From: an uncultured Tateyamaria sp.
Lineage (GTDB): Bacteria; Pseudomonadota; Alphaproteobacteria; Rhodobacterales; Rhodobacteraceae
Length of the DNA stretch: 64,000 nucleotides
Assembly: GCF_947488715.1 (NCBI RefSeq)
Contig: NZ_CANLAG010000002.1
Coordinates: 124,001 to 188,000 of the forward strand
Reading direction: 5' to 3'
In this document: in pieces, positions 1 to 64,000 of the stretch
Position numbering within the stretch: the first letter of the stretch is position 1
How the letters are laid out: each line of letters opens with the position of its first letter
The notes under the pieces: model-generated
Databases searched by the model: none
Seen by the model: only the letters and a program-made list of their open reading frames with translations
Told to the model about the DNA's origin: nothing
Position numbers and translations under genes: made by a program

Positions 1-2
1 TT

Positions 3-587
3 ATCAAAAAACACATGATCTATGCCGACGCTGTGCGCATGGGTGGCGATCACGTGACGTCGGACATTTCGATGGGGCTTCAGGTGCCTACGGCCAATGC
101 GGAACGGATCAAGACGTTTTACGGCGGGGTGCATGCTACGGGCATGGACGACCGCGAGATGATCGAAATTGGTGGCGACACAGGCGACTACGAACATGAC
201 CGCCGCACTGCGTCCCGTGCCGAATTGATTGGCATCATGCGCCCCCGTGTCGAAGAGATCCTCGAAGAAGTACGGGCCCGTCTGGATGCGGCCGGGTTTG
301 ACCATTTGCCCAGCCAGCAGATCGTTTTGACCGGTGGCGGCAGTCAGATTCCCGGCCTTGATGGCCTCGCCTCCAAAATTCTGGGCCAACAGGTGCGTCT
401 GGGGCGTCCGCTGCGCGTGCATGGATTGCCACAGGCGGCAACCGGTCCGGGATTTGCCTCTGCCGTCGGTTTGGCTCTCTTTGCGGCGCATCCCCAGGAC
501 GAGTGGTGGGATTTCGATATCCTACACGACCGCTATCCCGCACGCAGCCTGCGCCGGGCCGTGAAATGGTTCCGCGACAACTGGTGA
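3..587 (+). CDS. ftsA: Cell division protein FtsA, C-terminal part (cut by window start)
   Basis: The last 194 residues of an FtsA-type actin-fold ATPase, open at the left window edge; the reading frame runs from base 3. FtsA tethers FtsZ filaments to the inner membrane and recruits later divisome proteins. Visible features are the stretch IKKHMIYADAVRMGG near the start, the phosphate-binding loop VLTGGGSQIPGL at about residues 103-114 of this fragment, and a C-terminal tail ending in KWFRDNW that fits the amphipathic membrane-targeting helix of the family. ftsZ follows on the same strand after 175 bases, the usual dcw-cluster order. No start can be judged because the 5' end lies outside the window. 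Confidence 0.93.
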   Translation: MKKHMIYADAVRMGGDHVTSDISMGLQVPTANAERIKTFYGGVHATGMDDREMIEIGGDTGDYEHDRRTASRAELIGIMRPRVEEILEEVRARLDAAGFDHLPSQQIVLTGGGSQIPGLDGLASKILGQQVRLGRPLRVHGLPQAATGPGFASAVGLALFAAHPQDEWWDFDILHDRYPARSLRRAVKWFRDNW

Positions 588-762
588 TCGCTATATCTGG
601 TCCAAACGCGGACATAGAGTGAACAACAGCAAGATTTCGCCCATATTTTGCGGTAAATTTGTGTTTTATGGGTGACGCTGGGGCCGTGAATCGCTAGGAT
701 TGTGGGGATTTAGGCACAAAAACACCCGCGAATGCGGCAAACCAGACAGGCGGACCTGACCC

Positions 763-2379
763 ATGACCCTGAACCTCTCCATGCCCGGACATGACGAGCT
801 GAAACCCCGCATCACCGTCTTTGGTGTCGGTGGCGCGGGTGGTAACGCCGTCAATAACATGATTGAAAAACAACTGGATGGCGTCGAATTTGTTGTCGCC
901 AACACCGATGCGCAGGCGCTGCAGCAGTCCGCCGCGACAAACCGGGTCCAGTTGGGCATCAAAGTCACCGAAGGTCTTGGGGCAGGCGCGCGTGCATCCG
1001 TTGGTGCCGCAGCCGCCGAAGAATCAATCGAACAGATCGTGGATCACCTGGCCGGTGCGCACATGTGCTTTATCACTGCGGGTATGGGCGGTGGCACGGG
1101 TACAGGTGCTGCGCCAATCATCGCGCAGGCCGCTCGCGAATTGGGTGTTCTGACCGTTGGTGTTGTGACCAAGCCCTTCCAGTTTGAAGGTGCCAAGCGG
1201 ATGCGTCAGGCCGAGGACGGCGTTGATGCCCTGCAAAAGATGGTCGACACGCTAATCATCATCCCGAACCAGAACCTGTTTCGTCTGGCCAATGAAAAAA
1301 CGACCTTCACCGAGGCGTTCTCGATGGCCGATGACGTTTTGTACCAGGGTGTCAAAGGCGTGACCGACCTGATGGTCCGTCCCGGCCTGATCAACCTCGA
1401 CTTTGCGGACGTTCGTGCCGTGATGGATGAGATGGGCAAAGCCATGATGGGTACGGGCGAGGCGGATGGCGAAGATCGCGCGATCCAGGCCGCCGAAAAG
1501 GCGATTGCCAACCCGCTGCTCGACGAGATTTCGCTGCGCGGTGCCAAGGGTGTTCTGATCAACATCACCGGCGCGCACGACCTGACCCTGTTCGAACTGG
1601 ACGAAGCGGCCAACCGTATCCGCGAAGAAGTGGATCCGGATGCCAACATCATCGTGGGTTCGACATTGGATACGGCGATGGAAGGCATGATGCGCGTCAG
1701 CGTGGTTGCCACCGGCATCGACGCCAGCGACGTGCAAACGGAAATTCCCGTTCCACGCCGTTCCATGGCTGCACCATTGACGCCGACAATCGCGGCCGAG
1801 CCAGCGCCTGCACCACAGCCGATGCCTGAACCGGCGCCTGCGCCTGTTGTCGCCGCTGCCGAAGAGCCATCGCTGTTCCAGGAACTGGATGTTGCGCAGG
1901 CTGCAGCACAGGATATGGCCGAAGACATCTTTGTAGACGAGGCACCGGTTGCCGCGGCAGATGATCTGCCTCCGCCCGCGTACCAGCCGCAGGTTGCAGC
2001 GTTTGAACCAACGCCTGAGCCCGAAGCGCCTGCCGCCGAGAGCTTTGTCGCACCACGTGCACCCGCACCTGGCACGCCGTCGCCCGAGGCGTTGGCCCGG
2101 TTGCGTGCGGCAACGCAGAAGGTTGCACCCGCTGCGCAACAACAGCCAGCCGCCGCTCCGGCAGGTGAAGATAAGCCGCGCTTTGGCATCAATTCCCTGA
2201 TCAACCGGATGACAGGTTCGGCGGAAGGTGCCGCCCCGGCCGAGCGTCCGGCGCGTCAACAGCCTCCGGTACAGGCGCGCGCTGCGGCACCAGCACCCGC
2301 GCCCCAACCGACCGAGGCTCCTGACCCCGATCAGGAGCGGATTGAAATTCCGGCCTTCCTGCGCCGTCAAGCGAACTGA
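763..2379 (+). CDS. ftsZ: Cell division GTPase FtsZ, long-linker form
   Basis: Tubulin-like GTPase that polymerises into the cytokinetic Z ring. The tubulin signature GGGTGTG is at residues 109-115, and the N-terminal nucleotide-binding turn [13 protein letters not shown] is at 21-33. The globular core ends near residue 325. It is followed by about 190 residues rich in Pro, Ala, Glu and Gln, clearly low complexity. The protein finishes with the conserved tail [12 protein letters not shown], which in the family binds FtsA. At 538 aa it is much longer than E. coli FtsZ (383 aa); alphaproteobacterial FtsZs commonly have long linkers (Caulobacter about 508 aa). ATG at 763 is chosen because it gives the family-like N terminus; the ribosome site before it is weak. 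A hairpin with a T run follows the gene. Confidence 0.97.
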
Positions 2380-2401
2380 TTTTCGCTCACAAACCAATAC
2401 A

Positions 2402-2428
2402 AGGGCTGCCATAGGGTGGCCCTTTTTT
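2402..2428 (+). terminator. Rho-independent terminator after ftsZ
   Basis: AGGGCTGCC pairs with GGTGGCCCT (two internal G-T wobbles) around the four-base loop ATAG, followed at once by six T residues. It lies 22 bases after the ftsZ stop and would separate the ftsA-ftsZ transcript from lpxC. Confidence 0.75.
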
Positions 2429-2529
2429 CATTTGAAAGCATGGGGTTAGAGCGGTATGCGCGCTTTGCCGCCCATGTGTTTCAGCCATGTTTCAGTCGGT
2501 TACAAAGATTGAGTTGAGAACCGGCCCGC

Positions 2530-2549
2530 CACCCAATAGCTGTTGGGTG
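2530..2549 (+). other. Perfect hairpin in the lpxC leader
   Basis: CACCCAA and TTGGGTG form a perfect 7-bp stem with a TAGCTG loop, 28 bases before the preferred lpxC start. No T run follows, so it is not a simple terminator. Immediately downstream CGTTAC occurs twice (2550-2555 and 2561-2566). It may be a leader RNA structure or a protein-binding dyad. Confidence 0.4.
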
Positions 2550-2577
2550 CGTTACAAAAACGTTACGGGTGGGACCA

Positions 2578-3501
2578 GTGCAAGCGACAGTCAAAGGGCC
2601 AGTATCATTTACCGGGTGCGGATTGCATTCTGGCAAGCCTGCGCATTTGACCATTCGCCCGGCCATGGCCGAGCATGGCATCTGGTTCTTGCGGACTGAC
2701 ATCGAAACCGTGGATGCGTTGATCCCTGCACGCTATGACGTTGTGCGCCAATCGCCACTGTGTACGACGCTTGTCAATGATGCCGGCGTATCCGTGGGTA
2801 CGGTCGAACATATCATGGCAGCACTTGCGGGCTGTGGTATCCACAACGCCCTCATTGAAATTGACGGCCCCGAGGTTCCGATCCTGGATGGCTCTGCCGT
2901 CCCGTTTGTACGTGCGATCATGCAGCGTGGGCTGCGCCGCTTGCCTGCCCGTGTGCGGGCGATCGAGGTGCTGAAACCTGTCACTGTCACTCAAGGGGAA
3001 GCAACCGCGACGCTTCAACCCTCCGAAGTGATGCGCATCGACTTTCACATTGATTTCGAAGACGCAGCTATCGGGACGCAGTCCAAGTCCCTGAACATGT
3101 CGAATGGCAGTTTCGCCCGCGAGTTGAGCGACAGCCGTACGTTTTGCCGTCAGGGTGATGTCGAGAAAATGCAGGCCAGTGGTCTGGCTTTGGGCGGCAC
3201 GCCGGGCGTGAACGCGGTTGTGTTTGACGGCGACCGTGTGACAAGCCCCGGCGGTTTGCGCCACTCGGACGAGCCCGTGCGCCACAAGATGCTGGATGCG
3301 TTGGGCGACTTGGCTTTGGCCGGTGCGCCGTTGATCGGCCACTATGTCGGCACCCGCGCGGGTCACACCCTGACCAACCAGCTGCTGCGCAAGCTTTTCG
3401 AGACACCGGATGCGTTCCGGATGGTCACCTGCGATGCAGAGATGACCGCGCGCCTGCCCGGCGCGGGCCTCGTGTGGGACGAGATCCCTGCTGTTGCCTG
3501 A
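2578..3501 (+). CDS. lpxC: UDP-3-O-acyl-N-acetylglucosamine deacetylase LpxC
   Basis: Zinc amidase that catalyses the committed step of lipid A synthesis in the cytoplasm. Family hallmarks are SFTGCGLHSGKPA near the N terminus, the zinc/active-site segment GTVEHIMAALAGCGIHN, the DGPEVPILDGSA motif, and the C-terminal RHKMLDALGDLALAG carrying the second His and the Asp zinc ligand. The length (307 aa) is normal. I prefer GTG at 2578, which starts MQATVKGPVSF as in relatives and has GGTGGGA four bases upstream. GTG at 2569 in the same frame would add three residues. It stands between ftsZ and bamD, the usual order in this group. It may use its own promoter, because a terminator closes ftsZ. Confidence 0.95.
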   Translation: MQATVKGPVSFTGCGLHSGKPAHLTIRPAMAEHGIWFLRTDIETVDALIPARYDVVRQSPLCTTLVNDAGVSVGTVEHIMAALAGCGIHNALIEIDGPEVPILDGSAVPFVRAIMQRGLRRLPARVRAIEVLKPVTVTQGEATATLQPSEVMRIDFHIDFEDAAIGTQSKSLNMSNGSFARELSDSRTFCRQGDVEKMQASGLALGGTPGVNAVVFDGDRVTSPGGLRHSDEPVRHKMLDALGDLALAGAPLIGHYVGTRAGHTLTNQLLRKLFETPDAFRMVTCDAEMTARLPGAGLVWDEIPAVA

Positions 3502-3604
3502 GAGTAGGGCAAATCGTCATTTAACCCTGCGTTCTGTTTGTGATAGACACTGTCCAAACGCCCGAAAGAGGGCGATATTGGGCGCTTGTTGGGGGTAGCA
3601 AACC

Positions 3605-4474
3605 ATGGTGCGTGGCACATCCATAACGCGGTTGGCGGCAGTCACGGCTATTGCGGCGGCTCTTGCGGCATGCGGGTCGGTAAACGATCGTCCGACACGC
3701 GGTGGCCTGTTCAACTCTCAAGAGATTCCGCTCGAAGAATTCACTGCGGAACAGATATTTGAACGGGGTGAGTTCGAGCTGGAAGCCGGTGATCTGACCG
3801 ACGCGGCCTTTTACTTCTCTGAGATCGAGCGCCTTTACCCATATTCTGACTGGGCGCGTCGCGCATTGATCATGCAGGCGTTTTCCCATCACCGGGACAA
3901 AGACTATCCAAACAGCCGATCAGCCGCCCAGCGGTTCATCGACTTTTACCCCGATGATGATGACGCGGCCTACGCGCAGTACCTCTTGGCGCTCAGCTAT
4001 TATGACCAGATTGACGAAGTGGGCCGGGATCAGGGTCTGACCTTTCAAGCGCTGCAATCGCTGCGTGAGGTTATTGAGCGTTATCCCGACAGCGAATACG
4101 CAAAATCCGCGATCCTGAAATTCGATCTGGCCTTTGATCACCTTGCGGCCAAGGAAATGGAAATCGGGCGCTATTATTTGCGGCGGGATAACTTTACCGC
4201 GGCGATCAATCGTTTCCGTGTGGTGGTCGAGGATTTCCAGACGACGTCCCACACCCCGGAGGCGCTGCACCGTTTGGTCGAGGCGTACCTGTCGCTGGGT
4301 CTGACGAACGAAGCGCAGACGGCGGGCGCAATCCTAGGCTACAATTTCCAGTCGACGGATTGGTACGAGGACAGCTTTAAACTGTTGACGGGGCAGGGGC
4401 TCGAGCCGCGTGTTCTGGGCAACAATTGGTTGAACCAGGTGTATCGCCAGATGATCCAGGGGCGGTGGCTCTGA
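3605..4474 (+). CDS. bamD: Outer-membrane assembly lipoprotein BamD (ComL)
   Basis: Essential lipoprotein of the BAM complex that inserts beta-barrel proteins into the outer membrane. Residues 1-22 form a lipoprotein signal peptide with lipobox LAAC, so Cys23 would be the acylated N terminus. The rest (289 aa total) is a TPR-type solenoid with blocks such as EQIFERGEFELEAGDLTDAA and AQYLLALSYYDQID, matching the YfiO/BamD family. It lies between lpxC and recN with short gaps (103 and 40 bases), so bamD and recN are probably co-transcribed. Confidence 0.92.
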   Translation: MVRGTSITRLAAVTAIAAALAACGSVNDRPTRGGLFNSQEIPLEEFTAEQIFERGEFELEAGDLTDAAFYFSEIERLYPYSDWARRALIMQAFSHHRDKDYPNSRSAAQRFIDFYPDDDDAAYAQYLLALSYYDQIDEVGRDQGLTFQALQSLREVIERYPDSEYAKSAILKFDLAFDHLAAKEMEIGRYYLRRDNFTAAINRFRVVVEDFQTTSHTPEALHRLVEAYLSLGLTNEAQTAGAILGYNFQSTDWYEDSFKLLTGQGLEPRVLGNNWLNQVYRQMIQGRWL

Positions 4475-4514
4475 TCTTTTCCGGCCATTTGGCCTGGGTT
4501 TTGGAAACGGACTG

Positions 4515-6164
4515 ATGCTGCGCGGTCTTGATATTTCGGACATGCTGATCATTGACCGGTTGGAACTTGCGTTTCAGCCGGGATTGAACGTGTTGACCGG
4601 TGAGACGGGCGCGGGCAAGTCTATCCTTTTGGATTCTTTGGGTTTTGTTTTGGGCTGGCGCGGTCGGGCCGAGTTGGTGCGCCAAGGTGCGGCACAGGGC
4701 GAAGTGACGGCGTGGTTTGATTTGCCGGATGCGCACCCGGCCCATGCTGTGCTCGATGAGGCGGGATTGCCGGGCGGGGATGAGCTTATCCTACGCCGTG
4801 TGAACACGTCTGATGGGCGCAAAACGGCTTGGGTGAATGACCGTCGGTGTTCGGGTGAGGTGCTGCGCGCGCTCAGCGACACGTTGATTGAACTGCACGG
4901 GCAGCATGACGATCGCGGATTGCTTAACCCCAGAGGACACCGTGCCATTCTGGACGAGTTTGCAGGGCTGGCATCTGGCCTGAGCAAGACCCGCGCGACA
5001 TGGCGCCAGGTGGGCCAAGCGCGCAAAGCTCTGGAAGCGGCGCAGGCGGCGATGGCAGCCATCCGTGACGAAGAGGATTTCCTGCGCCATGCCGTTGGCG
5101 AGTTGGATGCGCTGGACCCGCAGCCCGGCGAAGAGGCGGAATTGGATGCACGTCGTCGTTTGATGCAAGGCGCAGAGCGGGTGCGTGAGGATGTGCAAAA
5201 GGCGCATCAACTGCTGGGCCATGATGGTGCCGAAGGCGCACTGGGTGACGCGATGCGGTGGCTGGACGGGGCTGCTGACAAAGTGGATGGCGCGCTGGAT
5301 GCGCCGCTGGCCGCGTTGGGGCGCGCACTGGTCGAACTGGACGAAGCATCGGACGGTGTTGTGCGTGCTTTGGATGTGCTCAACTTCAACCCGGCAGAGC
5401 TGGAAGACGCCGAGGAGCGGCTGTTTGCGATCCGGGGTCTGGCGCGCAAACATGATGTGGCCCCGGATGAACTGGCGACATTTGCGGATACGCTACGGCA
5501 GAAGTTGAACGCGCTGGACGCAGGTGACGCCGACCTGTCGCGGTTGACCGCTGACTTGCGCAGTGCTGAGGCGACGTATGACGCGGCAGCGGCCAAACTG
5601 ACGGCGGGTCGGACGCGGGCGGCCAAAGCATTGGACAAGGCCGTGATGGCCGAGCTGGCACCGCTTAAGATGGAGCGCGCTGTGTTTGCGACACAGATTA
5701 CGGATGAACAGGCAGGACCAGAGGGGCGCGACGCGGTTGCCTTTACCGTGGCGACGAACCCTGGTGCGCCAGCCGGTCAGCTGAACAAGATTGCCTCTGG
5801 TGGCGAGTTAAGCCGGTTCTTGCTGGCGTTGAAGGTGTGTCTGACCCGCGAACAGGCGGGGCTGACCATGATCTTTGACGAAATTGACCGCGGCGTTGGC
5901 GGAGCGACGGCAGATGCGGTGGGCCGACGCCTTGCCGCGCTGGCCGAAGGTGGGCAGGTGCTGGTTGTCACACACTCGCCGCAGGTCGCAGCCCTCGGCG
6001 CGCACCATTGGCGCGTCGAAAAACAGGTCAGCAAGGGGATGACCACGTCGAATGTCGTGCCTTTGCAAGCGCCAGACCGCGTTGACGAGATCGCGCGCAT
6101 GTTGGCAGGCGACACGATCACGGATGAGGCACGCGGGGCCGCACGTGCGCTGTTGGGCGGATAA
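4515..6164 (+). CDS. recN: DNA repair protein RecN
   Basis: SMC-like ATPase acting in recombinational repair of double-strand breaks. Walker A GETGAGKS is at residues 29-36, the ABC signature SGGELSR at about 427-433, and Walker B MIFDEIDRGVGG at about 451. The central part is helical, Ala/Glu/Arg rich and fits the coiled-coil arms. At 549 aa the length is typical. ATG 4515 begins MLRGLDISDMLIIDRLEL, a standard RecN N terminus. It follows bamD by 40 bases. No LexA box was recognised upstream by eye. Confidence 0.95.
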   Translation: MLRGLDISDMLIIDRLELAFQPGLNVLTGETGAGKSILLDSLGFVLGWRGRAELVRQGAAQGEVTAWFDLPDAHPAHAVLDEAGLPGGDELILRRVNTSDGRKTAWVNDRRCSGEVLRALSDTLIELHGQHDDRGLLNPRGHRAILDEFAGLASGLSKTRATWRQVGQARKALEAAQAAMAAIRDEEDFLRHAVGELDALDPQPGEEAELDARRRLMQGAERVREDVQKAHQLLGHDGAEGALGDAMRWLDGAADKVDGALDAPLAALGRALVELDEASDGVVRALDVLNFNPAELEDAEERLFAIRGLARKHDVAPDELATFADTLRQKLNALDAGDADLSRLTADLRSAEATYDAAAAKLTAGRTRAAKALDKAVMAELAPLKMERAVFATQITDEQAGPEGRDAVAFTVATNPGAPAGQLNKIASGGELSRFLLALKVCLTREQAGLTMIFDEIDRGVGGATADAVGRRLAALAEGGQVLVVTHSPQVAALGAHHWRVEKQVSKGMTTSNVVPLQAPDRVDEIARMLAGDTITDEARGAARALLGG

Positions 6165-6178
6165 GGTCGCTAAGTTCG

Positions 6179-6205
6179 GGCTGTGACGATGCGCGGCCTT
6201 TTTTT
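6179..6205 (+). terminator. Probable weak terminator after recN
   Basis: GGCTG can pair with CGGCC (one G-T pair) across a 10-base loop, followed directly by seven T residues. The stem is short, so strength is uncertain, but the position 14 bases after the recN stop fits. Confidence 0.45.
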
Positions 6206-6258
6206 CGCAAGTTCTGTGGGTTAAGGGTCGAACAGTTCCTCAACCGTGACCCGGTCCG

Positions 6259-7947
6259 ATGCCAGCCCCAGAGCGCGCCCTTATCACTCGTCAGATTGAC
6301 CTCGCGGTCACTGCATGTCGTGACGGCTGGCAGGTACTGCGGCATCGCGGTCCAAGCCAGATCCAGTTTTGGTTCATTGCGCTGGCCATTGGTGTAGCTG
6401 CCGGGTTTGCGGCGCTGTTTTTTCGCAAGGGGATCGAGGCGCTGCAAGCGTGGCTTTATGGGACGGACGACGTGCAATATCTGCACAGTTTTGCGTCGTC
6501 CTTGCCTTGGTATCTGATCCTGATCATCCCGATCATCGGGGGGCTGCTGACGGGCCTCATTCTGCACACGTTCACCAAGGATGGCGTCGCCCGTTCGGTG
6601 GCCGATGTCATCGAAGGTGCGGCGATGCGCGATGGGCGGGTGGGGACGCGCGCAGGCGTGGCCTCTGCCTTTGCCAGCTTTATCACGCTGTCATCCGGCG
6701 GCTCGACCGGGCGGGAGGGGCCGGTGGTTCATATCGCGGCGGTGATTTCGACCAAGGTGTGCCGCTGGATCAAGGCCGACGGTATCACGGGACGCGATCT
6801 CTTGGGCTGTGCGGTGGCGGCTGCGGTATCAGCCAGTTTCAACGCGCCCATTGCGGGTGCGCTTTTTGCGCTGGAAGTGGTGTTGCGCCATTTTGCGGTG
6901 CACGCTTTTGCACCGATCGTGATTGCAAGTGTAGCGGGGACAGTCATCAATCGTTTGGAATTTGGCGGCGTGACAGAATTCATGCTGCCAGAGGCCAATG
7001 AGTTGGTATTTTATCAGGAATTGCCAGCCTTTTTGCTGTTGGGCCTGATTAGCGGCCTTGTCGCTGTTGTTCTGATGCGGGCCATTTTCTGGACAGACGA
7101 TGTGGGAACGGCGATCCAGGCGCGCACCGGATTGCCACGGTGGCTGCGGCCAGCAATTGCCGGGGCTTTGCTGGGCGCGCTTGCGATCTTTTATCCGCAT
7201 ATCATCGGTGTCGGCTATGAGACGACGTCGATGGCGCTGACCGGGCAATTGGCATTGAACGACGTGATGGTGTTTGTCGTTCTCAAGACAGCGGCCGTTG
7301 CGATCACCATGGCGGGGCGCATGGGGGGCGGTGTTTTTTCGCCGTCGTTGATGATTGGTGCGCTGACTGGCCTTGGGTTTGGATTGATCGCAACTGGGAT
7401 TTTCCCCGATGTGTCCGGGTCCGTTACGCTTTATGCGCTGGCTGGTATGGGGGCTGTGGCAGCCGCGGTTCTTGGCGCGCCAATTTCGACAACGTTGATT
7501 GTGTTCGAGCTGACCGGGGACTGGCAAACCGGTTTGGCGGTTATGGTGGCGGTTTCCATGTCCACGGCGCTGTCGTCACGGTTGGTGGACCGCAGTTTCT
7601 TTCTCAGCCAGTTGGAGCGGAAAGGCGTGCACTTGGCCGCAGGGCCGCAAGCCTATTTGTTGGCAATGTTCCGGGTCAGTTCGGTGATGCGCAGCCCTGA
7701 CGATCCACGAGCGGCGGATACCGCGCGCAGTTGGGAGATGATTTCAGAGGGCATTTACGTGGACGCCAATGCGACCCTTGAAGCGGCACTGCCCATCTTT
7801 GATCGGACGATGGTGCCGTTTATCCCCGTCGTCACGCTCACGGGCGAGAATGCAGCCCCTGAATTGCAGGGCGCGCTGTTTCATGTGGATGCGCTGAAGG
7901 CTTACAACCGGGCTTTGGCGGCCACAGCCGCGGAAGAGCACAGTTAG
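6259..7947 (+). CDS. ClC-family chloride channel/transporter
   Basis: Integral membrane anion channel or exchanger of the ClC family, 562 aa with about ten or more hydrophobic segments. The gating-glutamate motif SGGSTGREGPVVHI is at about residues 146-159 with GREGP at 151-155. FNAPIAGALFALE and GGVFSPSLMIGA (the GXFXP motif) are also clear. Two positions depart from E. coli ClC. The GSGIP selectivity segment appears as KDGVARSV, and the internal proton glutamate (E203 in E. coli) aligns with Val in ALEVV, as in ClC channels rather than exchangers. The last 100 residues look like a degenerate CBS region. The start is uncertain because no good ribosome site precedes ATG 6259. Confidence 0.88.
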   Translation: MPAPERALITRQIDLAVTACRDGWQVLRHRGPSQIQFWFIALAIGVAAGFAALFFRKGIEALQAWLYGTDDVQYLHSFASSLPWYLILIIPIIGGLLTGLILHTFTKDGVARSVADVIEGAAMRDGRVGTRAGVASAFASFITLSSGGSTGREGPVVHIAAVISTKVCRWIKADGITGRDLLGCAVAAAVSASFNAPIAGALFALEVVLRHFAVHAFAPIVIASVAGTVINRLEFGGVTEFMLPEANELVFYQELPAFLLLGLISGLVAVVLMRAIFWTDDVGTAIQARTGLPRWLRPAIAGALLGALAIFYPHIIGVGYETTSMALTGQLALNDVMVFVVLKTAAVAITMAGRMGGGVFSPSLMIGALTGLGFGLIATGIFPDVSGSVTLYALAGMGAVAAAVLGAPISTTLIVFELTGDWQTGLAVMVAVSMSTALSSRLVDRSFFLSQLERKGVHLAAGPQAYLLAMFRVSSVMRSPDDPRAADTARSWEMISEGIYVDANATLEAALPIFDRTMVPFIPVVTLTGENAAPELQGALFHVDALKAYNRALAATAAEEHS

Positions 7948-8003
7948 GGCGTCGGGTGGCTCTGTTTTGCGCTGACGCGCAAAAGGCGCCCACCCGCCGA
8001 CCC
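7948..8003. repeat. Nested palindromic intergenic element, copy A
   Basis: It begins directly after the ClC stop. The outer arms are GTCGG and CCGAC with GTGG/CCAC inside them. The inner hairpin is TTTTGCGC-TGAC-GCGCAAAA. The 3' side reads GGCGCCCACCC then GCCGACCCA, shared almost exactly with copies B and C. It lies between convergent genes. Confidence 0.8.
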
Positions 8004-8013
8004 ATGGGCGGGG

Positions 8014-8358
8014 TCAGATTTGTTCAACCGCGATCGCGTCACCGACGTAGAACGCAAGGTGGTCCTTGATCCGTGCCACAGCTTCCTTTGGGGCTTCGTA
8101 GCTCCAGACGGAATTTTCCAGTGTTTGTGATTTTGTGACCACCGAGAAATAGCTTGCATCACCCTTGTGTGGGCAATGTGTGCTGCGGTCTGTGCGGTCC
8201 AGAAACGCCATCGCAATGTCTTCGCGCGGGAAATAGATCACTGCGGGATAGTCGCCTTCGGACAATTCCAGCGCATTGGCGCTTTCACCAAGGACGGCCC
8301 CGCCTGCGCGCACCGTCCAGGTGCCGGGGGCTTTGCGGATCGTGATGTGATCAGCCAT
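8014..8358 (-). CDS. DUF427 domain protein
   Basis: Small 114-aa protein of the DUF427 family, a beta-rich fold of unknown function. Recognisable blocks are SEGDYPAVIYFPREDI and HCPHKGDASYFSV, with the conserved His-Cys-Pro-x-Lys-Gly pattern. The start at 8358 (MADHITIRKAPG) is chosen because AGGAGAG lies six bases before it; upstream in-frame codons look non-coding. It is the last gene after the Xaa-Pro aminopeptidase on this strand and probably belongs to that transcript. Confidence 0.85.
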   Translation of the reverse strand: MADHITIRKAPGTWTVRAGGAVLGESANALELSEGDYPAVIYFPREDIAMAFLDRTDRSTHCPHKGDASYFSVVTKSQTLENSVWSYEAPKEAVARIKDHLAFYVGDAIAVEQI

Positions 8359-8431
8359 GGGAACTCTCCTTGGGACGTTTGGAAATGTGATGAGGGATGG
8401 ATGTAACAGATCGGTAACACCACCACCAGAG

Positions 8432-10222
8432 CTAGAGCGGTGCGCAGGCCTGTTGCAACCAAGATGCGGTTTGTGGCGACACGCGGTCCTTGAGCAACTC
8501 GTAAGTTTGGGCGTGATATGCATCCAGCCAGTCGCGAGAGGGTTGATCGAGTATGTCGGCGACAATCAAACGACGGTCTATTGGGGCAAAGGTCAAAGTG
8601 CGCCAGCTCAGCATCTCGCGATGCGCGTCCCCGTCGGATGGGGGCGTTGCGTCCTGTGCGACAATCAGGTTCTCGATGCGTATGCCGAATGCGCCTTCGC
8701 GGTAGTAGCCCGGCTCGTTGGACAGGATCATACCTGCTTGCAGCGGAACTGTGCTGGCTCGGCTGAGCCGTTGTGGACCTTCATGGACCGAGAGATACGC
8801 ACCCACGCCGTGACCAAGGCCGTGATCAAAATCCTGATGCGCATACCACAACGGCGCGCGGCCTATGGCCTCGATGTCGCGTCCGGCCAGCCCTTTGGGC
8901 CAGATCAGGCGGGACATGGAGATCATACCCATCAGAACACGGGTGAACGCCTTGCACGCGTCTTCGTGCGGCGTTCCGATTGCGATCGTCCGGGTGATGT
9001 CCGTTGTTCCGTCGAGGTATTGCCCGCCGCTGTCCAAGACCAGAAGGTGCCCGTCTTGCAGATCACTGTCGGTTTCAGTTGTCACGCGGTAGTGCATGAT
9101 TGCGCCGTTGGGGCCTGTACCGGCTATGGTCTCAAAACTGATGTCCTGAAGCGCGTTGTCGCGGCGGCGGTATCCCTCTAACTGGGTGACAACCTGTGTT
9201 TCGGTCAGGGTTCCAACGGGCCGCACATCCAGCCAGGCCAACAGTTCAACAACGGCTGCGCCGTCGCGCAAATGCGCCTCTGCGGACCCCTTGATTTCGG
9301 CGGCATTCTTGCACGCCTTAGGCAGGGCGCAGGGATCGTCACCCCATTGGATATCCGCGGAAACGGCGTCTGCGACGCGTACCGGCACCGATGACTTGTC
9401 CAACAGAACAGGCCCGGTGAGCGCGTTCAGTGCGGGCAGGAATTCCGTAGGGGCATGGAGCGTCACGCCCGGCGTCAGATGATCGCCGATATCGGCCAGC
9501 TTGGCGGGGGACATATAGAGGTCGACATGCCCAGTCGTGTGCAGAATGGCGAACCCCTGCGCGATTGGGTTGCGGGGAATGTCCGCCCCTCGGATGTTCA
9601 GCAGCCAGCAGATGGAATCAGGCAGAGTGATCACGGCGCAAGCCGCACCTTGCTCGGCCAGAGCCGTGCCAAGACGGGTGCGCTTGTGTGCATGTGCTTC
9701 ACCCGCAAATTCCAACGGATGCGCGCGCACAGGTTCTGCTGCGGCTGCCGGTTGGTCCGACCACACACGGTCCACGAGATTTTCGGATTTCTCCAGGACA
9801 ATGCCGGTGTCTTGCAGTGCATTGCGCACATGTTCGATCTGCCCAACTGTATGTAGCCAAGGGTCAAAGGCAACGGTCCCTCCGCTGGGCATTTGCTCCT
9901 TGAGCCAGGTGGGAAGGGAGACCTCGGGCCATGGGACTGGGGTGTAGACGTCCGCTACCTGTGCCTTGACCTGCGTCCGGTAGCGCCCGTCGATGAATAC
10001 GCCAGCCGTGTCACGTAGAACAGCGCAGAACCCAGCCGAGCCGGTAAATCCCGTCAGCCACGCCAGACGCTCGTCACGGGCCGATACATATTCGCCCTGG
10101 TGGGCATCCGCGCGGGGGACCAGAAAGCCGTCAAATCCCGCAGCCTCCAGTTCAGCACGCAAGGCCGCCAGACGTGGGGGACCTTGTTCCGGGCGTGCGG
10201 TGACCTCGAAACTCTGAAACAT
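8432..10222 (-). CDS. Xaa-Pro aminopeptidase, M24 family
   Basis: Cytoplasmic dimetal peptidase removing N-terminal residues before proline. Two creatinase-like N-terminal domains precede a C-terminal pita-bread domain with the expected metal ligands: the two Asp in LDSGGQYLDGTTD at about residues 395-406, His in GHGVGAYLSVHEGP at about 470, Glu in NEPGYY at about 500, and Glu in GIRIEN at about 513. The 596-aa length matches the three-domain class rather than short PepP. AAGGGGG lies seven bases before the ATG. It follows cobT by 48 bases. The link to cobalt chelation is positional only. Confidence 0.93.
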   Translation of the reverse strand: MFQSFEVTARPEQGPPRLAALRAELEAAGFDGFLVPRADAHQGEYVSARDERLAWLTGFTGSAGFCAVLRDTAGVFIDGRYRTQVKAQVADVYTPVPWPEVSLPTWLKEQMPSGGTVAFDPWLHTVGQIEHVRNALQDTGIVLEKSENLVDRVWSDQPAAAAEPVRAHPLEFAGEAHAHKRTRLGTALAEQGAACAVITLPDSICWLLNIRGADIPRNPIAQGFAILHTTGHVDLYMSPAKLADIGDHLTPGVTLHAPTEFLPALNALTGPVLLDKSSVPVRVADAVSADIQWGDDPCALPKACKNAAEIKGSAEAHLRDGAAVVELLAWLDVRPVGTLTETQVVTQLEGYRRRDNALQDISFETIAGTGPNGAIMHYRVTTETDSDLQDGHLLVLDSGGQYLDGTTDITRTIAIGTPHEDACKAFTRVLMGMISMSRLIWPKGLAGRDIEAIGRAPLWYAHQDFDHGLGHGVGAYLSVHEGPQRLSRASTVPLQAGMILSNEPGYYREGAFGIRIENLIVAQDATPPSDGDAHREMLSWRTLTFAPIDRRLIVADILDQPSRDWLDAYHAQTYELLKDRVSPQTASWLQQACAPL

Positions 10223-10270
10223 GCCAGTTCCCCCTTCGTTTGTTGTTTGTGCGCGGATCTAAGGCAGAGA

Positions 10271-12148
10271 TCAGCCCGCTTTTCTCATGCCCATCACGCG
10301 TGCGCGTGCGCGCGGGTCGCTGTCAAAGAGCGCGGCCAGTTGCTCTGTCATCGCACCGGCCAACTGCTCGACATCCGTGATCGTGACCGCGCGATCATAA
10401 TAGCGCGTGACGTCATGCCCAATGCCGATCGCCAACAATTCGACCATCTTTTTGCGTTCCACCATCGCAATGACATCGCGCAAGTGTTTCTCGAGATAGT
10501 TGGCCGGATTTACGGACAGCGTGCTGTCGTCGACCGGTGCGCCGTCCGATATGACCATCAGGATCTTGCGTGCCTCGGGGCGGGACACCATGCGCCGGTG
10601 CGCCCATTCCAGCGCCTCGCCATCGATGTTTTCCTTGAGCAGCCCTTCTTTCATCATCAGACCCAGATTGGGACGCGCGCGCCGCCATGGGGCATCGGCG
10701 GATTTGTAGATGATATGGCGCAGGTCGTTCAAGCGGCCGGGCTGAGTCGGGCGCCCGTCGTTCAACCATGCCTCGCGGGCGAGGCCACCTTTCCACGCGC
10801 GGGTGGTAAAGCCGAGGATCTCAACCTTGACGTTGCATCGTTCTAGCGTGCGCGCCAGGACATCCGCGCATATGGCCGCGATAGAAATGGGCCGCCCACG
10901 CATGGAACCGGAGTTGTCCAACAGCAGGGTCACGCATGTGTCACGGAATTCAGTGTCTTTTTCGACCTTGAAGGACAGGGGCGTCGTTGGATTGGCCACG
11001 ATGCGGGCCAGCCGCCCGGCGTCAAGCGTGCCTTCCTCTAGGTCAAATTCCCAAGACCGGTTCTGTTGGGCCTGCAAACGGCGTTGCAGCTTGTTCGCCA
11101 GACGGCTGACTGCGCCTTTGAGCGGTTCCAACTGTTGATCCAGATAGGCGCGCAACCGTTCCAATTCGACCGCCTCTGCCAAATCTTCGGCGGCAATCTC
11201 TTCGTCATGGTCACTCAGGTAGACCTGATAATCGGGGTCGGCCTCGGACACCGGTTGTGGGGCAGGCGGCTCTAGGGGCGCTTCGCCCTCCGGCATTTCA
11301 GCCTCTTCGCCCAGTTCCTGATCCGCCATGTCATCCATGCTGACCTGAGCCTGGCTCGCGTCCTGCTGTTCGTCCTGTGAGGATTCGGCGCTTGCGTCTT
11401 CGTTCTCTTGGTCCTGATCGTCCTGGCCTGTGCTGTCGGGTTCCTGGTCCTCTTCCTGACCTTCTTCGGCCTCGTCTTCCTGATCCTCGTCGATCTGATC
11501 CGGGTCATCGCCCAGTTGATCGCCATAGCCCAGGTCGGTGATCACTTGCCGCGCGAATTTGGCAAAGGCTGCTTGATCGTCAAGCATATCGCCCAGACCG
11601 TCGAGCGTGCCGCCCGCTTGTTCCTCGATAAAGCCGCGCCACAGGTTCATTGCGTTCTGCGCACCGTCGGGCAGGTCGCGCCCGGTTGCGAGATGCCGCA
11701 CAAGGTATCCCGCAGCCGCGGCCAGCGGTACATCGATGGCCTGTTTGCACTGTTCATACCCTTTGCGCATCGCCTCATTGGCAATCTTGGCGTCGATGTT
11801 TCCGGCCGTGCCGGGCATGTCGCGCGCGCCCATCGCCTCGCAGCGGGCGGTTTCCATCGCCTCATAGAGGTCTCGAGCCATCTCGCCTTGTGGGGAATAG
11901 CGGGCATGGGTCTGGCCGTTGTGGTAGCGGCGATGCAGCGCCAACGCATCAGCCGTTCCGCGCGCGAGCATCACCTCGTCACGTGTCATACGGCGGCTGA
12001 CCTGCGGCAGGCGCATGGAATCACCCGACACTCCTGCTGGATCGACCGAGTAGGAGACGTTCAACTCAGGGTCATTTGCCATGACCTTGGTGGCCTCAGC
12101 GAGGGCCTTTTTGAACGGATCGGCAGGATTGTCGTTTTGGGTGCTCAT
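10271..12148 (-). CDS. cobT: Aerobic cobaltochelatase subunit CobT
   Basis: Large regulatory subunit of the ATP-dependent CobNST complex, which inserts cobalt into hydrogenobyrinic acid a,c-diamide in aerobic B12 synthesis. The 625-aa protein has an alpha-helical N-terminal part, a strongly acidic Asp/Glu/Gln stretch at about residues 213-295, and a C-terminal von Willebrand A domain with MIDAS motif DNSGSM (D411, S413, S415). The start overlaps the stop of the upstream racemase-like gene (ATGA), implying translational coupling. cobS lies two genes upstream; cobN is not in the window. Confidence 0.95.
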
Positions 12149-12846
12149 GCAGAACCGCCTACAGAATGATCGGACAGGGTGGCACGCCCAGTTGCCAGCG
12201 CAACCAAGACGTCCACATGAATATCAAGCGCGTCGATGACTTCATAGCCCACGTCGCGCCCATCAAAGGCAAGATTCAAATCCGTCCCCGCCAATACAAC
12301 TGCCTGTGCGCCTACCGCGGTCAACTTGCGGCCCTCTTCTATGAACAAAGCACGTTGCGCGTCCGAGCATTTGCCTGCGAGCGCCATATCAGTATAGGCC
12401 GTTCCAATGTCATCCAAGTCTTGCGGGACGATGGCCTTGGTCTGCTCAAGTTGCCCGTACAGTTGCGTACGCATCACAACGCCCGTACCCAACAATCCCA
12501 CGGTGCCAAACCCCTGCGCAGCGAAATAGGCGTCGAGCGGGCTGACCGCGCTGATCAATGGCAACGTGGACAAGGCAACCGTCTCATCAAAACAGAAGTG
12601 TCCACCAAGCGAAGTGATGGCAGCACAGTCTACCCCTGCCGCATTCAACCGTTCGATGAGCCGCGCGTAAACCTGAGCCTGGGCATCCTTGTCCCCGGCC
12701 AGGTTATTGGCCAAAAGGACAGACGCCTCGGTGTTGACGATGGTTAGTTCCAAAGGCGCACCCAGCGCCCGCATGTTGTCAGTCAGGCGCTGGTAATATG
12801 AAACAGTCGCTGCGGGACCAATGCCGCCAATCAGGCCGATGTGCAT
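12145..12846 (-). CDS. Aspartate/glutamate racemase-family protein lacking both catalytic cysteines
   Basis: A 233-aa protein of the Asp/Glu/hydantoin racemase superfamily. The N terminus [19 protein letters not shown] matches the family GGMGP loop. In active racemases two cysteines act as acid/base, in segments like PCNTAH and GCTE. Here the matching segments read ITSLGGH (Ser79 in place of the first Cys) and LAGTDL (Gly187 in place of the second). Cys74 and Cys85 are nearby but out of register. The gene sits between cobS and cobT, 15 bases after cobS and overlapping cobT by four, so it is part of that operon. Function is unknown; it may be a non-racemising enzyme or a binding protein. Confidence 0.8.
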
Positions 12847-12861
12847 CGTGCCTCCTTCGGC

Positions 12862-13848
12862 TTATCCCAAGCTCACACTTGCCGCACTTTCGGGCAGTTC
12901 CTCGTCGAACAGGCGCTGATAGAACTCAGCCACCGTCTGGCGCTCCAGCTCGTCGCATTTGTTCAGGAAGGACAGGCGGAACGCATAGCCGACATTGCGG
13001 AAAATCTCGGCGTTCTGTGCCCACGCGATGACCGTCCGGGGCGACATAACAGTGCTGAGGTCGCCGTTCATAAACGCGGTACGCGTCAGGTCGGCCACAG
13101 TCACCATCTGCTTGACGGTCTTGCGGCCCTCGGCGGTGTTGTAGTGCGGGTTCTTGGACAGCACGATGGCTGTCTCTGCGTCGATTGACAGATAGTTCAG
13201 CGTCGCCACGAGGCTCCAGCGGTCCATCTGGCCTTGGTTGATCTGCTGGGTGCCGTGATAGAGGCCTGTGGTGTCGCCCAGACCGACGGTGTTCGCGGTC
13301 GCAAAGATGCGGAAATAGGGGTGGGGTTCTATCACCTGGTTTTGGTCGAGCAACGTCAGCTTGCCGTCCACTTCCAGCACACGCTGGATTACGAACATCA
13401 CGTCGGCCCGGCCCGCGTCGTATTCGTCGAACACAATCGCTGTCGGGTTGCGCAAGGCCCAAGGCAGAACACCTTCTTGGAAATCAGTAACTTGCTTGCC
13501 GTCTTTCAGCTTGATCGCATCTTTGCCGATCAGGTCGATCCGGGAGATATGGCTGTCGAGGTTCACGCGGACGGCGGGCCAGTTCAGGCGGGCGGCGACC
13601 TGTTCGATGTGGGTTGATTTGCCCGTGCCGTGATACCCTTGGATCATCACCCGGCGGTTGTGGCTGAACCCCGCGAGGATCGCCAACGTCGTGTCCGGGT
13701 CGAACTTGTAGGTGCTGTCGATGTCCGGCACGCGGTCGCTGCCGTCGGCAAACCCTTTGACGACCATGTCGGTATCAATGCCAAAGACTTCGCGGACCGA
13801 AATCTCTTCGCTCGGTTTTGCGTTGATATCCATCGCGCCGTCGGCCAT
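12862..13848 (-). CDS. cobS: Aerobic cobaltochelatase subunit CobS
   Basis: AAA+ ATPase subunit of the CobNST cobaltochelatase, forming ring assemblies with CobT. Walker A GYHGTGKS is at residues 71-78 and Walker B IVFDEYD follows about 60 residues later. The sequence [12 protein letters not shown]-type region before Walker B is present as [14 protein letters not shown] choose ATG 13848 ([15 protein letters not shown]) because a GGGACAGG stretch precedes it at normal spacing and the resulting 328 aa is the usual length. A longer frame to 13911 looks non-coding. First gene of the cobS, racemase-like, cobT set. Confidence 0.94.
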
Positions 13849-14117
13849 GTCGCCTGTCCCTTCAAAAGCAGTAAACGCGCCGAAATGGGCGCGCTGATCG
13901 TGGTGCAACATAACGCGGCAAAGGGCAAGGGGAAGGGGCCACAGTCATCGTCAAAAATACAGATGACCGACCGTTAAGTCCCCGGATTTATTGCGCCCTC
14001 TACCAATGATGCCAGATCAAAAAAATCCTAGTCCACCTGTGGCGGAAGTCTGGCCAGACCCGGCAGATCTGTTCGATGGGTCGGGTGCAAACGTAGTTCC
14101 GCCAGACCCCGGTTACC

Positions 14118-14744
14118 TTACTTAAAGTTGCGGCTGTCCTTGATCTGATCCCAGGCCCAGACAACCTCTTGCAGTTGCTCTTCCTGGCTGCGGTCGCCAC
14201 CGTTCATGTCAGGGTGCAACACTTTGATGAGCTTTTTGTACGCCTTGCGCACGTCGGCCTTGCTGTCGTCGGCCTTCGCCTCGAGGATTTCGATTGCGCG
14301 CTTTTCGGTGGGCGGCAGACGCCGCGCCGCTGCATTGCCACCGCGGCCCGGGTTCTGTGTCGCGTTTTTGCCAAGCACCTGGTGCGGGTCCTCAATGCCA
14401 AGCCGCGCCCAGGCGCGCGCCTCGGGATCAGTCATGGGTTTGGTCGCACGCTCCCAGACTTTGTCCTTGGATTGTTGCGCGTTGATCTCCGCTTCGGTTG
14501 TACCGTCAAAGAAATTCCACTTGAGATTGTATTCGCGCACGTGCTGCTGGCAGAACCAGAAGAAATCGTCGAGCACGTCGGGCGCCTTGGGCGCGCGGAA
14601 CTTTCCAGCCTCTTGGCAACCGTCATGGTCGCAGATGCGGGTCGACGTTTCAGACGCTCCCGACATGCCCCGGCGACCGCGCGGATTCTTCTTTTTTGCC
14701 GACGAGACGGACATGTCAAAACCAAAGGGATCAGATTTGGGCAT
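14118..14744 (-). CDS. J-domain (DnaJ-like) protein
   Basis: A 208-aa soluble protein with a C-terminal J domain at about residues 150-208. The signature HPD is in KLIKVLHPDMNGGD and is followed by the helix ending VVWAWDQIKDSRNFK. J domains stimulate Hsp70 ATPase. The N-terminal part carries a possible metal site (CDHDGC with later FWFCQQH) and basic residues. The start at 14744 (MPKSDPFGFDMS) has AAAGGA eight bases upstream. It is divergent from the bolA gene with a 64-base gap. This architecture is common in alphaproteobacteria, but its client is unknown. Confidence 0.88.
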   Translation of the reverse strand: MPKSDPFGFDMSVSSAKKKNPRGRRGMSGASETSTRICDHDGCQEAGKFRAPKAPDVLDDFFWFCQQHVREYNLKWNFFDGTTEAEINAQQSKDKVWERATKPMTDPEARAWARLGIEDPHQVLGKNATQNPGRGGNAAARRLPPTEKRAIEILEAKADDSKADVRKAYKKLIKVLHPDMNGGDRSQEEQLQEVVWAWDQIKDSRNFK

Positions 14745-14808
14745 TCGGGGTCCTTTCCGACTCAGGCGCTCAAGTTTAGACTTGTGAGGCCAGGATTGAA
14801 GGGGTCTC

Positions 14809-15075
14809 GTGAAAAAAATGTCAGTACGGCAAGAAATCGAAGATAAGCTACATGAGGCTTTCGCACCGCGCGAGATCAAAGTTGTGGATGACAGCGCCAG
14901 CCATGCGGGTCATTCCGGGGCGCCAGCAGGGGGAGAGAGCCACTTCAACGTCATGCTGCGAACATCTGATTTTGAAGGAAAAAATCGTGTTGCTAGGCAC
15001 CGAATGGTGCATGCCGCGCTTGGGGCGGATCTGATTGGCCGCATACACGCGCTGGCCCTTGATCTGGACGTATAG
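14809..15075 (+). CDS. BolA-family protein
   Basis: Small protein of the BolA/IbaG family, which partners monothiol glutaredoxins in iron-sulfur handling or regulation. The core motif is clear: VVDDSASHAGHSGAP, then ESHFNVMLRTSDFEGKNRVARHRMVH with the conserved RHR. GTG 14809 has AAGGGG four bases before it; ATG 14818 (MSVRQEIEDKL) is the alternative and fits family N termini, so the true start is one of these. It ends five bases from the convergent DUF4177 gene. Confidence 0.92.
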   Translation: MKKMSVRQEIEDKLHEAFAPREIKVVDDSASHAGHSGAPAGGESHFNVMLRTSDFEGKNRVARHRMVHAALGADLIGRIHALALDLDV

Positions 15076-15080
15076 AGCCG

Positions 15081-15593
15081 TCAGCTCGTGTCTGTTTTGC
15101 TGCCGCGGGCGGACGCCAGATTTTTGAGCGATGCGGTCATGCCTGCCACTTCGCTGGTCTCTTCCACGCCGTTGTCCGGCAACATGTCCGTCGCGCCCTT
15201 TCCCGGGGTGAAAGCAGCGTCTGTTTCATCCACGGCCTCCGTGGTTTCGGGGGCGTTGTCTGTACCTTTATCGGGGCTTGTGTCTTGGGGCGGTTCAGCT
15301 TCGTCCGCAATGTCTTCGGGTGCTGGCAACAGCTCGGGCTCAAAGTCGTCCATGGCTGTGCTGATGACCCGTCGGAACACAAGAATATTGCGCCATTCGG
15401 TTGTGCTGCCGGTCAGACCGGTGCGCTCGGTCGAGGGCAGGGTTTCGGCGCGTTGATATTCCCAACCGTCCGCGCCCATGTCGTTCATCAGTGTTTCCAG
15501 AGCGTTTGCAAAGCGCGCCTCGGGGCCTTTGACACCGGGGGCTTTGACCCCTTTGGTGGGTGCAGGCACAACTTTGTATTCCCAACCTGACAT
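15081..15593 (-). CDS. DUF4177 domain protein with acidic C-terminal extension
   Basis: The N-terminal 75 residues resemble DUF4177 (GWEYKVVPAPTKG, then GADGWEYQRAETLP and NILVFRR). The last 90 residues are acidic and low complexity (Glu, Asp, Pro, Thr), probably disordered. 170 aa in total, no signal peptide or membrane segment. AAAAGGTG precedes the ATG. Function unknown. The small DUF4177 domain is usually shorter, so the acidic tail is an add-on. Confidence 0.75.
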   Translation of the reverse strand: MSGWEYKVVPAPTKGVKAPGVKGPEARFANALETLMNDMGADGWEYQRAETLPSTERTGLTGSTTEWRNILVFRRVISTAMDDFEPELLPAPEDIADEAEPPQDTSPDKGTDNAPETTEAVDETDAAFTPGKGATDMLPDNGVEETSEVAGMTASLKNLASARGSKTDTS

Positions 15594-15662
15594 GCGACAC
15601 CTTTTGCTTGGATTGGCTGGCGTATAGCGCCCCTGCGCCGAGGTGAAAAGGCCGATGAGGAC

Positions 15663-16136
15663 CTAGCGTCTGCGGATGCCGATGCTGGCGCCCATGCGGT
15701 CTGGGCGCGGTAGGCTGGCATGGTCCTGCGCCATCGCCCGCAGATTGTCCTGAATGGATTCGGGCATTGGAGCCACCCGGGGGCCTGATTGATCTACGTG
15801 CAGGGTCATCGCCTCGCCGCACGCCGCCAGCCAACCATCCTGGTGCCAGATTTCCTGATAGGAGTGGAACCGTTTTGCATCGTGATCGACCAACTGGAAT
15901 GTCACTGTCACGGGGTCGTTGACGTGCAGTTCGCGCACATAGGTCAGGTGGAATTCTGCCGTGTAAGTCGTGTTCCCGGTCTTGGCGTGATAATCAGGGC
16001 CAAAGCCGAGGAGCGGATAGACTTGATCCGCCGCCTCGTCGAAAAGGACGTTGTAATACGCCATGTTGAGGTGTCCGTTGTAGTCGATCCATTCCGGTTT
16101 CACGGTCATGACGGAAGAGCGAAAAGGGACGGTCAT
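15663..16136 (-). CDS. Hotdog-fold acyl-CoA thioesterase
   Basis: A 157-aa 4HBT-type thioesterase. The active-site segment EWIDYNGHLNMAYYNVLFDEA carries the Asp-x-x-Gly-His-x-Asn pattern of the hydroxybenzoyl-CoA thioesterase class. The start at 16136 (MTVPFRSSVMTVKPEW) has CAGGAG seven bases upstream. The substrate cannot be read from sequence. It is divergent from a methyltransferase gene. Confidence 0.88.
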   Translation of the reverse strand: MTVPFRSSVMTVKPEWIDYNGHLNMAYYNVLFDEAADQVYPLLGFGPDYHAKTGNTTYTAEFHLTYVRELHVNDPVTVTFQLVDHDAKRFHSYQEIWHQDGWLAACGEAMTLHVDQSGPRVAPMPESIQDNLRAMAQDHASLPRPDRMGASIGIRRR

Positions 16137-16215
16137 TGGCGGCTCCTGGATTGTAGTCTTGGCCAAGCTAGGGCAGAGCAGAGCCAGAAGAAAGCGCCAG
16201 AGGGAGGGAGAAGCG

Positions 16216-17400
16216 ATGTGCAGCGCGGATGTGCGGGCCCAATACGAGGCCTATCCTTACCCCGAGCGCAAACCCACGGATGAACGCAAACGGCTGGTGA
16301 CAGGATCGCCGTCGCTGCCCGTGGAGATGGACCATTGGCTTTGGGGGGGCGCGCGCGATTGGTCACAGCCATTGCGGGTGTTGGTTGCGGGCGGTGGCAC
16401 AGGTGATGCGCTGATCCAATTGGCGCAATTGCTGACGGATGCGGGTCGGCCCTATGACATCACCTATCTGGATCTGTCTCAGGCATCGCGCCAGATTGCC
16501 GAGAAACGGGCGAAGGTGCGCAAGCTGGACGGGATCACCTTTGTAACCGGGTCTCTGCTGGATGCAGCCAGTTATGGTCCGTTCGACTACATTGATTGTT
16601 GCGGTGTTCTGCACCATTTGCCCGACCCGCAAGCCGGGTTCGACGCCTTGGCGGCAGCGTTGGCGCCAAACGGTGGCATGGGCATTATGGTCTATGCCCC
16701 GCATGGTCGGTCTGGCGTCTATGCGTTGCAGAATGCATTCGGGCGCTTGTTTGAAGGCCTTGAGCCGCGCCAACGTCTCAAGCGGGCCAAGGCGGTGTAC
16801 AAGGCATTGCCCGATGCGCATCCTTTCAAGCGCAATGTGCGCGTGGTTGATCACGAGCAGGGGGATGCGGGGTTTTACGACCTGCTCTTGCACAGTCAGG
16901 ACCGGCCTTTCAGCATTACGGAATTGTCTAATGCTCTTGAGCGCGCAGGTCTGGAACTGGCGGGTACGCCGGAGCCGATGCTTTATGATCCGACGCCTTT
17001 GGTGGGCGATTGCGGTGCGATGCCCATGTTGGAGCGGATGCAGTTGGCCGAGGATTTGCGAGGCACGTTCAAAACACATGTGGTCTATGCGCGACATGCC
17101 GGTGGTGGTTTGGCACCGCCAATGGGCGCGCCAGATGCTGTACCGCATCTCAGAGGTGTTGACGCCGAGATGTTGGCGGCACATGTAGCCAAGATGGGCA
17201 ACATAGCGATAGACACCGCCGGGTCCGCATTTTCATTTGATGTGACACCGGACGCGGCGACAGTGTTGCGCCGGGTAGACGGGCGCGTGTGCCTTGCAGA
17301 AATTGGTGCGGGTGTGGAGGCGTTTGACGATGTTTGGGCGCAAGTGGAGGCGGCACTGTGTGGTGCCGGTATGATGCACTATTCAAAGATATTGCTGTGA
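16216..17400 (+). CDS. Class I SAM-dependent methyltransferase
   Basis: A 394-aa protein. The Rossmann methyltransferase core has motif I VLVAGGGTGDALIQLAQ at about residues 55-71, the acidic loop TYLDLSQASRQIAE, and FDYIDCCGVLHHLPDP as motif IV. The second half (about 200-394) is a distinct domain of unknown role. The start at 16216 (MCSADVRAQYEAYPYPE) is preceded by GGAGGGAG; the in-frame extension to 16108 runs into the divergent thioesterase gene. Bacterial proteins with this YPYPE-type N terminus are annotated only generally as methyltransferases, so no substrate is proposed. Confidence 0.85.
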   Translation: MCSADVRAQYEAYPYPERKPTDERKRLVTGSPSLPVEMDHWLWGGARDWSQPLRVLVAGGGTGDALIQLAQLLTDAGRPYDITYLDLSQASRQIAEKRAKVRKLDGITFVTGSLLDAASYGPFDYIDCCGVLHHLPDPQAGFDALAAALAPNGGMGIMVYAPHGRSGVYALQNAFGRLFEGLEPRQRLKRAKAVYKALPDAHPFKRNVRVVDHEQGDAGFYDLLLHSQDRPFSITELSNALERAGLELAGTPEPMLYDPTPLVGDCGAMPMLERMQLAEDLRGTFKTHVVYARHAGGGLAPPMGAPDAVPHLRGVDAEMLAAHVAKMGNIAIDTAGSAFSFDVTPDAATVLRRVDGRVCLAEIGAGVEAFDDVWAQVEAALCGAGMMHYSKILL

Positions 17401-17455
17401 CGCGGGACGGACGCTCTTTGCCTGTTGGCAAAGTCGCCCCGCCCGCCGTCCCGCA
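17401..17455. repeat. Nested palindromic intergenic element, copy D (diverged)
   Basis: It fills the gap between the methyltransferase stop and the convergent gatB stop. The outer arms GCGGGACGG (17402-17410) and CCGTCCCGC (17446-17454) pair perfectly. The inner hairpin is CTTTGCC-TGTT-GGCAAAG. The architecture is that of copies A-C, but both sides of each stem carry different bases. Confidence 0.75.
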
Positions 17456-18967
17456 CTAGCTGTTCAGCTTTTTCGCAACGATTTCGTTCACGGCCTTGGG
17501 GTTGGCCTTGCCGCCCGTCGCCTTCATCACCTGACCGACAAACCAACCCGCAAGTTTCGGGTTCTGCTTGGCCTTTTCAACCTGCGCCGGGTTGGCCGCG
17601 ATGATCTCGTCTACCGCCGCCTCGATGGCGCCCGTATCAGTCACCTGTTTCATGCCTTTGGCCTCGACAATCTCAGCCGGATCTCCGCCTTCGGTGTAGA
17701 TGATTTCGAACAGGTCCTTTGCGATTTTCCCGGAAATGTCGCCCTTTGCGATCAGGTCCACGATGCCGCCCAATTGGTCCGGTGACACTGGGCTGTCGGC
17801 AATGTCGCGATCGTCCTTTTTCAGGCGGCCAAACAATTCGTTGATGACCCAGTTCGCCGCCTGTTTGCCATCACGCCCCTGCGCAACCTTTTCAAAGAAG
17901 GTTGCGGTGTCGACTTCGGCTGTGAGCACTGATGCGTCATAGTCGGTCAGCCCAAATTCCGCGATGAACCGTGCCTTTTTGGCGTCGGGCAATTCCGGCA
18001 GGGTGTTTGCGATGTCGTCGACCCAGGCTTGTTCAATCTCCAGGGGGAGCAGGTCGGGATCCGGGAAATAGCGGTAGTCATGTGCCTCTTCCTTGGACCG
18101 CATGGAACGGGTTTCAACCTTGTCTGGATCATACAGACGGGTTTCCTGATCCACAGTCCCGCCAGCCTCGACAATTGCGATTTGGCGGCGCGCTTCGACA
18201 TCGATGGCCTGTTGGATGAACCGCATGGAGTTCATGTTCTTGATTTCGCACCGTGTGCCGAGATGCGAGAAATCCTGTGTTTCCTGATACTTCTCATACT
18301 GACCAGGACGGCAGATGGACACGTTGACGTCCGCTCGCAGGTTGCCGTTTTGCATGTTGCCGTCACAGGTGCCGAGATAGCGCAGGATTTGGCGCAGCTT
18401 CGCGATATATGCGGCCGCTTCTTCGGGGCCACGGATGTCCGGGCGGCTGACGATCTCCATCAGGCAAACGCCTGTACGGTTCAAATCGACAAAGGACATG
18501 TTGGGGTCCATGTCGTGAATGGATTTGCCCGCGTCCTGTTCCATGTGGATGCGTTCGATGCGCACGAGCCGCGCGGTGCCATCCCCCATTTCGACCAGCA
18601 CTTCGCCTTCGCCCACGATGGGATGATAGAGTTGCGAAATCTGGTAGCCTTGCGGCAGGTCGGGATAGAAATAGTTCTTGCGGTCAAAGGCCGAGCGCAG
18701 ATTGATTTCCGCCTTCAGGCCCAGACCCGTGCGCACAGCCTGTTCGACGCAATATCCGTTGATCACGGGCAACATGCCGGGCATGGCCGCGTCGACAAAG
18801 GCGACGTTGGCGTTGGGTTCGTTGCCGAATTGCGTGGATGCGCCAGAGAACAGCTTGGCGTTCGAGCTGACCTGGGCGTGGACTTCCATCCCGATCACCA
18901 GTTCCCAGTCGTGTTTCGCCCCGGCGATCGTTTTGATTTTTGGGGTGTCGTAGGTCAGGTCCAGCAT
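17456..18967 (-). CDS. gatB: Asp-tRNA(Asn)/Glu-tRNA(Gln) amidotransferase subunit B
   Basis: GatB recognises misacylated Glu-tRNA(Gln) or Asp-tRNA(Asn) and activates it for amidation by GatA-derived ammonia. Family landmarks are [12 protein letters not shown] at the N terminus, the signature [17 protein letters not shown] and the [19 protein letters not shown] block. The C-terminal YqeY-like tail domain ends [13 protein letters not shown]. The start at 18967 ([13 protein letters not shown]) gives the normal 503 aa; the in-frame upstream extension looks non-coding. gatA and gatC are not in the window. Confidence 0.97.
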
Positions 18968-19089
18968 CGGTTGTGCCCCGGAATAAGTCTGTGATGGGTT
19001 TGGGAATAGATCAGCCCTTGGGGCGCTGCAAGAGGGCCGCGACGATTGGCACAGGTTCCGTCCTTTGCGTGATGTGCCAGGGTCGTTGC

Positions 19090-19572
19090 ATGCAAGTGAC
19101 AGAGACCTCGGTGCCGACAGGTACATTGATCGCCGACTACGCTGCGCGCGACGGCCATTATACCGATTGCTTTGAGGTGGCGTTGGACACGCCCGTGGAT
19201 TTGGCGCGTTACATCTCTGCGTTCTACACGCAGCCGTTGTTTCGCGCCGAACGGTGGGTATTGCGTCTCTTGGCGCGCTCGCCTTCCACAGATGCAGATG
19301 TTGCAGCATTGGCTGATGGGACAGCGCAGTCATTTGCCGTTTGGGAGGTCGCAGGCCGGACTCAGACTGAGATATTGTTGCAGGCGAAAGACGGGCGGAC
19401 GCTCTCATGGTTGCAGGCGGAGGCGGATTCGTTGCGGTTTGGTTCTGTTGTTGTACCTGTCCAGACACCGGGCGGGGCGCTCACGCTGGGGCCGGTTTTT
19501 CAGAGCCTCGTTGGCGCGCACAAGGTCTATTCTCGTGCCCTACTTGCGGGGGCCGCGCGCCGGGTGGCTTAG
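19090..19572 (+). CDS. Conserved hypothetical protein, possibly DUF2867-like
   Basis: A 160-aa soluble protein. Segments [24 protein letters not shown] and [15 protein letters not shown] loosely recall the DUF2867 family, but this is a memory-based impression. No catalytic motif, signal peptide or membrane segment is seen. The start is uncertain: ATG 19090 ([11 protein letters not shown]) looks best; GTG 19069 and ATG 19072 lie in frame just upstream. It is divergent from gatB and ends 11 bases from the next, convergent gene. Confidence 0.6.
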
Positions 19573-19583
19573 TTTGGGTGCTC

Positions 19584-20882
19584 CTACGCGACGAATGTCT
19601 CCGCGCCATTTTCTGTAAACACAACGCGTTTACCCGCGGCTAGTTCACGGCGGAAGAGATCGGCGAGATACCGCAATGCGTCTGCGTAACCGGATGCGGC
19701 AAAACGGTCGGGGCAACGGATGCGCAATGCGTTGTCGAACCCGCGTGCGGCATGAGCCCAAAGCATCGGATGCAGTTCGGTCAGATGTTCGCGCACCACC
19801 CATGCCGCCGCATCTGCGATTTGTGCGCGGATGTAGTCGGTTTCGTCGTCGCCGGTCTGGGTCGCACCCATCGTGTTCGCGCAATAGGCGGCAACCATGT
19901 TGACGGTATGCTGGTCTTGCGCATTGCGCAGGATGTCCGACAAGCCATCGAGAAAGAAGTCGAGGTCCAGACGGGCGCACGCCACAGGATCGCTCGAAAT
20001 CGCATCGAACATCACCCAGGCATAAGCGCCAGAGCCCCAAACGTCGTGGGTGCGCCCAGCAGCGCGCCGCGCCTCAAGCTCAAGCCGGTCGTAGTCTCCG
20101 TGCCAACGCGGCAACATCTGTGCGCCAAATGTGCGGTAGGCACGTGCATTGCGGGGGTCCAGTTCAATCCATGCTTCGAAATTGCGAACGATCTGCCGCA
20201 CCGGGCCGCCGCGTCCGGCTGACAGCGCACAGACAGCCGCCGCGAGCAGTGGCGAATGTTCTGTTGCGTCGCTGTGTTCGGACAGGATGTCGGCGGCCCG
20301 GTCGAAATGCGCGGCAAAGGCTTCGCGGTTGCGCGGTGGCACTTCGATGTCCCACCCCGTGCCGCGCCATGCCCAACCGATGTCAATGTGCGCCATGGCA
20401 ACGATTGCAGCCAGCATCGGGTTTTCTGGATGCTCTGCCAAAACCTGCTCCAGCGCCTCAATCCCGGCCAGAAGCGGAGCGCCTTTTTCAGGGTGCCCTG
20501 AGACCAGCGCATGTTCTGCTGCACCAACAACATCGCCCCGCGCGCCAAAGGCCAGCAATTCGGCAATCGGCATCCCGCCCGGGGTTTTGGTGCGTGCCGC
20601 ATCTGCGTCAGCGATCTCGCGGATGAGGACATCCCAGTCCTCTAGGCGGGCCAGCTTTTGACCGCGGGCCTGATGTTCGTCGCGTGCGCGTTCTTCGGCA
20701 GTTGGATCAGGGCAAGGGATGCTAAGTGCATTTTCCAGTGCCGTGGCCATTTGCCTGGGCGTTTTACGTTGTGGGGGGGCGGTTTGCAGAACGCCATCAT
20801 GAGCCAATTCCAGCCGGGCGCCCCTAAGTGTTTCGCGAAAATGCGCCAGCGGCGCCAAGATGCGTTCTGCAAAAGCCATCAT
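19584..20882 (-). CDS. Conserved hypothetical helical-repeat protein
   Basis: A 432-aa protein I do not recognise. It is rich in Ala, Arg, Leu and paired helices, for example LEQVLAEHPENPMLAAIVAMAHIDIG and IVRNFEAWIELDPRNARAYR, suggestive of a TPR-type solenoid. No signal peptide, membrane helix or enzyme motif is evident. Two ATG codons are adjacent at the start (20882 and 20879). It is divergent from a transglycosylase gene across a 227-base gap. Coding character is good (alanine-rich but not low complexity throughout). Confidence 0.65.
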   Translation of the reverse strand: MMAFAERILAPLAHFRETLRGARLELAHDGVLQTAPPQRKTPRQMATALENALSIPCPDPTAEERARDEHQARGQKLARLEDWDVLIREIADADAARTKTPGGMPIAELLAFGARGDVVGAAEHALVSGHPEKGAPLLAGIEALEQVLAEHPENPMLAAIVAMAHIDIGWAWRGTGWDIEVPPRNREAFAAHFDRAADILSEHSDATEHSPLLAAAVCALSAGRGGPVRQIVRNFEAWIELDPRNARAYRTFGAQMLPRWHGDYDRLELEARRAAGRTHDVWGSGAYAWVMFDAISSDPVACARLDLDFFLDGLSDILRNAQDQHTVNMVAAYCANTMGATQTGDDETDYIRAQIADAAAWVVREHLTELHPMLWAHAARGFDNALRIRCPDRFAASGYADALRYLADLFRRELAAGKRVVFTENGAETFVA

Positions 20883-21109
20883 TAAAATCCGTCACCATTT
20901 ACAAGACCCAATGTGACGCGGAAATGGGTCACAATCAGGGCAAGGGCGGGACATGATCGGGCAAAAGCAGCGTTGAATTTTTGCGATTTCGCGTATGGGT
21001 AACAACAATACGCGCCCTGCGGGAAGATTGTCGCCAAGTCGTTGGCCAAAGGGCGCTGCCGTTGTGTCTTGCTGGACAGTGGCAAATCACCGAGAGCATA
21101 ATCAGCGCC

Positions 21110-21790
21110 ATGACGCACTTATTTCGCATGTGGACGGGCTGTTTGATTCTGTTTTGCCTGACGGCGCATGTTGCACACGCCCAAGATCCATCCGTTGACT
21201 ATGGCGGCCTGCGCCCGCCTGCACGGGATGGTAACGTCCCGCAATCACGGTGGACCCATCAACCGGGTCACATGGTCTGGAACCGGGCGGCTGTGTCTGC
21301 TCTCAAGACCCACGGTGCTGCGCTGGTTGATCTTGTGCCTGCTGACATCGCGGACTGGTGCCCGAACTATCCCAACGCGACTGACGCAGAACGCCGCGCG
21401 TTTTGGGTTGGCTTCATGTCAGCACTGGCAAAATACGAAAGCACGTACCGGCCAGAGGCGGTCGGCGGCGGTGGCAAATGGTATGGGCTCTTGCAGATCC
21501 TTCCGGCCACTGCGCGTGGTTACAAGTGCAATGTCGGGACCGGCGAGGCGCTCAAGAACGGCGCGGCCAATCTGAGCTGTGCCGTGCGCATCATGGCTGT
21601 GACCGTCCCACGCGACGGGGTCATCTATGGCCGGGGCGGGCGCGGTGTCGCAGCGGATTGGGGGCCGATGCGGTCAGCGCCGAAACGGGCAGATATGTCG
21701 CGTTGGCTCCGTCAGCGGCCCTATTGCAAGACGTTGGACGCCACACGGCCGTCATTGCGGCCCGAGGGTTTGAAACAGGTCACGCAATAG
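21110..21790 (+). CDS. Exported SLT-domain lytic transglycosylase
   Basis: A 226-aa periplasmic peptidoglycan lyase candidate. Residues 1-25 (MTHLFRMWTGCLILFCLTAHVAHAQ) form a signal peptide. The SLT catalytic Glu is in MSALAKYESTYRPEA (about residue 106), followed by GKWYGLLQILPATARGY, the usual motif that packs against it. Four cysteines are spread through the mature part. The start at 21110 is chosen for the signal peptide; longer frames from 20981 add non-signal sequence. It ends eight bases from the convergent lipoprotein gene. Confidence 0.87.
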   Translation: MTHLFRMWTGCLILFCLTAHVAHAQDPSVDYGGLRPPARDGNVPQSRWTHQPGHMVWNRAAVSALKTHGAALVDLVPADIADWCPNYPNATDAERRAFWVGFMSALAKYESTYRPEAVGGGGKWYGLLQILPATARGYKCNVGTGEALKNGAANLSCAVRIMAVTVPRDGVIYGRGGRGVAADWGPMRSAPKRADMSRWLRQRPYCKTLDATRPSLRPEGLKQVTQ

Positions 21791-21797
21791 GTCGGTT

Positions 21798-22700
21798 TCA
21801 CGGTGCGACCTGTTCGAAAAACGCGAACATATGGTCAAAGATCCGGGGCTGGGTGATCAGCAAAAGGTGCCCGTTGTTGTCATAGGACACGACCGTCGCA
21901 GGGCGCGGCAGACCTTCGGCAAAACGCACCACCGCACGCAGCGGAAACACCGGATCGCGCGCGCCATGAAACAGTACGATGTCGATGTCCTTCAGGCGCT
22001 CTGGCTCTGAGTTCGTCCATCCGATCAGCGCGCTGGCGTGGCTGCGCGCCAGTGCCGCGTCGGGGACCACGATCCGCGGTGCGTTGGCGGCTGTCAGGGT
22101 TTCGGCGCTTTTACGCACCGTGGCGGGTTGCCCATCCGGCGGGCCAAACAACAGAGTTTTGTAGTATTCCAACCAGATGTCGCGCCGGTTCAAGCTGCCG
22201 ACACGCGCGGCGGCTGCGACGTTGCCTGCAAACCCGCGCACACCTGCCAGCGTTGGTTGCGGCGCGGGCAGGGCTGTCGATATGCCCGCAATTGTGCTGC
22301 GGACATCCGACTGGGACACGGCGAGTATTTTGGCCGCTTCGAGGTTGATGGCATTCCCGGTCGAAAAACCCACGAAATAGACCTGTTCAAACTCATGGTG
22401 AGCTACGAAATCAGTGAGCGTTGTGGCCGCACGCTCAATGTCGACCCGGCCAGAACGCGCGCGCCCGTCGAGGCCCGGCAAACGGTAGTAGACCACCGCA
22501 CGGTCCGGCGATGCGAACCTGTCCAGATCGCGCAACACGGAGATGGATGTCAGTGCGCCCGGTGTCGCGATCACGACGCTGCGCGCGGATGCGACAGCCT
22601 GCGCGTCAAAGACAATCGGTGTTTCATCTGATGATGGATCAATTGGTGCAACGCAGCCACTCAGCACGAACGACAAAACCAGCAGTAAAGCCGCGCGCAT
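21798..22700 (-). CDS. Alpha/beta-hydrolase lipoprotein
   Basis: A 300-aa predicted lipoprotein. The N terminus MRAALLLVLSFVLSGC ends in lipobox LSGC (Cys16). A hydrolase fold follows, with nucleophile elbow GFSTG (about residues 112-116), acid candidate in HGARDPVFP and histidine in NNGHLLLI, giving a full Ser-Asp-His set. It is probably an envelope-anchored esterase or peptidase of unknown substrate. The next gene on this strand (143-aa membrane protein) ends four bases upstream, so they likely share a transcript. Confidence 0.8.
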   Translation of the reverse strand: MRAALLLVLSFVLSGCVAPIDPSSDETPIVFDAQAVASARSVVIATPGALTSISVLRDLDRFASPDRAVVYYRLPGLDGRARSGRVDIERAATTLTDFVAHHEFEQVYFVGFSTGNAINLEAAKILAVSQSDVRSTIAGISTALPAPQPTLAGVRGFAGNVAAAARVGSLNRRDIWLEYYKTLLFGPPDGQPATVRKSAETLTAANAPRIVVPDAALARSHASALIGWTNSEPERLKDIDIVLFHGARDPVFPLRAVVRFAEGLPRPATVVSYDNNGHLLLITQPRIFDHMFAFFEQVAP

Positions 22701-22704
22701 GGAC

Positions 22705-23136
22705 CTAACCCAGCAGCGAAAAGTGATGGCGTTGGACCGTGATCCCGCGATCGGTCAGGACCTGCTCGAATGTGTCAGCCGGTGGCGTACATTCCAGAGG
22801 CAGACGGATACGCTTGCCCGACGTCAGGACTGCGCTCGCGCGCACAGAAAAGTCCAACCTTGTGTCCAGCCGCATGTGGCTGATGCGCTCCCATGTGATG
22901 TCGCCTGTTCTGCGTCCCGCGAACCAGCTGAGACCGCTGGACGCAAGTGCGACACCCGAGCGGCGGGCCGCCGCAACATCGTAGATGGCGGGCAGGGTGC
23001 ACAGTGCAAAGAGCCCCATCAGCCAAAGCGCGGCGTCAAAGGCGATCACCGCCGTCACAATCCCCGCCCAAACCAACCCAAGCGCAAACACAGTGCCGCG
23101 ATTGCGCCCGGTGGATTCGTATCGGTAGGGCGTCAT
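22705..23136 (-). CDS. Small inner-membrane protein of unknown function
   Basis: A 143-aa protein with two adjacent hydrophobic segments (FALGLVWAGIVTAVIAFDAALW and LMGLFALCTLPAIYDVA, about residues 17-55) followed by a cytoplasmic, beta-rich region containing GDITWERISHMRLD. That layout resembles small PH-like membrane proteins, but I cannot name the family. The start at 23136 (MTPYRYESTGRN) falls five bases after the SDR stop; a longer frame to 23208 would run inside the SDR gene. Likely co-transcribed with the SDR and the lipoprotein hydrolase. Confidence 0.7.
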   Translation of the reverse strand: MTPYRYESTGRNRGTVFALGLVWAGIVTAVIAFDAALWLMGLFALCTLPAIYDVAAARRSGVALASSGLSWFAGRRTGDITWERISHMRLDTRLDFSVRASAVLTSGKRIRLPLECTPPADTFEQVLTDRGITVQRHHFSLLG

Positions 23137-23141
23137 CGCGC

Positions 23142-23885
23142 CTAGCGCCCGCCAGTCACGTCGAGGGTTGAGCCGGTGATATAGCTGGCGTCTGGCGAGG
23201 CGAGCCAAAGGATTGCGCGAGCGACTTCTTCGGCAGAGCCTTCGCGCTTCATCGGCACCATGTGGGCAAGGCGTTGCGCGCGTCCGGGCTCGCCGCCTTT
23301 GGCGTGCAATTCCGTGTCAATCAGGCCGGGGCGTATCGACATGACACGGATATTGTCCCCGGCGACCTCATCAGACAGCCCCTTGGTAAAGGTGTCGATG
23401 GCGGCTTTGGACGCGGCATAGTCGATATACTGGTTCCCAGACCCCAGACGTGCAGCGGCGGAAGAAATGTTGATGATCGCACCCCCATTGCCCTGGGACT
23501 GCATCCGCAACACGGCTTCTTTGGCAACCAGCATGGCGCCGATGACGTTCACATTCATCATCCTTGTAAGACGTGCGTGATCCATATCAGTCAGCTTGGC
23601 CGTCTGGTCCACGATGCCCGCGTTGTTGATCAGCACATCCAGACGTCCGAATTGGTCATCTACAGTCTTGTAGATGGCTGTGATGTCTTCCGGGTTGGCA
23701 ACGTCGCCCTGGACCAGCACCGCGCGCCCGCCCGCTTTTTCGATAGCGGCCCGTGCGGCTGCGGCACCTTCGGCGTTGCTGCGATAGGTGAGAACAAAGT
23801 CATAGGTTGCGGCGGCGAGCCGCGCACAGGCTGCGCCGATACCTGCGGATGCGCCAGTGATCATGCAAACGGGACGTTCAGACAT
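23142..23885 (-). CDS. Short-chain dehydrogenase/reductase
   Basis: Classical 247-aa SDR that uses NAD(P)(H). The cofactor loop is TGASAGIG at residues 9-16, the NNAG motif is present (LDVLINNAGIVDQ), Ser is in INISSAAARLG, and the catalytic pair is in YIDYAASKAA. The C terminus ITGSTLDVTGGR matches sugar or oxoacyl-ACP reductase-like SDRs. The substrate is not predictable. First of a three-gene minus-strand group. Confidence 0.88.
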   Translation of the reverse strand: MSERPVCMITGASAGIGAACARLAAATYDFVLTYRSNAEGAAAARAAIEKAGGRAVLVQGDVANPEDITAIYKTVDDQFGRLDVLINNAGIVDQTAKLTDMDHARLTRMMNVNVIGAMLVAKEAVLRMQSQGNGGAIINISSAAARLGSGNQYIDYAASKAAIDTFTKGLSDEVAGDNIRVMSIRPGLIDTELHAKGGEPGRAQRLAHMVPMKREGSAEEVARAILWLASPDASYITGSTLDVTGGR

Positions 23886-23907
23886 GGGCTTTGGGCCTTT
23901 CTATTGG

Positions 23908-24432
23908 TCAATTCATCGGGCTGTCAGAGACAAGAGACGTGCGTGGGTCGTAAACATGGAAGCCATCCAGATCCCCCTTGCCAACGCGAGCGCCCGCATG
24001 GCGCAAGCTGGCATAACCAAGGGCCAGATGGAATTGCGCATTGGGCAAAGCATAGAGCAATGCAAAATCCCGCGCGGTTTGCGTCAGGGTCGTCTCGCCT
24101 GCTGTATGCGTGATCTGGCGTTCTTCGGCGCGGTCAAAGGCGCTGGCCGGGATTTCGTCCAGCAAGAAACGCATGTCATGCGCCAGGGCCAGAACTGCAC
24201 CGGGATCAGTATCAAACGGCAGGTCTGGCACATCGTCTCCCATAAGCGGCATCACGGTGCGCACCACATACCCAAGTGCAACGCAAAAATGTTCGGCCGC
24301 GTTGAAACTGTCCGGTGCGAGGCGCGCATTCAACTGTGCCGGATCGTCCAGACATGCCAACAGGCGCGGCACCGAGTCGGTCAACCGTTTCAACGGCGGT
24401 ATCGTGGCATCGTAGAGCGTCATGTTGGACAT
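23908..24432 (-). CDS. DUF1993 domain protein
   Basis: A 174-aa protein of the DUF1993 family (DinB-like four-helix type). The family start MTLYDATIPPLKRL and the block LNARLAPDSFNAAEHFCVALGY are recognisable, as is the C-terminal FHLALGYASLRHAGARVGKGDLDGF. Some DinB-like relatives bind a metal through His residues; several His are present, but I did not match a triad. ATG 24432 or ATG 24423 could be the start. Confidence 0.8.
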   Translation of the reverse strand: MSNMTLYDATIPPLKRLTDSVPRLLACLDDPAQLNARLAPDSFNAAEHFCVALGYVVRTVMPLMGDDVPDLPFDTDPGAVLALAHDMRFLLDEIPASAFDRAEERQITHTAGETTLTQTARDFALLYALPNAQFHLALGYASLRHAGARVGKGDLDGFHVYDPRTSLVSDSPMN

Positions 24433-24472
24433 CTTGCAAACTCAAAGCCGGGTGATGTTCATGCCTTTGCGG

Positions 24473-27019
24473 TCACGCTTCACGGATGCGCGTGATCATT
24501 TCCGTGGTGTCACGGCTCAGGTTCGGGGTCGAGGCGATGCGCTCCAGCTCTTTGCCAATCATGGATTGGCGAATAGCATCGTAGCGCCGCCAGGTCTGGA
24601 ACGCGGCACACATCCGCGCGGTTGTTTGCGGGTTGACCGGGTCCAACCGGATCAGCCAGTCCGCCAGCATGGTATAGCCGGATCCGTCGCGAGCGTGGAA
24701 CCCGGCGTGATGCCCGGCCAAGGCGCCCAGAGTGGCGCGAAAGCGGTTGGGGTTCTTCCAGTTGAAATCGGCGTGACCGGTCAGCGCCTTGGCCGTATCG
24801 GCCGCATCGTCGGGTTTGGCTTCCATCACCTGCAGGCCAAACCACTTGTCCATCACCAGCCGGTCCGACTTCCACTGCGCTTCGAATTGGGCCAGTGCCG
24901 CATCGCCGCGCCCGGCGCGGATCAAGTTCGCCAAGGCGGCGAGCTGTTGGGTCATGTTGGTCGCTGAATCGAATTGAGCCTGCGCCGCGTCCCCGTTGTC
25001 GAGCCGTGTCAACAGTGACAACACAACATTGCCCATGGAGCGCATGCCCGACTGCTCCGCGTCGGGGGCATAGGGCGCATCAACCTGATGGCGCGCGTAA
25101 AGACCGGGCAGGGCATCCGCCAGCGTTTCGGCCAGGGCTTGCCTGTGGTCTTGACCGATCGCCCAAATCTGATCGGGGTCAGGCGTTGTGCCCATTTCGT
25201 GCAGGTCAGCCGCCAGTTGCGCCTGGCTTGGTAGTGCAAGGCAGTAGGCACGGTAGGCAGGATCCAAGCTGTCGTCGGTCAGGACCTTGGCGACACCTTC
25301 CAGCCAAGCCGTGTCCGGCGCGGCCTGTTTCGTCACCGCATTCAACAGAGATGCCCTGCCGAGGTTTCGACCCGCCTCCCACCGGTTGAACGGGTCGGTG
25401 TCATGCGCCAGCAAAAACGCATGATCAGGCGTGTGGTCCAAAACCACTGGCGCGGAAAACCCACGCAGGATTGATGGCACCGGGCGCGCCGTCAAACCTG
25501 GAAAGCTAAAGCTCTGCGTGTCTTTGGTCAGTTCCAGCACCTGCGTGGCCAAAACCTCTTTGCCATCCGGCCCCAACAAGCCCACGGCAATTGGGATCAC
25601 CTGCGCCTGTGGTGCTGGCGTCGCGGCCGAGGGGGGCGTGGATTGGGTAAAGGTGAGGCTGTAGGTGCCGTCGTCTTTGTAGCTGTCGGTGACAGAGACC
25701 CGCGGCGTGCCGGCCTGACTGTACCACCGCTTGAACTGGGTCAGGTCGCGCCCTGTCGCGTCCTCGAACACCTGTAGCCAGTCCTCGATCGTAGCGGCAT
25801 CCCCGTCGTGACGGTCAAAGTAGAGATCGAGCGCTGTTTTATACCCGTCGTCACCGACGAGGGTCTTCAGCATGCGGATCACCTCGGCGCCTTTTTCGTA
25901 CACGGTCGCCGTGTAAAAGTTGTTGATCTCCTGAAAGCTCTCTGGCCGCACCGGGTGTGCGAGCGGTCCCTGGTCTTCGGTGAACTGCCGCCCACGAAGG
26001 TCGATCACGTCGGAAATGCGTTTGACCGGTTCTGATCGCATATCGGCGGTGAACTGGCTGTCGCGGAAAACTGTCAGCCCCTCCTTGAGGCACAGTTGGA
26101 ACCAATCGCGGCAGGTGATCCGGTTTCCGGTCCAGTTGTGGAAATACTCGTGGGCGATGATCGCCTCGATCCGTTCGAAATTGCCGTCGGTCGATGTTTC
26201 GGGCGATGCAAGAACGGCAGAGGCGTTAAAGATGTTCAGCCCCTTGTTCTCCATCGCGCCCATGTTGAAATCGTCCACGGCGACGATGTTGAACACGTCC
26301 AGATCGTAGGCGCGGCCATAAACCTGTTCGTCCCAGGTCATCGATGCCTTCAACGCTTGCATGCCAAACGCGCATTTGCCCTCGTCTCCGGGGCGCACAT
26401 AAAGAGCCAGGTCAACCTTGCGCCCGTCCATCGTGACAAAGTCGTCGCGATGCGCCACGAGTTCGCCAGCCACCAGTGCAAAGAGATAGGCGGGCTTGGG
26501 CCACGGATCGTGCCATTCGGCCCAACCGTCGCCTGCCGCGACTGGATTGCCATTGGACAACAGCGTGCCGTGTGGTCCGTTGATGCGCACGGTAAAGGTG
26601 CTCATGACGTCGGGCCGGTCGGGGTAATAGGTGATTTTGCGGAACCCTTCGGCTTCGCACTGGGTGCAATACATCCCGTTGGACAGGTACAACCCTTCCA
26701 GCGCAGTATTGGCGGCAGGATCAATCTGCACCTCTGCTTCCCAGGTGAATGGCATGTCTGGCACGTCCAGCGTCAAACCAGCCTCGGTCACGACAGGTTT
26801 CACCGCCTCACCATCAATCTTTGCCGACACGAGCGAGAGGTTTTCGCCGTGCAGGAAAAATGTCCGGTCCGTTGCCTTTGGGTTGGGTGCAAATTTGATG
26901 CGCGACGTTACCCGCGTCGCAGACGGCGCAAGGTCGAAGGTGAGGTGGACCTCTTCGACGGTGTAGCCGAACGGGGTGTATTCCCTGAGATAGATCGTTT
27001 GGGGGGATGCGTCGCGCAT
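24473..27019 (-). CDS. pepN: Aminopeptidase N (M1 family)
   Basis: Zinc aminopeptidase with broad specificity, cytoplasmic in the gammaproteobacterial-type PepN class. The exopeptidase motif GAMENKG is at about residues 254-260, zinc motif HEYFHNWTGNR at about 290, and the third ligand Glu in LKEGLTVFRD at about 311. At 848 aa it has the usual four domains, including the long helical C-terminal part. The start at 27019 (MRDASPQTIYLREY) matches family N termini; the upstream in-frame stretch to 27151 looks non-coding. It is divergent from the photolyase-like gene. Confidence 0.95.
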   Translation of the reverse strand: MRDASPQTIYLREYTPFGYTVEEVHLTFDLAPSATRVTSRIKFAPNPKATDRTFFLHGENLSLVSAKIDGEAVKPVVTEAGLTLDVPDMPFTWEAEVQIDPAANTALEGLYLSNGMYCTQCEAEGFRKITYYPDRPDVMSTFTVRINGPHGTLLSNGNPVAAGDGWAEWHDPWPKPAYLFALVAGELVAHRDDFVTMDGRKVDLALYVRPGDEGKCAFGMQALKASMTWDEQVYGRAYDLDVFNIVAVDDFNMGAMENKGLNIFNASAVLASPETSTDGNFERIEAIIAHEYFHNWTGNRITCRDWFQLCLKEGLTVFRDSQFTADMRSEPVKRISDVIDLRGRQFTEDQGPLAHPVRPESFQEINNFYTATVYEKGAEVIRMLKTLVGDDGYKTALDLYFDRHDGDAATIEDWLQVFEDATGRDLTQFKRWYSQAGTPRVSVTDSYKDDGTYSLTFTQSTPPSAATPAPQAQVIPIAVGLLGPDGKEVLATQVLELTKDTQSFSFPGLTARPVPSILRGFSAPVVLDHTPDHAFLLAHDTDPFNRWEAGRNLGRASLLNAVTKQAAPDTAWLEGVAKVLTDDSLDPAYRAYCLALPSQAQLAADLHEMGTTPDPDQIWAIGQDHRQALAETLADALPGLYARHQVDAPYAPDAEQSGMRSMGNVVLSLLTRLDNGDAAQAQFDSATNMTQQLAALANLIRAGRGDAALAQFEAQWKSDRLVMDKWFGLQVMEAKPDDAADTAKALTGHADFNWKNPNRFRATLGALAGHHAGFHARDGSGYTMLADWLIRLDPVNPQTTARMCAAFQTWRRYDAIRQSMIGKELERIASTPNLSRDTTEMITRIREA

Positions 27020-27192
27020 GGGATACCTGTGCCTGCTGAATATCGGGGAAGGGTAGAGCGGCGCTGCGGTGCCTGCAAGCAGGGTTGGCAGATCAGTGAA
27101 CGGATGGTGAAGCGTCTGCCTCAAGCTGTCAAAGCCGCGGGCGTATGACATGAAGCGTTTGCCAAAAGCCGATCCGGTCTAGGTATGCGGAT

Positions 27193-28716
27193 ATGACGGC
27201 GATAGTTTGGTTCAAGCGCGACTTGCGCACGACAGATCACGGGGCTTTGGCCCGTGCGGCTTTTCAGGGCGATGTGATCCCGCTGTACGTCTTTGAGCCG
27301 GAATATTGGGCGGAACCCGACGTCTCGGGCAGGCAGTTTGACTTTGTGCGTGAAAGCGTGCGGGCGCTGGGCGATGACCTTGCCACGCTGGGTATGTCAT
27401 TGGTGATCCGTGTGGGGCATGTGCCAGATGTCTTGAGTGATCTACAGGCCGAGACCGGCTTTCACACGCTATTCAGCCACGAAGAGACGGGCAGCGGATG
27501 GACCTACGCGCGAGACCGCGCAGTTGCCGGTTGGTGTGGCGCAAACGGTGTGACGTGGCACGAAGTGGCGCAGTCCGGGGTCGTCCGGCGTCTGAATGGT
27601 CGCGACGGGTGGGCGGCGCAGCGCAATGCGTATCTGCGACAGCCTCAGATTGTTGTGCCGGAACGTCTGACGGGGCCGGACCTTGCGTCCGACCCTGTTC
27701 CCGACCTGACGCAAGCCGACCATTGCCCGCACAGGCAAACTGGTGGCCGTCCGCAAGCGTTATCACTGTTGGGCTCTTTCCTGACAGAGCGTGGCCAGAC
27801 GTATCGCAAGGATATGTCGTCGCCGGTGACGGGTGAACATGCCTGTTCGCGTCTGTCGCCCTATCTGGCGTTCGGTTGTCTGTCCGGTCGTGAGGCATCG
27901 CAGGCAACGGCTGCACGTCAACGCGAAGTCAAAGGCACACGCACCGGCTGGGGTGGGTCGCTCAAGAGCTTTCAGGCCAGATTGGCGTGGCGTGATCATT
28001 TCATGCAAAAGCTGGAGGATGAACCGGCGCTCGAACACAATTGCCTGCACCGAGCCTATGAAGGCTTGCGGCCTGCTGTACCGGATGCGGCAAGGCTCGC
28101 GGCGTGGCAGGCTGGAGAAACGGGCTTGCCATTTGTCGATGCTTGTATGCGATATTTGAATGCGACGGGATGGTTGAATTTCCGCATGCGTTCGATGGTG
28201 ACTGCGGTCGCGTCCTATCACCTTTGGTTGGATTGGCGAGTCACGGGCCTGCATCTTGCGCGTCAGTTTACCGATTTCGAACCGGGTATTCACTGGCCGC
28301 AGGCGCAGATGCAGTCGGGCACGACCGGCATGAATACCATCCGGATCTACAACCCGGTGAAACAGGGCAAGGATCAGGATCCAACAGGCGTGTTCACGCG
28401 CCGTTGGTGCCCGGAATTGGCTGGGGTGCCGGATGCGCACCTTCAGGAACCTTGGCTGTGGGACGGCGCTGCGGGCCTTTTGGATCGGGGATATCCAGCG
28501 CCGGTCGTGGATGTCGCCGCTGCCGCACGTGAGGCACGCGACCGGGTTTGGGCCGTGCGACGTGGAACTGCCTTTAAGACCGAGGCTGCGCGCGTCGTGG
28601 ACAAACATGCCAGCCGCAAAGACCCCCAAGGCCATTTTGTCGATGACCGCGCCGGACGACGCGGGCGCAAGACGTCGCCCGCCAAAGACACGCGCCAAAT
28701 GGGTTTTGATTTCTAA
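27193..28716 (+). CDS. Photolyase/cryptochrome-family flavoprotein with unusual flavin-site segment
   Basis: A 507-aa member of the DNA photolyase/cryptochrome superfamily. The N-terminal antenna domain starts TAIVWFKRDLRTTDH. The C-terminal FAD domain shows GLPFVDACMRYLNATGWLNFR and RIYNPVKQGKDQDP, standard landmarks. Between them the segment that in E. coli photolyase reads NNGGWQW reads GIHWPQAQ here (about residues 363-370), so the Asn near flavin N5 and the first electron-chain Trp appear replaced. It is not the FeS-BCP type, since the sequence and cysteine pattern differ. It could be a DNA repair enzyme or a light sensor. A DUF2256 gene overlaps its stop by one base. Confidence 0.85.
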   Translation: MTAIVWFKRDLRTTDHGALARAAFQGDVIPLYVFEPEYWAEPDVSGRQFDFVRESVRALGDDLATLGMSLVIRVGHVPDVLSDLQAETGFHTLFSHEETGSGWTYARDRAVAGWCGANGVTWHEVAQSGVVRRLNGRDGWAAQRNAYLRQPQIVVPERLTGPDLASDPVPDLTQADHCPHRQTGGRPQALSLLGSFLTERGQTYRKDMSSPVTGEHACSRLSPYLAFGCLSGREASQATAARQREVKGTRTGWGGSLKSFQARLAWRDHFMQKLEDEPALEHNCLHRAYEGLRPAVPDAARLAAWQAGETGLPFVDACMRYLNATGWLNFRMRSMVTAVASYHLWLDWRVTGLHLARQFTDFEPGIHWPQAQMQSGTTGMNTIRIYNPVKQGKDQDPTGVFTRRWCPELAGVPDAHLQEPWLWDGAAGLLDRGYPAPVVDVAAAAREARDRVWAVRRGTAFKTEAARVVDKHASRKDPQGHFVDDRAGRRGRKTSPAKDTRQMGFDF

Positions 28717-28865
28717 TGGGTCGCATGCGCAAGAAAGCTGACTTGCCGGAAAAGACATGCCCGGTGTGTCTGCGCCCGTTCACCTGGCGCAAGAAGTGGG
28801 CAAAGGTCTGGGATGAGGTCAAATACTGCTCAGACAAGTGCCGCCGCGCATCCAAGACAGGGTAA
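28716..28865 (+). CDS. DUF2256 zinc-ribbon microprotein
   Basis: A 49-aa protein. CPVC (Cys15, Cys18) and CSDKC (Cys38, Cys42) form a four-cysteine zinc-ribbon pattern around RPFTWRKKWAKVWDEVKY, the signature of DUF2256. The start ATG shares its A with the photolyase-like gene's TAA (TAATG), so it is probably translated by re-initiation. DUF2256 genes are often found next to photolyase/cryptochrome genes; the functional link is not established. Strongly basic (Lys/Arg rich). Confidence 0.85.
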   Translation: MGRMRKKADLPEKTCPVCLRPFTWRKKWAKVWDEVKYCSDKCRRASKTG

Positions 28866-28921
28866 TTTCCCAGTTTTTGCGTGCTCTTCACGCAAGGGTG
28901 ACAGAATGATCGGCTTTTGGT

Positions 28922-28961
28922 AAAAGTTTTTGACCAATGATGTTTACGATAGGAAACTTTT
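28922..28961. promoter_or_regulatory. Interrupted inverted repeat upstream of malate synthase
   Basis: AAAAGTTT (28922-28929) and AAACTTTT (28954-28961) are exact reverse complements 24 bases apart, about 50 bases before glcB. The local sequence is AT-rich, unlike the surroundings. Could be a split operator or part of the promoter; no regulator gene is adjacent. Confidence 0.35.
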
Positions 28962-29009
28962 TCTCTAGTCCTTCCGCCATCAAGGGAATCCAGGCCAGGA
29001 GGGCATCAC

Positions 29010-31163
29010 ATGTCGACATATGTGGAACGGGCAGAACTGCGGGTGGCGGACACGCTGGCGCAGTTTATCGAAGGGCAAGCGTTGCCCGGTACAGGTGTGG
29101 CAACTGCAGACTTCTGGGCCGGTTTTTCCGCATTGGTGCATGACCTCGGCCCCAAGAACCGCGCATTTCTGGCGGCACGCACAGATATCCAGACCAAACT
29201 GGACGCCTGGCATATGGCGCACCGCAGCGGCCCACATGACGCAGACGCATACCGCGCCTTTCTAGAAGAAATCGGGTATCTCGTGCCGGAAGGGCCTGAT
29301 TTTGAAATTGAGACAGAGAATGTTGACCCAGAGATCGCCGTAACACCCGGCGCGCAATTGGTTGTGCCCATCATGAATGCACGGTTCGCGCTGAATGCGG
29401 CGAACGCCCGGTGGGGAAACCTCTATGATGCGCTTTATGGCACGGACGCGTTGGGCGATTTGCCGACGGGCAAGGGATACGACCCCGAACGCGGCGCGCG
29501 CGTGATTGCCTGGGCCAAGGATTTTCTGGACAATGCCGTGCCGCTGGACGGTGCCAAATGGGCCGATGTTGATCACCTCGGTGTTGCGGGTGACGCCCTC
29601 GACATGCGCATCGGCGACCGGGCTGTGTCGCTGGCCAACCCGGCGCAATACGCAGGCCACTCGGAACCCGAAGAGTGGGGCATGTTCCTGTTTCGCCACA
29701 ACGGGCTCGGGATCGAAGTGCTGGTCAATCGCAACAACGAAATCGGCAGCACGGATCCCGCCGGGATCGCTGCGGTCAACCTCGAAGCCGCGCTGTCGAC
29801 CATCATGGATTGCGAGGACAGCGTTGCCGCCGTCGATGCAGAGGACAAAGTGCTGGCCTATGGCAACTGGCTGGGCCTGATGAAAGGCGACCTCGAAGAG
29901 AGCTTTGAGAAGGGCGGCAAGACAATCACCCGCCGGATGTTTGGTGATTTCACCTATACGGGCCCTGATGGCGCGCCTTTCAACGTCAAAACGCGCAGCC
30001 TGATGCTGGTGCGCAATGTCGGCCACCTGATGACCAACCCCGCGATCCTCGACCGCGATGGTGCCGAAATTGGCGAGGGCCTGCTGGACGCGATGATCAC
30101 GACGCTGATCGCGATGCACGATTTGCAGAAAACCGAAGGGCTGCGAAATTCGGTGACCGGGTCCGTCTATGTGGTCAAGCCCAAGATGCACGGCCCCGCC
30201 GAAGTTGCGTTCGCCGACGAGATATTTACGCGCGTGGAGAAAGTGCTCGGCCTGCCCGCGTACACTGTCAAACTGGGGATCATGGATGAGGAACGCAGGA
30301 CATCTGCCAACCTAAAGGAGTGTATCCGCGCGGCCAAATCGCGTGTGGCGTTCATCAACACCGGCTTCCTCGACCGCACCGGTGACGAAATCCACACCAG
30401 TATGGAAGCGGGCCCGATGATCCCCAAAGGTGAGATGAAGGGGGCAGCCTGGATCGCCGCCTACGAGGATCGGAACGTGGATATCGGTCTGGCTTGCGGC
30501 CTCAAGGGGCGTGCGCAGATCGGCAAGGGCATGTGGGCCATGCCGGACCGGATGCAGGAGATGCTCGACGCCAAGGTCGGGCACCCACAGTCGGGTGCCA
30601 CATGCGCATGGGTGCCGTCACCCACAGCGGCCACTCTCCACGCCACACACTATCACCAGGTCGATGTGCTGGCCCGTCAGGACGCACTGAAAGCGGGTGG
30701 CGCGCGCGGTACATTGGAAGATCTGTTGACGATCCCAGTCGCAACTGGCCGCAACTTTTCCGATGCGGAAATCACGCGTGAACTGGAAAACAATGCGCAG
30801 GGCATTCTGGGCTACGTCGTGCGCTGGGTGGATGCGGGCGTTGGCTGTTCCAAAGTGCCGGACATCAATGATGTTGGCCTGATGGAAGACCGCGCCACAT
30901 GCCGCATCAGCGCGCAAGCCTTGGCCAACTGGCTGCACCATGACGTGGTGAGCGAGGCGCAGGTGACGGCGGCCCTCAAGAAGATGGCAGGGGTGGTGGA
31001 CCGTCAAAACGCAAACGACCCGCATTACCGCCCAATGGCGCCTGGGTTTGACGGCGTGGCCTTTCAGGCGGCTTGCGATCTGGTGCTGAAAGGCCGCGAA
31101 CAGCCGTCCGGCTATACTGAGCCGGTGCTGCACGCGCGCCGGTTGGAATTCAAAGCGGCGTAA
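29010..31163 (+). CDS. glcB: Malate synthase G
   Basis: Condenses glyoxylate with acetyl-CoA to malate, closing the glyoxylate route in the cytoplasm. The 717-aa length and sequence match the G isoform (monomeric, about 720 aa). Recognisable blocks are [38 protein letters not shown] (with catalytic acidic residues) and GLNFLK-type [25 protein letters not shown] lies seven bases before the ATG. A hairpin and a GlcG-like gene follow, so glycolate/glyoxylate use is a plausible theme. Confidence 0.96.
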
Positions 31164-31190
31164 TCCAACGCATGTACTCAAGTTTCGGCG

Positions 31191-31208
31191 CGGCAAGTCT
31201 GCTTGCCG
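31191..31208 (+). other. Intercistronic hairpin between glcB and glcG-like gene
   Basis: CGGCAAG-TCTG-CTTGCCG is a perfect 7-bp stem with a tetraloop, flanked by further GC-rich bases. It is not followed by T residues. It could stabilise or partly attenuate the upstream message. Confidence 0.5.
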
Positions 31209-31273
31209 CCCGCGCAACGCCAATACCCACACGTTCAGAAAACGCCCCAAAGATGAGGGCAGGAGACCAAGAA

Positions 31274-31699
31274 ATGACTATTTCCCTGCGCAAGGCACGG
31301 ACCATCATCCGCAAGACACTTGAGAAAGGGCGCGAGCTGGACCTCAAGCCATTGTCCGTCGTTGTTCTGGATGCCGGTGGTCACGTGCAGGCTTTTGAGC
31401 GCGAAGACGGCGCCGCCCCCGGCCGGTTCTCGATTGCGCATGGCAAGGCTTACGGCTCTGTCATGCTGGGCATGGCGGGCACCGCCCAGATGGCACGCGC
31501 CGAAGCGCAGGCTTACTTTATGGAAGCGGTCAACGGCCTCTTTGGCGGTCAAGTGGTGCCAGTTCCCGGCGGCGTGCTGATCCGCGACAAGAAAGGGAAT
31601 ATCGTGGGTGCAGTTGGTGTCACGGGTGATACGTCCGACAACGATGCCGCCGCCGCCGTTGCAGGCATCGAAGCGGCTGCTTTGACGGCTGAAATTTAG
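31274..31699 (+). CDS. GlcG/HbpS-family heme-binding-like protein
   Basis: A 141-aa protein of the GlcG/HbpS family (alpha/beta fold, sometimes heme-binding or sensing). Typical segments are LSVVVLDAGGHVQAFEREDGA, GKAYGSVMLG and IRDKKGNIVGAVGVTGDTSDND. Start at 31274 (MTISLRKARTIIRKTL) with AGGAG eight or nine bases upstream; the frame upstream of it overlaps the hairpin region. No signal peptide is seen, so cytoplasmic. Next to glcB, as glcG is in the E. coli glc cluster, but glcDEF are absent here. Confidence 0.85.
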   Translation: MTISLRKARTIIRKTLEKGRELDLKPLSVVVLDAGGHVQAFEREDGAAPGRFSIAHGKAYGSVMLGMAGTAQMARAEAQAYFMEAVNGLFGGQVVPVPGGVLIRDKKGNIVGAVGVTGDTSDNDAAAAVAGIEAAALTAEI

Positions 31700-31805
31700 G
31701 CACTGACACTTTGCGGCTTTGCGCACAGTGACGTGCGCGCGGGCCGCACTGTTCTTGGCGGGGCGTCAGGGCTATAACGGCGCGACGCATCGCAAAGAGG
31801 TACAA

Positions 31806-32585
31806 ATGGCGCGCCCCATTATCGGTATTATCTCCAACCATCACGTCATCAATGATGAATACCCGGTGCAGGCCGCCGGGCTCATCAATATCTCGGCGGT
31901 TGCGGATGTTGCCGAAGGTCTGCCGCTCTTGGTGCCTGCAGAACCTGACAAGGTGCGGCTGTCCGATTTGCTGGAGAACTGCGCGGGTTTTGTGTTCACT
32001 GGTGGGCGTGCCAACGTGCATCCCGAAGAATACGGTGAAGAAGCAACCGAGGCGCACGGCGCTTTCGATCGCAACCGTGATGCGGTGACCTTGCCGCTGA
32101 TCCGCGCTTTGGTCGAAAGGGGCCAGCCTTTCTTGGGGATCTGTCGTGGGTTTCAAGAGGTCAATGTCGCCATGGGCGGCTCCCTATACCCCGAAATCCG
32201 CGATTTGCCGGGGCGCGACAATCACCGCATGCCACCTGACGGCACACTCGAAGAGAAATTTGCCCTTCGCCACGACGTGACATTTTCCGAAAATGGCGTG
32301 TTTCATCAGCTGATGGGGCGTCAATCTGTGCCGACAAACACGCTGCATGGGCAGGGGATCAAAGCGCCGGGACCACGGGTTGTGGTTGATGGGCACGCGC
32401 CGGATGGCACACCCGAGGCGATCTATATCGACGGCGCACCTGGATTTAGCCTGTCCGTTCAATGGCACCCAGAGTGGAACGCCAAATGTGACCCAGTCTC
32501 ACGCCCGCTGTTCGAAGCCTTCGGGGCCGCGTGCCGTGATTGGGCCGACGGGCAACGGACACGGCCGATGCTGCGCACCGCTTAA
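31806..32585 (+). CDS. Gamma-glutamyl-gamma-aminobutyrate hydrolase-like class I amidotransferase
   Basis: A 259-aa peptidase C26 / PuuD-type hydrolase. The nucleophile cysteine is in FLGICRGFQEVNVAMGG, and the His-Glu of the triad is in SVQWHPEW. The N terminus RPIIGIISNH and oxyanion segment FVFTGGRANVHPEEYG fit the family. PuuD-type enzymes cleave gamma-glutamyl amides in putrescine breakdown, but no other puu genes are near, so substrate remains open. Start at 31806 follows AAAGAGG at normal distance. Confidence 0.87.
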   Translation: MARPIIGIISNHHVINDEYPVQAAGLINISAVADVAEGLPLLVPAEPDKVRLSDLLENCAGFVFTGGRANVHPEEYGEEATEAHGAFDRNRDAVTLPLIRALVERGQPFLGICRGFQEVNVAMGGSLYPEIRDLPGRDNHRMPPDGTLEEKFALRHDVTFSENGVFHQLMGRQSVPTNTLHGQGIKAPGPRVVVDGHAPDGTPEAIYIDGAPGFSLSVQWHPEWNAKCDPVSRPLFEAFGAACRDWADGQRTRPMLRTA

Positions 32586-32620
32586 GCTTGCGTTAACCAA
32601 GGGCGGGGCAGGATGCCTGC

Positions 32621-33133
32621 ATGCCCGTAACCCATCTATCCAACCCGACCTTTTTCTTTACTGCGCGCGCAGCACAGCGTGGCAGTGACGTCTTTGTGCG
32701 TGAAATTCACGCCTTGCGTCAGGCGATGCGGCAAACCCGCAACAAGCACCCCTTTGACATCGCCGAAATTGTTGTACTGGGCGACGTCATCCATACGCTT
32801 TGGGACTTGCCCGCCGGGGATACGGATTTTGCGATCCGATGGCGCATGTTGAAAACGCTGTTTTCACGCAGCGTTGAAAAGGGCGTTTGGCAACGCAGGT
32901 TTTGGGAACACGAAATTCGCGATCCTGCCGATCTTGCCGCGCACCGACGAATGATCTGGGCAGCGCCGGTCCAGGCGGGTCTGGCCAAGCGGCCCGAAGA
33001 CTGGCCGCATTCGTCAGTCCATCGTGCGATGTCTTTGGGGCAGTACGACACCTCCGGTGCCAGGCAAGCGTCGCAGGCAACGATGCCGATGCGCAAGCCG
33101 TCAGTCGCGGCACAGTTGCGCGCCGTCAGTTGA
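32621..33133 (+). CDS. Degenerate REP-associated tyrosine transposase (RAYT) relative
   Basis: A 170-aa protein aligned by eye with RAYT (Y1_Tnp) proteins such as E. coli YafM. Shared landmarks are PTFFFTARA, the WDLPAGDTDFAIRWRMLKTLF block, KGVWQRRFWEHEIRD, and DWPHSSVHR. The HUH metal motif HxH reads VIH in VVLGDVIHTLW, so its first His is gone. The catalytic tyrosine region (DYIHYNPVKHG in active members) reads RMIWAAPVQAG, so the tyrosine is gone. The frame is intact and full length with a GGCAGGA ribosome site, which suggests a retained non-transposing protein rather than a dying pseudogene. Confidence 0.75.
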   Translation: MPVTHLSNPTFFFTARAAQRGSDVFVREIHALRQAMRQTRNKHPFDIAEIVVLGDVIHTLWDLPAGDTDFAIRWRMLKTLFSRSVEKGVWQRRFWEHEIRDPADLAAHRRMIWAAPVQAGLAKRPEDWPHSSVHRAMSLGQYDTSGARQASQATMPMRKPSVAAQLRAVS

Positions 33134-33170
33134 CTGTTGTGGTTTGCGGTCGGTCAGACCTGAGTGCCGC

Positions 33171-33932
33171 TCAAACAGTCTGGCCGCCAGAGATCTGGAT
33201 GCTTTGACCGTTGATGCTTTGTGATCCTGGGCCCACCAACCACAGTGCTGCGGCCGCAACCTCTGAGACGTCCAGCAGTCTTTTGTGCCGGTTGGCGTCA
33301 ACCATCACCTGCCGCGCGGCGTCGCTGCTCATGCCTGTGTGAGTGGCAATGGCGTCTTGGTTGCGGGTGACAATTGGCGTGTCGACATAGCCGGGGCAAA
33401 GCGCGTTGAAGGTGTAGGGTTGGCCGATGTACTCTTCACTCAGCGACCGGATCATGCCGATCAGACCGTGTTTGGAAGCTGCATAGGCCGCCGCACCGGG
33501 CAATCCCCTGAGACCCGCTATGGACGAAATCGCGATGACCCGGCCCCAATCTGTGTCCCGCATGCCGGGCAAACAGGCCCGTATGGTTAGAAAGGCGCCA
33601 TCCAGGTTGGTCGCCATCATATCACGCCAAAACGCAGTGTCCGTTTTGTGCAATGCGCGGCCTTCGGCAATGCCAGCGTTCGGAACGCAAATCTGAACGG
33701 GTCCACGTTGAGAAATCGCGTTTTCTATCGTGTCATTGACCGATGCCTCGTTGCGCACATCCATGGTCATGCCAAAGAGGCCATTGCCGGACACCTGATC
33801 CAAAACCTCGGCCCGGCGGCCCGTGATGGTCACCTTGCAGCCGTGGTCGGCTAGCATCTGCGCAACCGCCAGGCCAATGCCCGTACCGCCACCCGTGACC
33901 AACGCGTGAATACCATTCAAGTCCGTTTGCAT
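33171..33932 (-). CDS. Short-chain dehydrogenase (3-hydroxybutyrate dehydrogenase-like)
   Basis: A 253-aa classical SDR. The cofactor loop is TGGGTGIG, the NAG motif is CVPNAGIAEG, Ser is in VIAISSIAGLRG, and the catalytic pair is in YAASKHG. The pattern LCPGYVDTPIV with the C-terminal SINGQSIQISGGQ resembles 3-hydroxybutyrate and 3-oxoacyl reductase SDRs. AGGA lies about eight bases before the ATG. It is divergent from the isoprenylcysteine methyltransferase-like gene. The substrate is an inference. Confidence 0.85.
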   Translation of the reverse strand: MQTDLNGIHALVTGGGTGIGLAVAQMLADHGCKVTITGRRAEVLDQVSGNGLFGMTMDVRNEASVNDTIENAISQRGPVQICVPNAGIAEGRALHKTDTAFWRDMMATNLDGAFLTIRACLPGMRDTDWGRVIAISSIAGLRGLPGAAAYAASKHGLIGMIRSLSEEYIGQPYTFNALCPGYVDTPIVTRNQDAIATHTGMSSDAARQVMVDANRHKRLLDVSEVAAAALWLVGPGSQSINGQSIQISGGQTV

Positions 33933-34089
33933 GGGCTGTGTCCTCAGGCTGATTGGATTTCAGGCACTGTGCGTGCTTGGTCGACGTCGCGCAACTCAAA
34001 GTCACGCAGAACGTCGCAGGTCGTTTCCAAAACACCATCGCGTATTGACACGACCCAACGCTCGGGCCACCGTTAAGACTGTTGACCTC

Positions 34090-34542
34090 ATGAAAAACGT
34101 ACTCGACATACCCCCCGTCTGGCTGATCATGGCGTTGCTGCTGGCATGGTGCCAGGGCCGCTTTTTTCCGTTTGGAATGAGTGTGGATCACCCCGTAACA
34201 CGGACGATGGCGGGGATGTTGATCGGCGCCGGTGTCATTCTGATGGCCGCCGCTGTCATCGAGTTTTACCGCCGACGCACCACCGTCATCCCACATCAAA
34301 CACCGTCGAAACTGATCACATCCGGCGTTTTTGGTCGCACACGCAATCCTATCTACCTCGGCGATACGCTCTTGCTGACCGGTCTGATCCTACGCTTTGA
34401 CGCCGTGCCATCCCTGGTGCTTGTGCCAATCTTTGTCTGGTGGATCGAACGGCACTTTATCGTGCCCGAAGAGGACAGGATGCGCCGCGTGTTTCGTGCC
34501 GATTTTACGCGCTACGAACAAAAAGTGCGCAGGTGGGTTTAG
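34090..34542 (+). CDS. Isoprenylcysteine carboxyl methyltransferase-family membrane protein
   Basis: A 150-aa polytopic protein with hydrophobic segments at about residues 8-25, 38-56 and 88-120. The family core is GVFGRTRNPIYLGDTLLL followed by FIVPEEDRMRRVFRADFTRYEQKVRRWV, the PEMT/ICMT-like SAM-binding C terminus with Arg-Asn-Pro and Glu-Glu. Bacterial members are phospholipid or small-molecule methyltransferases of mostly unknown substrate. Start at 34090 (MKNVLDIPPVW); the upstream frame looks non-coding. Confidence 0.83.
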   Translation: MKNVLDIPPVWLIMALLLAWCQGRFFPFGMSVDHPVTRTMAGMLIGAGVILMAAAVIEFYRRRTTVIPHQTPSKLITSGVFGRTRNPIYLGDTLLLTGLILRFDAVPSLVLVPIFVWWIERHFIVPEEDRMRRVFRADFTRYEQKVRRWV

Positions 34543-34688
34543 ATTCTTTTCATTTATTACCTGGCTGACGCAGGTGCCCTTCTTGTATCTCCCAACATAG
34601 GGCGCTACTGGACACGCGGGCTTTGTAAACCACATACCCAATCGGCTTTGCCACCAAAGATTGCAGCAAACATGGGGGACTGCTCCGC

Positions 34689-36263
34689 ATGAAGATCGGA
34701 ACACCGAAGGAAACTTTTGCCGGAGAGCGTCGTGTTGCCATGACGCCGGACAGTGCCACGGCGCTGCAAAAACTGGGCCATACCTGTGTGGTTGAAACGG
34801 GCGCTGGGTCAGAGGCCGGGTTTGCAGATGCAGACTATGCCGCTGCGGGTGTCGAAGTTGTCAAAACAGCCGCCGCCTTGTGGAAGGCTGCGGATGTGGT
34901 CGCCAAGGTGCGCGCGCCCGATGCCACCGAGATGAAGCGGTTGCGCGAAGGACAGACACTAATCTCGTTCTTCAGCCCCGTTGCTGACGAGGCAAAGATG
35001 CAGAGCGCCGCCAAAAAAGGCGCGACTGTCGTCGCCATGGAAATGATCCCGCGGATCTCTCGTGCGCAGAAAATGGACGCGCTGTCGTCCATGGCGAACA
35101 TCGCGGGCTACCGGGCCGTTATCGAGGCTGGCAACAACTTTGGCCGCTTCTTTACCGGTCAGATCACAGCGGCTGGCAAGGTGCCACCTGCCAAGGTGCT
35201 GGTCGTAGGGGCGGGGGTTGCTGGTCTCGCAGCCATCGGAACCTCGACCTCTTTGGGTGCCATCACCTACGCCTTTGACGTGCGCCCCGAAGTGGCCGAA
35301 CAGGTCGAGTCGATGGGCGCCGAGTTCGTCTATCTCGACTTCGAAGAAGAGCAGCAGGATGGTTCGTCGTCGGGCGGATACGCCTCGGTCTCTTCGCCCG
35401 AGTTCCGTGAAGCACAGCTTGCCAAGTTCCGGGAACTGGCCCCTGAGGTCGATATCGTCATCACCACGGCGCTGATCCCAAACCGCGAAGCACCCGAGCT
35501 GTGGACCGAAGACATGGTCGCCTCGATGAAGCCCGGCTCGGTCATCGTGGACCTTGCCGCAGAAAAGGGCGGCAACTGCAAACTGACCGTCGCGGATGAA
35601 AAGATCGTCACCGAAAATGGCGTGACCATCATCGGCTACACCGACTTCCCCAGCCGTATGGCGACGCAGTCCTCCAGCCTCTATGCGACGAATATCCGCC
35701 ACCTGATGACGGACCTGACGCCGGAAAAAGACGGCGTGATCGATCACAACATGGAAGATGACGTGATCCGTGGGGCCACAATTGCCCACGCGCAAGAAGT
35801 CACCTTCCCGCCGCCACCACCCAAGGTGGCCGCCATTGCCGCAGCCCCCAAGAAGGAAGCGGCCAAAGAACTGACGCCCGAAGAGAAACGTGCCGCTGAG
35901 ACGGCAGCGTTCAAGGCGCAAACCAAGAACCAGGTCACTCTGCTTGCTATTGGTGGCGCACTGATCCTGTTGGCGGGTCTCTATACCCCGGCCAGCTTTA
36001 TGCAGCACTTCATCGTCTTTGTTCTGAGTGTGTTCATCGGTTTCCAAGTCATTTGGGGCGTGGCGCACAGCCTGCACACACCGCTGATGGCCGTGACCAA
36101 TGCGATCTCGTCGATCGTGATCCTTGGTGCACTCATACAAATCGGGTCGACGTCTGGTGTCATCACCTTCCTGTCGATCTTTGGGGTCTTTATGGCGTCG
36201 ATCAACATTTTCGGCGGCTTCCTCGTGACACGGCGCATGCTCGCCATGTTCCAGAAATCCTAA
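34689..36263 (+). CDS. pntA: NAD(P) transhydrogenase subunit alpha
   Basis: Proton-pumping Re/Si-specific transhydrogenase subunit that couples hydride transfer between NADH and NADP to proton motive force. The NAD-binding domain dI spans about residues 1-370 (KIGTPKETFAGERRVAMTPD; Rossmann loop VVGAGVAGLAAIGTS). A Pro/Ala/Lys linker (about 376-412) leads to four hydrophobic segments at the C terminus. The 524-aa length is the fused E. coli-like alpha form, not the split alpha1/alpha2 arrangement seen in Rhodospirillum. GGGGGA precedes the ATG. pntB starts 12 bases later. Confidence 0.95.
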   Translation: MKIGTPKETFAGERRVAMTPDSATALQKLGHTCVVETGAGSEAGFADADYAAAGVEVVKTAAALWKAADVVAKVRAPDATEMKRLREGQTLISFFSPVADEAKMQSAAKKGATVVAMEMIPRISRAQKMDALSSMANIAGYRAVIEAGNNFGRFFTGQITAAGKVPPAKVLVVGAGVAGLAAIGTSTSLGAITYAFDVRPEVAEQVESMGAEFVYLDFEEEQQDGSSSGGYASVSSPEFREAQLAKFRELAPEVDIVITTALIPNREAPELWTEDMVASMKPGSVIVDLAAEKGGNCKLTVADEKIVTENGVTIIGYTDFPSRMATQSSSLYATNIRHLMTDLTPEKDGVIDHNMEDDVIRGATIAHAQEVTFPPPPPKVAAIAAAPKKEAAKELTPEEKRAAETAAFKAQTKNQVTLLAIGGALILLAGLYTPASFMQHFIVFVLSVFIGFQVIWGVAHSLHTPLMAVTNAISSIVILGALIQIGSTSGVITFLSIFGVFMASINIFGGFLVTRRMLAMFQKS

Positions 36264-36275
36264 GGAGTAGGCGCA

Positions 36276-37772
36276 ATGGAACTCGGATTTACCACTGCCG
36301 CCTATGTTGTTGCGGCTGTTCTCTTCATCTTGTCGCTGGGCGGTCTGTCCGGACAGGAAAGCGCCAAGCGCGCCGTCTGGTACGGCATCGTGGGCATGTT
36401 CATCGCTGTGGTGGCGACGCTGATTGGACCGGGGCAGGGCCTGTGGCTGTTGTCTCTTCTGCTCATCGCCGGCGGCGCGGCCGTCGGCTATCAGCTGGCG
36501 ACCAAGGTCGAGATGACGCAAATGCCCGAGCTTGTAGCCGGTATGCACGCCTTGGTCGGTCTGGCGGCGGTGTTCATCGGTTATAACGCACACATCATGA
36601 TCGGTTACGTTGATGGTCATCTGGCCGAAAACGGGGCCGCCTTGGGTGGTGCCATTGTAGACGGTCAATGGGTGCAGTCGGTCGACAAGGCCGTGTTGGA
36701 ACCGCTGTCTGCCTTTGGTCAGTTGATTGCCAAAAAGACGGCGGTCGAGATTACCATTCTGCAGATCGAACTGGTTCTGGGCATCTGGATCGGTGCGGTG
36801 ACATTCACAGGGTCCTATGTGGCTTGGGGCAAGCTGTCCGGCAAGGTCGACAGCTCCGCCACCAAACTGCCCGGTGGACACATCCTGAACGCGGCTGCGG
36901 CTGGCGCATCGGTGGTTCTGGCCATCATCTACTTCAGCAGCGGCAGCCTGTTGTCGCTGATCCTGTTGACACTTCTGGCGCTCTTCATTGGCTGGCACCT
37001 GATCATGGGCATTGGCGGCGCAGACATGCCGGTCGTGGTCTCCATGTTGAACAGCTATTCCGGCTGGGCGGCTGCGGCCATCGGCTTCTCGCTGGGCAAC
37101 GATCTGTTGATCGTGGTTGGTGCGCTGGTCGGCTCGTCCGGTGCGATCCTGTCCTACATCATGTGTAAGGCGATGAACCGGTCGTTTGTGTCGGTCATTC
37201 TGGGCGGCTTTGGCGGCCCGGCGGGTGAGCAGATGGCGGTTGAAGGCGAGCAGATTGCGATTGAGGCGGATGGCGTTGCCACAGCCCTGAACGAAGCCGA
37301 CAGCGTCATCATCATCCCCGGTTACGGCATGGCCGTGGCGCAGGCCCAGCAGGGCGTGGCCGAGCTGACGCGCAAACTGCGCGCTGCTGGTAAAGAGGTG
37401 CGCTTTGCGATCCACCCCGTTGCCGGGCGTCTGCCGGGGCACATGAACGTGCTGTTGGCCGAGGCCAAGGTGCCTTACGACATCGTTTTGGAAATGGACG
37501 AGATCAACGACGACTTCCCCGACACGGATGTCGCCATTGTCATCGGTTCGAACGACATCGTGAACCCCGCTGCACAGGACGATCCAAACAGCCCCATCGC
37601 TGGCATGCCGGTGTTGGAATGCTGGAAGGCCAAGCAGGTGTTCGTGTCCAAACGCGGGCAGGGTACGGGCTATTCCGGGATCGAGAACCCGCTGTTCTTC
37701 AAGGACAACACACGCATGTTCTACGGTGACGCCAAGGCGTCCATCGACAAGCTGCTGCCGATGATCGACTAA
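36276..37772 (+). CDS. pntB: NAD(P) transhydrogenase subunit beta
   Basis: Membrane domain dII plus NADP-binding domain dIII, 498 aa. About nine hydrophobic helices occupy residues 1-270. The soluble dIII shows [36 protein letters not shown] and [13 protein letters not shown], all classic. AAGGAG lies six bases before the ATG. It forms a two-gene operon with pntA, ended by a strong terminator. Confidence 0.96.
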
Positions 37773-37800
37773 GTCGGTAGATCTGAAAAACAGTTGAAAA

Positions 37801-37825
37801 GGCGGGCTCACAGGCCCGCCTTTTT
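37801..37825 (+). terminator. Rho-independent terminator after pntB
   Basis: GGCGGGC-TCACAG-GCCCGCC forms a perfect 7-bp GC stem followed by five T residues, 28 bases after the pntB stop. The upstream AAAA before the stem would also support termination from the other strand. Confidence 0.9.
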
Positions 37826-37926
37826 CGTTTGAAAAGCTGCGTGTGAGATAAACGATGCACCATGTCGTGACCTGACAGCGGTTTGCAAACGGGCTATGTC
37901 GGGGTCGTTGCGCCCGTTGGAGTGTT

Positions 37927-38790
37927 GTGGTGAGTTTGTTGAATTCCATACTAGAGGCATCTGCGAAGTCAGGGCGCCAGGGATTCATACGCAACATGCC
38001 GCGCCACTGCGCCGTGTTCATGCCGCGCAGCGCAAAACTGCTGGTGACATTTGACCATTTCGGCTCCATCCACTCCGCCCCTCCAAGGTTGCCTTGGGGG
38101 CACGCATTGGCGGCAGAGATGGGGTGGTCACACCTTGGCAACATGACCAAACAGAACGACTGGTTCCGACACAAGGATATGTTCGCGCTCTATCGCAAAC
38201 TGCGGGATGATGCGTTCTTTGCCGACTTTGAAGATGTCGTGTTTTATGGCGCGTCCATGGGCGGCTATGCGGCCTGCGCCTTTTCCGTGGTGCGGCCCGG
38301 TGCGCGTGTGGTTGCGATTTCCCCGCAAACGACGTTGCGCAAATCCATTGTGCCTTTTGAAACGCGGTTCCCCGAGGGGCGCAAACTTGGGCAGTGGTCC
38401 GGCCCTTGGGTCGATGCGGCCGAGACAGCGCGCAGCGCATCCAGCGTCAAAATCATCTATGACCCGTGGTGGGGACCGGACGCCGCACATGCCGCACGGT
38501 TTACCGGTCACCGCGTAGATCGCTATGTGGCACCGTTCATGGGCCACCGGGTGCCGCAACACCTCAAGTCTATGGGATTGATGTCGACGGTGGCCAGCCG
38601 CGCCATCAAAGGCGGGTTGCACCCGACCAAGTTCCGATCCCTGTTGCGCAAGCGTCATCGCGATGCAGGCTATGTGACAGCGCTCTTGAAACGTGCGCAG
38701 CGCGCAGGGCATGGAGGTCTTGTTACCCGCCTGTTGGATGGCGGCGCGCTGCCGCTTTCTGATGCACAGAAGAACGCTTTGCGGCAATAG
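37927..38790 (+). CDS. Alpha/beta-hydrolase-like protein of unknown function
   Basis: A 287-aa protein with a hydrolase-like nucleophile elbow FYGASMGGYAACAFS (about residues 105-119), a downstream acid candidate in IIYDPWWGPDA and a His in APFMGHRVPQ. That order (Ser, Asp, His) fits a serine hydrolase. Relatives in this bacterial family have, as I recall, been given unrelated database names; nothing here supports those. GTG 37927 is preceded by GGAG at five bases; GTG 37930 is equally possible. The C-terminal 80 residues are basic and helical. No signal peptide. Confidence 0.7.
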   Translation: MVSLLNSILEASAKSGRQGFIRNMPRHCAVFMPRSAKLLVTFDHFGSIHSAPPRLPWGHALAAEMGWSHLGNMTKQNDWFRHKDMFALYRKLRDDAFFADFEDVVFYGASMGGYAACAFSVVRPGARVVAISPQTTLRKSIVPFETRFPEGRKLGQWSGPWVDAAETARSASSVKIIYDPWWGPDAAHAARFTGHRVDRYVAPFMGHRVPQHLKSMGLMSTVASRAIKGGLHPTKFRSLLRKRHRDAGYVTALLKRAQRAGHGGLVTRLLDGGALPLSDAQKNALRQ

Positions 38791-38821
38791 GTGGTGGCTG
38801 CATACCATTGCATTCTATTAA

Positions 38822-38836
38822 CATATTGAAAATATG
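38822..38836. promoter_or_regulatory. Short inverted repeat in AT-rich leader of the DUF3422 gene
   Basis: CATATT-GAA-AATATG is a perfect 6-bp dyad in a locally AT-rich stretch about 65 bases before the start at 38901. It may be a promoter-proximal operator, or chance in AT-rich sequence. Confidence 0.3.
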
Positions 38837-38900
38837 GTAAAATTCGTTTTGCTTTGTGGGTTATCTGGTCTATTTGTCCCAAAACACTTTCGGAGCAGCC

Positions 38901-40184
38901 ATGGCCCCCATCGAAGATCACCCGCTACGTTACCGGTTGGCCAACGAACTGCATGCGCGTCCGTTTCCATCCATGCAGGCGCCGTGTTCGGCGGCGTATG
39001 TGGCGTTCAAACAGCCGGAAATGGCGGCCAACCGGGACCGTGCGCGCGACGTTGCACACCTGATGGCGCTCTTGGACCGCCATGGTGCGCCACATCCTCA
39101 GCCGGGGGCCACGCATTACTATGGGCAATTGGGTCGCCATTGGCTCAAGTGGGAACAACATACCGAGTTCGTCACTTACACGATCTTTTCGGAGGGTGTT
39201 GAGGACCGCGCGTTTGATGCGCGTGCCTTTGACCCATTCCCGCAGGATTGGCTGGAGGATGCGCCGGGGCAGCGTGTGACGTCTATTCTGATCCGGGTTG
39301 AGCCGCGCCGTAACGCCGAAGAGATGCGTGCGGATTTCCGGGACTGGTTTGTGCCCGAAAGCCTGGCCGTGAGCAGTGTCCTCGAAGGGGCGGCGATCAT
39401 GGGGGGCGATTTCCGCATTGATCAGAACGGTCACATGCGGTTTGCGGTCTTTGCAAGCGAGGGAACGGGCCAGCGCCGGATTGGGCGTATCGTACAGCGT
39501 CTGTGCGAGATCGAGACGTACAAGTCCATGTCGATGCTCGGCTTTGCCCGGGTCCGAGCCATGGGGGCACAGTTGGGTGTTCTGGATACGCGGCTGACCG
39601 AACTGGTTGAGGCGATGTCGGTCGAAGGCTCGAAAGCCGAAGAAACCTTGCAGGCATTGCTGGCAATATCGGCAGAGCTGGAGACGCTTTCAGCGCAGTC
39701 GTCCTTCCGGTTTGGTGCCACATGGGCCTATGAGGCGATCGTCAACGAACGCATCGCGGCCCTACGTGAGGACCGCCATGAGGGGCGTCAGACCTTTGGC
39801 GAGTTTATGGTGCGGCGGTATCAGCCTGCGATGCGCACTGTGCGGTCCGCCCAGGAGCGGTTGGATGCGATGTCAGCGCGCGGTGTGCGGGCCGCCAATC
39901 TCTTGCGGACGCGTGTGGATGTGGAACGGTCCGCGCAAAACCAGGCGCTTTTGGAAAGCATGGACAAACGGTCGGATCTGCAATTGCGCCTTCAGCGCAC
40001 CGTTGAAGGTCTGTCGGTGGTGGCGATCAGTTACTATGCCGTGTCGCTGGTGTCCTACTTGCTTTATCCGCTGGCTGAGAGCACAGGGCTGTCGAAGGGT
40101 CTGTTGACGGCGATAGTGACATTGCCCGTTGTTCTGGCCGTGTGGGGGTTGGTGCGGCGTTTGCGCAAGGAAGTCGACAAGTAG
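38901..40184 (+). CDS. DUF3422 family membrane protein
   Basis: A 427-aa protein of the DUF3422 family, which is widespread in alphaproteobacteria and of unknown function. The conserved N-terminal motif RYRLANELHARPFPSM is plain. The central region is helical (GFARVRAMGAQLGVLDTRLTELVEAM) and two transmembrane segments lie near the C terminus (VVAISYYAVSLVSYLLYPL and LLTAIVTLPVVLAVWGLV). ATG 38901 has GGAG at seven bases; the upstream frame to 38856 is unlikely. The large cytoplasmic part with C-terminal membrane anchor resembles a CorA-like layout, but I infer no transport. Confidence 0.85.
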   Translation: MAPIEDHPLRYRLANELHARPFPSMQAPCSAAYVAFKQPEMAANRDRARDVAHLMALLDRHGAPHPQPGATHYYGQLGRHWLKWEQHTEFVTYTIFSEGVEDRAFDARAFDPFPQDWLEDAPGQRVTSILIRVEPRRNAEEMRADFRDWFVPESLAVSSVLEGAAIMGGDFRIDQNGHMRFAVFASEGTGQRRIGRIVQRLCEIETYKSMSMLGFARVRAMGAQLGVLDTRLTELVEAMSVEGSKAEETLQALLAISAELETLSAQSSFRFGATWAYEAIVNERIAALREDRHEGRQTFGEFMVRRYQPAMRTVRSAQERLDAMSARGVRAANLLRTRVDVERSAQNQALLESMDKRSDLQLRLQRTVEGLSVVAISYYAVSLVSYLLYPLAESTGLSKGLLTAIVTLPVVLAVWGLVRRLRKEVDK

Positions 40185-40188
40185 AGGC

Positions 40189-40240
40189 GTCGGGGTGGAC
40201 TGTTTCGGCTTGCGCCGAAAGGCGCCCACCCGCCGACCCA
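40189..40240. repeat. Nested palindromic intergenic element, copy B
   Basis: It starts four bases after the DUF3422 stop. The outer arms are GTCGG and CCGAC with GTGG/CCAC inside. The inner hairpin is TTTCGGC-TTGC-GCCGAAA. The 3' side is the same GGCGCCCACCC then GCCGACCCA as copy A. It lies between convergent genes. Confidence 0.8.
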
Positions 40241-40309
40241 TTTAACGCGCACGTGTCTTTGCAGACGTTTGTCTGCAATTGTGAAATTTGGAAGCGGCGA
40301 GCGACGTTC

Positions 40310-41284
40310 TTAGCGGCCCCGTATCCGGGGGTCCAAAGCATCTCGCAGACCGTCGCCCAGGTAGTTCACGCCAAGCACTGTCAGTGAGATAAGAATACCG
40401 GGCAGGATCACGCGTTCGGGGTACTGTTCCATCCGTTGAACACTGTCGGCCAGCAGTTTGCCCCATGTTGGGAAATCCGACGGGAAGCCGACGCCGAGGA
40501 AACTGAGCGCGCTTTCGGTGATGATCGCGGTGGCCAGCCCAAGTGTGGCGGACACCATGATCGGAGAGATCACGTTGGGCAGCAGGTGCCTGCGGATGAT
40601 TGCACCGGAAGTTGTGCCGATGGAGCGGGCGGCGAGGATGAATTCGCGTTCCTTGAGGGCGAGGATGTCGCCGCGAACGATCCGCGCAGTTTGCATCCAT
40701 GAGGTCAGACCGACAACGGATACGATCAGGATGAACATACCACCTTCGGGTCCGAAATTGGCGCGCAAGGGCTCGCGGAACAGGGTCACAGCCACCAGAA
40801 GCAGGGGCAAGATCGGCAGCGACAGCACAAGGTCGGTAAAGCGCATGAGCCAGAAATCGGCTTTTTTGAAGTAGCCAGAGACCACGCCCACTGAGGTGCC
40901 GATCAGCAGGGCAAGCACCATCGCGGCCCATCCCACCGCCATGGAGGCACGGCCGCCAGCGATCAGGTTTGCCAGAATGTCACGGCCAAGGTTGTCCGTA
41001 CCCAAGGGGCGGAACCACCCGGTCTTGGCGCTGCCGTCCCACAGCGCCACGTAGATCGGACGCATGTCCTTGTTGCGGATGTCCAGCTTTTGCGGATCGA
41101 CCTGCCAGATGTAGGGGCCAAGGATCACCGCCAATGTGATGAACACCAGGAACCCGCCACCGAATAGGGCCCCCTTGTGGTGCTTGAACTGGTCCCAGAC
41201 GTCCTTCCACTGGCTGCGCGGCGCCTTTGGCGGCTCCTTGTCCTGGAGGGCGGCATATGGGTCTGCTGCGGATTGATCAGTCAT
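40310..41284 (-). CDS. Peptide ABC transporter permease (OppC/DppC type)
   Basis: Inner-membrane permease of a peptide/nickel-class ABC importer, 324 aa. The hydrophilic N terminus is followed by a periplasmic segment with the family PLGTDNLGRDILANLIAGGRASM and by six hydrophobic helices. The EAA loop that contacts the ATPase reads REFILAARSIGTTSGAIIRRHLLPN. Start at 41284 (MTDQSAADPYAAL) overlaps the stop of the upstream permease by eight bases. It is the third gene of the substrate-binding protein, OppB, OppC set. Confidence 0.92.
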   Translation of the reverse strand: MTDQSAADPYAALQDKEPPKAPRSQWKDVWDQFKHHKGALFGGGFLVFITLAVILGPYIWQVDPQKLDIRNKDMRPIYVALWDGSAKTGWFRPLGTDNLGRDILANLIAGGRASMAVGWAAMVLALLIGTSVGVVSGYFKKADFWLMRFTDLVLSLPILPLLLVAVTLFREPLRANFGPEGGMFILIVSVVGLTSWMQTARIVRGDILALKEREFILAARSIGTTSGAIIRRHLLPNVISPIMVSATLGLATAIITESALSFLGVGFPSDFPTWGKLLADSVQRMEQYPERVILPGILISLTVLGVNYLGDGLRDALDPRIRGR

Positions 41285-42284
41285 AGCGGATCCTCGGGTC
41301 GAGCACGCCGTAGAGTACGTCGGCAATGAGGTTGAAGAGCACGATCAGGATCGCGAAGATAAAGGTCAGCGTCATCACCATTGGGATGTCATTGGCGAAA
41401 AGCGCAGTCAGCAGAAGTTGTCCGATGCCGTTCACCTTGAACACGTTCTCAGTGATAATCGCGCCACCAAAGATCGACGGCACACCCAGTGCAATCACGG
41501 TGATCACCGGGATCATCGAATTGCGTAGCACGTGCACCATGACCACAGCGCCCTCCTTGAGGCCCTTGGCGCGGGCTGTGCGGACATAGTCCTGTCCCAG
41601 GTTGTCGAGCATCGAAGAGCGCATATAGCGGCTGAGCTGTGCGGTCGTTTGCAGCGCCAGCACCATAACGGGCATGATCATCTGCATGAACTGGATTTTG
41701 AAACTGGCCCAGTCGGTGACGACATGTGTGGTGTCATAGATCGACGGAAACCACCCCAGCTGAACCGAAAACACAACGATCAGCAGTGGTCCGGTGAAAA
41801 AGGGCGGGATAGAAAACCCGATCATTGTGATGAATGTACCGGTCTGGTCGAACACCGAGTATTGCCGGTAAGCCGAATAGATGCCGATGGGCAGGGCGAT
41901 CAGGATACCCACCACGTAAGACAGGCCCACAACCCAGAGCGTCTGCGGGATGCGCTGCACCACGATGTCCATGACGGGGCTGCGCGTCTGCCATGAGATC
42001 ACGCGCTGTTTGCCTTCGGCAAAGGACGTGCCGAACCAGTGGTCAAAGAGGACCTGTGGTTCGATCCAAAAGAATTGCACGATCCATTTCCAGTATTGCA
42101 CATGGATCGGCTGGCCGAGGCCCAGTGCCTCGCGCATCTTCTCTTTGACTTCGGGGGGAACAGTCAGCGGGACCTGCGCCATCGGGTCGCCGGGGGCGAG
42201 TTGGAGCAGGAGAAAAATCACAAGGCTGATGAACAAAAGCGTCGGGATCGACAGGATCAACCGGCGGATTGTGAAAGTCAGCAT
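41277..42284 (-). CDS. Peptide ABC transporter permease (OppB/DppB type)
   Basis: A 335-aa inner-membrane permease. The N terminus MLTFTIRRLILSIPTLLFIS with APGDP (LLLQLAPGDPMA) is the family hallmark, followed by six hydrophobic helices. The EAA loop reads YVRTARAKGLKEGAVVMVHVLRNSMIP. Start at 42284 has AAAGGA upstream. The periplasmic stretch between helices 1 and 2 (about residues 35-100) is longer than usual and Trp rich. Partner permease follows with an overlap. Confidence 0.92.
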   Translation of the reverse strand: MLTFTIRRLILSIPTLLFISLVIFLLLQLAPGDPMAQVPLTVPPEVKEKMREALGLGQPIHVQYWKWIVQFFWIEPQVLFDHWFGTSFAEGKQRVISWQTRSPVMDIVVQRIPQTLWVVGLSYVVGILIALPIGIYSAYRQYSVFDQTGTFITMIGFSIPPFFTGPLLIVVFSVQLGWFPSIYDTTHVVTDWASFKIQFMQMIMPVMVLALQTTAQLSRYMRSSMLDNLGQDYVRTARAKGLKEGAVVMVHVLRNSMIPVITVIALGVPSIFGGAIITENVFKVNGIGQLLLTALFANDIPMVMTLTFIFAILIVLFNLIADVLYGVLDPRIRYD

Positions 42285-42339
42285 AAAGGGCCAGTCCTTT
42301 TGCGGAGGTCTTTTTATTTCTTGGTCTGAGACCGGGGTA

Positions 42340-42361
42340 GGGTGGGCAATGCTGCCCACCC
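42340..42361 (-). other. Strong hairpin between substrate-binding protein and permease genes
   Basis: GGGTGGGCA-ATGC-TGCCCACCC is a perfect 9-bp stem lying 12 bases after the binding-protein stop, without a T run. In ABC operons such a hairpin often protects the binding-protein message from 3' decay, giving excess binding protein over permease. Confidence 0.65.
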
Positions 42362-42372
42362 CATGGTCAGGA

Positions 42373-44076
42373 TCACTTCACGCGGTGCCAGTCGGCCACG
42401 TTCCACAATTCACTGTCCCAGACGTTCAGGATGACGCCGCCCAGCGAATTTGCATGGGCCGACACGCGGCCACGGTGCACAAGTGGCACGATGGTGAACG
42501 TGTCTTTGGTCAGCATGTTGTTCATCTTGATCGCAATCTCGGCGCGCTTTTCGATTTCGCCGGTGCGTGCCAGCTCGTCGATCAGCTCGTCATATGCGGG
42601 ATCACAGAAACGGTTGATGTTTTCACCCTGCCACTGGCTCGATGGCTTGGGCTCGCCGCCGCAACGATAGGCCGCCAGATATTGCTGGGGGTCTGTGCCG
42701 TTGAAGGTGTTGGCGTACATTTCCACGTCTGCATAGAACTTCTGGAACGTGTCGGGCGAACCGGGGTCACCACCAAAGAACACGGAAGCATCAAGGTTGC
42801 GGAGTTCGGTTTCAACACCGATTTCGCTCCACCACTGCTTGATCAGCGCCTGGAAATCCTGACGGACGGCGTTGGTCGAGGTCTGGTAGAGGATGCTCAG
42901 CTTGACGCCGTCCTTGTCGCGGATGCCGTCACCGTCGCTGTCGGTCCAACCCGCCTCATCCAGCAGCGCCTTGGCACCGTCGATGTCTTGTGTTGCACAG
43001 TGCTGATCGCCCGAGGCGAACATGGCGGGCGCAGGCACGAGGTCACAGGTGACCTTACCAGCCTTACCATAGCCAACTTCGACCAGCAGCGGGCGGTCGA
43101 TGGCCATCGACAGCGCTTTGCGCACGTTGATGTCGCTCAGGAAGGGGTGGGGTTCCGCCACTGTAGACCGCGTTTCTGGCGGCAGATCGGGCGACGGGTT
43201 CGTCATGTTCATCTCAAGGCGCTCGACCAGCGGACCAAAGCCTGCGATGGCCTTGCCCTTGCCGCCTTCTTCCATGCGGGCAATCACGTCGGGTGCAAGC
43301 TGGAGGTTCCAAGCATAGTCAAATTCGCCGGTTTCCAGAACCGCACGACCCGCGGCTGTCGCGTCGCCGCCACCCTTGAATGTCACCTTGGCAAAGGCAG
43401 GTTTGGCCGGGTCGCGATAGTTTTGGTTGGCCGAGAACTGGATCACGTCGTTGGGACGGAAATCGTCAACCACGAACGGGCCGGTGCCGATGGGGTTGAA
43501 GTTTGCTTCGGTACACTCAGGTGCTTTGGCACCGAGGCAATCCGCAAACTGCGCCGCTTGAATGATCGGCGATTGACCACCGACAAATGGCCCGTAGGGG
43601 TTTGGTTTGGGCTGGTTGAACGTGACCTTGACCGTCAGATCGTCAATGGCCTCGACGTTTTCAACGCCATCAAAGAACGCAGCCTGCGCGCAGCCACCTT
43701 CGGGGTGCATGCAGTATTCGGCTGTGAATTTGACGTCAGCCGAAGTCACTGGCGTGCCATCAGACCACACCATGCCGTCGGCAATTTTCCATGTGATGGT
43801 CGTCAGGTCCGCGCTCACACCACCGTTTTCAACGGTGGGGATTTCAGCAGCCAGAAACGGCACCATGACGCCAACTTCGTTGTAACGGGCCAGCGGCTCA
43901 ACCACCAGGCTGGCCGATTCCACGTCCTTGGTCCCGCCCGAAAGGTACGGGTTCAGGATCGAGGGCGCCTGCCAATAGATGATGCTCACTTCGCCGTCGG
44001 CTCCACGCTCGGCAAAGGCTGCCGGCGCAAGCGCGGCCGTGGCCACAGCACCCATAAGTAGGGTTTTCATTGTCAT
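42373..44076 (-). CDS. Periplasmic peptide-binding protein (SBP family 5)
   Basis: A 567-aa extracytoplasmic solute-binding protein of the peptide/nickel ABC family. A signal peptide (MTMKTLLMGAVATAALAPAAFA, cleavage near AFA-ER) precedes the mature protein. Typical segments are SILNPYLSGGTKDVESASLVVEPLAR, DGTPVTSADVKFTAEY and PFLSDINVRKALSMAIDRP. AAGGAG lies 9-10 bases before ATG 44076; ATG 44070 is in frame too. Mature cysteines are several (for example CMHPEGGC), which could form disulfides in the periplasm. Peptides are the likely cargo, but a precise ligand cannot be read. Confidence 0.92.
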   Translation of the reverse strand: MTMKTLLMGAVATAALAPAAFAERGADGEVSIIYWQAPSILNPYLSGGTKDVESASLVVEPLARYNEVGVMVPFLAAEIPTVENGGVSADLTTITWKIADGMVWSDGTPVTSADVKFTAEYCMHPEGGCAQAAFFDGVENVEAIDDLTVKVTFNQPKPNPYGPFVGGQSPIIQAAQFADCLGAKAPECTEANFNPIGTGPFVVDDFRPNDVIQFSANQNYRDPAKPAFAKVTFKGGGDATAAGRAVLETGEFDYAWNLQLAPDVIARMEEGGKGKAIAGFGPLVERLEMNMTNPSPDLPPETRSTVAEPHPFLSDINVRKALSMAIDRPLLVEVGYGKAGKVTCDLVPAPAMFASGDQHCATQDIDGAKALLDEAGWTDSDGDGIRDKDGVKLSILYQTSTNAVRQDFQALIKQWWSEIGVETELRNLDASVFFGGDPGSPDTFQKFYADVEMYANTFNGTDPQQYLAAYRCGGEPKPSSQWQGENINRFCDPAYDELIDELARTGEIEKRAEIAIKMNNMLTKDTFTIVPLVHRGRVSAHANSLGGVILNVWDSELWNVADWHRVK

Positions 44077-44365
44077 GTCATACTCCTTGTTGGACGCAGG
44101 GTTGCCCCATGCATCAATCGCGCATCACGTTTGGCGTGATACATTTCAGTCTTGGCAGGGTTTGGCACTGAACAAGGTAACCCACGGTTTCCCCGCGATT
44201 TTTACTCTTGGCCCCCCAAGTACATGCCAATATCGAAACAGACTTTGGGGAAATTGCAAGCGTTGCGTGCAGTCAATCGTGAATTTCGTGCGCTTGGGTT
44301 TGACAGTGCCGCGGCCTTCGCCCACTCTTTGAAACAAACGGGTCGAAAAGGCTCAATTAACGGGG
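44077..44365. promoter_or_regulatory. Divergent regulatory region of the peptide uptake island
   Basis: The 289 bases between the binding-protein gene and the ATPase gene must carry both promoters. Two small dyads are visible: ATCACG-TTTGG-CGTGAT at about 44126-44142 and CTTGG-CCCC-CCAAG at about 44209-44222. A 51-codon open frame from 44224 overlaps the ATPase start but has no ribosome site. No regulator gene is adjacent. Confidence 0.45.
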
Positions 44366-46204
44366 ATGTCCATGCTTGATCACACCGACACAGCGCCGAT
44401 TGCCAGTATCCAGGGACTGCGCGTTGAGTTCCAAACCAAGGACGGTCCGGTGGTCGGTGTCGAAGACGTGTCGTTTGACATCAAACCGGGCGAAACCGTC
44501 TGTGTCGTTGGCGAATCCGGGTCGGGCAAATCGGTGTCCTCACTGTCGCTGATGCGGTTGGTCGAGTTCGGCGGCGGTCAGATCGCGGGTGGCCGCCTCG
44601 TCTTTGATCGCAAAGATGCTGAGGCGGTCGATCTCGCCGAAACGGATCAGGACCTGATGCGCACGATCCGCGGCAATGAAATTGGCATGATCTTTCAAGA
44701 GCCGATGACTGCGCTGAACCCGGTCTTTACCGTGGGGCGGCAACTGACCGAGGGCCTGCGCCTGCACAAGGGGCTGAGCAAAAGCCAGGCAGAAGAGCGC
44801 GCGCTTGCGCTGCTCCAGCAGGTGCGCATTCCGGAACCTGCGCGCCGGATGAAACAGTACCCGCACGAATTGTCGGGCGGTATGCGCCAACGCGTTGTGA
44901 TCGCCATGGCATTGGCCTGTGCGCCGCGTCTGCTGATTGCAGACGAACCAACAACGGCCCTGGACGTGACGATCCAGGCGGAAATCCTCGCGCTAATGGA
45001 CCGGCTAAAGCGCGAAACCGGTACGGCGGTGATGTTCATCACGCATGACATGGCCGTCGTGGCGCAGATGGCGGACCGGGTTGTGGTGATGTTCCGCGGC
45101 AACAAGGTTGAAGAGGGGCCGGTCGAAGAGATTTTCGAGAATCCGCAGCACCCGTACACCAAGGCGCTGCTGGCGGCTGTGCCCAAACTGGGCGAGATGC
45201 GTGGCAAGGCGCACCCGGAGCCGATGAAGCTGATGGGGCGCGCGCAAGACGAGATCAAGCCGATCCCCGGATCTGACACCCCGCTTTTGCATGTCAAAGG
45301 GTTGACGACCCGCTTTCCCGTGCGCGGTGGTTTCTTCCGCAGACTGGTCGCAAACGTCCACGCGGTCGAAGACGTGTCATTCACCATCAACAAGGGGCAA
45401 ACACTCAGCCTTGTGGGCGAAAGCGGGTGCGGCAAGTCGTCGGCGGGCCGCTCGATCCTGCGATTGGTCGAACCGCAATCCGGTGAGATTCGTTTGGGCG
45501 ACATGGATGTCATGGCACTGAACGACCGCGATTTGCGGCGGGCGCGTGTGGACATGCAGATGATCTTTCAGGACCCCTTTGCCTCGCTCAACCCGCAGAT
45601 GCAGTTGGCGGACCAGGTGGCAGAACCGATGCACAACTTTGGCATGTTCAAAGGAGAGGAAGGGCGCAAACGGGTCGAGATGTTGTTTGACCGTGTGGAA
45701 TTGCCGCGCAGCTTCATGCGCCGCTATCCGCACGAATTGTCAGGCGGGCAACGTCAGCGGGTGGCCATCGCGCGCGCGCTTGCGCTCAATCCCAAGCTGA
45801 TCATTGCGGACGAGGCGGTGTCTGCGCTGGACGTGTCCGTTCAGGCGCAGGTTTTGAACCTGATGATGGAGCTGCAATCCGAGATGGATTTGTCATTCCT
45901 TTTTATCAGTCACGACATGGCGGTTGTGGAGCGGGTGAGCCATCAGGTCGGGGTGATGTATCTGGGCCGCATCGTCGAAATGGGCCCACGGGCGCGCGTG
46001 TTCGAGAACCCCCAACACCCTTATACGCAAGCGTTGATGAAGGCCGTGCCAATCGCAGACCCAAGGCAACGGAAGGCCGAGAAGGATTTGAACTTCAAAC
46101 CGATTCCGTCGCCCATTCATCCTGTCGACTATCGTCCAGAGCCATCTGTCTACAACGAGGTCGAGCCGGGGCATTTCGTCCTGACCACCGACAGTGGGTA
46201 TTGA
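44366..46204 (+). CDS. Fused double ATPase of a peptide ABC transporter (OppD-OppF type)
   Basis: A 612-aa protein with two complete nucleotide-binding domains. The first has Walker A GESGSGKS at about residues 49-56 and signature LSGGMRQRV at about 170. The second has GESGCGKS at about 351 and LSGGQRQRV at about 459. Each half ends with the Opp-type HPYTKALLAAVP or HPYTQALMKAVP motif. It supplies both ATPase sites for the two permeases encoded on the other strand. ATG 44366 has GGGG just upstream, and ATG 44372 is also in frame. Confidence 0.94.
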   Translation: MSMLDHTDTAPIASIQGLRVEFQTKDGPVVGVEDVSFDIKPGETVCVVGESGSGKSVSSLSLMRLVEFGGGQIAGGRLVFDRKDAEAVDLAETDQDLMRTIRGNEIGMIFQEPMTALNPVFTVGRQLTEGLRLHKGLSKSQAEERALALLQQVRIPEPARRMKQYPHELSGGMRQRVVIAMALACAPRLLIADEPTTALDVTIQAEILALMDRLKRETGTAVMFITHDMAVVAQMADRVVVMFRGNKVEEGPVEEIFENPQHPYTKALLAAVPKLGEMRGKAHPEPMKLMGRAQDEIKPIPGSDTPLLHVKGLTTRFPVRGGFFRRLVANVHAVEDVSFTINKGQTLSLVGESGCGKSSAGRSILRLVEPQSGEIRLGDMDVMALNDRDLRRARVDMQMIFQDPFASLNPQMQLADQVAEPMHNFGMFKGEEGRKRVEMLFDRVELPRSFMRRYPHELSGGQRQRVAIARALALNPKLIIADEAVSALDVSVQAQVLNLMMELQSEMDLSFLFISHDMAVVERVSHQVGVMYLGRIVEMGPRARVFENPQHPYTQALMKAVPIADPRQRKAEKDLNFKPIPSPIHPVDYRPEPSVYNEVEPGHFVLTTDSGY

Positions 46205-46334
46205 TGCGCCATACCCAAGCCGCCCTGAGCAGTGTCCTGTCGGTTGCTTGCCTTGGGATGTACGGCGCTGACCAGTGCTGCAGTCTTGCGGCAGACCGCT
46301 GCAAAACAATCATAAAGCCAATGGAGGCGACCGC

Positions 46335-47495
46335 GTGACCGTCCGAATGACCCCGCTGGAATTGATGACCAAGCTGATCAGCTTTCCCACGGTAAGCCGG
46401 GACACAAACCTGCCGCTTGTGGATTGGGTCGAAGGATACCTGGCAGATCACGGGATCGTCGCGCATCGTTATGTGGACCCCGATCAACCCAAAGCCGCGC
46501 TGTTTGCGCATGTCGGCCCTGAGGTCGATGGGGCGGTTGTCTTGTCCGGTCACACCGATGTGGTGCCTGTCGACGGCCAACCGTGGGAGTCGGATCCGTA
46601 TGTTGTTACCGAACGGGACGGCAAATATTTTGGGCGCGGCACCTGCGATATGAAGGGGTTCGATGCGCTGGCCATTTGGGCGCTGGTTGAGGCGCATGTC
46701 GCTGGTGTGCGGACGCCCTTGCAATTGGCGCTAAGCTTTGACGAAGAGATCGGATGCCTTGGCGCACCGCCGATGATCGAGGCCATGCAGGCTGTTGTGC
46801 CCAAAGGCGGGCCGGTCATTGTGGGTGAGCCGTCAATGATGAAGGCCGTTACGGGCCACAAGGGTGGGCAAGGCTTTGCCACTCATGTGGTCGGCTTTGA
46901 GGTGCATTCGTCACTCTTGCCACAGGGCGTCAGTGCGATTTTGGAGGGGGCCAAGGTCATCGATTTTGCCAATGCGCGCAATGCCGAGAACATGGCGGCG
47001 ACGCCGTCTGCTTTGGCGGCGATGTTCGACCCGCCCTTCACCACGTGGCACGTGGGCCAGATCAAGGGGGGGACCGCGCACAATATCACGGCCAAGTCCT
47101 GCGCGTTTTCCATGGACTTCAGGGCAGTCCCTGGGGACGACGTCGTTGCGCTGAAAGAGGCGTATCTGGCGCATGTTGCCCACATCGAAAAGGGTATGCA
47201 AGCGATCCATCCGGACACGCGGATTGAAGTGGATGCGCGATTTAACGTGCCGCCGTTGACGCCAGAAGAAGACGGGAGCGCCGAAGCGCTGGCGCGCGCC
47301 ATTACAGGTGACAATGGCACCCATGTGGTTAGCTATGGCACCGAGGCGGGTCAATTTCAGGCGGCTGGTTATTCGGCAGTGGTGTGCGGGCCGGGTGACA
47401 TTGCCCAAGCCCACCAACCAAACGAATTTATCAGTGTGGCGCAGTTTGAGGCTGGGCATGCGTTTATGCGTGATCTGGTTGCGCGTTTGAAATGA
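46335..47495 (+). CDS. Acetylornithine deacetylase-type M20 hydrolase
   Basis: A 386-aa dizinc amidohydrolase resembling ArgE. SGHTDVVPVDGQPW supplies the first zinc ligands, GRGTCDMKG the bridging Asp, and LSFDEEIGCLGAP the catalytic Glu and next ligand. The dimerisation insert is intact. GTG 46335 has GGAGG seven bases before it and is preferred to ATG 46347. Given its place behind a peptide transporter, deacylation of imported N-acyl amino acids is as likely as arginine synthesis. Copy C of the palindromic element directly follows. Confidence 0.9.
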   Translation: MTVRMTPLELMTKLISFPTVSRDTNLPLVDWVEGYLADHGIVAHRYVDPDQPKAALFAHVGPEVDGAVVLSGHTDVVPVDGQPWESDPYVVTERDGKYFGRGTCDMKGFDALAIWALVEAHVAGVRTPLQLALSFDEEIGCLGAPPMIEAMQAVVPKGGPVIVGEPSMMKAVTGHKGGQGFATHVVGFEVHSSLLPQGVSAILEGAKVIDFANARNAENMAATPSALAAMFDPPFTTWHVGQIKGGTAHNITAKSCAFSMDFRAVPGDDVVALKEAYLAHVAHIEKGMQAIHPDTRIEVDARFNVPPLTPEEDGSAEALARAITGDNGTHVVSYGTEAGQFQAAGYSAVVCGPGDIAQAHQPNEFISVAQFEAGHAFMRDLVARLK

Positions 47496-47496
47496 T

Positions 47497-47550
47497 GTCG
47501 GGGCTGGACTGTTTTGGCCTTTGGCCAAAAGGCGCCCACCCACCGACCCA
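47497..47550. repeat. Nested palindromic intergenic element, copy C
   Basis: It begins one base after the M20 gene stop. The outer arms are GTCGG and CCGAC. The inner hairpin is TTTTGGCC-TTT-GGCCAAAA. The 3' side reads GGCGCCCACCC then ACCGACCCA. Unlike the other copies it lies between two genes in the same direction. Confidence 0.8.
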
Positions 47551-47585
47551 AGCTGGACGCGATTTCTTTGGACAGGGGTAAGCCC

Positions 47586-48929
47586 GTGACGTTTCCGATA
47601 TCTGAGCAGTCACCTGTAACCTGGCCGGGGCCGCACCCGGATCATGCGGATGTGGTTGTGATTGGCGGTGGGGTGATCGGCGTCTGCACGGCGCTGTATC
47701 TGGCCGAGGCGGGCGTGCGCGTTGTGATGTTAGAAAAGGGCCGCATTGCGGGAGAACAATCCTCGCGCAATTGGGGCTGGATCCGCCAGCAGGGTCGCGA
47801 TCCCGACGAATTGCCCATTATGGTCGAGGCCAATCGCTTGTGGCGAGATCTGGCTGCGCGCACAAATGTCGATATTGGCCTTGTGACCGGTGGGGTGACC
47901 TATCTGGCCCGTTCCGATGCGGACTTGGAGCGCTATGCAGACTGGCTTCCCAATGCCAAGGCGGCCGGCGTGGACAGTCGTATCCTGTCGTCGCGTGAGG
48001 TGGCGGAGCTGGTCCCTGACATGTCACAGACCTACCTGGGTGCATTGCACACACCCAGCGACATGCGGGCGGAGCCCTGGGTTGCTGTGCCTGCGTTGGC
48101 GGGGATCGCGTCGCGAGCCGGTGCGGTGTTGGTCGAAAACTGTGCGGTCCGTGGTTTGGACATCTCGGCGGGGCGTGTCAGCGGGGTTGTGACGGAACAG
48201 GGGCGGATTTCGGCGCCAGAGGTTGTGTTGGCAGGTGGTGCGTGGTCCAGCCTGTTTTTGCGCCGCCACGGTGTGCATATTCCACAATTGTCCGTGCGCG
48301 CGACGGTGGCCGCGACCGAGCCGTTGCCCGAAATACATGCAGGTGGCGTTGCTGATGACCGTATTGCGTTTCGGCCCCGTGCAGATGGCGGGTATTCGCT
48401 GGCTGCCGGTGGATTTCACGAATTGTTTGTGGGGCCGGATGCGTTTCGGGCCTTGCCCAAGTATCTGACGCAACTGCGCGCGGATCCGTTTGGCACACGG
48501 TTTCTACCGGCTGCGCCGCGTGGGTTTCCGGATGCCTGGGGCACTGCGCGGCACTGGCAGGATGACGATGTTTCTCCGTTTGAGGCGATGCGCGTTTTGA
48601 ACCCGGCGCCCAACGCAGGCAAAGTCGCGGCGCTGCAACGCACGTTCGGCGAACTGTTTCCGCAGATAGGGCCCGTCGGGATCAAGGCGGCTTGGGCCGG
48701 GATGATCGACACGATGCCAGACGTGGTGCCGGTTGTGGACCGTATGGCCCAGATACCGGGGTTGACCGTCGGAACAGGGATGAGTGGCCATGGATTTGGC
48801 ATTGGCCCAGGCATGGGAAAGGTGCTGGCGGCTCTGGTCACCGGTGGCGCGGTGGGCCATGATCTGAGCAGGTTCCGGTTGGCGCGCTTTCATGACGGCA
48901 GCGCGATGCGACTTGGACCATCCGTCTAA
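47586..48929 (+). CDS. FAD-dependent oxidoreductase, D-amino-acid oxidase (DAO) family
   Basis: A 447-aa flavoenzyme. The dinucleotide-binding fold DVVVIGGGVIGVCTALYLAEAG is near the N terminus with EKGRIAGEQSSRNWGW after it, typical of DAO-family amine or amino-acid oxidases. The C-terminal GLTVGTGMSGHGFGIGPGMGK is the second FAD contact. GTG 47586 has AGGGG about seven bases upstream; a frame extension overlaps repeat C. The likely substrate is an amine or (D-)amino acid released by its hydrolase neighbours; this is inference. Confidence 0.88.
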   Translation: MTFPISEQSPVTWPGPHPDHADVVVIGGGVIGVCTALYLAEAGVRVVMLEKGRIAGEQSSRNWGWIRQQGRDPDELPIMVEANRLWRDLAARTNVDIGLVTGGVTYLARSDADLERYADWLPNAKAAGVDSRILSSREVAELVPDMSQTYLGALHTPSDMRAEPWVAVPALAGIASRAGAVLVENCAVRGLDISAGRVSGVVTEQGRISAPEVVLAGGAWSSLFLRRHGVHIPQLSVRATVAATEPLPEIHAGGVADDRIAFRPRADGGYSLAAGGFHELFVGPDAFRALPKYLTQLRADPFGTRFLPAAPRGFPDAWGTARHWQDDDVSPFEAMRVLNPAPNAGKVAALQRTFGELFPQIGPVGIKAAWAGMIDTMPDVVPVVDRMAQIPGLTVGTGMSGHGFGIGPGMGKVLAALVTGGAVGHDLSRFRLARFHDGSAMRLGPSV

Positions 48930-48973
48930 AGCTCTAGCTGGTTTCATGCGAAACCCAAAAAGGACTGTGCGTC

Positions 48974-50140
48974 ATGCCGATCAAGAACCGTCTTGCAGAG
49001 ACCCATGCCGAGATCACTGGCTGGCGTCACCATCTTCATGCCAATCCCGAATTGGGGTTTGAAGAGCACGAGACCGCGGCCTTTGTTGCGCAAAAACTGC
49101 GTGATCTGGGTGTGGATACGGTTGAAACCGGCATTGCGCAGACCGGGATTGTGGCGGTCATCAAGGGCCGCACAGACACGCTTGGCCGTGTTGTCGGGCT
49201 GCGCGCGGATATGGACGCGTTGCCGATCCTCGAAGCATCCGGCGTCGATTTTTCCTCGCAGAACGAAGGCGTCATGCACGCTTGCGGCCATGACGGGCAC
49301 ACATCCATCCTGTTGGGGGCTGCGCAGTATCTTGCCGAGACACGGAACTTTAACGGCACTGTGGTTTTGCTGTTCCAACCCGCCGAAGAGGGCGGTGGTG
49401 GCGGACGCGAGATGGTGAATGAAGGCGTGATGGACCGATGGGGCGTGCAAGAGGTGTATGGTCTGCATAACATGCCTGGCTTGCCCACCGGGCAGTTTGC
49501 GATCCGTACTGGTCCGCTTTTGGCCTCAGCTGATGAGTTCGAGGTTCATGTGACGGGCAAGGGCGGCCATGCGGCTGCACCGCATGAGGCACTGGATCCC
49601 AATGTCACAGCGGCGCATATTATCCTTGGGCTTCAGAGCATTGCGAGCCGCAATGTTGATCCGTTGCACTCTGCGGTGGTGTCCGTTTGTGCGCTGCATT
49701 CGGATGTGGACACGCACAACGTCATCCCACAGGTCACCCGCATGACCGGCACCGTGCGCGCATTGGACGGCGCTGTGCGCGATATGATGGAGGAACGGGT
49801 CAAGAAAATCGCGACTGCGACTGCGGATGCCTATGGCTGCGTGGCAGAGGTGACCTATACCCGTGGCTATCCGGTGACGGTCAATCATCCAGCGGAAACG
49901 GAACATGCGGCTGCCGCTGCGCGGAGTGTTGCCGGTGAGGTGATCACCGACACACCGCCCATCATGGCGGCCGAAGACTTTTCCTATATGCTTGAGGCGC
50001 GGCCGGGCGCCTACATCATGCTGGGCAATGGGGACAACGGGACGTTGCACCACCCGGCCTACCGGTTTGACGACGATGCCATCCCGGCTGGCTGCAGCTG
50101 GTTTGTTGAGTTGGTCGAGCAACGTATGCCCGCGCAATAA
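48974..50140 (+). CDS. M20 amidohydrolase (hippurate hydrolase-like), first tandem copy
   Basis: A 388-aa M20D-type metal-dependent amidohydrolase of the hippuricase/IAA-amino-acid hydrolase group. The signature HACGHDGHTSILLGAA is at about residues 102-117 and the PAEEGGGGGREMVNEGVMD block follows. The second metal region MAAEDFSYMLEARPGAYIMLGNGD is near the C terminus. It is a close paralogue of the next gene, same length and co-linear throughout. Expected to cleave N-acyl or N-aryl amino acids. Confidence 0.92.
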   Translation: MPIKNRLAETHAEITGWRHHLHANPELGFEEHETAAFVAQKLRDLGVDTVETGIAQTGIVAVIKGRTDTLGRVVGLRADMDALPILEASGVDFSSQNEGVMHACGHDGHTSILLGAAQYLAETRNFNGTVVLLFQPAEEGGGGGREMVNEGVMDRWGVQEVYGLHNMPGLPTGQFAIRTGPLLASADEFEVHVTGKGGHAAAPHEALDPNVTAAHIILGLQSIASRNVDPLHSAVVSVCALHSDVDTHNVIPQVTRMTGTVRALDGAVRDMMEERVKKIATATADAYGCVAEVTYTRGYPVTVNHPAETEHAAAAARSVAGEVITDTPPIMAAEDFSYMLEARPGAYIMLGNGDNGTLHHPAYRFDDDAIPAGCSWFVELVEQRMPAQ

Positions 50141-50168
50141 TTTACGACGACACAAGGATTTTCATACC

Positions 50169-51335
50169 ATGCCCACCAAAAACCGGTTCGCCGACCTGCA
50201 TGCTGACATAACCGCATGGCGGCGCGACATGCACGAACATCCCGAGATCCTATTTGAAACGCATCGCACCAGCGCGTTGGTCGCAGAGAAGTTGCGGGCC
50301 TTTGGCTGCGATGAGGTTGTCGAGGGGATCGGACGCACTGGTGTCGTGGGCGTGATCAAGGGGTCGTCGGATGCAAGCGGAAAGGTAATTGGTCTGCGCG
50401 CCGATATGGATGCGCTGCCAATTCATGAGCAAACGGGCGTCGCACATGCCTCGAAAACGGCCAATGCGATGCACGCCTGCGGACATGACGGCCACACCGC
50501 GATGTTGCTGGGTGCGGCGCAGTATTTGGCTGAGACGCGGAATTTTGACGGGACGGTGGTGGTGATCTTTCAACCCGCCGAAGAGGGCGGCGGCGGCGGC
50601 CGTGAGATGTGCAATGATGGCATGATGGATCGCTGGGGCATTCAGGAAGTGTACGGGATGCACAACTGGCCCGGACGTCCCGTCGGAGAATTTGCAATTC
50701 GTCCCGGCCCGTTCTTTGCGGCGACTGACCTGTTGGAGATCGAGTTTGAAGGGTTGGGTGGTCACGCGGCCAAACCGCAAGAGACCATCGACACGACATT
50801 GATGGCGTCACATGCCGTCACGGCGTTGCAGTCGATCGTCAGCCGCAATGCCGATCCGATTGACCGGATCGTGGTGTCGATCACGTCGTTCGAGACGTCG
50901 TCCAAAGCTTTTAACGTGATCCCGCAGAAGGTGCAGATCATGGGCACCGTGCGCACAATGAGCGCCGAGATGCGTGATCTGGCTGAAAAACGCGTGGTCG
51001 AGGTTTGTGAAGGCATAGCCACGACCTTTGGCGGGCAGGTGCGTGTGGATTATCAGCGGAACTATCCGGTGATGGTAAACCACGACGAACAGACGGCCTT
51101 TGCTGCGGACGTGGCGCGGTCGGTGTCCGGGCAGTGCGATGAAGCGCCCTTGGTCATGGGGGGCGAGGATTTTGCATTCATGCTCGAAGAGCGGCCCGGC
51201 GCGTATATTCTGGTCGGGAACGGGGACACGGCGATGGTGCACCACCCTGAATATGACTTTAACGATGAGGCCATTCCAGCCGGGTGTTCCTGGTGGGCGG
51301 AAATCGTTGAACAGCGTATGCCCGCGGCGTCCTGA
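50169..51335 (+). CDS. M20 amidohydrolase (hippurate hydrolase-like), second tandem copy
   Basis: A 388-aa paralogue of the upstream gene, starting 28 bases after it. HACGHDGHTAMLLGAA and PAEEGGGGGREMCNDGMMD align without gaps, and GGEDFAFMLEERPGAYILVGNGD matches the C-terminal metal region. Differences concentrate in the lid domain (for example FFAATDLLEIEFEGLGG against LLASADEFEVHVTGKGG), suggesting different side-chain preference. Start at 50169 (MPTKNRFADLHAD); the earlier in-frame extension lies in the upstream gene. Confidence 0.92.
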   Translation: MPTKNRFADLHADITAWRRDMHEHPEILFETHRTSALVAEKLRAFGCDEVVEGIGRTGVVGVIKGSSDASGKVIGLRADMDALPIHEQTGVAHASKTANAMHACGHDGHTAMLLGAAQYLAETRNFDGTVVVIFQPAEEGGGGGREMCNDGMMDRWGIQEVYGMHNWPGRPVGEFAIRPGPFFAATDLLEIEFEGLGGHAAKPQETIDTTLMASHAVTALQSIVSRNADPIDRIVVSITSFETSSKAFNVIPQKVQIMGTVRTMSAEMRDLAEKRVVEVCEGIATTFGGQVRVDYQRNYPVMVNHDEQTAFAADVARSVSGQCDEAPLVMGGEDFAFMLEERPGAYILVGNGDTAMVHHPEYDFNDEAIPAGCSWWAEIVEQRMPAAS

Positions 51336-51390
51336 CGTCGGCTGACGCTCCTGCGCCCTGAGGGGCGCAGATCGCCCCACCCATCGTCCC
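51336..51390. repeat. Nested palindromic intergenic element, copy E (diverged)
   Basis: It fills the gap between convergent stop codons. The inner hairpin CTGCGCCC-TGAG-GGGCGCAG is perfect. The 3' side CGCCCCACCC-ATCGTCCC follows the family pattern. Outer pairing is weaker: GACG with CGTC and GG with CC. Confidence 0.65.
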
Positions 51391-52440
51391 TTAGTCGCGC
51401 AATAGTGTGCGGTAGATGTCCATGATGGCGGATGCTTCCTGTGACAATTGGAAGTGGTCCAGCATGTGTTGCCGCGCGGCGCGTGACCACGTGGTCAGCA
51501 AGTCGGGGTTTGTCAGCAAATGTTCCGTTGCTTCAACCATTTGATCGGTGTTGCCTGCCTCGATCAGAGCGCCTGTATGACCGTCGCGGATCAATTCTTC
51601 GAACGCACCCACGCGTGTGGCGATGGCCGGCGCGCCACAGGCCATGGCCTCGAGCGGCGTCAAACCGAACCCTTCCCAACGCTGTGGGGCCACATAGACG
51701 TCGAGGGCCTGATAGAATTTGGGCGTCTCCCACACCGGCACTTCGGGCAAGAACAAGAGACGATCCGCGCAGCCGGATGCCTGGACCCGCGCCTTGAGAT
51801 CTTGCAGAAATTCAGCGTCTTTGTCGACTGCGCGGCCCATGACAATTGCGGCGGCGGTCGGATGCGCTTGCAAGACACGGATCATCGCGTCGACAAAAAC
51901 GTCGGTGCCTTTTTGTGCCCTGATCCGGCCAAAACATCCCAGCAGTGGTCCGGGCGGCAGCCCGAGCTCTGACTTGAGGGCCGGTTTGTCCGGCGCTGGC
52001 GAAAACGTGTCAGTGTCGATCCCGTGGTGGATCACGGTGGCCGGCCGTTCAAGATAGGCGGCGGTTTTGGCAGAGGTGGCGATCACCGCGTCCATACGTG
52101 CGATCAGCCACTTGGTCAGGCCGGTATGATGGCGCTGGCTGGCCGAGGTAAAGAGCAGCTTTAGCCGCTTTCCAAGCAGGTATTTCAAGGCCAGACCCGC
52201 GATCATTTCCACGTTGCGACGCGCATGCCAGACGCGCGCGCCATGCGGTCCACGGCGCGGCATGGTCAGCAAATGGGGCCATGCGACGTTGGGCACATGC
52301 GGCGGCATTTCTGGCGCACAGGCGGTGATGGCCATCTCTTCGGCCTGCAAGGGAACCAAACGAATGACCGTGGACGTCACCCCCGACAGGCGCCGTTTGA
52401 AATTGGGCGCAATCACGTCAATCTCGGCGAGGTCAGTCAT
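51391..52440 (-). CDS. Family 4 glycosyltransferase, probably LPS core
   Basis: A 349-aa GT-B glycosyltransferase. The C-terminal donor domain shows GCFGRIRAQKGTDVFVDAM and the E-x7-E motif in EGFGLTPLEAMACGAPAIAT. The N terminus (DVIAPNFKRRLSGVTSTVI) is the acceptor side. Start at 52440 (MTDLAEIDVIAPN) overlaps the waaA stop by eight bases, so the two are co-translated. Pairing with a Kdo transferase suggests a lipopolysaccharide core sugar transferase; the sugar is unknown. Confidence 0.87.
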   Translation of the reverse strand: MTDLAEIDVIAPNFKRRLSGVTSTVIRLVPLQAEEMAITACAPEMPPHVPNVAWPHLLTMPRRGPHGARVWHARRNVEMIAGLALKYLLGKRLKLLFTSASQRHHTGLTKWLIARMDAVIATSAKTAAYLERPATVIHHGIDTDTFSPAPDKPALKSELGLPPGPLLGCFGRIRAQKGTDVFVDAMIRVLQAHPTAAAIVMGRAVDKDAEFLQDLKARVQASGCADRLLFLPEVPVWETPKFYQALDVYVAPQRWEGFGLTPLEAMACGAPAIATRVGAFEELIRDGHTGALIEAGNTDQMVEATEHLLTNPDLLTTWSRAARQHMLDHFQLSQEASAIMDIYRTLLRD

Positions 52441-53728
52441 GTGGTCCTTCCGCGTGCTCTGCCGCCATTGAGTAGAGGTCCTGGCCCAGACGCGCCAGAG
52501 TTTCTGTGCCAGACACTGCCAATGGTCGGGCATTGCGCGCCAGCCGGGCGGCGCGCGCGGGGTGGTCCAACAACGTCCTTACCGCTTCACAGAGCGTTTC
52601 GGCATCCTTGACCTGCACGCTTGCATCCTGCGCCAGGAATGTCGCGTAAACATCTGAGAAATTGTCATAAAGTGGCCCATGCAGGATGGCGGTATCTGCG
52701 GCTGCTGGCTCGTAGGGGGTGTGGCCACCGACGGGTGCAAAGGACCCGCCGAGAAACACAATGGGGCTGAGTGTGTACCAAAGGTCAGTCTCACCCATCG
52801 TGTCGGCCAGATACACTTGAATGCCTTGGCCAAGGTTGGCACCGGTGCTGCGCCGGGCGGTATTCAGTCCCGTCTGTTCTATCAAGGCCACGATTTGGTT
52901 GGCACGTTCGGGGTGGCGGGGGACGAGGATCAGGCACAGGTCAGGGCGATCCGCACACAGACGCTTGTGCGCGGCCAACACGATCTCTTCTTCGCCCGGA
53001 TGGGTCGAGGCGGCCACCCAGACAGGTCTGTCGCCCAATGCGGCGTGTGCCGCAGCAACCGCCGAAGGGTCGAGCAAAGGCGGTCCCGTCAGTGACTTGA
53101 GGTTGACGCCCATCGCCGCGCCTCGCACCCCGAGATCACGCAGATGATCCAGGCTGCGCCGGTCCTGGCACAAGGCCAGAGTGATCCCACGCATCACATA
53201 AGCGGCAGTGGCCGGGAACCTCTTCCACCCCTGCGCGCTGTTTTCGGATAATCGTGCATTCAACAGGGCCAAGGGGATGTCACGACGGGCGCATTGATCC
53301 AACAGGTTTGGCCACAACTCCGATTCGACCAGAACACACAGATCTGGGCGCCAGTGCCGTAGAAACCGGTTCAAGGGGCCGTTGCCGTCCAAAGGGCCAA
53401 ACTGGTGCACTGCACCCCGCGGCAGCCGCCCGGACACCACCTGTGCCGACGTTGCGGTGCCGGATGTCAGCAGAACCTGAACATCCGGATGTTCCGTCAT
53501 CGTCTGCGCAATCAAAGGCAGAACGGATTTCGCCTCGCCCACACTTGCGGCATGAAACCAGATCAACGGACCAAAGCCGCGCTGCGCTGTGGCGTGACCC
53601 AATCGTTCATGCGCGCGGTCCACGGAAACGCCCGCGCGGCGCAGCTTGTTCACCGCACGGCGCGCGGCGAAGGGCAGGGCCAGCGCGACCAGAGCCTGAT
53701 ACAGCCGAAAGAGAAAGGTCGGGCGCAT
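52433..53728 (-). CDS. waaA: 3-deoxy-D-manno-octulosonic acid (Kdo) transferase
   Basis: Inner-membrane-associated glycosyltransferase that adds Kdo to lipid A precursors. The 431-aa sequence starts with a hydrophobic anchor (FLFRLYQALVALALPFA), then WFHAASVGEAKSVLPL, the family signature with the catalytic Glu. VAASTHPGEEEIVLAAHKRL and VFLGGSFAPVGGHTPYEPA are the other landmarks. It sits between moaA (five bases upstream) and the family 4 transferase (overlap). Confidence 0.94.
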   Translation of the reverse strand: MRPTFLFRLYQALVALALPFAARRAVNKLRRAGVSVDRAHERLGHATAQRGFGPLIWFHAASVGEAKSVLPLIAQTMTEHPDVQVLLTSGTATSAQVVSGRLPRGAVHQFGPLDGNGPLNRFLRHWRPDLCVLVESELWPNLLDQCARRDIPLALLNARLSENSAQGWKRFPATAAYVMRGITLALCQDRRSLDHLRDLGVRGAAMGVNLKSLTGPPLLDPSAVAAAHAALGDRPVWVAASTHPGEEEIVLAAHKRLCADRPDLCLILVPRHPERANQIVALIEQTGLNTARRSTGANLGQGIQVYLADTMGETDLWYTLSPIVFLGGSFAPVGGHTPYEPAAADTAILHGPLYDNFSDVYATFLAQDASVQVKDAETLCEAVRTLLDHPARAARLARNARPLAVSGTETLARLGQDLYSMAAEHAEGPHD

Positions 53729-53733
53729 GCCCG

Positions 53734-54741
53734 TTAGCCGCCCGTGTGGCTCATGTGGCGGGGCATCTGACCATCAAGACGCTGGCGCGAATAGTCGAAA
53801 TCATGGCCCTTGGGCTTGAGTTGGATCGCGCCGCGAATGGCGTCCTCCAGCGGCGTGTTGTCCGTGGGATGCGCACGCAACGGCGCGCGCAGGTCGGCCA
53901 TGTCCTCTTGACCCAGGCACATGTAAATCTCACCTGTACAGGTGATCCGCACACGGTTGCAGCTTTCGCAGAAGTTATGGCTGAGCGGCGTAATGAACCC
54001 GATCTTTTGCCCAGTCTCTTCGAGGCGCACGTAACGCGCGGGGCCACCGGTGCGTTCGGCGAGGTCCGTCACGGTGTAATGTTCAGCGTACCGGGCGCGC
54101 ACGTCCTTGAGGGACCAATATTGCCCCAAACGATCCTCGTTGCCGATGTCGCCCATCGGCATGACTTCGATCCAGGTCAAGTCCATGTCCCGTTCGGCAC
54201 ACCACGCGGTGATGGTCGCCAATTCGTCTTCGTTGAAGTCCTTCAGCGCCACCGCATTGATTTTGACCCGCAGGCCAGCGGCAAGGGCTGCATCAACGCC
54301 GCGCAGAACCTGCGGCAAACGCCCCCAGCGAGTGATGTCGGCAAACTTGGTTTCGTCCAATGTGTCGAGCGAGATGTTGACCCGTCGCACGCCCGCCGCA
54401 TAGAGATCCTTGGCGAACCGCCCGAGCTGACTGCCATTGGTGGTCAGCGTCAGTTCCTTGAGGGTCCCAGCCTCGAGATGACGGCCCATCGCGTTGAAAA
54501 ACGTCATGATGTCCCGCCGCACCAGCGGTTCACCGCCTGTGATGCGCAGCTTTTCGACCCCCAGACCGACAAAGGTCGAACACATCCTGTCCAGCTCTTC
54601 GAGCGTCAAAAGCTCTTTTTTGGGCAGGAATGTCATGTTTTCCGACATGCAGTACACACAGCGAAAGTCACAGCGATCCGTGACGGAGACGCGCAGATAG
54701 GTGATTGCGCGCTGGAAGGGGTCGATCAATGGTGCGGTCAT
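53734..54741 (-). CDS. moaA: GTP 3',8-cyclase MoaA
   Basis: Radical SAM enzyme for the first step of molybdenum cofactor synthesis. The cluster motif CDFRCVYC gives Cys24, Cys28 and Cys31. [11 protein letters not shown] follows, and the second cluster site is [18 protein letters not shown]. The protein ends with the functional diglycine (HTGG). Start at 54741 ([17 protein letters not shown]) gives 335 aa, the usual size. No other moa gene lies in the window. Confidence 0.96.
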
Positions 54742-54817
54742 GCCTAAAGTGGTAGGGGTGGTGCGCGTCGGCTGCAAGGGGCATTGCGCGCCTAACTGCG
54801 CAAGCTATGGTGCATTT

Positions 54818-55261
54818 ATGCGAATGCTATTGATAGGTCTGTTAAGTGTGTCGGGCTGCGGGTTGTTGCCAGACCGCAGTGCGCCGCCTGTGGTAGTGAG
54901 TGATGCACCGAGCGGAGCGACCGCCGATGTGGTGCGCCCACAGATCCGCCCCGGTGGCTTGGAAACATCCCCGCCTGATGCGCCGCCCGCGGTTGCCCCC
55001 GAAGTGTCCGCTGGCACGCTTGGGCGCACCGTGGTGTCCCTTGGCAATGCGGCTGAGCCGGGCTTGTGGTTGAAAACGCCGCTCGTGTCACGCGAACAGG
55101 CCGGGCAGGTGTTCTCGCCCGACACGGGCAAAACGGTGGCCGTGACCCTGATCCCCATTGATGGCCCAAAGACGGCTGGCAGCCGCATGTCGCTCGCTGC
55201 AATGCAGGCCATTGGCGCGTCTCTGACGGACCTCCCCGAGGTCGACGTTCTCGCAGGTTAA
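54818..55261 (+). CDS. Small predicted lipoprotein of unknown function
   Basis: A 147-aa protein with a short lipoprotein signal (MRMLLIGLLSVSGC, Cys14) then a Pro/Val/Ala-rich spacer and a compact domain with TLGRTVVSLGNAAEPGLWLKTPLVS. ATG 54818 or ATG 54824 may be the start. It is divergent from moaA across 76 bases and convergent with the DNA repair gene. I do not recognise an enzyme family. Confidence 0.7.
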   Translation: MRMLLIGLLSVSGCGLLPDRSAPPVVVSDAPSGATADVVRPQIRPGGLETSPPDAPPAVAPEVSAGTLGRTVVSLGNAAEPGLWLKTPLVSREQAGQVFSPDTGKTVAVTLIPIDGPKTAGSRMSLAAMQAIGASLTDLPEVDVLAG

Positions 55262-55279
55262 ACGCCCGCTATTTCCGCG

Positions 55280-55957
55280 TTAGGTCAGGTACTTTGCCGC
55301 CTCTTTGGCCGCGAATGGTTTCATCTGCGCGCCGTGCGTGTCGAGAAACGCGCGCGCCCGTGGTGCGTCGTGTTTGCCCAGCTCGCGCACCCACCACGCG
55401 ATGGCTTTCTGAATAAACCATTGCCGGTCCGGCACGTATCCTGCCGCCCAACCCAAAATCCGCTCGCGCGCGGCGATCTCATCCGGTTTGGGGAAGTTCT
55501 GTTTGGTCCAGGGCAGGGTGATCACCAGAGCCGCGCGGCGGGTCCATAAATGGTCCGACTGTGTCCATGCTTCGACCTGATCCAGACGCTCGGGCGCGGC
55601 CACCAAGCGTTTTTGTCCCGCCATACAGGCGTGATCGGCAATGGCCCAACTGTCAAACGTCGGCACCCAGGATTGGATCAGCGCCCATGCCGCATCATCC
55701 GGGCGCAAGCGCGCCTGCGTCAGAACCTTGGCAGCGGCCAACCGTGCTTCGTAGATGTCGGTCTGCCACAAGCCGTCAGCCAGTGCGACGCGCGCCTCCA
55801 CATCCAAGGTCTGACGCCATGACTTGCTCAGGTCGTTCAACACCGGATTGGCAACGCCCAGATGCAACCGGTCCGATTTGTGATAGGCTTTCGCGCCTGC
55901 CGCGCGTTCCGGATCAGCGTGTGCGCGGATCTGGTTCAGCGCGTCCTCGGGCGTCAC
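55280..55957 (-). CDS. DNA alkylation repair protein (AlkD-like HEAT-repeat glycosylase)
   Basis: A 225-aa all-helical protein matching the DNA alkylation repair/AlkD family, whose members excise N3- and N7-alkylpurines without base flipping. Segments are YHKSDRLHLGVANPVLNDLSK, YEARLAAAKVLTQ, WVPTFDSWAIADHAC and LWTRRAALVITLPWT. The catalytic region features of AlkD (Trp and Asp around DSW and the following helices) appear present. GTG 55957 overlaps the glmS stop (GTGA), implying coupled translation. Confidence 0.88.
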   Translation of the reverse strand: MTPEDALNQIRAHADPERAAGAKAYHKSDRLHLGVANPVLNDLSKSWRQTLDVEARVALADGLWQTDIYEARLAAAKVLTQARLRPDDAAWALIQSWVPTFDSWAIADHACMAGQKRLVAAPERLDQVEAWTQSDHLWTRRAALVITLPWTKQNFPKPDEIAARERILGWAAGYVPDRQWFIQKAIAWWVRELGKHDAPRARAFLDTHGAQMKPFAAKEAAKYLT

Positions 55958-57774
55958 TCGACCGTCACCGACTTGGCCAGATTGCGCGGCTGATCCACAT
56001 CCGTGCCCTTGGCCACAGCCGTGTGATAGGCCAGCAACTGCGCAGGTACGGCATACAGGATGGGGGCCACGATATCCGGACAATCCGGCATCTTGATCTC
56101 TTCCCAAATGCCGTCACCGGCCTCTTTCAACCCTTCGGCGTCAGACACCAGAACCACCTTGCCCTTGCGCGCCATCACCTCCTGCATGTTCGATACCGTC
56201 TTGTCGAACAGCGTATCGCGGGGGGCCATGACAACCACAGGCACGTGTTTGTCGATCAGCGCAATGGGGCCGTGCTTCAGTTCACCTGATGCATACGCTT
56301 CGGCGTGTATATAGCTGATTTCTTTCAGTTTAAGCGCGCCCTCAAGTGCCAGTGGATACATCACGCCACGGCCCAGGAACAGAATGTCGCGCGCCTCCGA
56401 CAGTTTGCGTGCCGTGCGCTGCATCGCGTCGCTCTGCTCGATCCCGAGGTTGATCAACGCGGGCAAGCTGCGCAAGGCGGACACATGATCGGCCAGTGCC
56501 TCGTCGGTCAAAGTTCCCCGGTCGCGTGCTGCCTTCAAGACCAGCATCAGCAATACGGTCAATTGGCAGGTAAAGGCCTTGGTTGATGCCACGCCCACCT
56601 CGACGCCCGCATGGATCGGCAGGGCAAGATCGCTTTCACGCGCAATCGAGCTTTCGGGGACATTGACCACCGAAACAATCTTGTCCGCCTTGCCGTCGCA
56701 GTAACGCAACGCGGCCAAAGTATCCGCCGTTTCGCCGGATTGGCTGACAAACAACGCCAAGGTCCGGGCCGGGACGGGCGGCTCACGGTAGCGGAATTCT
56801 GACGCCACGTCGACCTCGACCGGCAGTCGCGCAATCTGTTCGAACCAGTATTTCGCCGTCAGGCAGGCGTAGTACGCGGTGCCGCATGCCACCATCGTCA
56901 GCCGGTCAACAGCGGTGAAATCAATGCTCGGCTCGGGCAGGGTGATCCTGCCGTCTGCACCCAGATAATGCGTCAGCGTGTTGTTGATGACCACGGGCTG
57001 TTCCGCGATCTCCTTGGCCATAAAGTGCTTGTGGCCCGCCTTGTCGACCCGTGCTGCGTCCAGTTGGATTTGCCGGACGGGACGGTTCGCCAGCGTGCCG
57101 TTAGCATCCCTGATTTCGACACCTGACCGCGTGACAATCGCGCGGTCGCCTTCTTCGAGATAGGTGATGCGATCGGTCAGGGGCGCGAGCGCAATCGCGT
57201 CGGAGCCCACAAACATCTCGCCATCACCATGTCCAATCGCTAGCGGCGATCCCTTGCGCGCTGCGATGATCAGGTCGTCTTGGCCATCAAACAGAAACGC
57301 CAGTGCAAACGCGCCTTGTAAACGGTCCAACGTGCGAAACGCCGCCTCGGCGGGGGCCAGCCCCTGCGCCAGGTGGTGTTGCGTCAGCAGGGCCACCGTT
57401 TCGGTATCCGTCTCGGTTTGAAAGTTGATGCCAGCCTCGGCCAGTTCAGCACGCAATTCGCGAAAGTTCTCGATGATCCCATTGTGGACCACTGCCACCG
57501 GACCCGCCTTGTGGGGGTGGGCATTGTCCTCGGTTGGTGCACCATGCGTTGCCCAGCGTGTGTGGCCGATCCCGGCTTTGCCGGCGAGCGGTTCATGCAC
57601 CAGCTTGTCGCTCAGGTTGGCCAGCTTTCCGACGGCACGCCGACGGTCCAACGTGCCACTGTTGACGGTCGCGATGCCTGCACTGTCATAGCCGCGATAT
57701 TCGAGGCGTTTGAGGGCCTCGACCAGGATGGGGGCGACTTCGTGGTCACCCAAGACCCCTACAATTCCACACAT
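55954..57774 (-). CDS. glmS: Glutamine-fructose-6-phosphate aminotransferase (isomerising)
   Basis: Makes glucosamine-6-phosphate, the first step of amino-sugar synthesis for peptidoglycan and LPS. The N-terminal nucleophile is Cys2 (MCGIVGVLGDHEVAP). The glutaminase domain covers about residues 1-240 with GIGHTRWATHGAPTEDNAHPH, and two SIS domains follow, with FVSQSGETADTLAALRYC and ending AKSVTVE. The 606-aa length is standard. glmU ends one base upstream, so this is a two-gene operon for UDP-GlcNAc. No glmS ribozyme is expected or seen. Confidence 0.97.
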   Translation of the reverse strand: MCGIVGVLGDHEVAPILVEALKRLEYRGYDSAGIATVNSGTLDRRRAVGKLANLSDKLVHEPLAGKAGIGHTRWATHGAPTEDNAHPHKAGPVAVVHNGIIENFRELRAELAEAGINFQTETDTETVALLTQHHLAQGLAPAEAAFRTLDRLQGAFALAFLFDGQDDLIIAARKGSPLAIGHGDGEMFVGSDAIALAPLTDRITYLEEGDRAIVTRSGVEIRDANGTLANRPVRQIQLDAARVDKAGHKHFMAKEIAEQPVVINNTLTHYLGADGRITLPEPSIDFTAVDRLTMVACGTAYYACLTAKYWFEQIARLPVEVDVASEFRYREPPVPARTLALFVSQSGETADTLAALRYCDGKADKIVSVVNVPESSIARESDLALPIHAGVEVGVASTKAFTCQLTVLLMLVLKAARDRGTLTDEALADHVSALRSLPALINLGIEQSDAMQRTARKLSEARDILFLGRGVMYPLALEGALKLKEISYIHAEAYASGELKHGPIALIDKHVPVVVMAPRDTLFDKTVSNMQEVMARKGKVVLVSDAEGLKEAGDGIWEEIKMPDCPDIVAPILYAVPAQLLAYHTAVAKGTDVDQPRNLAKSVTVE

Positions 57775-57775
57775 T

Positions 57776-59122
57776 TTAGCTGCCTCTGCTCTGTCTGGCC
57801 TTTTTGGCCTTTAACATTTCGAACAATTTGCGGGCCATGCCCGGTTTCTCGACCTGCGGCGCCCGTGCAATGGCCAACGCGCCGTCTTCGACGTCCGACG
57901 TGATCACCGACCCCGATCCGGTCATGGCATCGTCACCGACCGTCACAGGTGCGACCAGCATCGTGTTTGACCCGATAAAGGCGCGCGCGCCGATCTCCGT
58001 CCGATGCTTCATCACGCCGTCATAGTTGCAGGTGATTGTGCCTGCGCCGATGTTGCTGGCTGGCCCCACCGTGGCGTCGCCCACATAGCTGAGGTGGTTG
58101 ACCTTGGCGCCCGCTGCGATGGTCGCTTGCTTGATCTCGACAAAGTTGCCGACGCGGACGTCTTCGGCCAGTTCGGTGCCGGGCCGCAGGCGCGCATAGG
58201 GGCCGACCGTGGCACCACGCGACACGTGGCACCCCTCGAGGTGGGAAAACGCGCGTACAGTTGCGCCGCTTTCCACGGTGACACCGGGGCCGAAGACCAC
58301 GTTGGGTTCAATCAGCGCGTCACGCCCAATAATGGTGTCCAATGACAAGTAGACCGTGTCGGGCGCAACGAGTGTCACGCCGTCGTCCATCAACTGCGCT
58401 CGTGCACGTGTCTGAAACTGCGCGTCGGCGGCGGCCAGTTCGGCACGGCTGTTGATGCCAAGCGTTTCTGCCTCGTCACAGCGCGTCACCGCAACAGACA
58501 GGCCGCGCGCCCTGGCGAGGCGTGGCAATTCCGTCAGGTAGTATTCGTTCTGTGCGTTGTTGTTGCCCACGGCGTCGATCAAGTCGAACAAGAGCGGCGC
58601 AGGGGCGGCCAGCACACCCGAATTGCACAGGGTGATTTCGCGCTCACTCGGCGTGGCGTCCTTGAACTCCACAATCCGCTCTAGCTGCGTGCCGTTCATC
58701 ACCAACCGACCATAGCGGGCAGGGTCTGCGGCTTCGAACCCCAGCACCGTCACATCCGCGGGTGATGCGGCCAACTCTTGCAGGGTTTCAGGCCGGACAA
58801 AGGGTGTGTCGCCAAAGAGCACGACGGCATGCCCGTCAAAGCCTGCAAGCGCATCCCGCGCCTGCGCTGCGGCGTGTGCCGTTCCCAATTGTTCCTCTTG
58901 CAGGACAACCTGCGCGCCCGGATCGACGCTGGCAACGGATGTCGTGACCGCCTCTGCGCCGTATCCGGCCACGATGACTGTATGTTCCGGGTCCAGAATA
59001 TCGCCCGCCCGCATCGCGTGGTGCAACATCGGAGCGCCGGCAATAGGGTGCAGAACCTTGGGCAGGTCCGAATTCATCCGTGTGCCTTTGCCCGCGGCCA
59101 GGATGATCAATGCGGTTTTCAT
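57776..59122 (-). CDS. glmU: Bifunctional GlmU (GlcN-1-P acetyltransferase / GlcNAc-1-P uridyltransferase)
   Basis: Converts glucosamine-1-phosphate to UDP-GlcNAc in two steps. The N-terminal pyrophosphorylase motif LAAGKGTRMNSDLPKVLHPI starts at residue 8. The C-terminal left-handed beta-helix has repeated hexapeptides, ending with GARAFIGSNTMLVAPVTVGDDA and the acetyltransferase SGSVITSDV. The 448 aa are usual. It is followed after one base by glmS. Divergent from the HAD phosphatase gene. Confidence 0.96.
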   Translation of the reverse strand: MKTALIILAAGKGTRMNSDLPKVLHPIAGAPMLHHAMRAGDILDPEHTVIVAGYGAEAVTTSVASVDPGAQVVLQEEQLGTAHAAAQARDALAGFDGHAVVLFGDTPFVRPETLQELAASPADVTVLGFEAADPARYGRLVMNGTQLERIVEFKDATPSEREITLCNSGVLAAPAPLLFDLIDAVGNNNAQNEYYLTELPRLARARGLSVAVTRCDEAETLGINSRAELAAADAQFQTRARAQLMDDGVTLVAPDTVYLSLDTIIGRDALIEPNVVFGPGVTVESGATVRAFSHLEGCHVSRGATVGPYARLRPGTELAEDVRVGNFVEIKQATIAAGAKVNHLSYVGDATVGPASNIGAGTITCNYDGVMKHRTEIGARAFIGSNTMLVAPVTVGDDAMTGSGSVITSDVEDGALAIARAPQVEKPGMARKLFEMLKAKKARQSRGS

Positions 59123-59249
59123 ACCAATTCTCTTTGTCTTTTTGTTCCGTCCTGTTTATCCGCTGGGCGCGCGCACGCAAGCGTATGCGCCATCAAACAA
59201 GATTGCGGCTTGCAACAGGTGTAAGCGGGCTTTTGCCAAGGGAGCAGCC

Positions 59250-59912
59250 ATGACAGCGGTGATTTTCGATCTCGACGGGACACTTGCGGACACCAGTGGC
59301 GACTTGCTGGCCGCCGCGAACGTCTGTTTTCGCGACATGGGGTACGGCGATGTCTTGGACGCTGCGGATGCCGGTGTTGCACTGCGGGGCGGGCGCATGA
59401 TGCTGCGCACCGGTCTGGCGCGCGTCGCACAGGCGGACGAGGCGATTGTGGATCAATACTATCCCATGTTGCTCGAGGCTTACGGCAGTGCGATCTGCAC
59501 GCACACCACTCTGTATCCCGGTGCCATGGACGCCATCGAAACCCTCAAGGTCCAAGGGCACGCCGTTGGGATCTGCACCAACAAACCCGAAGGTCTGGCC
59601 GAACAGTTGATGCGCGCGCTTGGCGTGCGCGACGCCTTTGGCAGCCTCGTGGGGGCCGACACGTTGCCAGTACGCAAACCGAACCCAGAGCCGCTTTTTG
59701 AAGCGACCCGCCGACTTGGCGTGGACCCGGCCGCTTGTCTTCTGGTGGGGGACAGCGATACGGATCGCAACACGGCCCGTGCTGCGGGTGTCCCATCGAT
59801 TCTCGTGACCTTTGGCCCCTCTGGCGAAGACATGGCCGCGCTGGAACCCGAGGCTTTGCTCGACACCTACGCCGTATTGCCACAGGTGGTTGCCGCGCTT
59901 TTTGCCCGCTGA
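59250..59912 (+). CDS. HAD-family phosphoglycolate phosphatase-like hydrolase
   Basis: A 220-aa HAD subfamily IA phosphatase. The nucleophile motif FDLDGTLADTSGD gives Asp7 and Asp9. Motif II Thr is in GICTNKPEGLAEQLM, Lys of motif III in VRKPNPEPLFEA, and motif IV in VGDSDTDRNTARAAG. The CAP segment and lengths fit Gph-type enzymes that remove 2-phosphoglycolate, a product of repair. Start at 59250 has AAGGGAG six bases upstream. Confidence 0.87.
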   Translation: MTAVIFDLDGTLADTSGDLLAAANVCFRDMGYGDVLDAADAGVALRGGRMMLRTGLARVAQADEAIVDQYYPMLLEAYGSAICTHTTLYPGAMDAIETLKVQGHAVGICTNKPEGLAEQLMRALGVRDAFGSLVGADTLPVRKPNPEPLFEATRRLGVDPAACLLVGDSDTDRNTARAAGVPSILVTFGPSGEDMAALEPEALLDTYAVLPQVVAALFAR

Positions 59913-59942
59913 TTGCCCACATCGCCGATTTCAGGACACCAA

Positions 59943-61187
59943 ATGACGCGCCGCACGCTTGACGGTGACGGGGCGCATGCCCAAAACGGGCCTATGACAG
60001 AGCATTTTACCGGCAGTTTCACCCAACAGGACCCCATCCCGGAGGCAGGCATCGACGCCGCTCTGGCCGTGCTGCGCCATGGCCGTTTGCACCGCTACAA
60101 TACGGCGGGTGACGAAGTGGCGGAAACCGCGCTGTTGGAACGCGAATTTGCCGACTATGTCGGTTCGCAATACTGTCTGGCCGTCGCTTCGGGCGGCTAT
60201 GCCATGGCAACAGCCTTGCGTGCCCTAGATGTGGGACCGGGCGACAAAGTGCTCTCGAACGCCTTTACGCTGGCGCCTGTGCCGGGCGCAATTGCATCGG
60301 TTGGCGCCACGCCGATCTTCGTTGGCGTGACCGAAGACCTGACAATCGACCTCGATGATCTCGAGGCCAAGCTGCCACAGGCGCGGGTGCTCCTGCTCAG
60401 CCACATGCGCGGCCATATATGCGACATGGACCGCCTGATGGCTATGTGCGATGCGGCAGGCGTGGCGGTTATCGAAGACTGCGCGCACACGATGGGCGGA
60501 TCATGGAACGGTGTTCCGTCCGGGCGGCACGGCGTCTTCGGCTGCTATTCGTGCCAAACCTACAAACACGTGAACTCGGGCGAGGGTGGTTTCATCGTGA
60601 CCGATGATCCCCATCTTGCTGCAAAATCCATCATGCTGTCCGGCAGCTACATGCTGTTTGAACGGCATCTTGCCGGTCCCCCAAAAGAAGCATTCGACAA
60701 CATCAAATTCCACACGCCCAATATTTCGGGCCGCATGGACAATCTGCGGGCGGCCATTCTGCGGCCTCAACTCGCGGATATCGCAGCACAATGCGCGCGG
60801 TGGAACGAACGCTATCACACGCTCGAAGACGGGCTGCGCGACACGCCGGGCCTCACCCTGATCAACAGACCGGACGCCGAAGAAATCGTGGGCTCATCCA
60901 TTCAGTTCCTGTTGCTGGATTGGGCAGCCTCGGCCGTACAAGACGTGATTGCGCGCTGTGCGGCGCGCGGGGTCGAGCTGAAGTGGTTCGGCGCTCCGGA
61001 CCCTGTCGCCTTTACCAGCCGGTACGACAGCTGGCGTTACGCACCATCCGAGCCGATGGCCGCCAGCGACCGCATTCTGGCCGGTGTCGTCGACATGCGC
61101 GTGCCGCTCACATTTACCCTCGAAGACTGTGCGCTGATTGCACGCATCATCCGCGCCGAAGTGTCCAGCGTCTACCAATCCGCCTGA
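59943..61187 (+). CDS. DegT/DnrJ/EryC1/StrS-family aminotransferase
   Basis: A 414-aa PLP enzyme of the sugar aminotransferase family. The cofactor lysine is in SCQTYKHVNSGEGGF (about residue 210), and the PLP pocket shows VIEDCAHTMGGSWNG. Relatives aminate nucleotide-linked keto sugars, but no sugar dehydratase or other sugar gene is near, so the substrate is open. ATG 59943 (MTRRTLDGDG) has AGGA upstream; ATG 59994 (MTEHFTGSF) is the alternative with weaker signal. It follows the HAD gene by 30 bases. Confidence 0.87.
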   Translation: MTRRTLDGDGAHAQNGPMTEHFTGSFTQQDPIPEAGIDAALAVLRHGRLHRYNTAGDEVAETALLEREFADYVGSQYCLAVASGGYAMATALRALDVGPGDKVLSNAFTLAPVPGAIASVGATPIFVGVTEDLTIDLDDLEAKLPQARVLLLSHMRGHICDMDRLMAMCDAAGVAVIEDCAHTMGGSWNGVPSGRHGVFGCYSCQTYKHVNSGEGGFIVTDDPHLAAKSIMLSGSYMLFERHLAGPPKEAFDNIKFHTPNISGRMDNLRAAILRPQLADIAAQCARWNERYHTLEDGLRDTPGLTLINRPDAEEIVGSSIQFLLLDWAASAVQDVIARCAARGVELKWFGAPDPVAFTSRYDSWRYAPSEPMAASDRILAGVVDMRVPLTFTLEDCALIARIIRAEVSSVYQSA

Positions 61188-61229
61188 GCCGCACAACACA
61201 GGGTCTGGACTCGCAGACAACTACGCCCT

Positions 61230-61253
61230 ATTAATGAACAAGTGTTCATTAAT
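61230..61253. promoter_or_regulatory. Perfect palindromic operator before isovaleryl-CoA dehydrogenase
   Basis: ATTAATGAACA and TGTTCATTAAT are exact reverse complements separated by AG, 15 bases before the ATG. The 24-base length, short spacer and AT-rich arms fit a TetR-family dimer site. Leucine-degradation operons are often controlled by LiuR or LiuQ regulators; assignment to LiuQ is inference. Confidence 0.7.
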
Positions 61254-61268
61254 GCGGGGAGGCGAGTA

Positions 61269-62432
61269 ATGTTCACCCATTCCATGGCGTTCGACTTGGG
61301 CGAGGATGTTAACGCGCTGCGCGAGATGGTGCATCGCTGGGCGCAAGAGCGGGTCAAACCACTGGCGGCGCAGATTGACCAATCCAACACATTTCCACCT
61401 GAACTCTGGCCCGAGATGGGCGAATTGGGCCTGTTGGGGATCACTGTCGAAGAGGACTACGGCGGGGCAGGCATGTCTTATCTGGCGCACACAGTCGCGG
61501 TCGAGGAAATCGCCCGCGCCAGCGCGTCGGTGTCGCTCAGCTATGGCGCGCATTCAAACCTGTGCGTGAACCAGATCAAGCTGAACGCCACGCCCGCGCA
61601 AAAGGAAAAATACCTTCCGGGCCTTGTTAGCGGCGCGCATGTCGGCGCGCTTGCCATGTCCGAGGCGGGCGCAGGCTCTGACGTTGTGTCGATGAAACTC
61701 AACGCGGAAAAGCGTAACGACCGTTACATCCTGAACGGCACAAAATACTGGATCACCAACGGGCCCGATGCGGACACGCTTGTGGTCTACGCCAAGACGG
61801 ACGCAGATGCAGGCCCGCGCGGCATTACGGCGTTTCTGATCGAACGTGACATGGTCGGGTTTTCGACCTCTCCGCACTTTGACAAGCTGGGGATGCGTGG
61901 ATCGAACACGGGTGAACTGGTGTTCGAGGACGTCGAGGTGCCCTTTGACAACGTACTCGGCGAAGAGGGGCGCGGTGTGGCCGTCCTGATGTCCGGGCTG
62001 GATTACGAGCGCGTGGTTTTGGCGGGCATCGGCCTGGGTATCATGGCCGCCTGTATGGACGAGGTGATGCCCTATTTGGCCGAACGGCGGCAATTCGGCC
62101 AACCGATTGGAAATTTCCAGCTGATGCAGGGTAAGATCGCCGACATGTATACCGCGATGAACTCCGCCCGGTCCTATGTCTACGAAGTGGCCAAGGCCTG
62201 TGACCGAGGGACTGTGACCCGCCAGGACGCCGCAGCCTGCTGTCTTTATGCTTCCGAAGAAGCGATGAAACAGGCCCACCAGGCCGTTCAGGCCATGGGT
62301 GGCGCCGGGTTCCTCAACGATGCCCCGGTGGCGCGCCTGTTCCGGGACGCCAAACTGATGGAAATCGGGGCGGGCACGTCGGAAATCCGCCGCATGCTTG
62401 TGGGGCGCGAACTGGTCACGGCAATGGGGTGA
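61269..62432 (+). CDS. ivd: Isovaleryl-CoA dehydrogenase
   Basis: FAD-dependent acyl-CoA dehydrogenase for leucine breakdown (isovaleryl-CoA to 3-methylcrotonyl-CoA). Sequence blocks are [48 protein letters not shown] and [18 protein letters not shown]. The catalytic Glu is in [13 protein letters not shown] (about residue 247), the placement typical of isovaleryl-type enzymes. The 387-aa length is usual. Start at 61269 has GGGGAGG about eight bases upstream. The next gene overlaps its stop by one base. Confidence 0.94.
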
Positions 62433-62692
62433 TGCCGCGCTCGGTCATCATCACAACCGGATCGCTTGTGATCCTGGCCGCGCTTGCGGGCTATTGGCTT
62501 GGGCAGCGTCAGGTCAATGTCGACTCGGCGGATGTGATTGCTGCGGTGGCGCGGTTGCACGGCGGTGATCCCGCAACATGCGTCGGCTGGCCGGGGCAGG
62601 GCGCGTGGGTGATGTATGTCGAATGCAGTGGCGTCACGTACCGCGTGAACCGGTTCGGCCAGGTGTCACGCGCACCGGAGGATGGCATATGA
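62432..62692 (+). CDS. Small membrane-anchored hypothetical protein
   Basis: An 86-aa protein with one N-terminal hydrophobic segment (SVIITTGSLVILAALAGYWL) that could be an anchor or uncleaved signal, then a short soluble domain with two cysteines (TCVGWPG and VECSGV). Its ATG shares a base with the upstream stop (TGATG) and its own stop overlaps the next start (ATGA), so it is embedded in the leucine operon. I recognise no family. A GTG at 62429 could extend it by one codon. Confidence 0.7.
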   Translation: MPRSVIITTGSLVILAALAGYWLGQRQVNVDSADVIAAVARLHGGDPATCVGWPGQGAWVMYVECSGVTYRVNRFGQVSRAPEDGI

Positions 62693-64000
62693 ACATGGCG
62701 GCGCAATGCCTGGACCATCCCTCGGATCAAGTCGCAATCATGGACGTGAGCGGCCCCCAGAACGTGCCGATTGCCTATGGCGATCTCACGGCCATGACCG
62801 ACGGGCTGGCCCGCGCGCTGATGAAACAGATCAGCCCCGGCGACCGCGTCGGCGTGTTGCTCAGCCAGACACCATGGTGTGCCGCGGCACATCTCGCCAT
62901 TTGGAAGATCGGCGCAATCTCCGTGCCGTTGTTCAAGCTGTTCAAACAGGACGCACTCGCCACCCGTTTGTCGGATGCGGGCGTGTCTCTGGTCCTGACA
63001 GATGCCGAAGGGCGCACACTGGTTGGTGACCTCGCGGACTGCTGGCTGGCCGAGATGGCGGGCACAGCGGGTGACCCCGTCGCCTTCGCACCGGCCGATG
63101 CTGATACGCCTGCCGTCCTGATTTACACCTCTGGCACCACCGGCAAGCCCAAGGGCGCGCTGCATGGCCACGGTGTGCTGGCGGGGCATTTTCCCGGTGT
63201 CCGCATCAGCCATGATGACCTTGGCCGACCGGATGACTGCCTGTGGACCCCCGCCGACTGGGCGTGGATCGGCGGGCTTTTTGACGTGCTGATGCCGGGC
63301 CTCGCCCTTGGGGTCCCGGTGGTGGCGGCAAGGTTGCCCAAATTCGACGCCGCCACCTGTCAAACCGTCATCGCGCGCGGCCAAGTGCGCAACGTGTTTT
63401 TTCCACCCACCGCGCTGCGGATGCTCAAGGCCGGTGGTGTTCACCTGACCGGCCTGCGCAGCGTCGCCAGCGGTGGCGAACCGCTTGGGGCCGAAATGCT
63501 GGACTGGGGCCGCAGCGCACTGGGTGTCACGATCAACGAATTTTACGGCCAGACCGAATGCAACATGGTCGTGTCCAGTTGCGCCAGCCGATTTGCCCCA
63601 GAACCCGGCTGCATGGGGCAACCGGTGCCGGGCTTCGACGTCGATGTAGTCGACGAGAATGGCCGCCCAACGGCGGGCGAGGGGGACATCGCAATCCGTC
63701 GCGGCGCACCGTCCATGATGCTGGGCTACTGGAACCGGCCCATGGAGACGGCGGACAAGTTCCAGGGCGACTGGATGCTCACCGGTGATAAAGGCCAGCG
63801 CGCGGGCGCGTTCATCCGCTTTGTCGGGCGCGATGACGACGTAATCACATCGTCCGGCTACCGCATCGGCCCCGCCGAAATCGAAGACTGCCTGCTGACC
63901 CACCCCGATGTCGCTACCGTGGGCGTCATTGGCAAACCGGACGCCCTGCGCACCGAAATCGTCAAGGCCTATGTGGTGCTCAAAGCAGGCCGCACACCCG
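62689..64000 (+). CDS. AMP-binding acyl-CoA synthetase (cut by window end)
   Basis: The first 437 residues of an ANL-family acyl-CoA ligase, open at the right edge. The phosphate-binding P-loop LIYTSGTTGKPKGA is at about residues 144-157, followed by DWAWIGGLFDVLMPGLALG. The adenylation motifs EFYGQTECNMV, MLTGDKGQ and GRDDDVITSSGYRIGPAEIE are all present. Start at 62689 has GGAGG at six to seven bases and overlaps the previous stop. Placement after isovaleryl-CoA dehydrogenase suggests activation of an acetate- or acetoacetate-type acid in leucine catabolism, but the substrate is not fixed. Confidence 0.9.
   Translation, partial: MNMAAQCLDHPSDQVAIMDVSGPQNVPIAYGDLTAMTDGLARALMKQISPGDRVGVLLSQTPWCAAAHLAIWKIGAISVPLFKLFKQDALATRLSDAGVSLVLTDAEGRTLVGDLADCWLAEMAGTAGDPVAFAPADADTPAVLIYTSGTTGKPKGALHGHGVLAGHFPGVRISHDDLGRPDDCLWTPADWAWIGGLFDVLMPGLALGVPVVAARLPKFDAATCQTVIARGQVRNVFFPPTALRMLKAGGVHLTGLRSVASGGEPLGAEMLDWGRSALGVTINEFYGQTECNMVVSSCASRFAPEPGCMGQPVPGFDVDVVDENGRPTAGEGDIAIRRGAPSMMLGYWNRPMETADKFQGDWMLTGDKGQRAGAFIRFVGRDDDVITSSGYRIGPAEIEDCLLTHPDVATVGVIGKPDALRTEIVKAYVVLKAGRTP

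Follow-up and report, generated by a model that had tools for sequence, protein, structure and literature searches.

Five nested palindromes stand directly behind stop codons in the 64,000-nucleotide stretch of Tateyamaria DNA analysed here (the window), and they raise the question of what, if anything, in the cell reads them. The earlier note that recognised them took them for copies of a single plan, starting 0-4 nt past a stop codon and mostly lying between convergent genes, and offered three functions: two-way transcription end signals, protectors of RNA 3' ends, or REP-like mobile elements. All five are present at the coordinates given there, all fold, and they form one family. Their distances from the plus-strand stop codons are 0, 4, 1, 0 and 0 nt (A, B, C, D and E), and four of the five are in convergent gaps (A, B, D and E), with element C placed between two plus-strand genes. 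The common plan stands as far as the nested fold is concerned, but the five divide into two subfamilies, A, B and C on one side and D and E on the other. They are given below with their neighbouring genes, which were called with a simple codon-based gene finder (as were those of unannotated genomes); the E-values come from the covariance model described further on and are rough.

6259..7947, plus strand: gene upstream of A, voltage-gated chloride channel family (PF00654)
7948..8003, plus strand: element A, type 1; E 1.5e-11
8014..8358, minus strand: gene facing A, DUF427 protein (PF04248)
16216..17400, plus strand: gene upstream of D, methyltransferase domain
17401..17455, plus strand: element D, type 2; inner stem CTTTGCC/GGCAAAG; right arm CGCCCCGCCCGCCGTCCC; E 1.6e-4
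17456..18967, minus strand: gene facing D, GatB-type amidotransferase subunit
38856..40184, plus strand: gene upstream of B, DUF3422 protein
40189..40240, plus strand: element B, type 1; inner stem TTTCGGC/GCCGAAA; right arm GGCGCCCACCCGCCGACCC; E 1.4e-10
47497..47550, plus strand: element C, type 1; inner stem TTTTGGCC/GGCCAAAA; codirectional gene pair; E 8.1e-9
50169..51335, plus strand: gene upstream of E, M20 peptidase
51336..51390, plus strand: element E, type 2; inner stem CTGCGCCC/GGGCGCAG; right arm CGCCCCACCCATCGTCCC; E 3.6e-4

The left arm of element A reads GTCGG-GTGG and then CTCTG, its inner stem is TTTTGCGC/GCGCAAAA with the loop TGAC, and its right arm is GGCGCCCACCCGCCGACCC, as in B. 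Elements D and E each make up the entire gap between facing stop codons. In the related genome G003, element E has an ortholog, and the gap orthologous to that of C holds, instead of an element, a plain hairpin at the same stop codon. The G003 gap orthologous to D (L247, ∼11941-12091) lacks D and contains other palindromic repeats, GGTTGGGCAATATGCCAACC and GGTGGGCATATTGCCCACC, in its place. A scan of the window against Rfam 15 returned no family above the gathering threshold.

The covariance-model search that the earlier note had suggested yields further copies, biased to gene 3' ends, in the host genome and in its relatives. In the host genome (4.13 Mb in 24 contigs), a 19-base right-arm pattern allowing up to three mismatches has 28 forward and 11 reverse matches, compared with 5 and 6 for the reversed pattern used as a control, and a whole element is present at 24 of the 30 right-arm matches inspected. 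A covariance model seeded with 26 copies (these 24 together with D and E) recovers 40 copies in the host genome at E ≤ 1; of these, 36 pass E ≤ 0.01 and 33 pass E < 4e-4. Subtypes were assigned with a purpose-made pattern in a set of 74 elements from three genomes, namely the host genome (G000, 40 elements), G003 (13) and G006 (21). Type 1, CTGTTT...AAAGGCGCCCRCCCRCCGACCC, is that of A, B and C and accounts for 48 of the 74; type 2, GACGCT...GCCCCRCCCRCCGTCCC, is that of D and E and accounts for 20; type 3, CTCTTTGC...GCAAATTCGCCCACCC, is found elsewhere and accounts for the other 6. In G003, three type-3 elements head a longer repeat of ∼250-340 bp (L125 ∼2498, equal to C1:797498; C1:813767; L128, equal to C1:963606), which has no Rfam match and whose tail contains the inverted repeat CCCTCGCCTGATCTT...AAGATCAGGCGAGGG.

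The element is a nested hairpin of ∼55 nt. On the strand of B, the outer left arm is approximately GTCGG-GTGG, followed by CTCTG or GACTG; then come an inner stem of 5-11 bp (4 bp in two forced fits among the 74), which mostly begins with T-A pairs, a loop usually 3-5 nt long and, in type 1, AAAGGCGCCCRCCCRCCGACCC. The stem-base sequences of type 1 are constant, CTGTTT on one side and AAAGGCGCCC on the other, while the length of the stem varies from 5 to 11 bp. Across the whole structure of the 26 copies, 42 cells are changed on both sides of a pair, against 17.4 in shuffles (0 of 500 shuffles as high); two of the five covariation measures, the counts of changing pairs and of pair types, are not above shuffles. 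The outer helices are paired in 69% and 74% of cells and the inner helix in 92%. Conservation of the right arm is partly built into this alignment, because the seed copies were picked by their right arm. The copies at site A were found through the neighbouring gene and are therefore free of this bias: the ten copies there have 16 double-change cells against 7.8 in shuffles (0 of 500 as high), with a pair-type measure that does not stand out from shuffles, and their inner stem is 100% paired with GC/UA and CG/GC exchanges. The right arm at site A is kept in sequence as well as in pairing.

The two strands of the element fold differently. The reverse strand has the more stable fold in 69 of the 74 elements with DNA parameters (by a mean of 2.9 kcal/mol) and in 53 of 74 with RNA parameters; in element-free convergent gaps the tendency is the opposite, the plus strand being more stable in 19 and the reverse strand in 8 of 28. 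Inner stems are almost purely Watson-Crick, and none of the 14 inner-stem mismatches is a G-T on the plus strand. A-C mismatches on the plus strand (G-T when read on the reverse strand) are more frequent than plus-strand G-T, with 20 against 7 in alignment A3 and 6 against 3 in A4, two alignments that have one row's element in common. The reverse strand of the right arm carries G-runs of 3-2-3-3 with short spacers in 72 of the 74 elements (G000, G003 and G006); this is compatible with a G-quadruplex on the leading-strand template, and the covariance model itself selects for G-runs.

All 40 host elements lie within 15 nt of a gene stop codon or overlap the stop, by model edges and our own gene calls. 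Twenty-eight are convergent, 7 lie between plus-strand genes (sense), 5 lie between minus-strand genes and none is divergent, in sampled host DNA in which 118 of 765 gaps are convergent. The five between minus-strand genes are antisense to the gene they abut, that is, at the end of a lagging-strand gene. With 7 sense elements to 5 antisense ones, orientation is independent of the gene. The median length of the convergent gaps that carry an element is 64 nt, so that the element is often the whole gap. A second collection of 56 named loci was obtained with a strict pattern; it comprises 40 from Tateyamaria and others from Tropicibacter, Roseobacter, Mameliella, Shimia, Pseudoponticoccus and Albimonas, and partly overlaps the genomes of the larger tally given below. 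Thirty of these loci are convergent, 10 and 7 unidirectional and 1 divergent, 5 were scored inside an ORF by the codon-based gene calls, and 3 lack a gene on one side. Directly at stop codons of at least two species there is also a second palindrome, TGATCTGTCCCCGCGGGGACAG or a close form of it (G006 L218 and L207; G003 L125 ∼2412).

The central result is the orientation of the elements relative to replication, a property absent from the earlier reading. In the host genome, each contig carries elements on one strand only, and all 33 neighbouring pairs are on the same strand. Across 331 elements in 50 genomes, 168 of the 172 same-contig neighbouring pairs among the matches listed share a strand. 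This tally pools thresholds (E ≤ 1 for the host genome, and 0.1, 0.01 and 0.001), leaves out the rows of genomes already counted and nine rows of G010 on contigs that are also uniform, and includes related genomes that are non-independent, with orthologous sites counted once per genome. The four opposite pairs, each at least 617 kb apart, fit replichore switches. On contig C1 of G003 (3.86 Mb), the strand flips between 0.96 and 1.74 Mb, the sampled GC skew changes sign at 1.32-1.45 Mb and dnaA is at 3.25 Mb; five elements are on the plus strand in the positive-skew arm and eight on the minus strand in the negative-skew arm. The flip on G011:C1 runs across dnaA, where the skew on the element strand is weak (+0.007 and +0.009); that on G164:C1 coincides with the skew sign, and that on G001:C1 occurs, with the skew sign, at a weak match (E 0.054), the plus-strand copies being L172 and L173. 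On the dnaA contigs that carry elements, all 23 copies are on the leading strand for their side of the origin (G003 13, G004 5, G011 4, G001 1). It is the C-rich arm that lies on the inferred leading strand, also where the element is antisense to the gene.

The sign of the GC skew extends this pattern to contigs of other genomes. Skew on the element strand is positive at 55 of the 56 named loci (the remaining one is at -0.001). It is also positive in each of 20 stretches taken from four other genera and in each of another 13 stretches, weakly so in three of the 13 (+0.007 to +0.009). In the host genome, it is positive in 25 of the 28 element-holding 20-kb stretches and negative in the other three (-0.002, -0.029 and -0.041). 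Gene strand bias was ruled out as the source of this polarity: the coding strand is close to 50:50 in sampled host DNA (374 kb plus and 393 kb minus), and 5 of the 40 elements are antisense. A by-product of base composition was likewise ruled out, as weak right-arm matches that lack the structure are not polar (1 plus and 4 minus, on contigs C2-C4). The leading strand is G-rich and the conserved arm C-rich, and polarity for this reason does not come from base composition. By itself, polarity could arise from insertion into one template strand or from orientation-dependent instability.

Copies are also unevenly placed along the replichores. In G003, 12 of the 13 elements, spread over the two arms, stand 361-602 kb away from the terminus, whose position (1.375 Mb) was set manually from sampled GC skew. 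A band as tight as this is clear in G003 alone and is not general, because the host genome has copies farther toward the origin: copies on host contig C1 seem to match more origin-proximal parts of G003 (C1:569082 matches G003 at 2.83 Mb). Four dnaA contigs together have one element less than 400 kb from dnaA, compared with 10.0 expected from genome averages, and four terminus contigs have one element less than 200 kb from a dif-like or skew-inferred terminus point, compared with 6.0 expected.

Of the patterns used for dif, one of the E. coli type had no match, and a looser one found a dif-like site, approximately TATAATCCANATTATGTNAA, in the host genome (G000:C2:667157-667178), G004 (C2:1333374) and G016 (C1:537699). 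The looser pattern found nothing in G001, G003 and G011, and its matches in G006 and G007 are probably due to chance. The site is in line with the sign of the GC skew where host contig C2 ends and resembles, by eye, the R. sphaeroides dif printed in PMC2731167; it may be the place at which chromosome dimers are resolved in this genus. As a separate observation, one element site is located ∼2-3 kb away from a gene that weakly matches DnaA in G001, G003 (C1:877095), G004, G006, G007, G011 and G016, among the matches listed; this gene perhaps encodes an Hda-like protein.

The family is widespread within the genus and patchy beyond it. All 18 genomes drawn from the genus contain copies, and counts run from 8 to 36 per genome at E ≤ 0.01 in the 19 members of the genus searched. 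A match is present in 32 of 247 sampled genera of the family, the genus itself included, or 31 of 246 outside it; absence from the other genera of the family rests on a strict filter (E ≤ 0.001). In other families of the class, none of 12 genera has a match at E ≤ 0.01. Searches of plasmid and phage records gave no match to element A at E ≤ 0.01, and viral contigs gave none to the exact type-1 pattern. One record, JAFKDC010000008.1, is titled Enemella evansiae TN21-6 and contains an element (L189). Enemella is an actinobacterial name, but the record appears to correspond to contig G032:C8, from a genome assigned to the same family as the window, and it looks as if the title is wrong or the assembly contaminated.

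Elements are held at the same sites in different species. In G003, 12 of 13 elements have the same neighbouring gene or genes as a host element, and in G006 this is true of 18 of the 21 examined among 31; the ortholog is the best match in 5 of these 12 and 14 of these 18. At the remaining orthologous sites, the element has diverged or a different one, in some cases of another subtype, has taken its place, with orientation unchanged. Site A was traced in 20 same-genus genomes through the chloride channel gene (PF00654): it is filled in ten, empty in nine and undecidable in one. Six of the filled sites have the same two neighbours and four have another downstream gene, the copy in G010 being degenerate. 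In the nine empty sites, the stop codons of the two genes abut or overlap, both genes having been matched by tblastn in G003 and by inspection in the other eight. On the tree of the neighbouring gene, the occupancy of site A needs one change (0 of 500 shuffles are as low). Species with an empty site group together and, with the tree rooted at its midpoint, the deepest branches belong to species with a filled site, so that one loss is the simplest reading. Single copies are dispensable, as the empty site A in nine species and other empty sites seen in G003 show. Two copies at non-orthologous sites of G006 are identical in 54 of 54 bases, and such identical or near-identical copies indicate that copying or conversion within a genome also happens. 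By this comparison, the elements are old landmarks of the chromosome that are largely inherited vertically.

Several explanations of these observations have to be weighed. Placement at stop codons, in 28 of 40 cases between convergent genes, would suit an RNA 3'-end element, either a two-way transcription end or an mRNA-protecting hairpin for convergent genes, as the earlier note proposed; the gene-3'-end bias on which this rests was found, but an orientation that follows replication (5 of 40 antisense) is left unexplained unless polarity comes from some interaction with replication, for example the stopping of transcripts head-on to the fork. The short element-bearing convergent gaps (median 64 nt) leave little space for another terminator, G003 lacks C yet has the plain hairpin at the same stop codon, and the strand transcribed by head-on genes is the one that folds better (69 of 74 with DNA and 53 of 74 with RNA parameters). 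A T-run follows the right arm in 7 of 40 host elements, 1 of 13 in G003 and 3 of 21 in G006; the host figure exceeds the 9 of 211 for control stop codons, and a minority of copies may terminate in the plus reading. The earlier note's statement that no T run follows is correct for the other 33 host elements in that reading and for all 40 in the minus reading. Most elements are not intrinsic terminators, because T-runs are rare, and they are one-sided as well; ordinary terminators exist elsewhere in the genome, and several other host convergent gaps hold ones of the A-stem-T kind. Intrinsic terminators are GC-rich hairpins at gene ends, as here, but their usual order is A-stem-T, whereas the inner stem here is flanked by T and then A, the reverse. 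Further points against an RNA element are the lack of a head-on neighbour at 7 of 40 sites and of a codirectional one at 5 of 40, the empty site A in nine species, which by inspection is too tight for any terminator, and the count of 0 in 14 for plus-strand G-T among inner-stem mismatches. An RNA element also struggles with the strictness of the polarity or with the conserved arm, and we regard it as unlikely.

Mutation without function could also produce polarity, if the palindrome were tolerated in one orientation only and lost where its better-folding strand became the exposed lagging-strand template, and if template switching corrected quasi-palindromes and so kept the stems perfect. Template-switch correction leaves near-perfect Watson-Crick stems, which is what the inner stems resemble. 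The reverse strand, which as the elements are oriented is not the lagging-strand template, is the more stable one in 69 of 74 (mean 2.9 kcal/mol), and element-free convergent gaps lean the other way (19 to 8, of 28). Hairpin stability as a driver of deletion is discussed in the available part of PMC3733652. However, the energy difference is small for a polarity that, among the matches listed, has no unexplained exception in 172 neighbouring pairs, the right arm of site A is kept in sequence beyond what pairing requires, and the scarcity near dnaA is left unexplained; such a filter is decidedly improbable. A different history would make the polarity an insertion scar: an old REP-like repeat would once have multiplied through a single-strand process confined to one of the template strands at the fork, and its copies would now be inherited and act at most as gene-end hairpins. 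Consistent with this are an anatomy like that of CGTC-tagged REPs (a short stem mostly starting with T-A pairs, a short loop, reverse-strand CGCC or CGTC on the 5' side of the inner stem, and a location at gene ends), the G006 copies that agree in 54 of 54 bases although their sites are not orthologous, and the replacement of subtypes at orthologous sites, which is expected of REP-like repeats; insertion into the lagging-strand template is described for IS200/IS605 elements in the accessible text of PMC6006769. The Y1/RAYT transposase (PF01797), however, is over the cut-off in none of nine genomes, with one sub-threshold match in G003, while the control was found in 5 of 14 genomes, and a RAYT-driven REP was rejected on this ground. 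Copies are few and never dimeric (the closest are 2,485 bp apart), no match to element A was found in plasmids or phages nor one to the exact type-1 pattern in viral contigs, and site A is held in ten species with covariation, a conservation that a scar does not need. The REP-like mobile element of the earlier note is thus the nearest known anatomy, but active mobility is unsupported, given the transposase result, the vertical inheritance and the lack of plasmid, phage and viral matches; an insertion scar remains a serious but doubtful candidate.

The reading we prefer, tentatively and at somewhat less than an even chance, is that the elements are folded, polar DNA landmarks predicted to be read by the replication machinery or by a protein that moves with it. 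Orientation tracks replication and not the gene, which suggests that a functional reading would be made on DNA and during replication, or by another machine moving in the direction of the replichore. A stem of 5-11 bp with fixed sequences at its base makes it probable that the recognised form would be a folded strand or a cruciform and not the linear duplex, because a protein bound to duplex DNA would meet variable spacing. The most likely action would be a one-way effect on the replication fork or on a fork-borne protein, such as pausing or a boundary resembling a fork trap. Location at gene ends would keep the site off promoters and reading frames and, in convergent gaps, off through-transcription. 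It is conceivable, although on balance improbable, that the Rhodobacteraceae carry a dispersed polar replication system independent of Tus and RTP, in which hairpins on one strand per replichore would fold as the fork passes and act one way (pausing, trapping or marking) through a putative reader protein.

Gene-end hairpins that share a direction relative to replication suggest that the cell reads hairpins while its chromosome is replicated. If the polarity is functional, it points to a common marine family having a new system of replication or segregation; if it is an insertion scar, the elements, for which no transposase is known, preserve a record of single-strand transposition at forks. 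No prior description of the hairpin family came up in searches of open-licence papers.

Known polar chromosome motifs are either short sequences (KOPS, chi) or dependent on dedicated proteins (Tus, RTP). Ter sites have one orientation per replichore, flank the terminus region and are lacking near the origin. The elements likewise have one orientation per replichore (13 of 13 in G003, and the neighbouring pairs elsewhere), flank the terminus region and are scarce near the origin. In contrast with Tus-Ter and RTP sites, on which the fork traps covered in the available part of PMC10331603 rely, they are nested hairpins of variable stem length, and neither Tus (PF05472; control found in E. coli) nor RTP (PF02334; control found in B. 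subtilis) was found in any of nine genomes. KOPS and AIMS, as far as the accessible portions of PMC5993296 and PMC4786541 describe them, are octamer motifs present in large numbers that rise toward the terminus. The leading-strand bias on both arms is common to both, but the present elements are folded, ∼55 nt long, number tens per genome, become rarer near the dif-like site (1 against 6.0 expected) and place a C-rich rather than a G-rich arm on the leading strand. The BoxC/TM intrastrand triplex motif is, like the elements, a G/C-rich intergenic structured repeat; its 23 copies in E. coli MG1655 are 13 plus and 10 minus in the available part of PMC4666352, and it differs in having no strand bias and in its consensus. 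Terminus-enriched DNA in vesicles of Dinoroseobacter is reported in PMC7901474, the available text of which mentions no such repeat.

In anatomy, the comparison leads to the CGTC-tagged REPs of Di Nocera et al. 2013 (PMC3733652). According to the available part of that paper, these are palindromic, extragenic and mainly alpha-proteobacterial, have a stem of 8-9 bp starting with A-T, a short loop and the tail CCA, occur mostly as head-head dimers (REPs in general measuring 20-40 bp), prefer convergent or unidirectional gene ends and have no dedicated transposase. The present elements are similarly palindromic and extragenic, with a stem that in most copies starts with T-A, a short loop and a 3-nt tail; they lie at gene ends (28 convergent, 12 unidirectional and 0 divergent), in genomes without a Y1 transposase over the cut-off (nine genomes). 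They differ in being nested and ∼55 nt long with stems of 5-11 bp and the tail CAG, in occurring as singletons kilobases apart, in being held at orthologous sites and in being replication-polar. Among the 74 elements, the tag 5' of the inner stem on the reverse strand is CGCC in 45, CGTC in 9, TGTC in 2 and another sequence in 18, so that the CGTC tag is in the minority; the inner stem is 8 or 9 bp in 29, with most stems beginning with T-A pairs, and the tail is CAG in 57 and GAG in 10, in place of CCA. Spacing in the host genome (closest 2,485 bp, median 25.6 kb) leaves no dimers of the CGTC-REP kind. The words 'rhodobacter' and 'leading strand' are absent from the main text of PMC3733652, and its available part does not ascribe to REPs a strict replication polarity like that of the structured intergenic repeat studied here. 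Taken together, the closest known counterparts of the elements are the CGTC-tagged REPs in anatomy and, as it seems from these comparisons, the Ter or KOPS sites in polarity.
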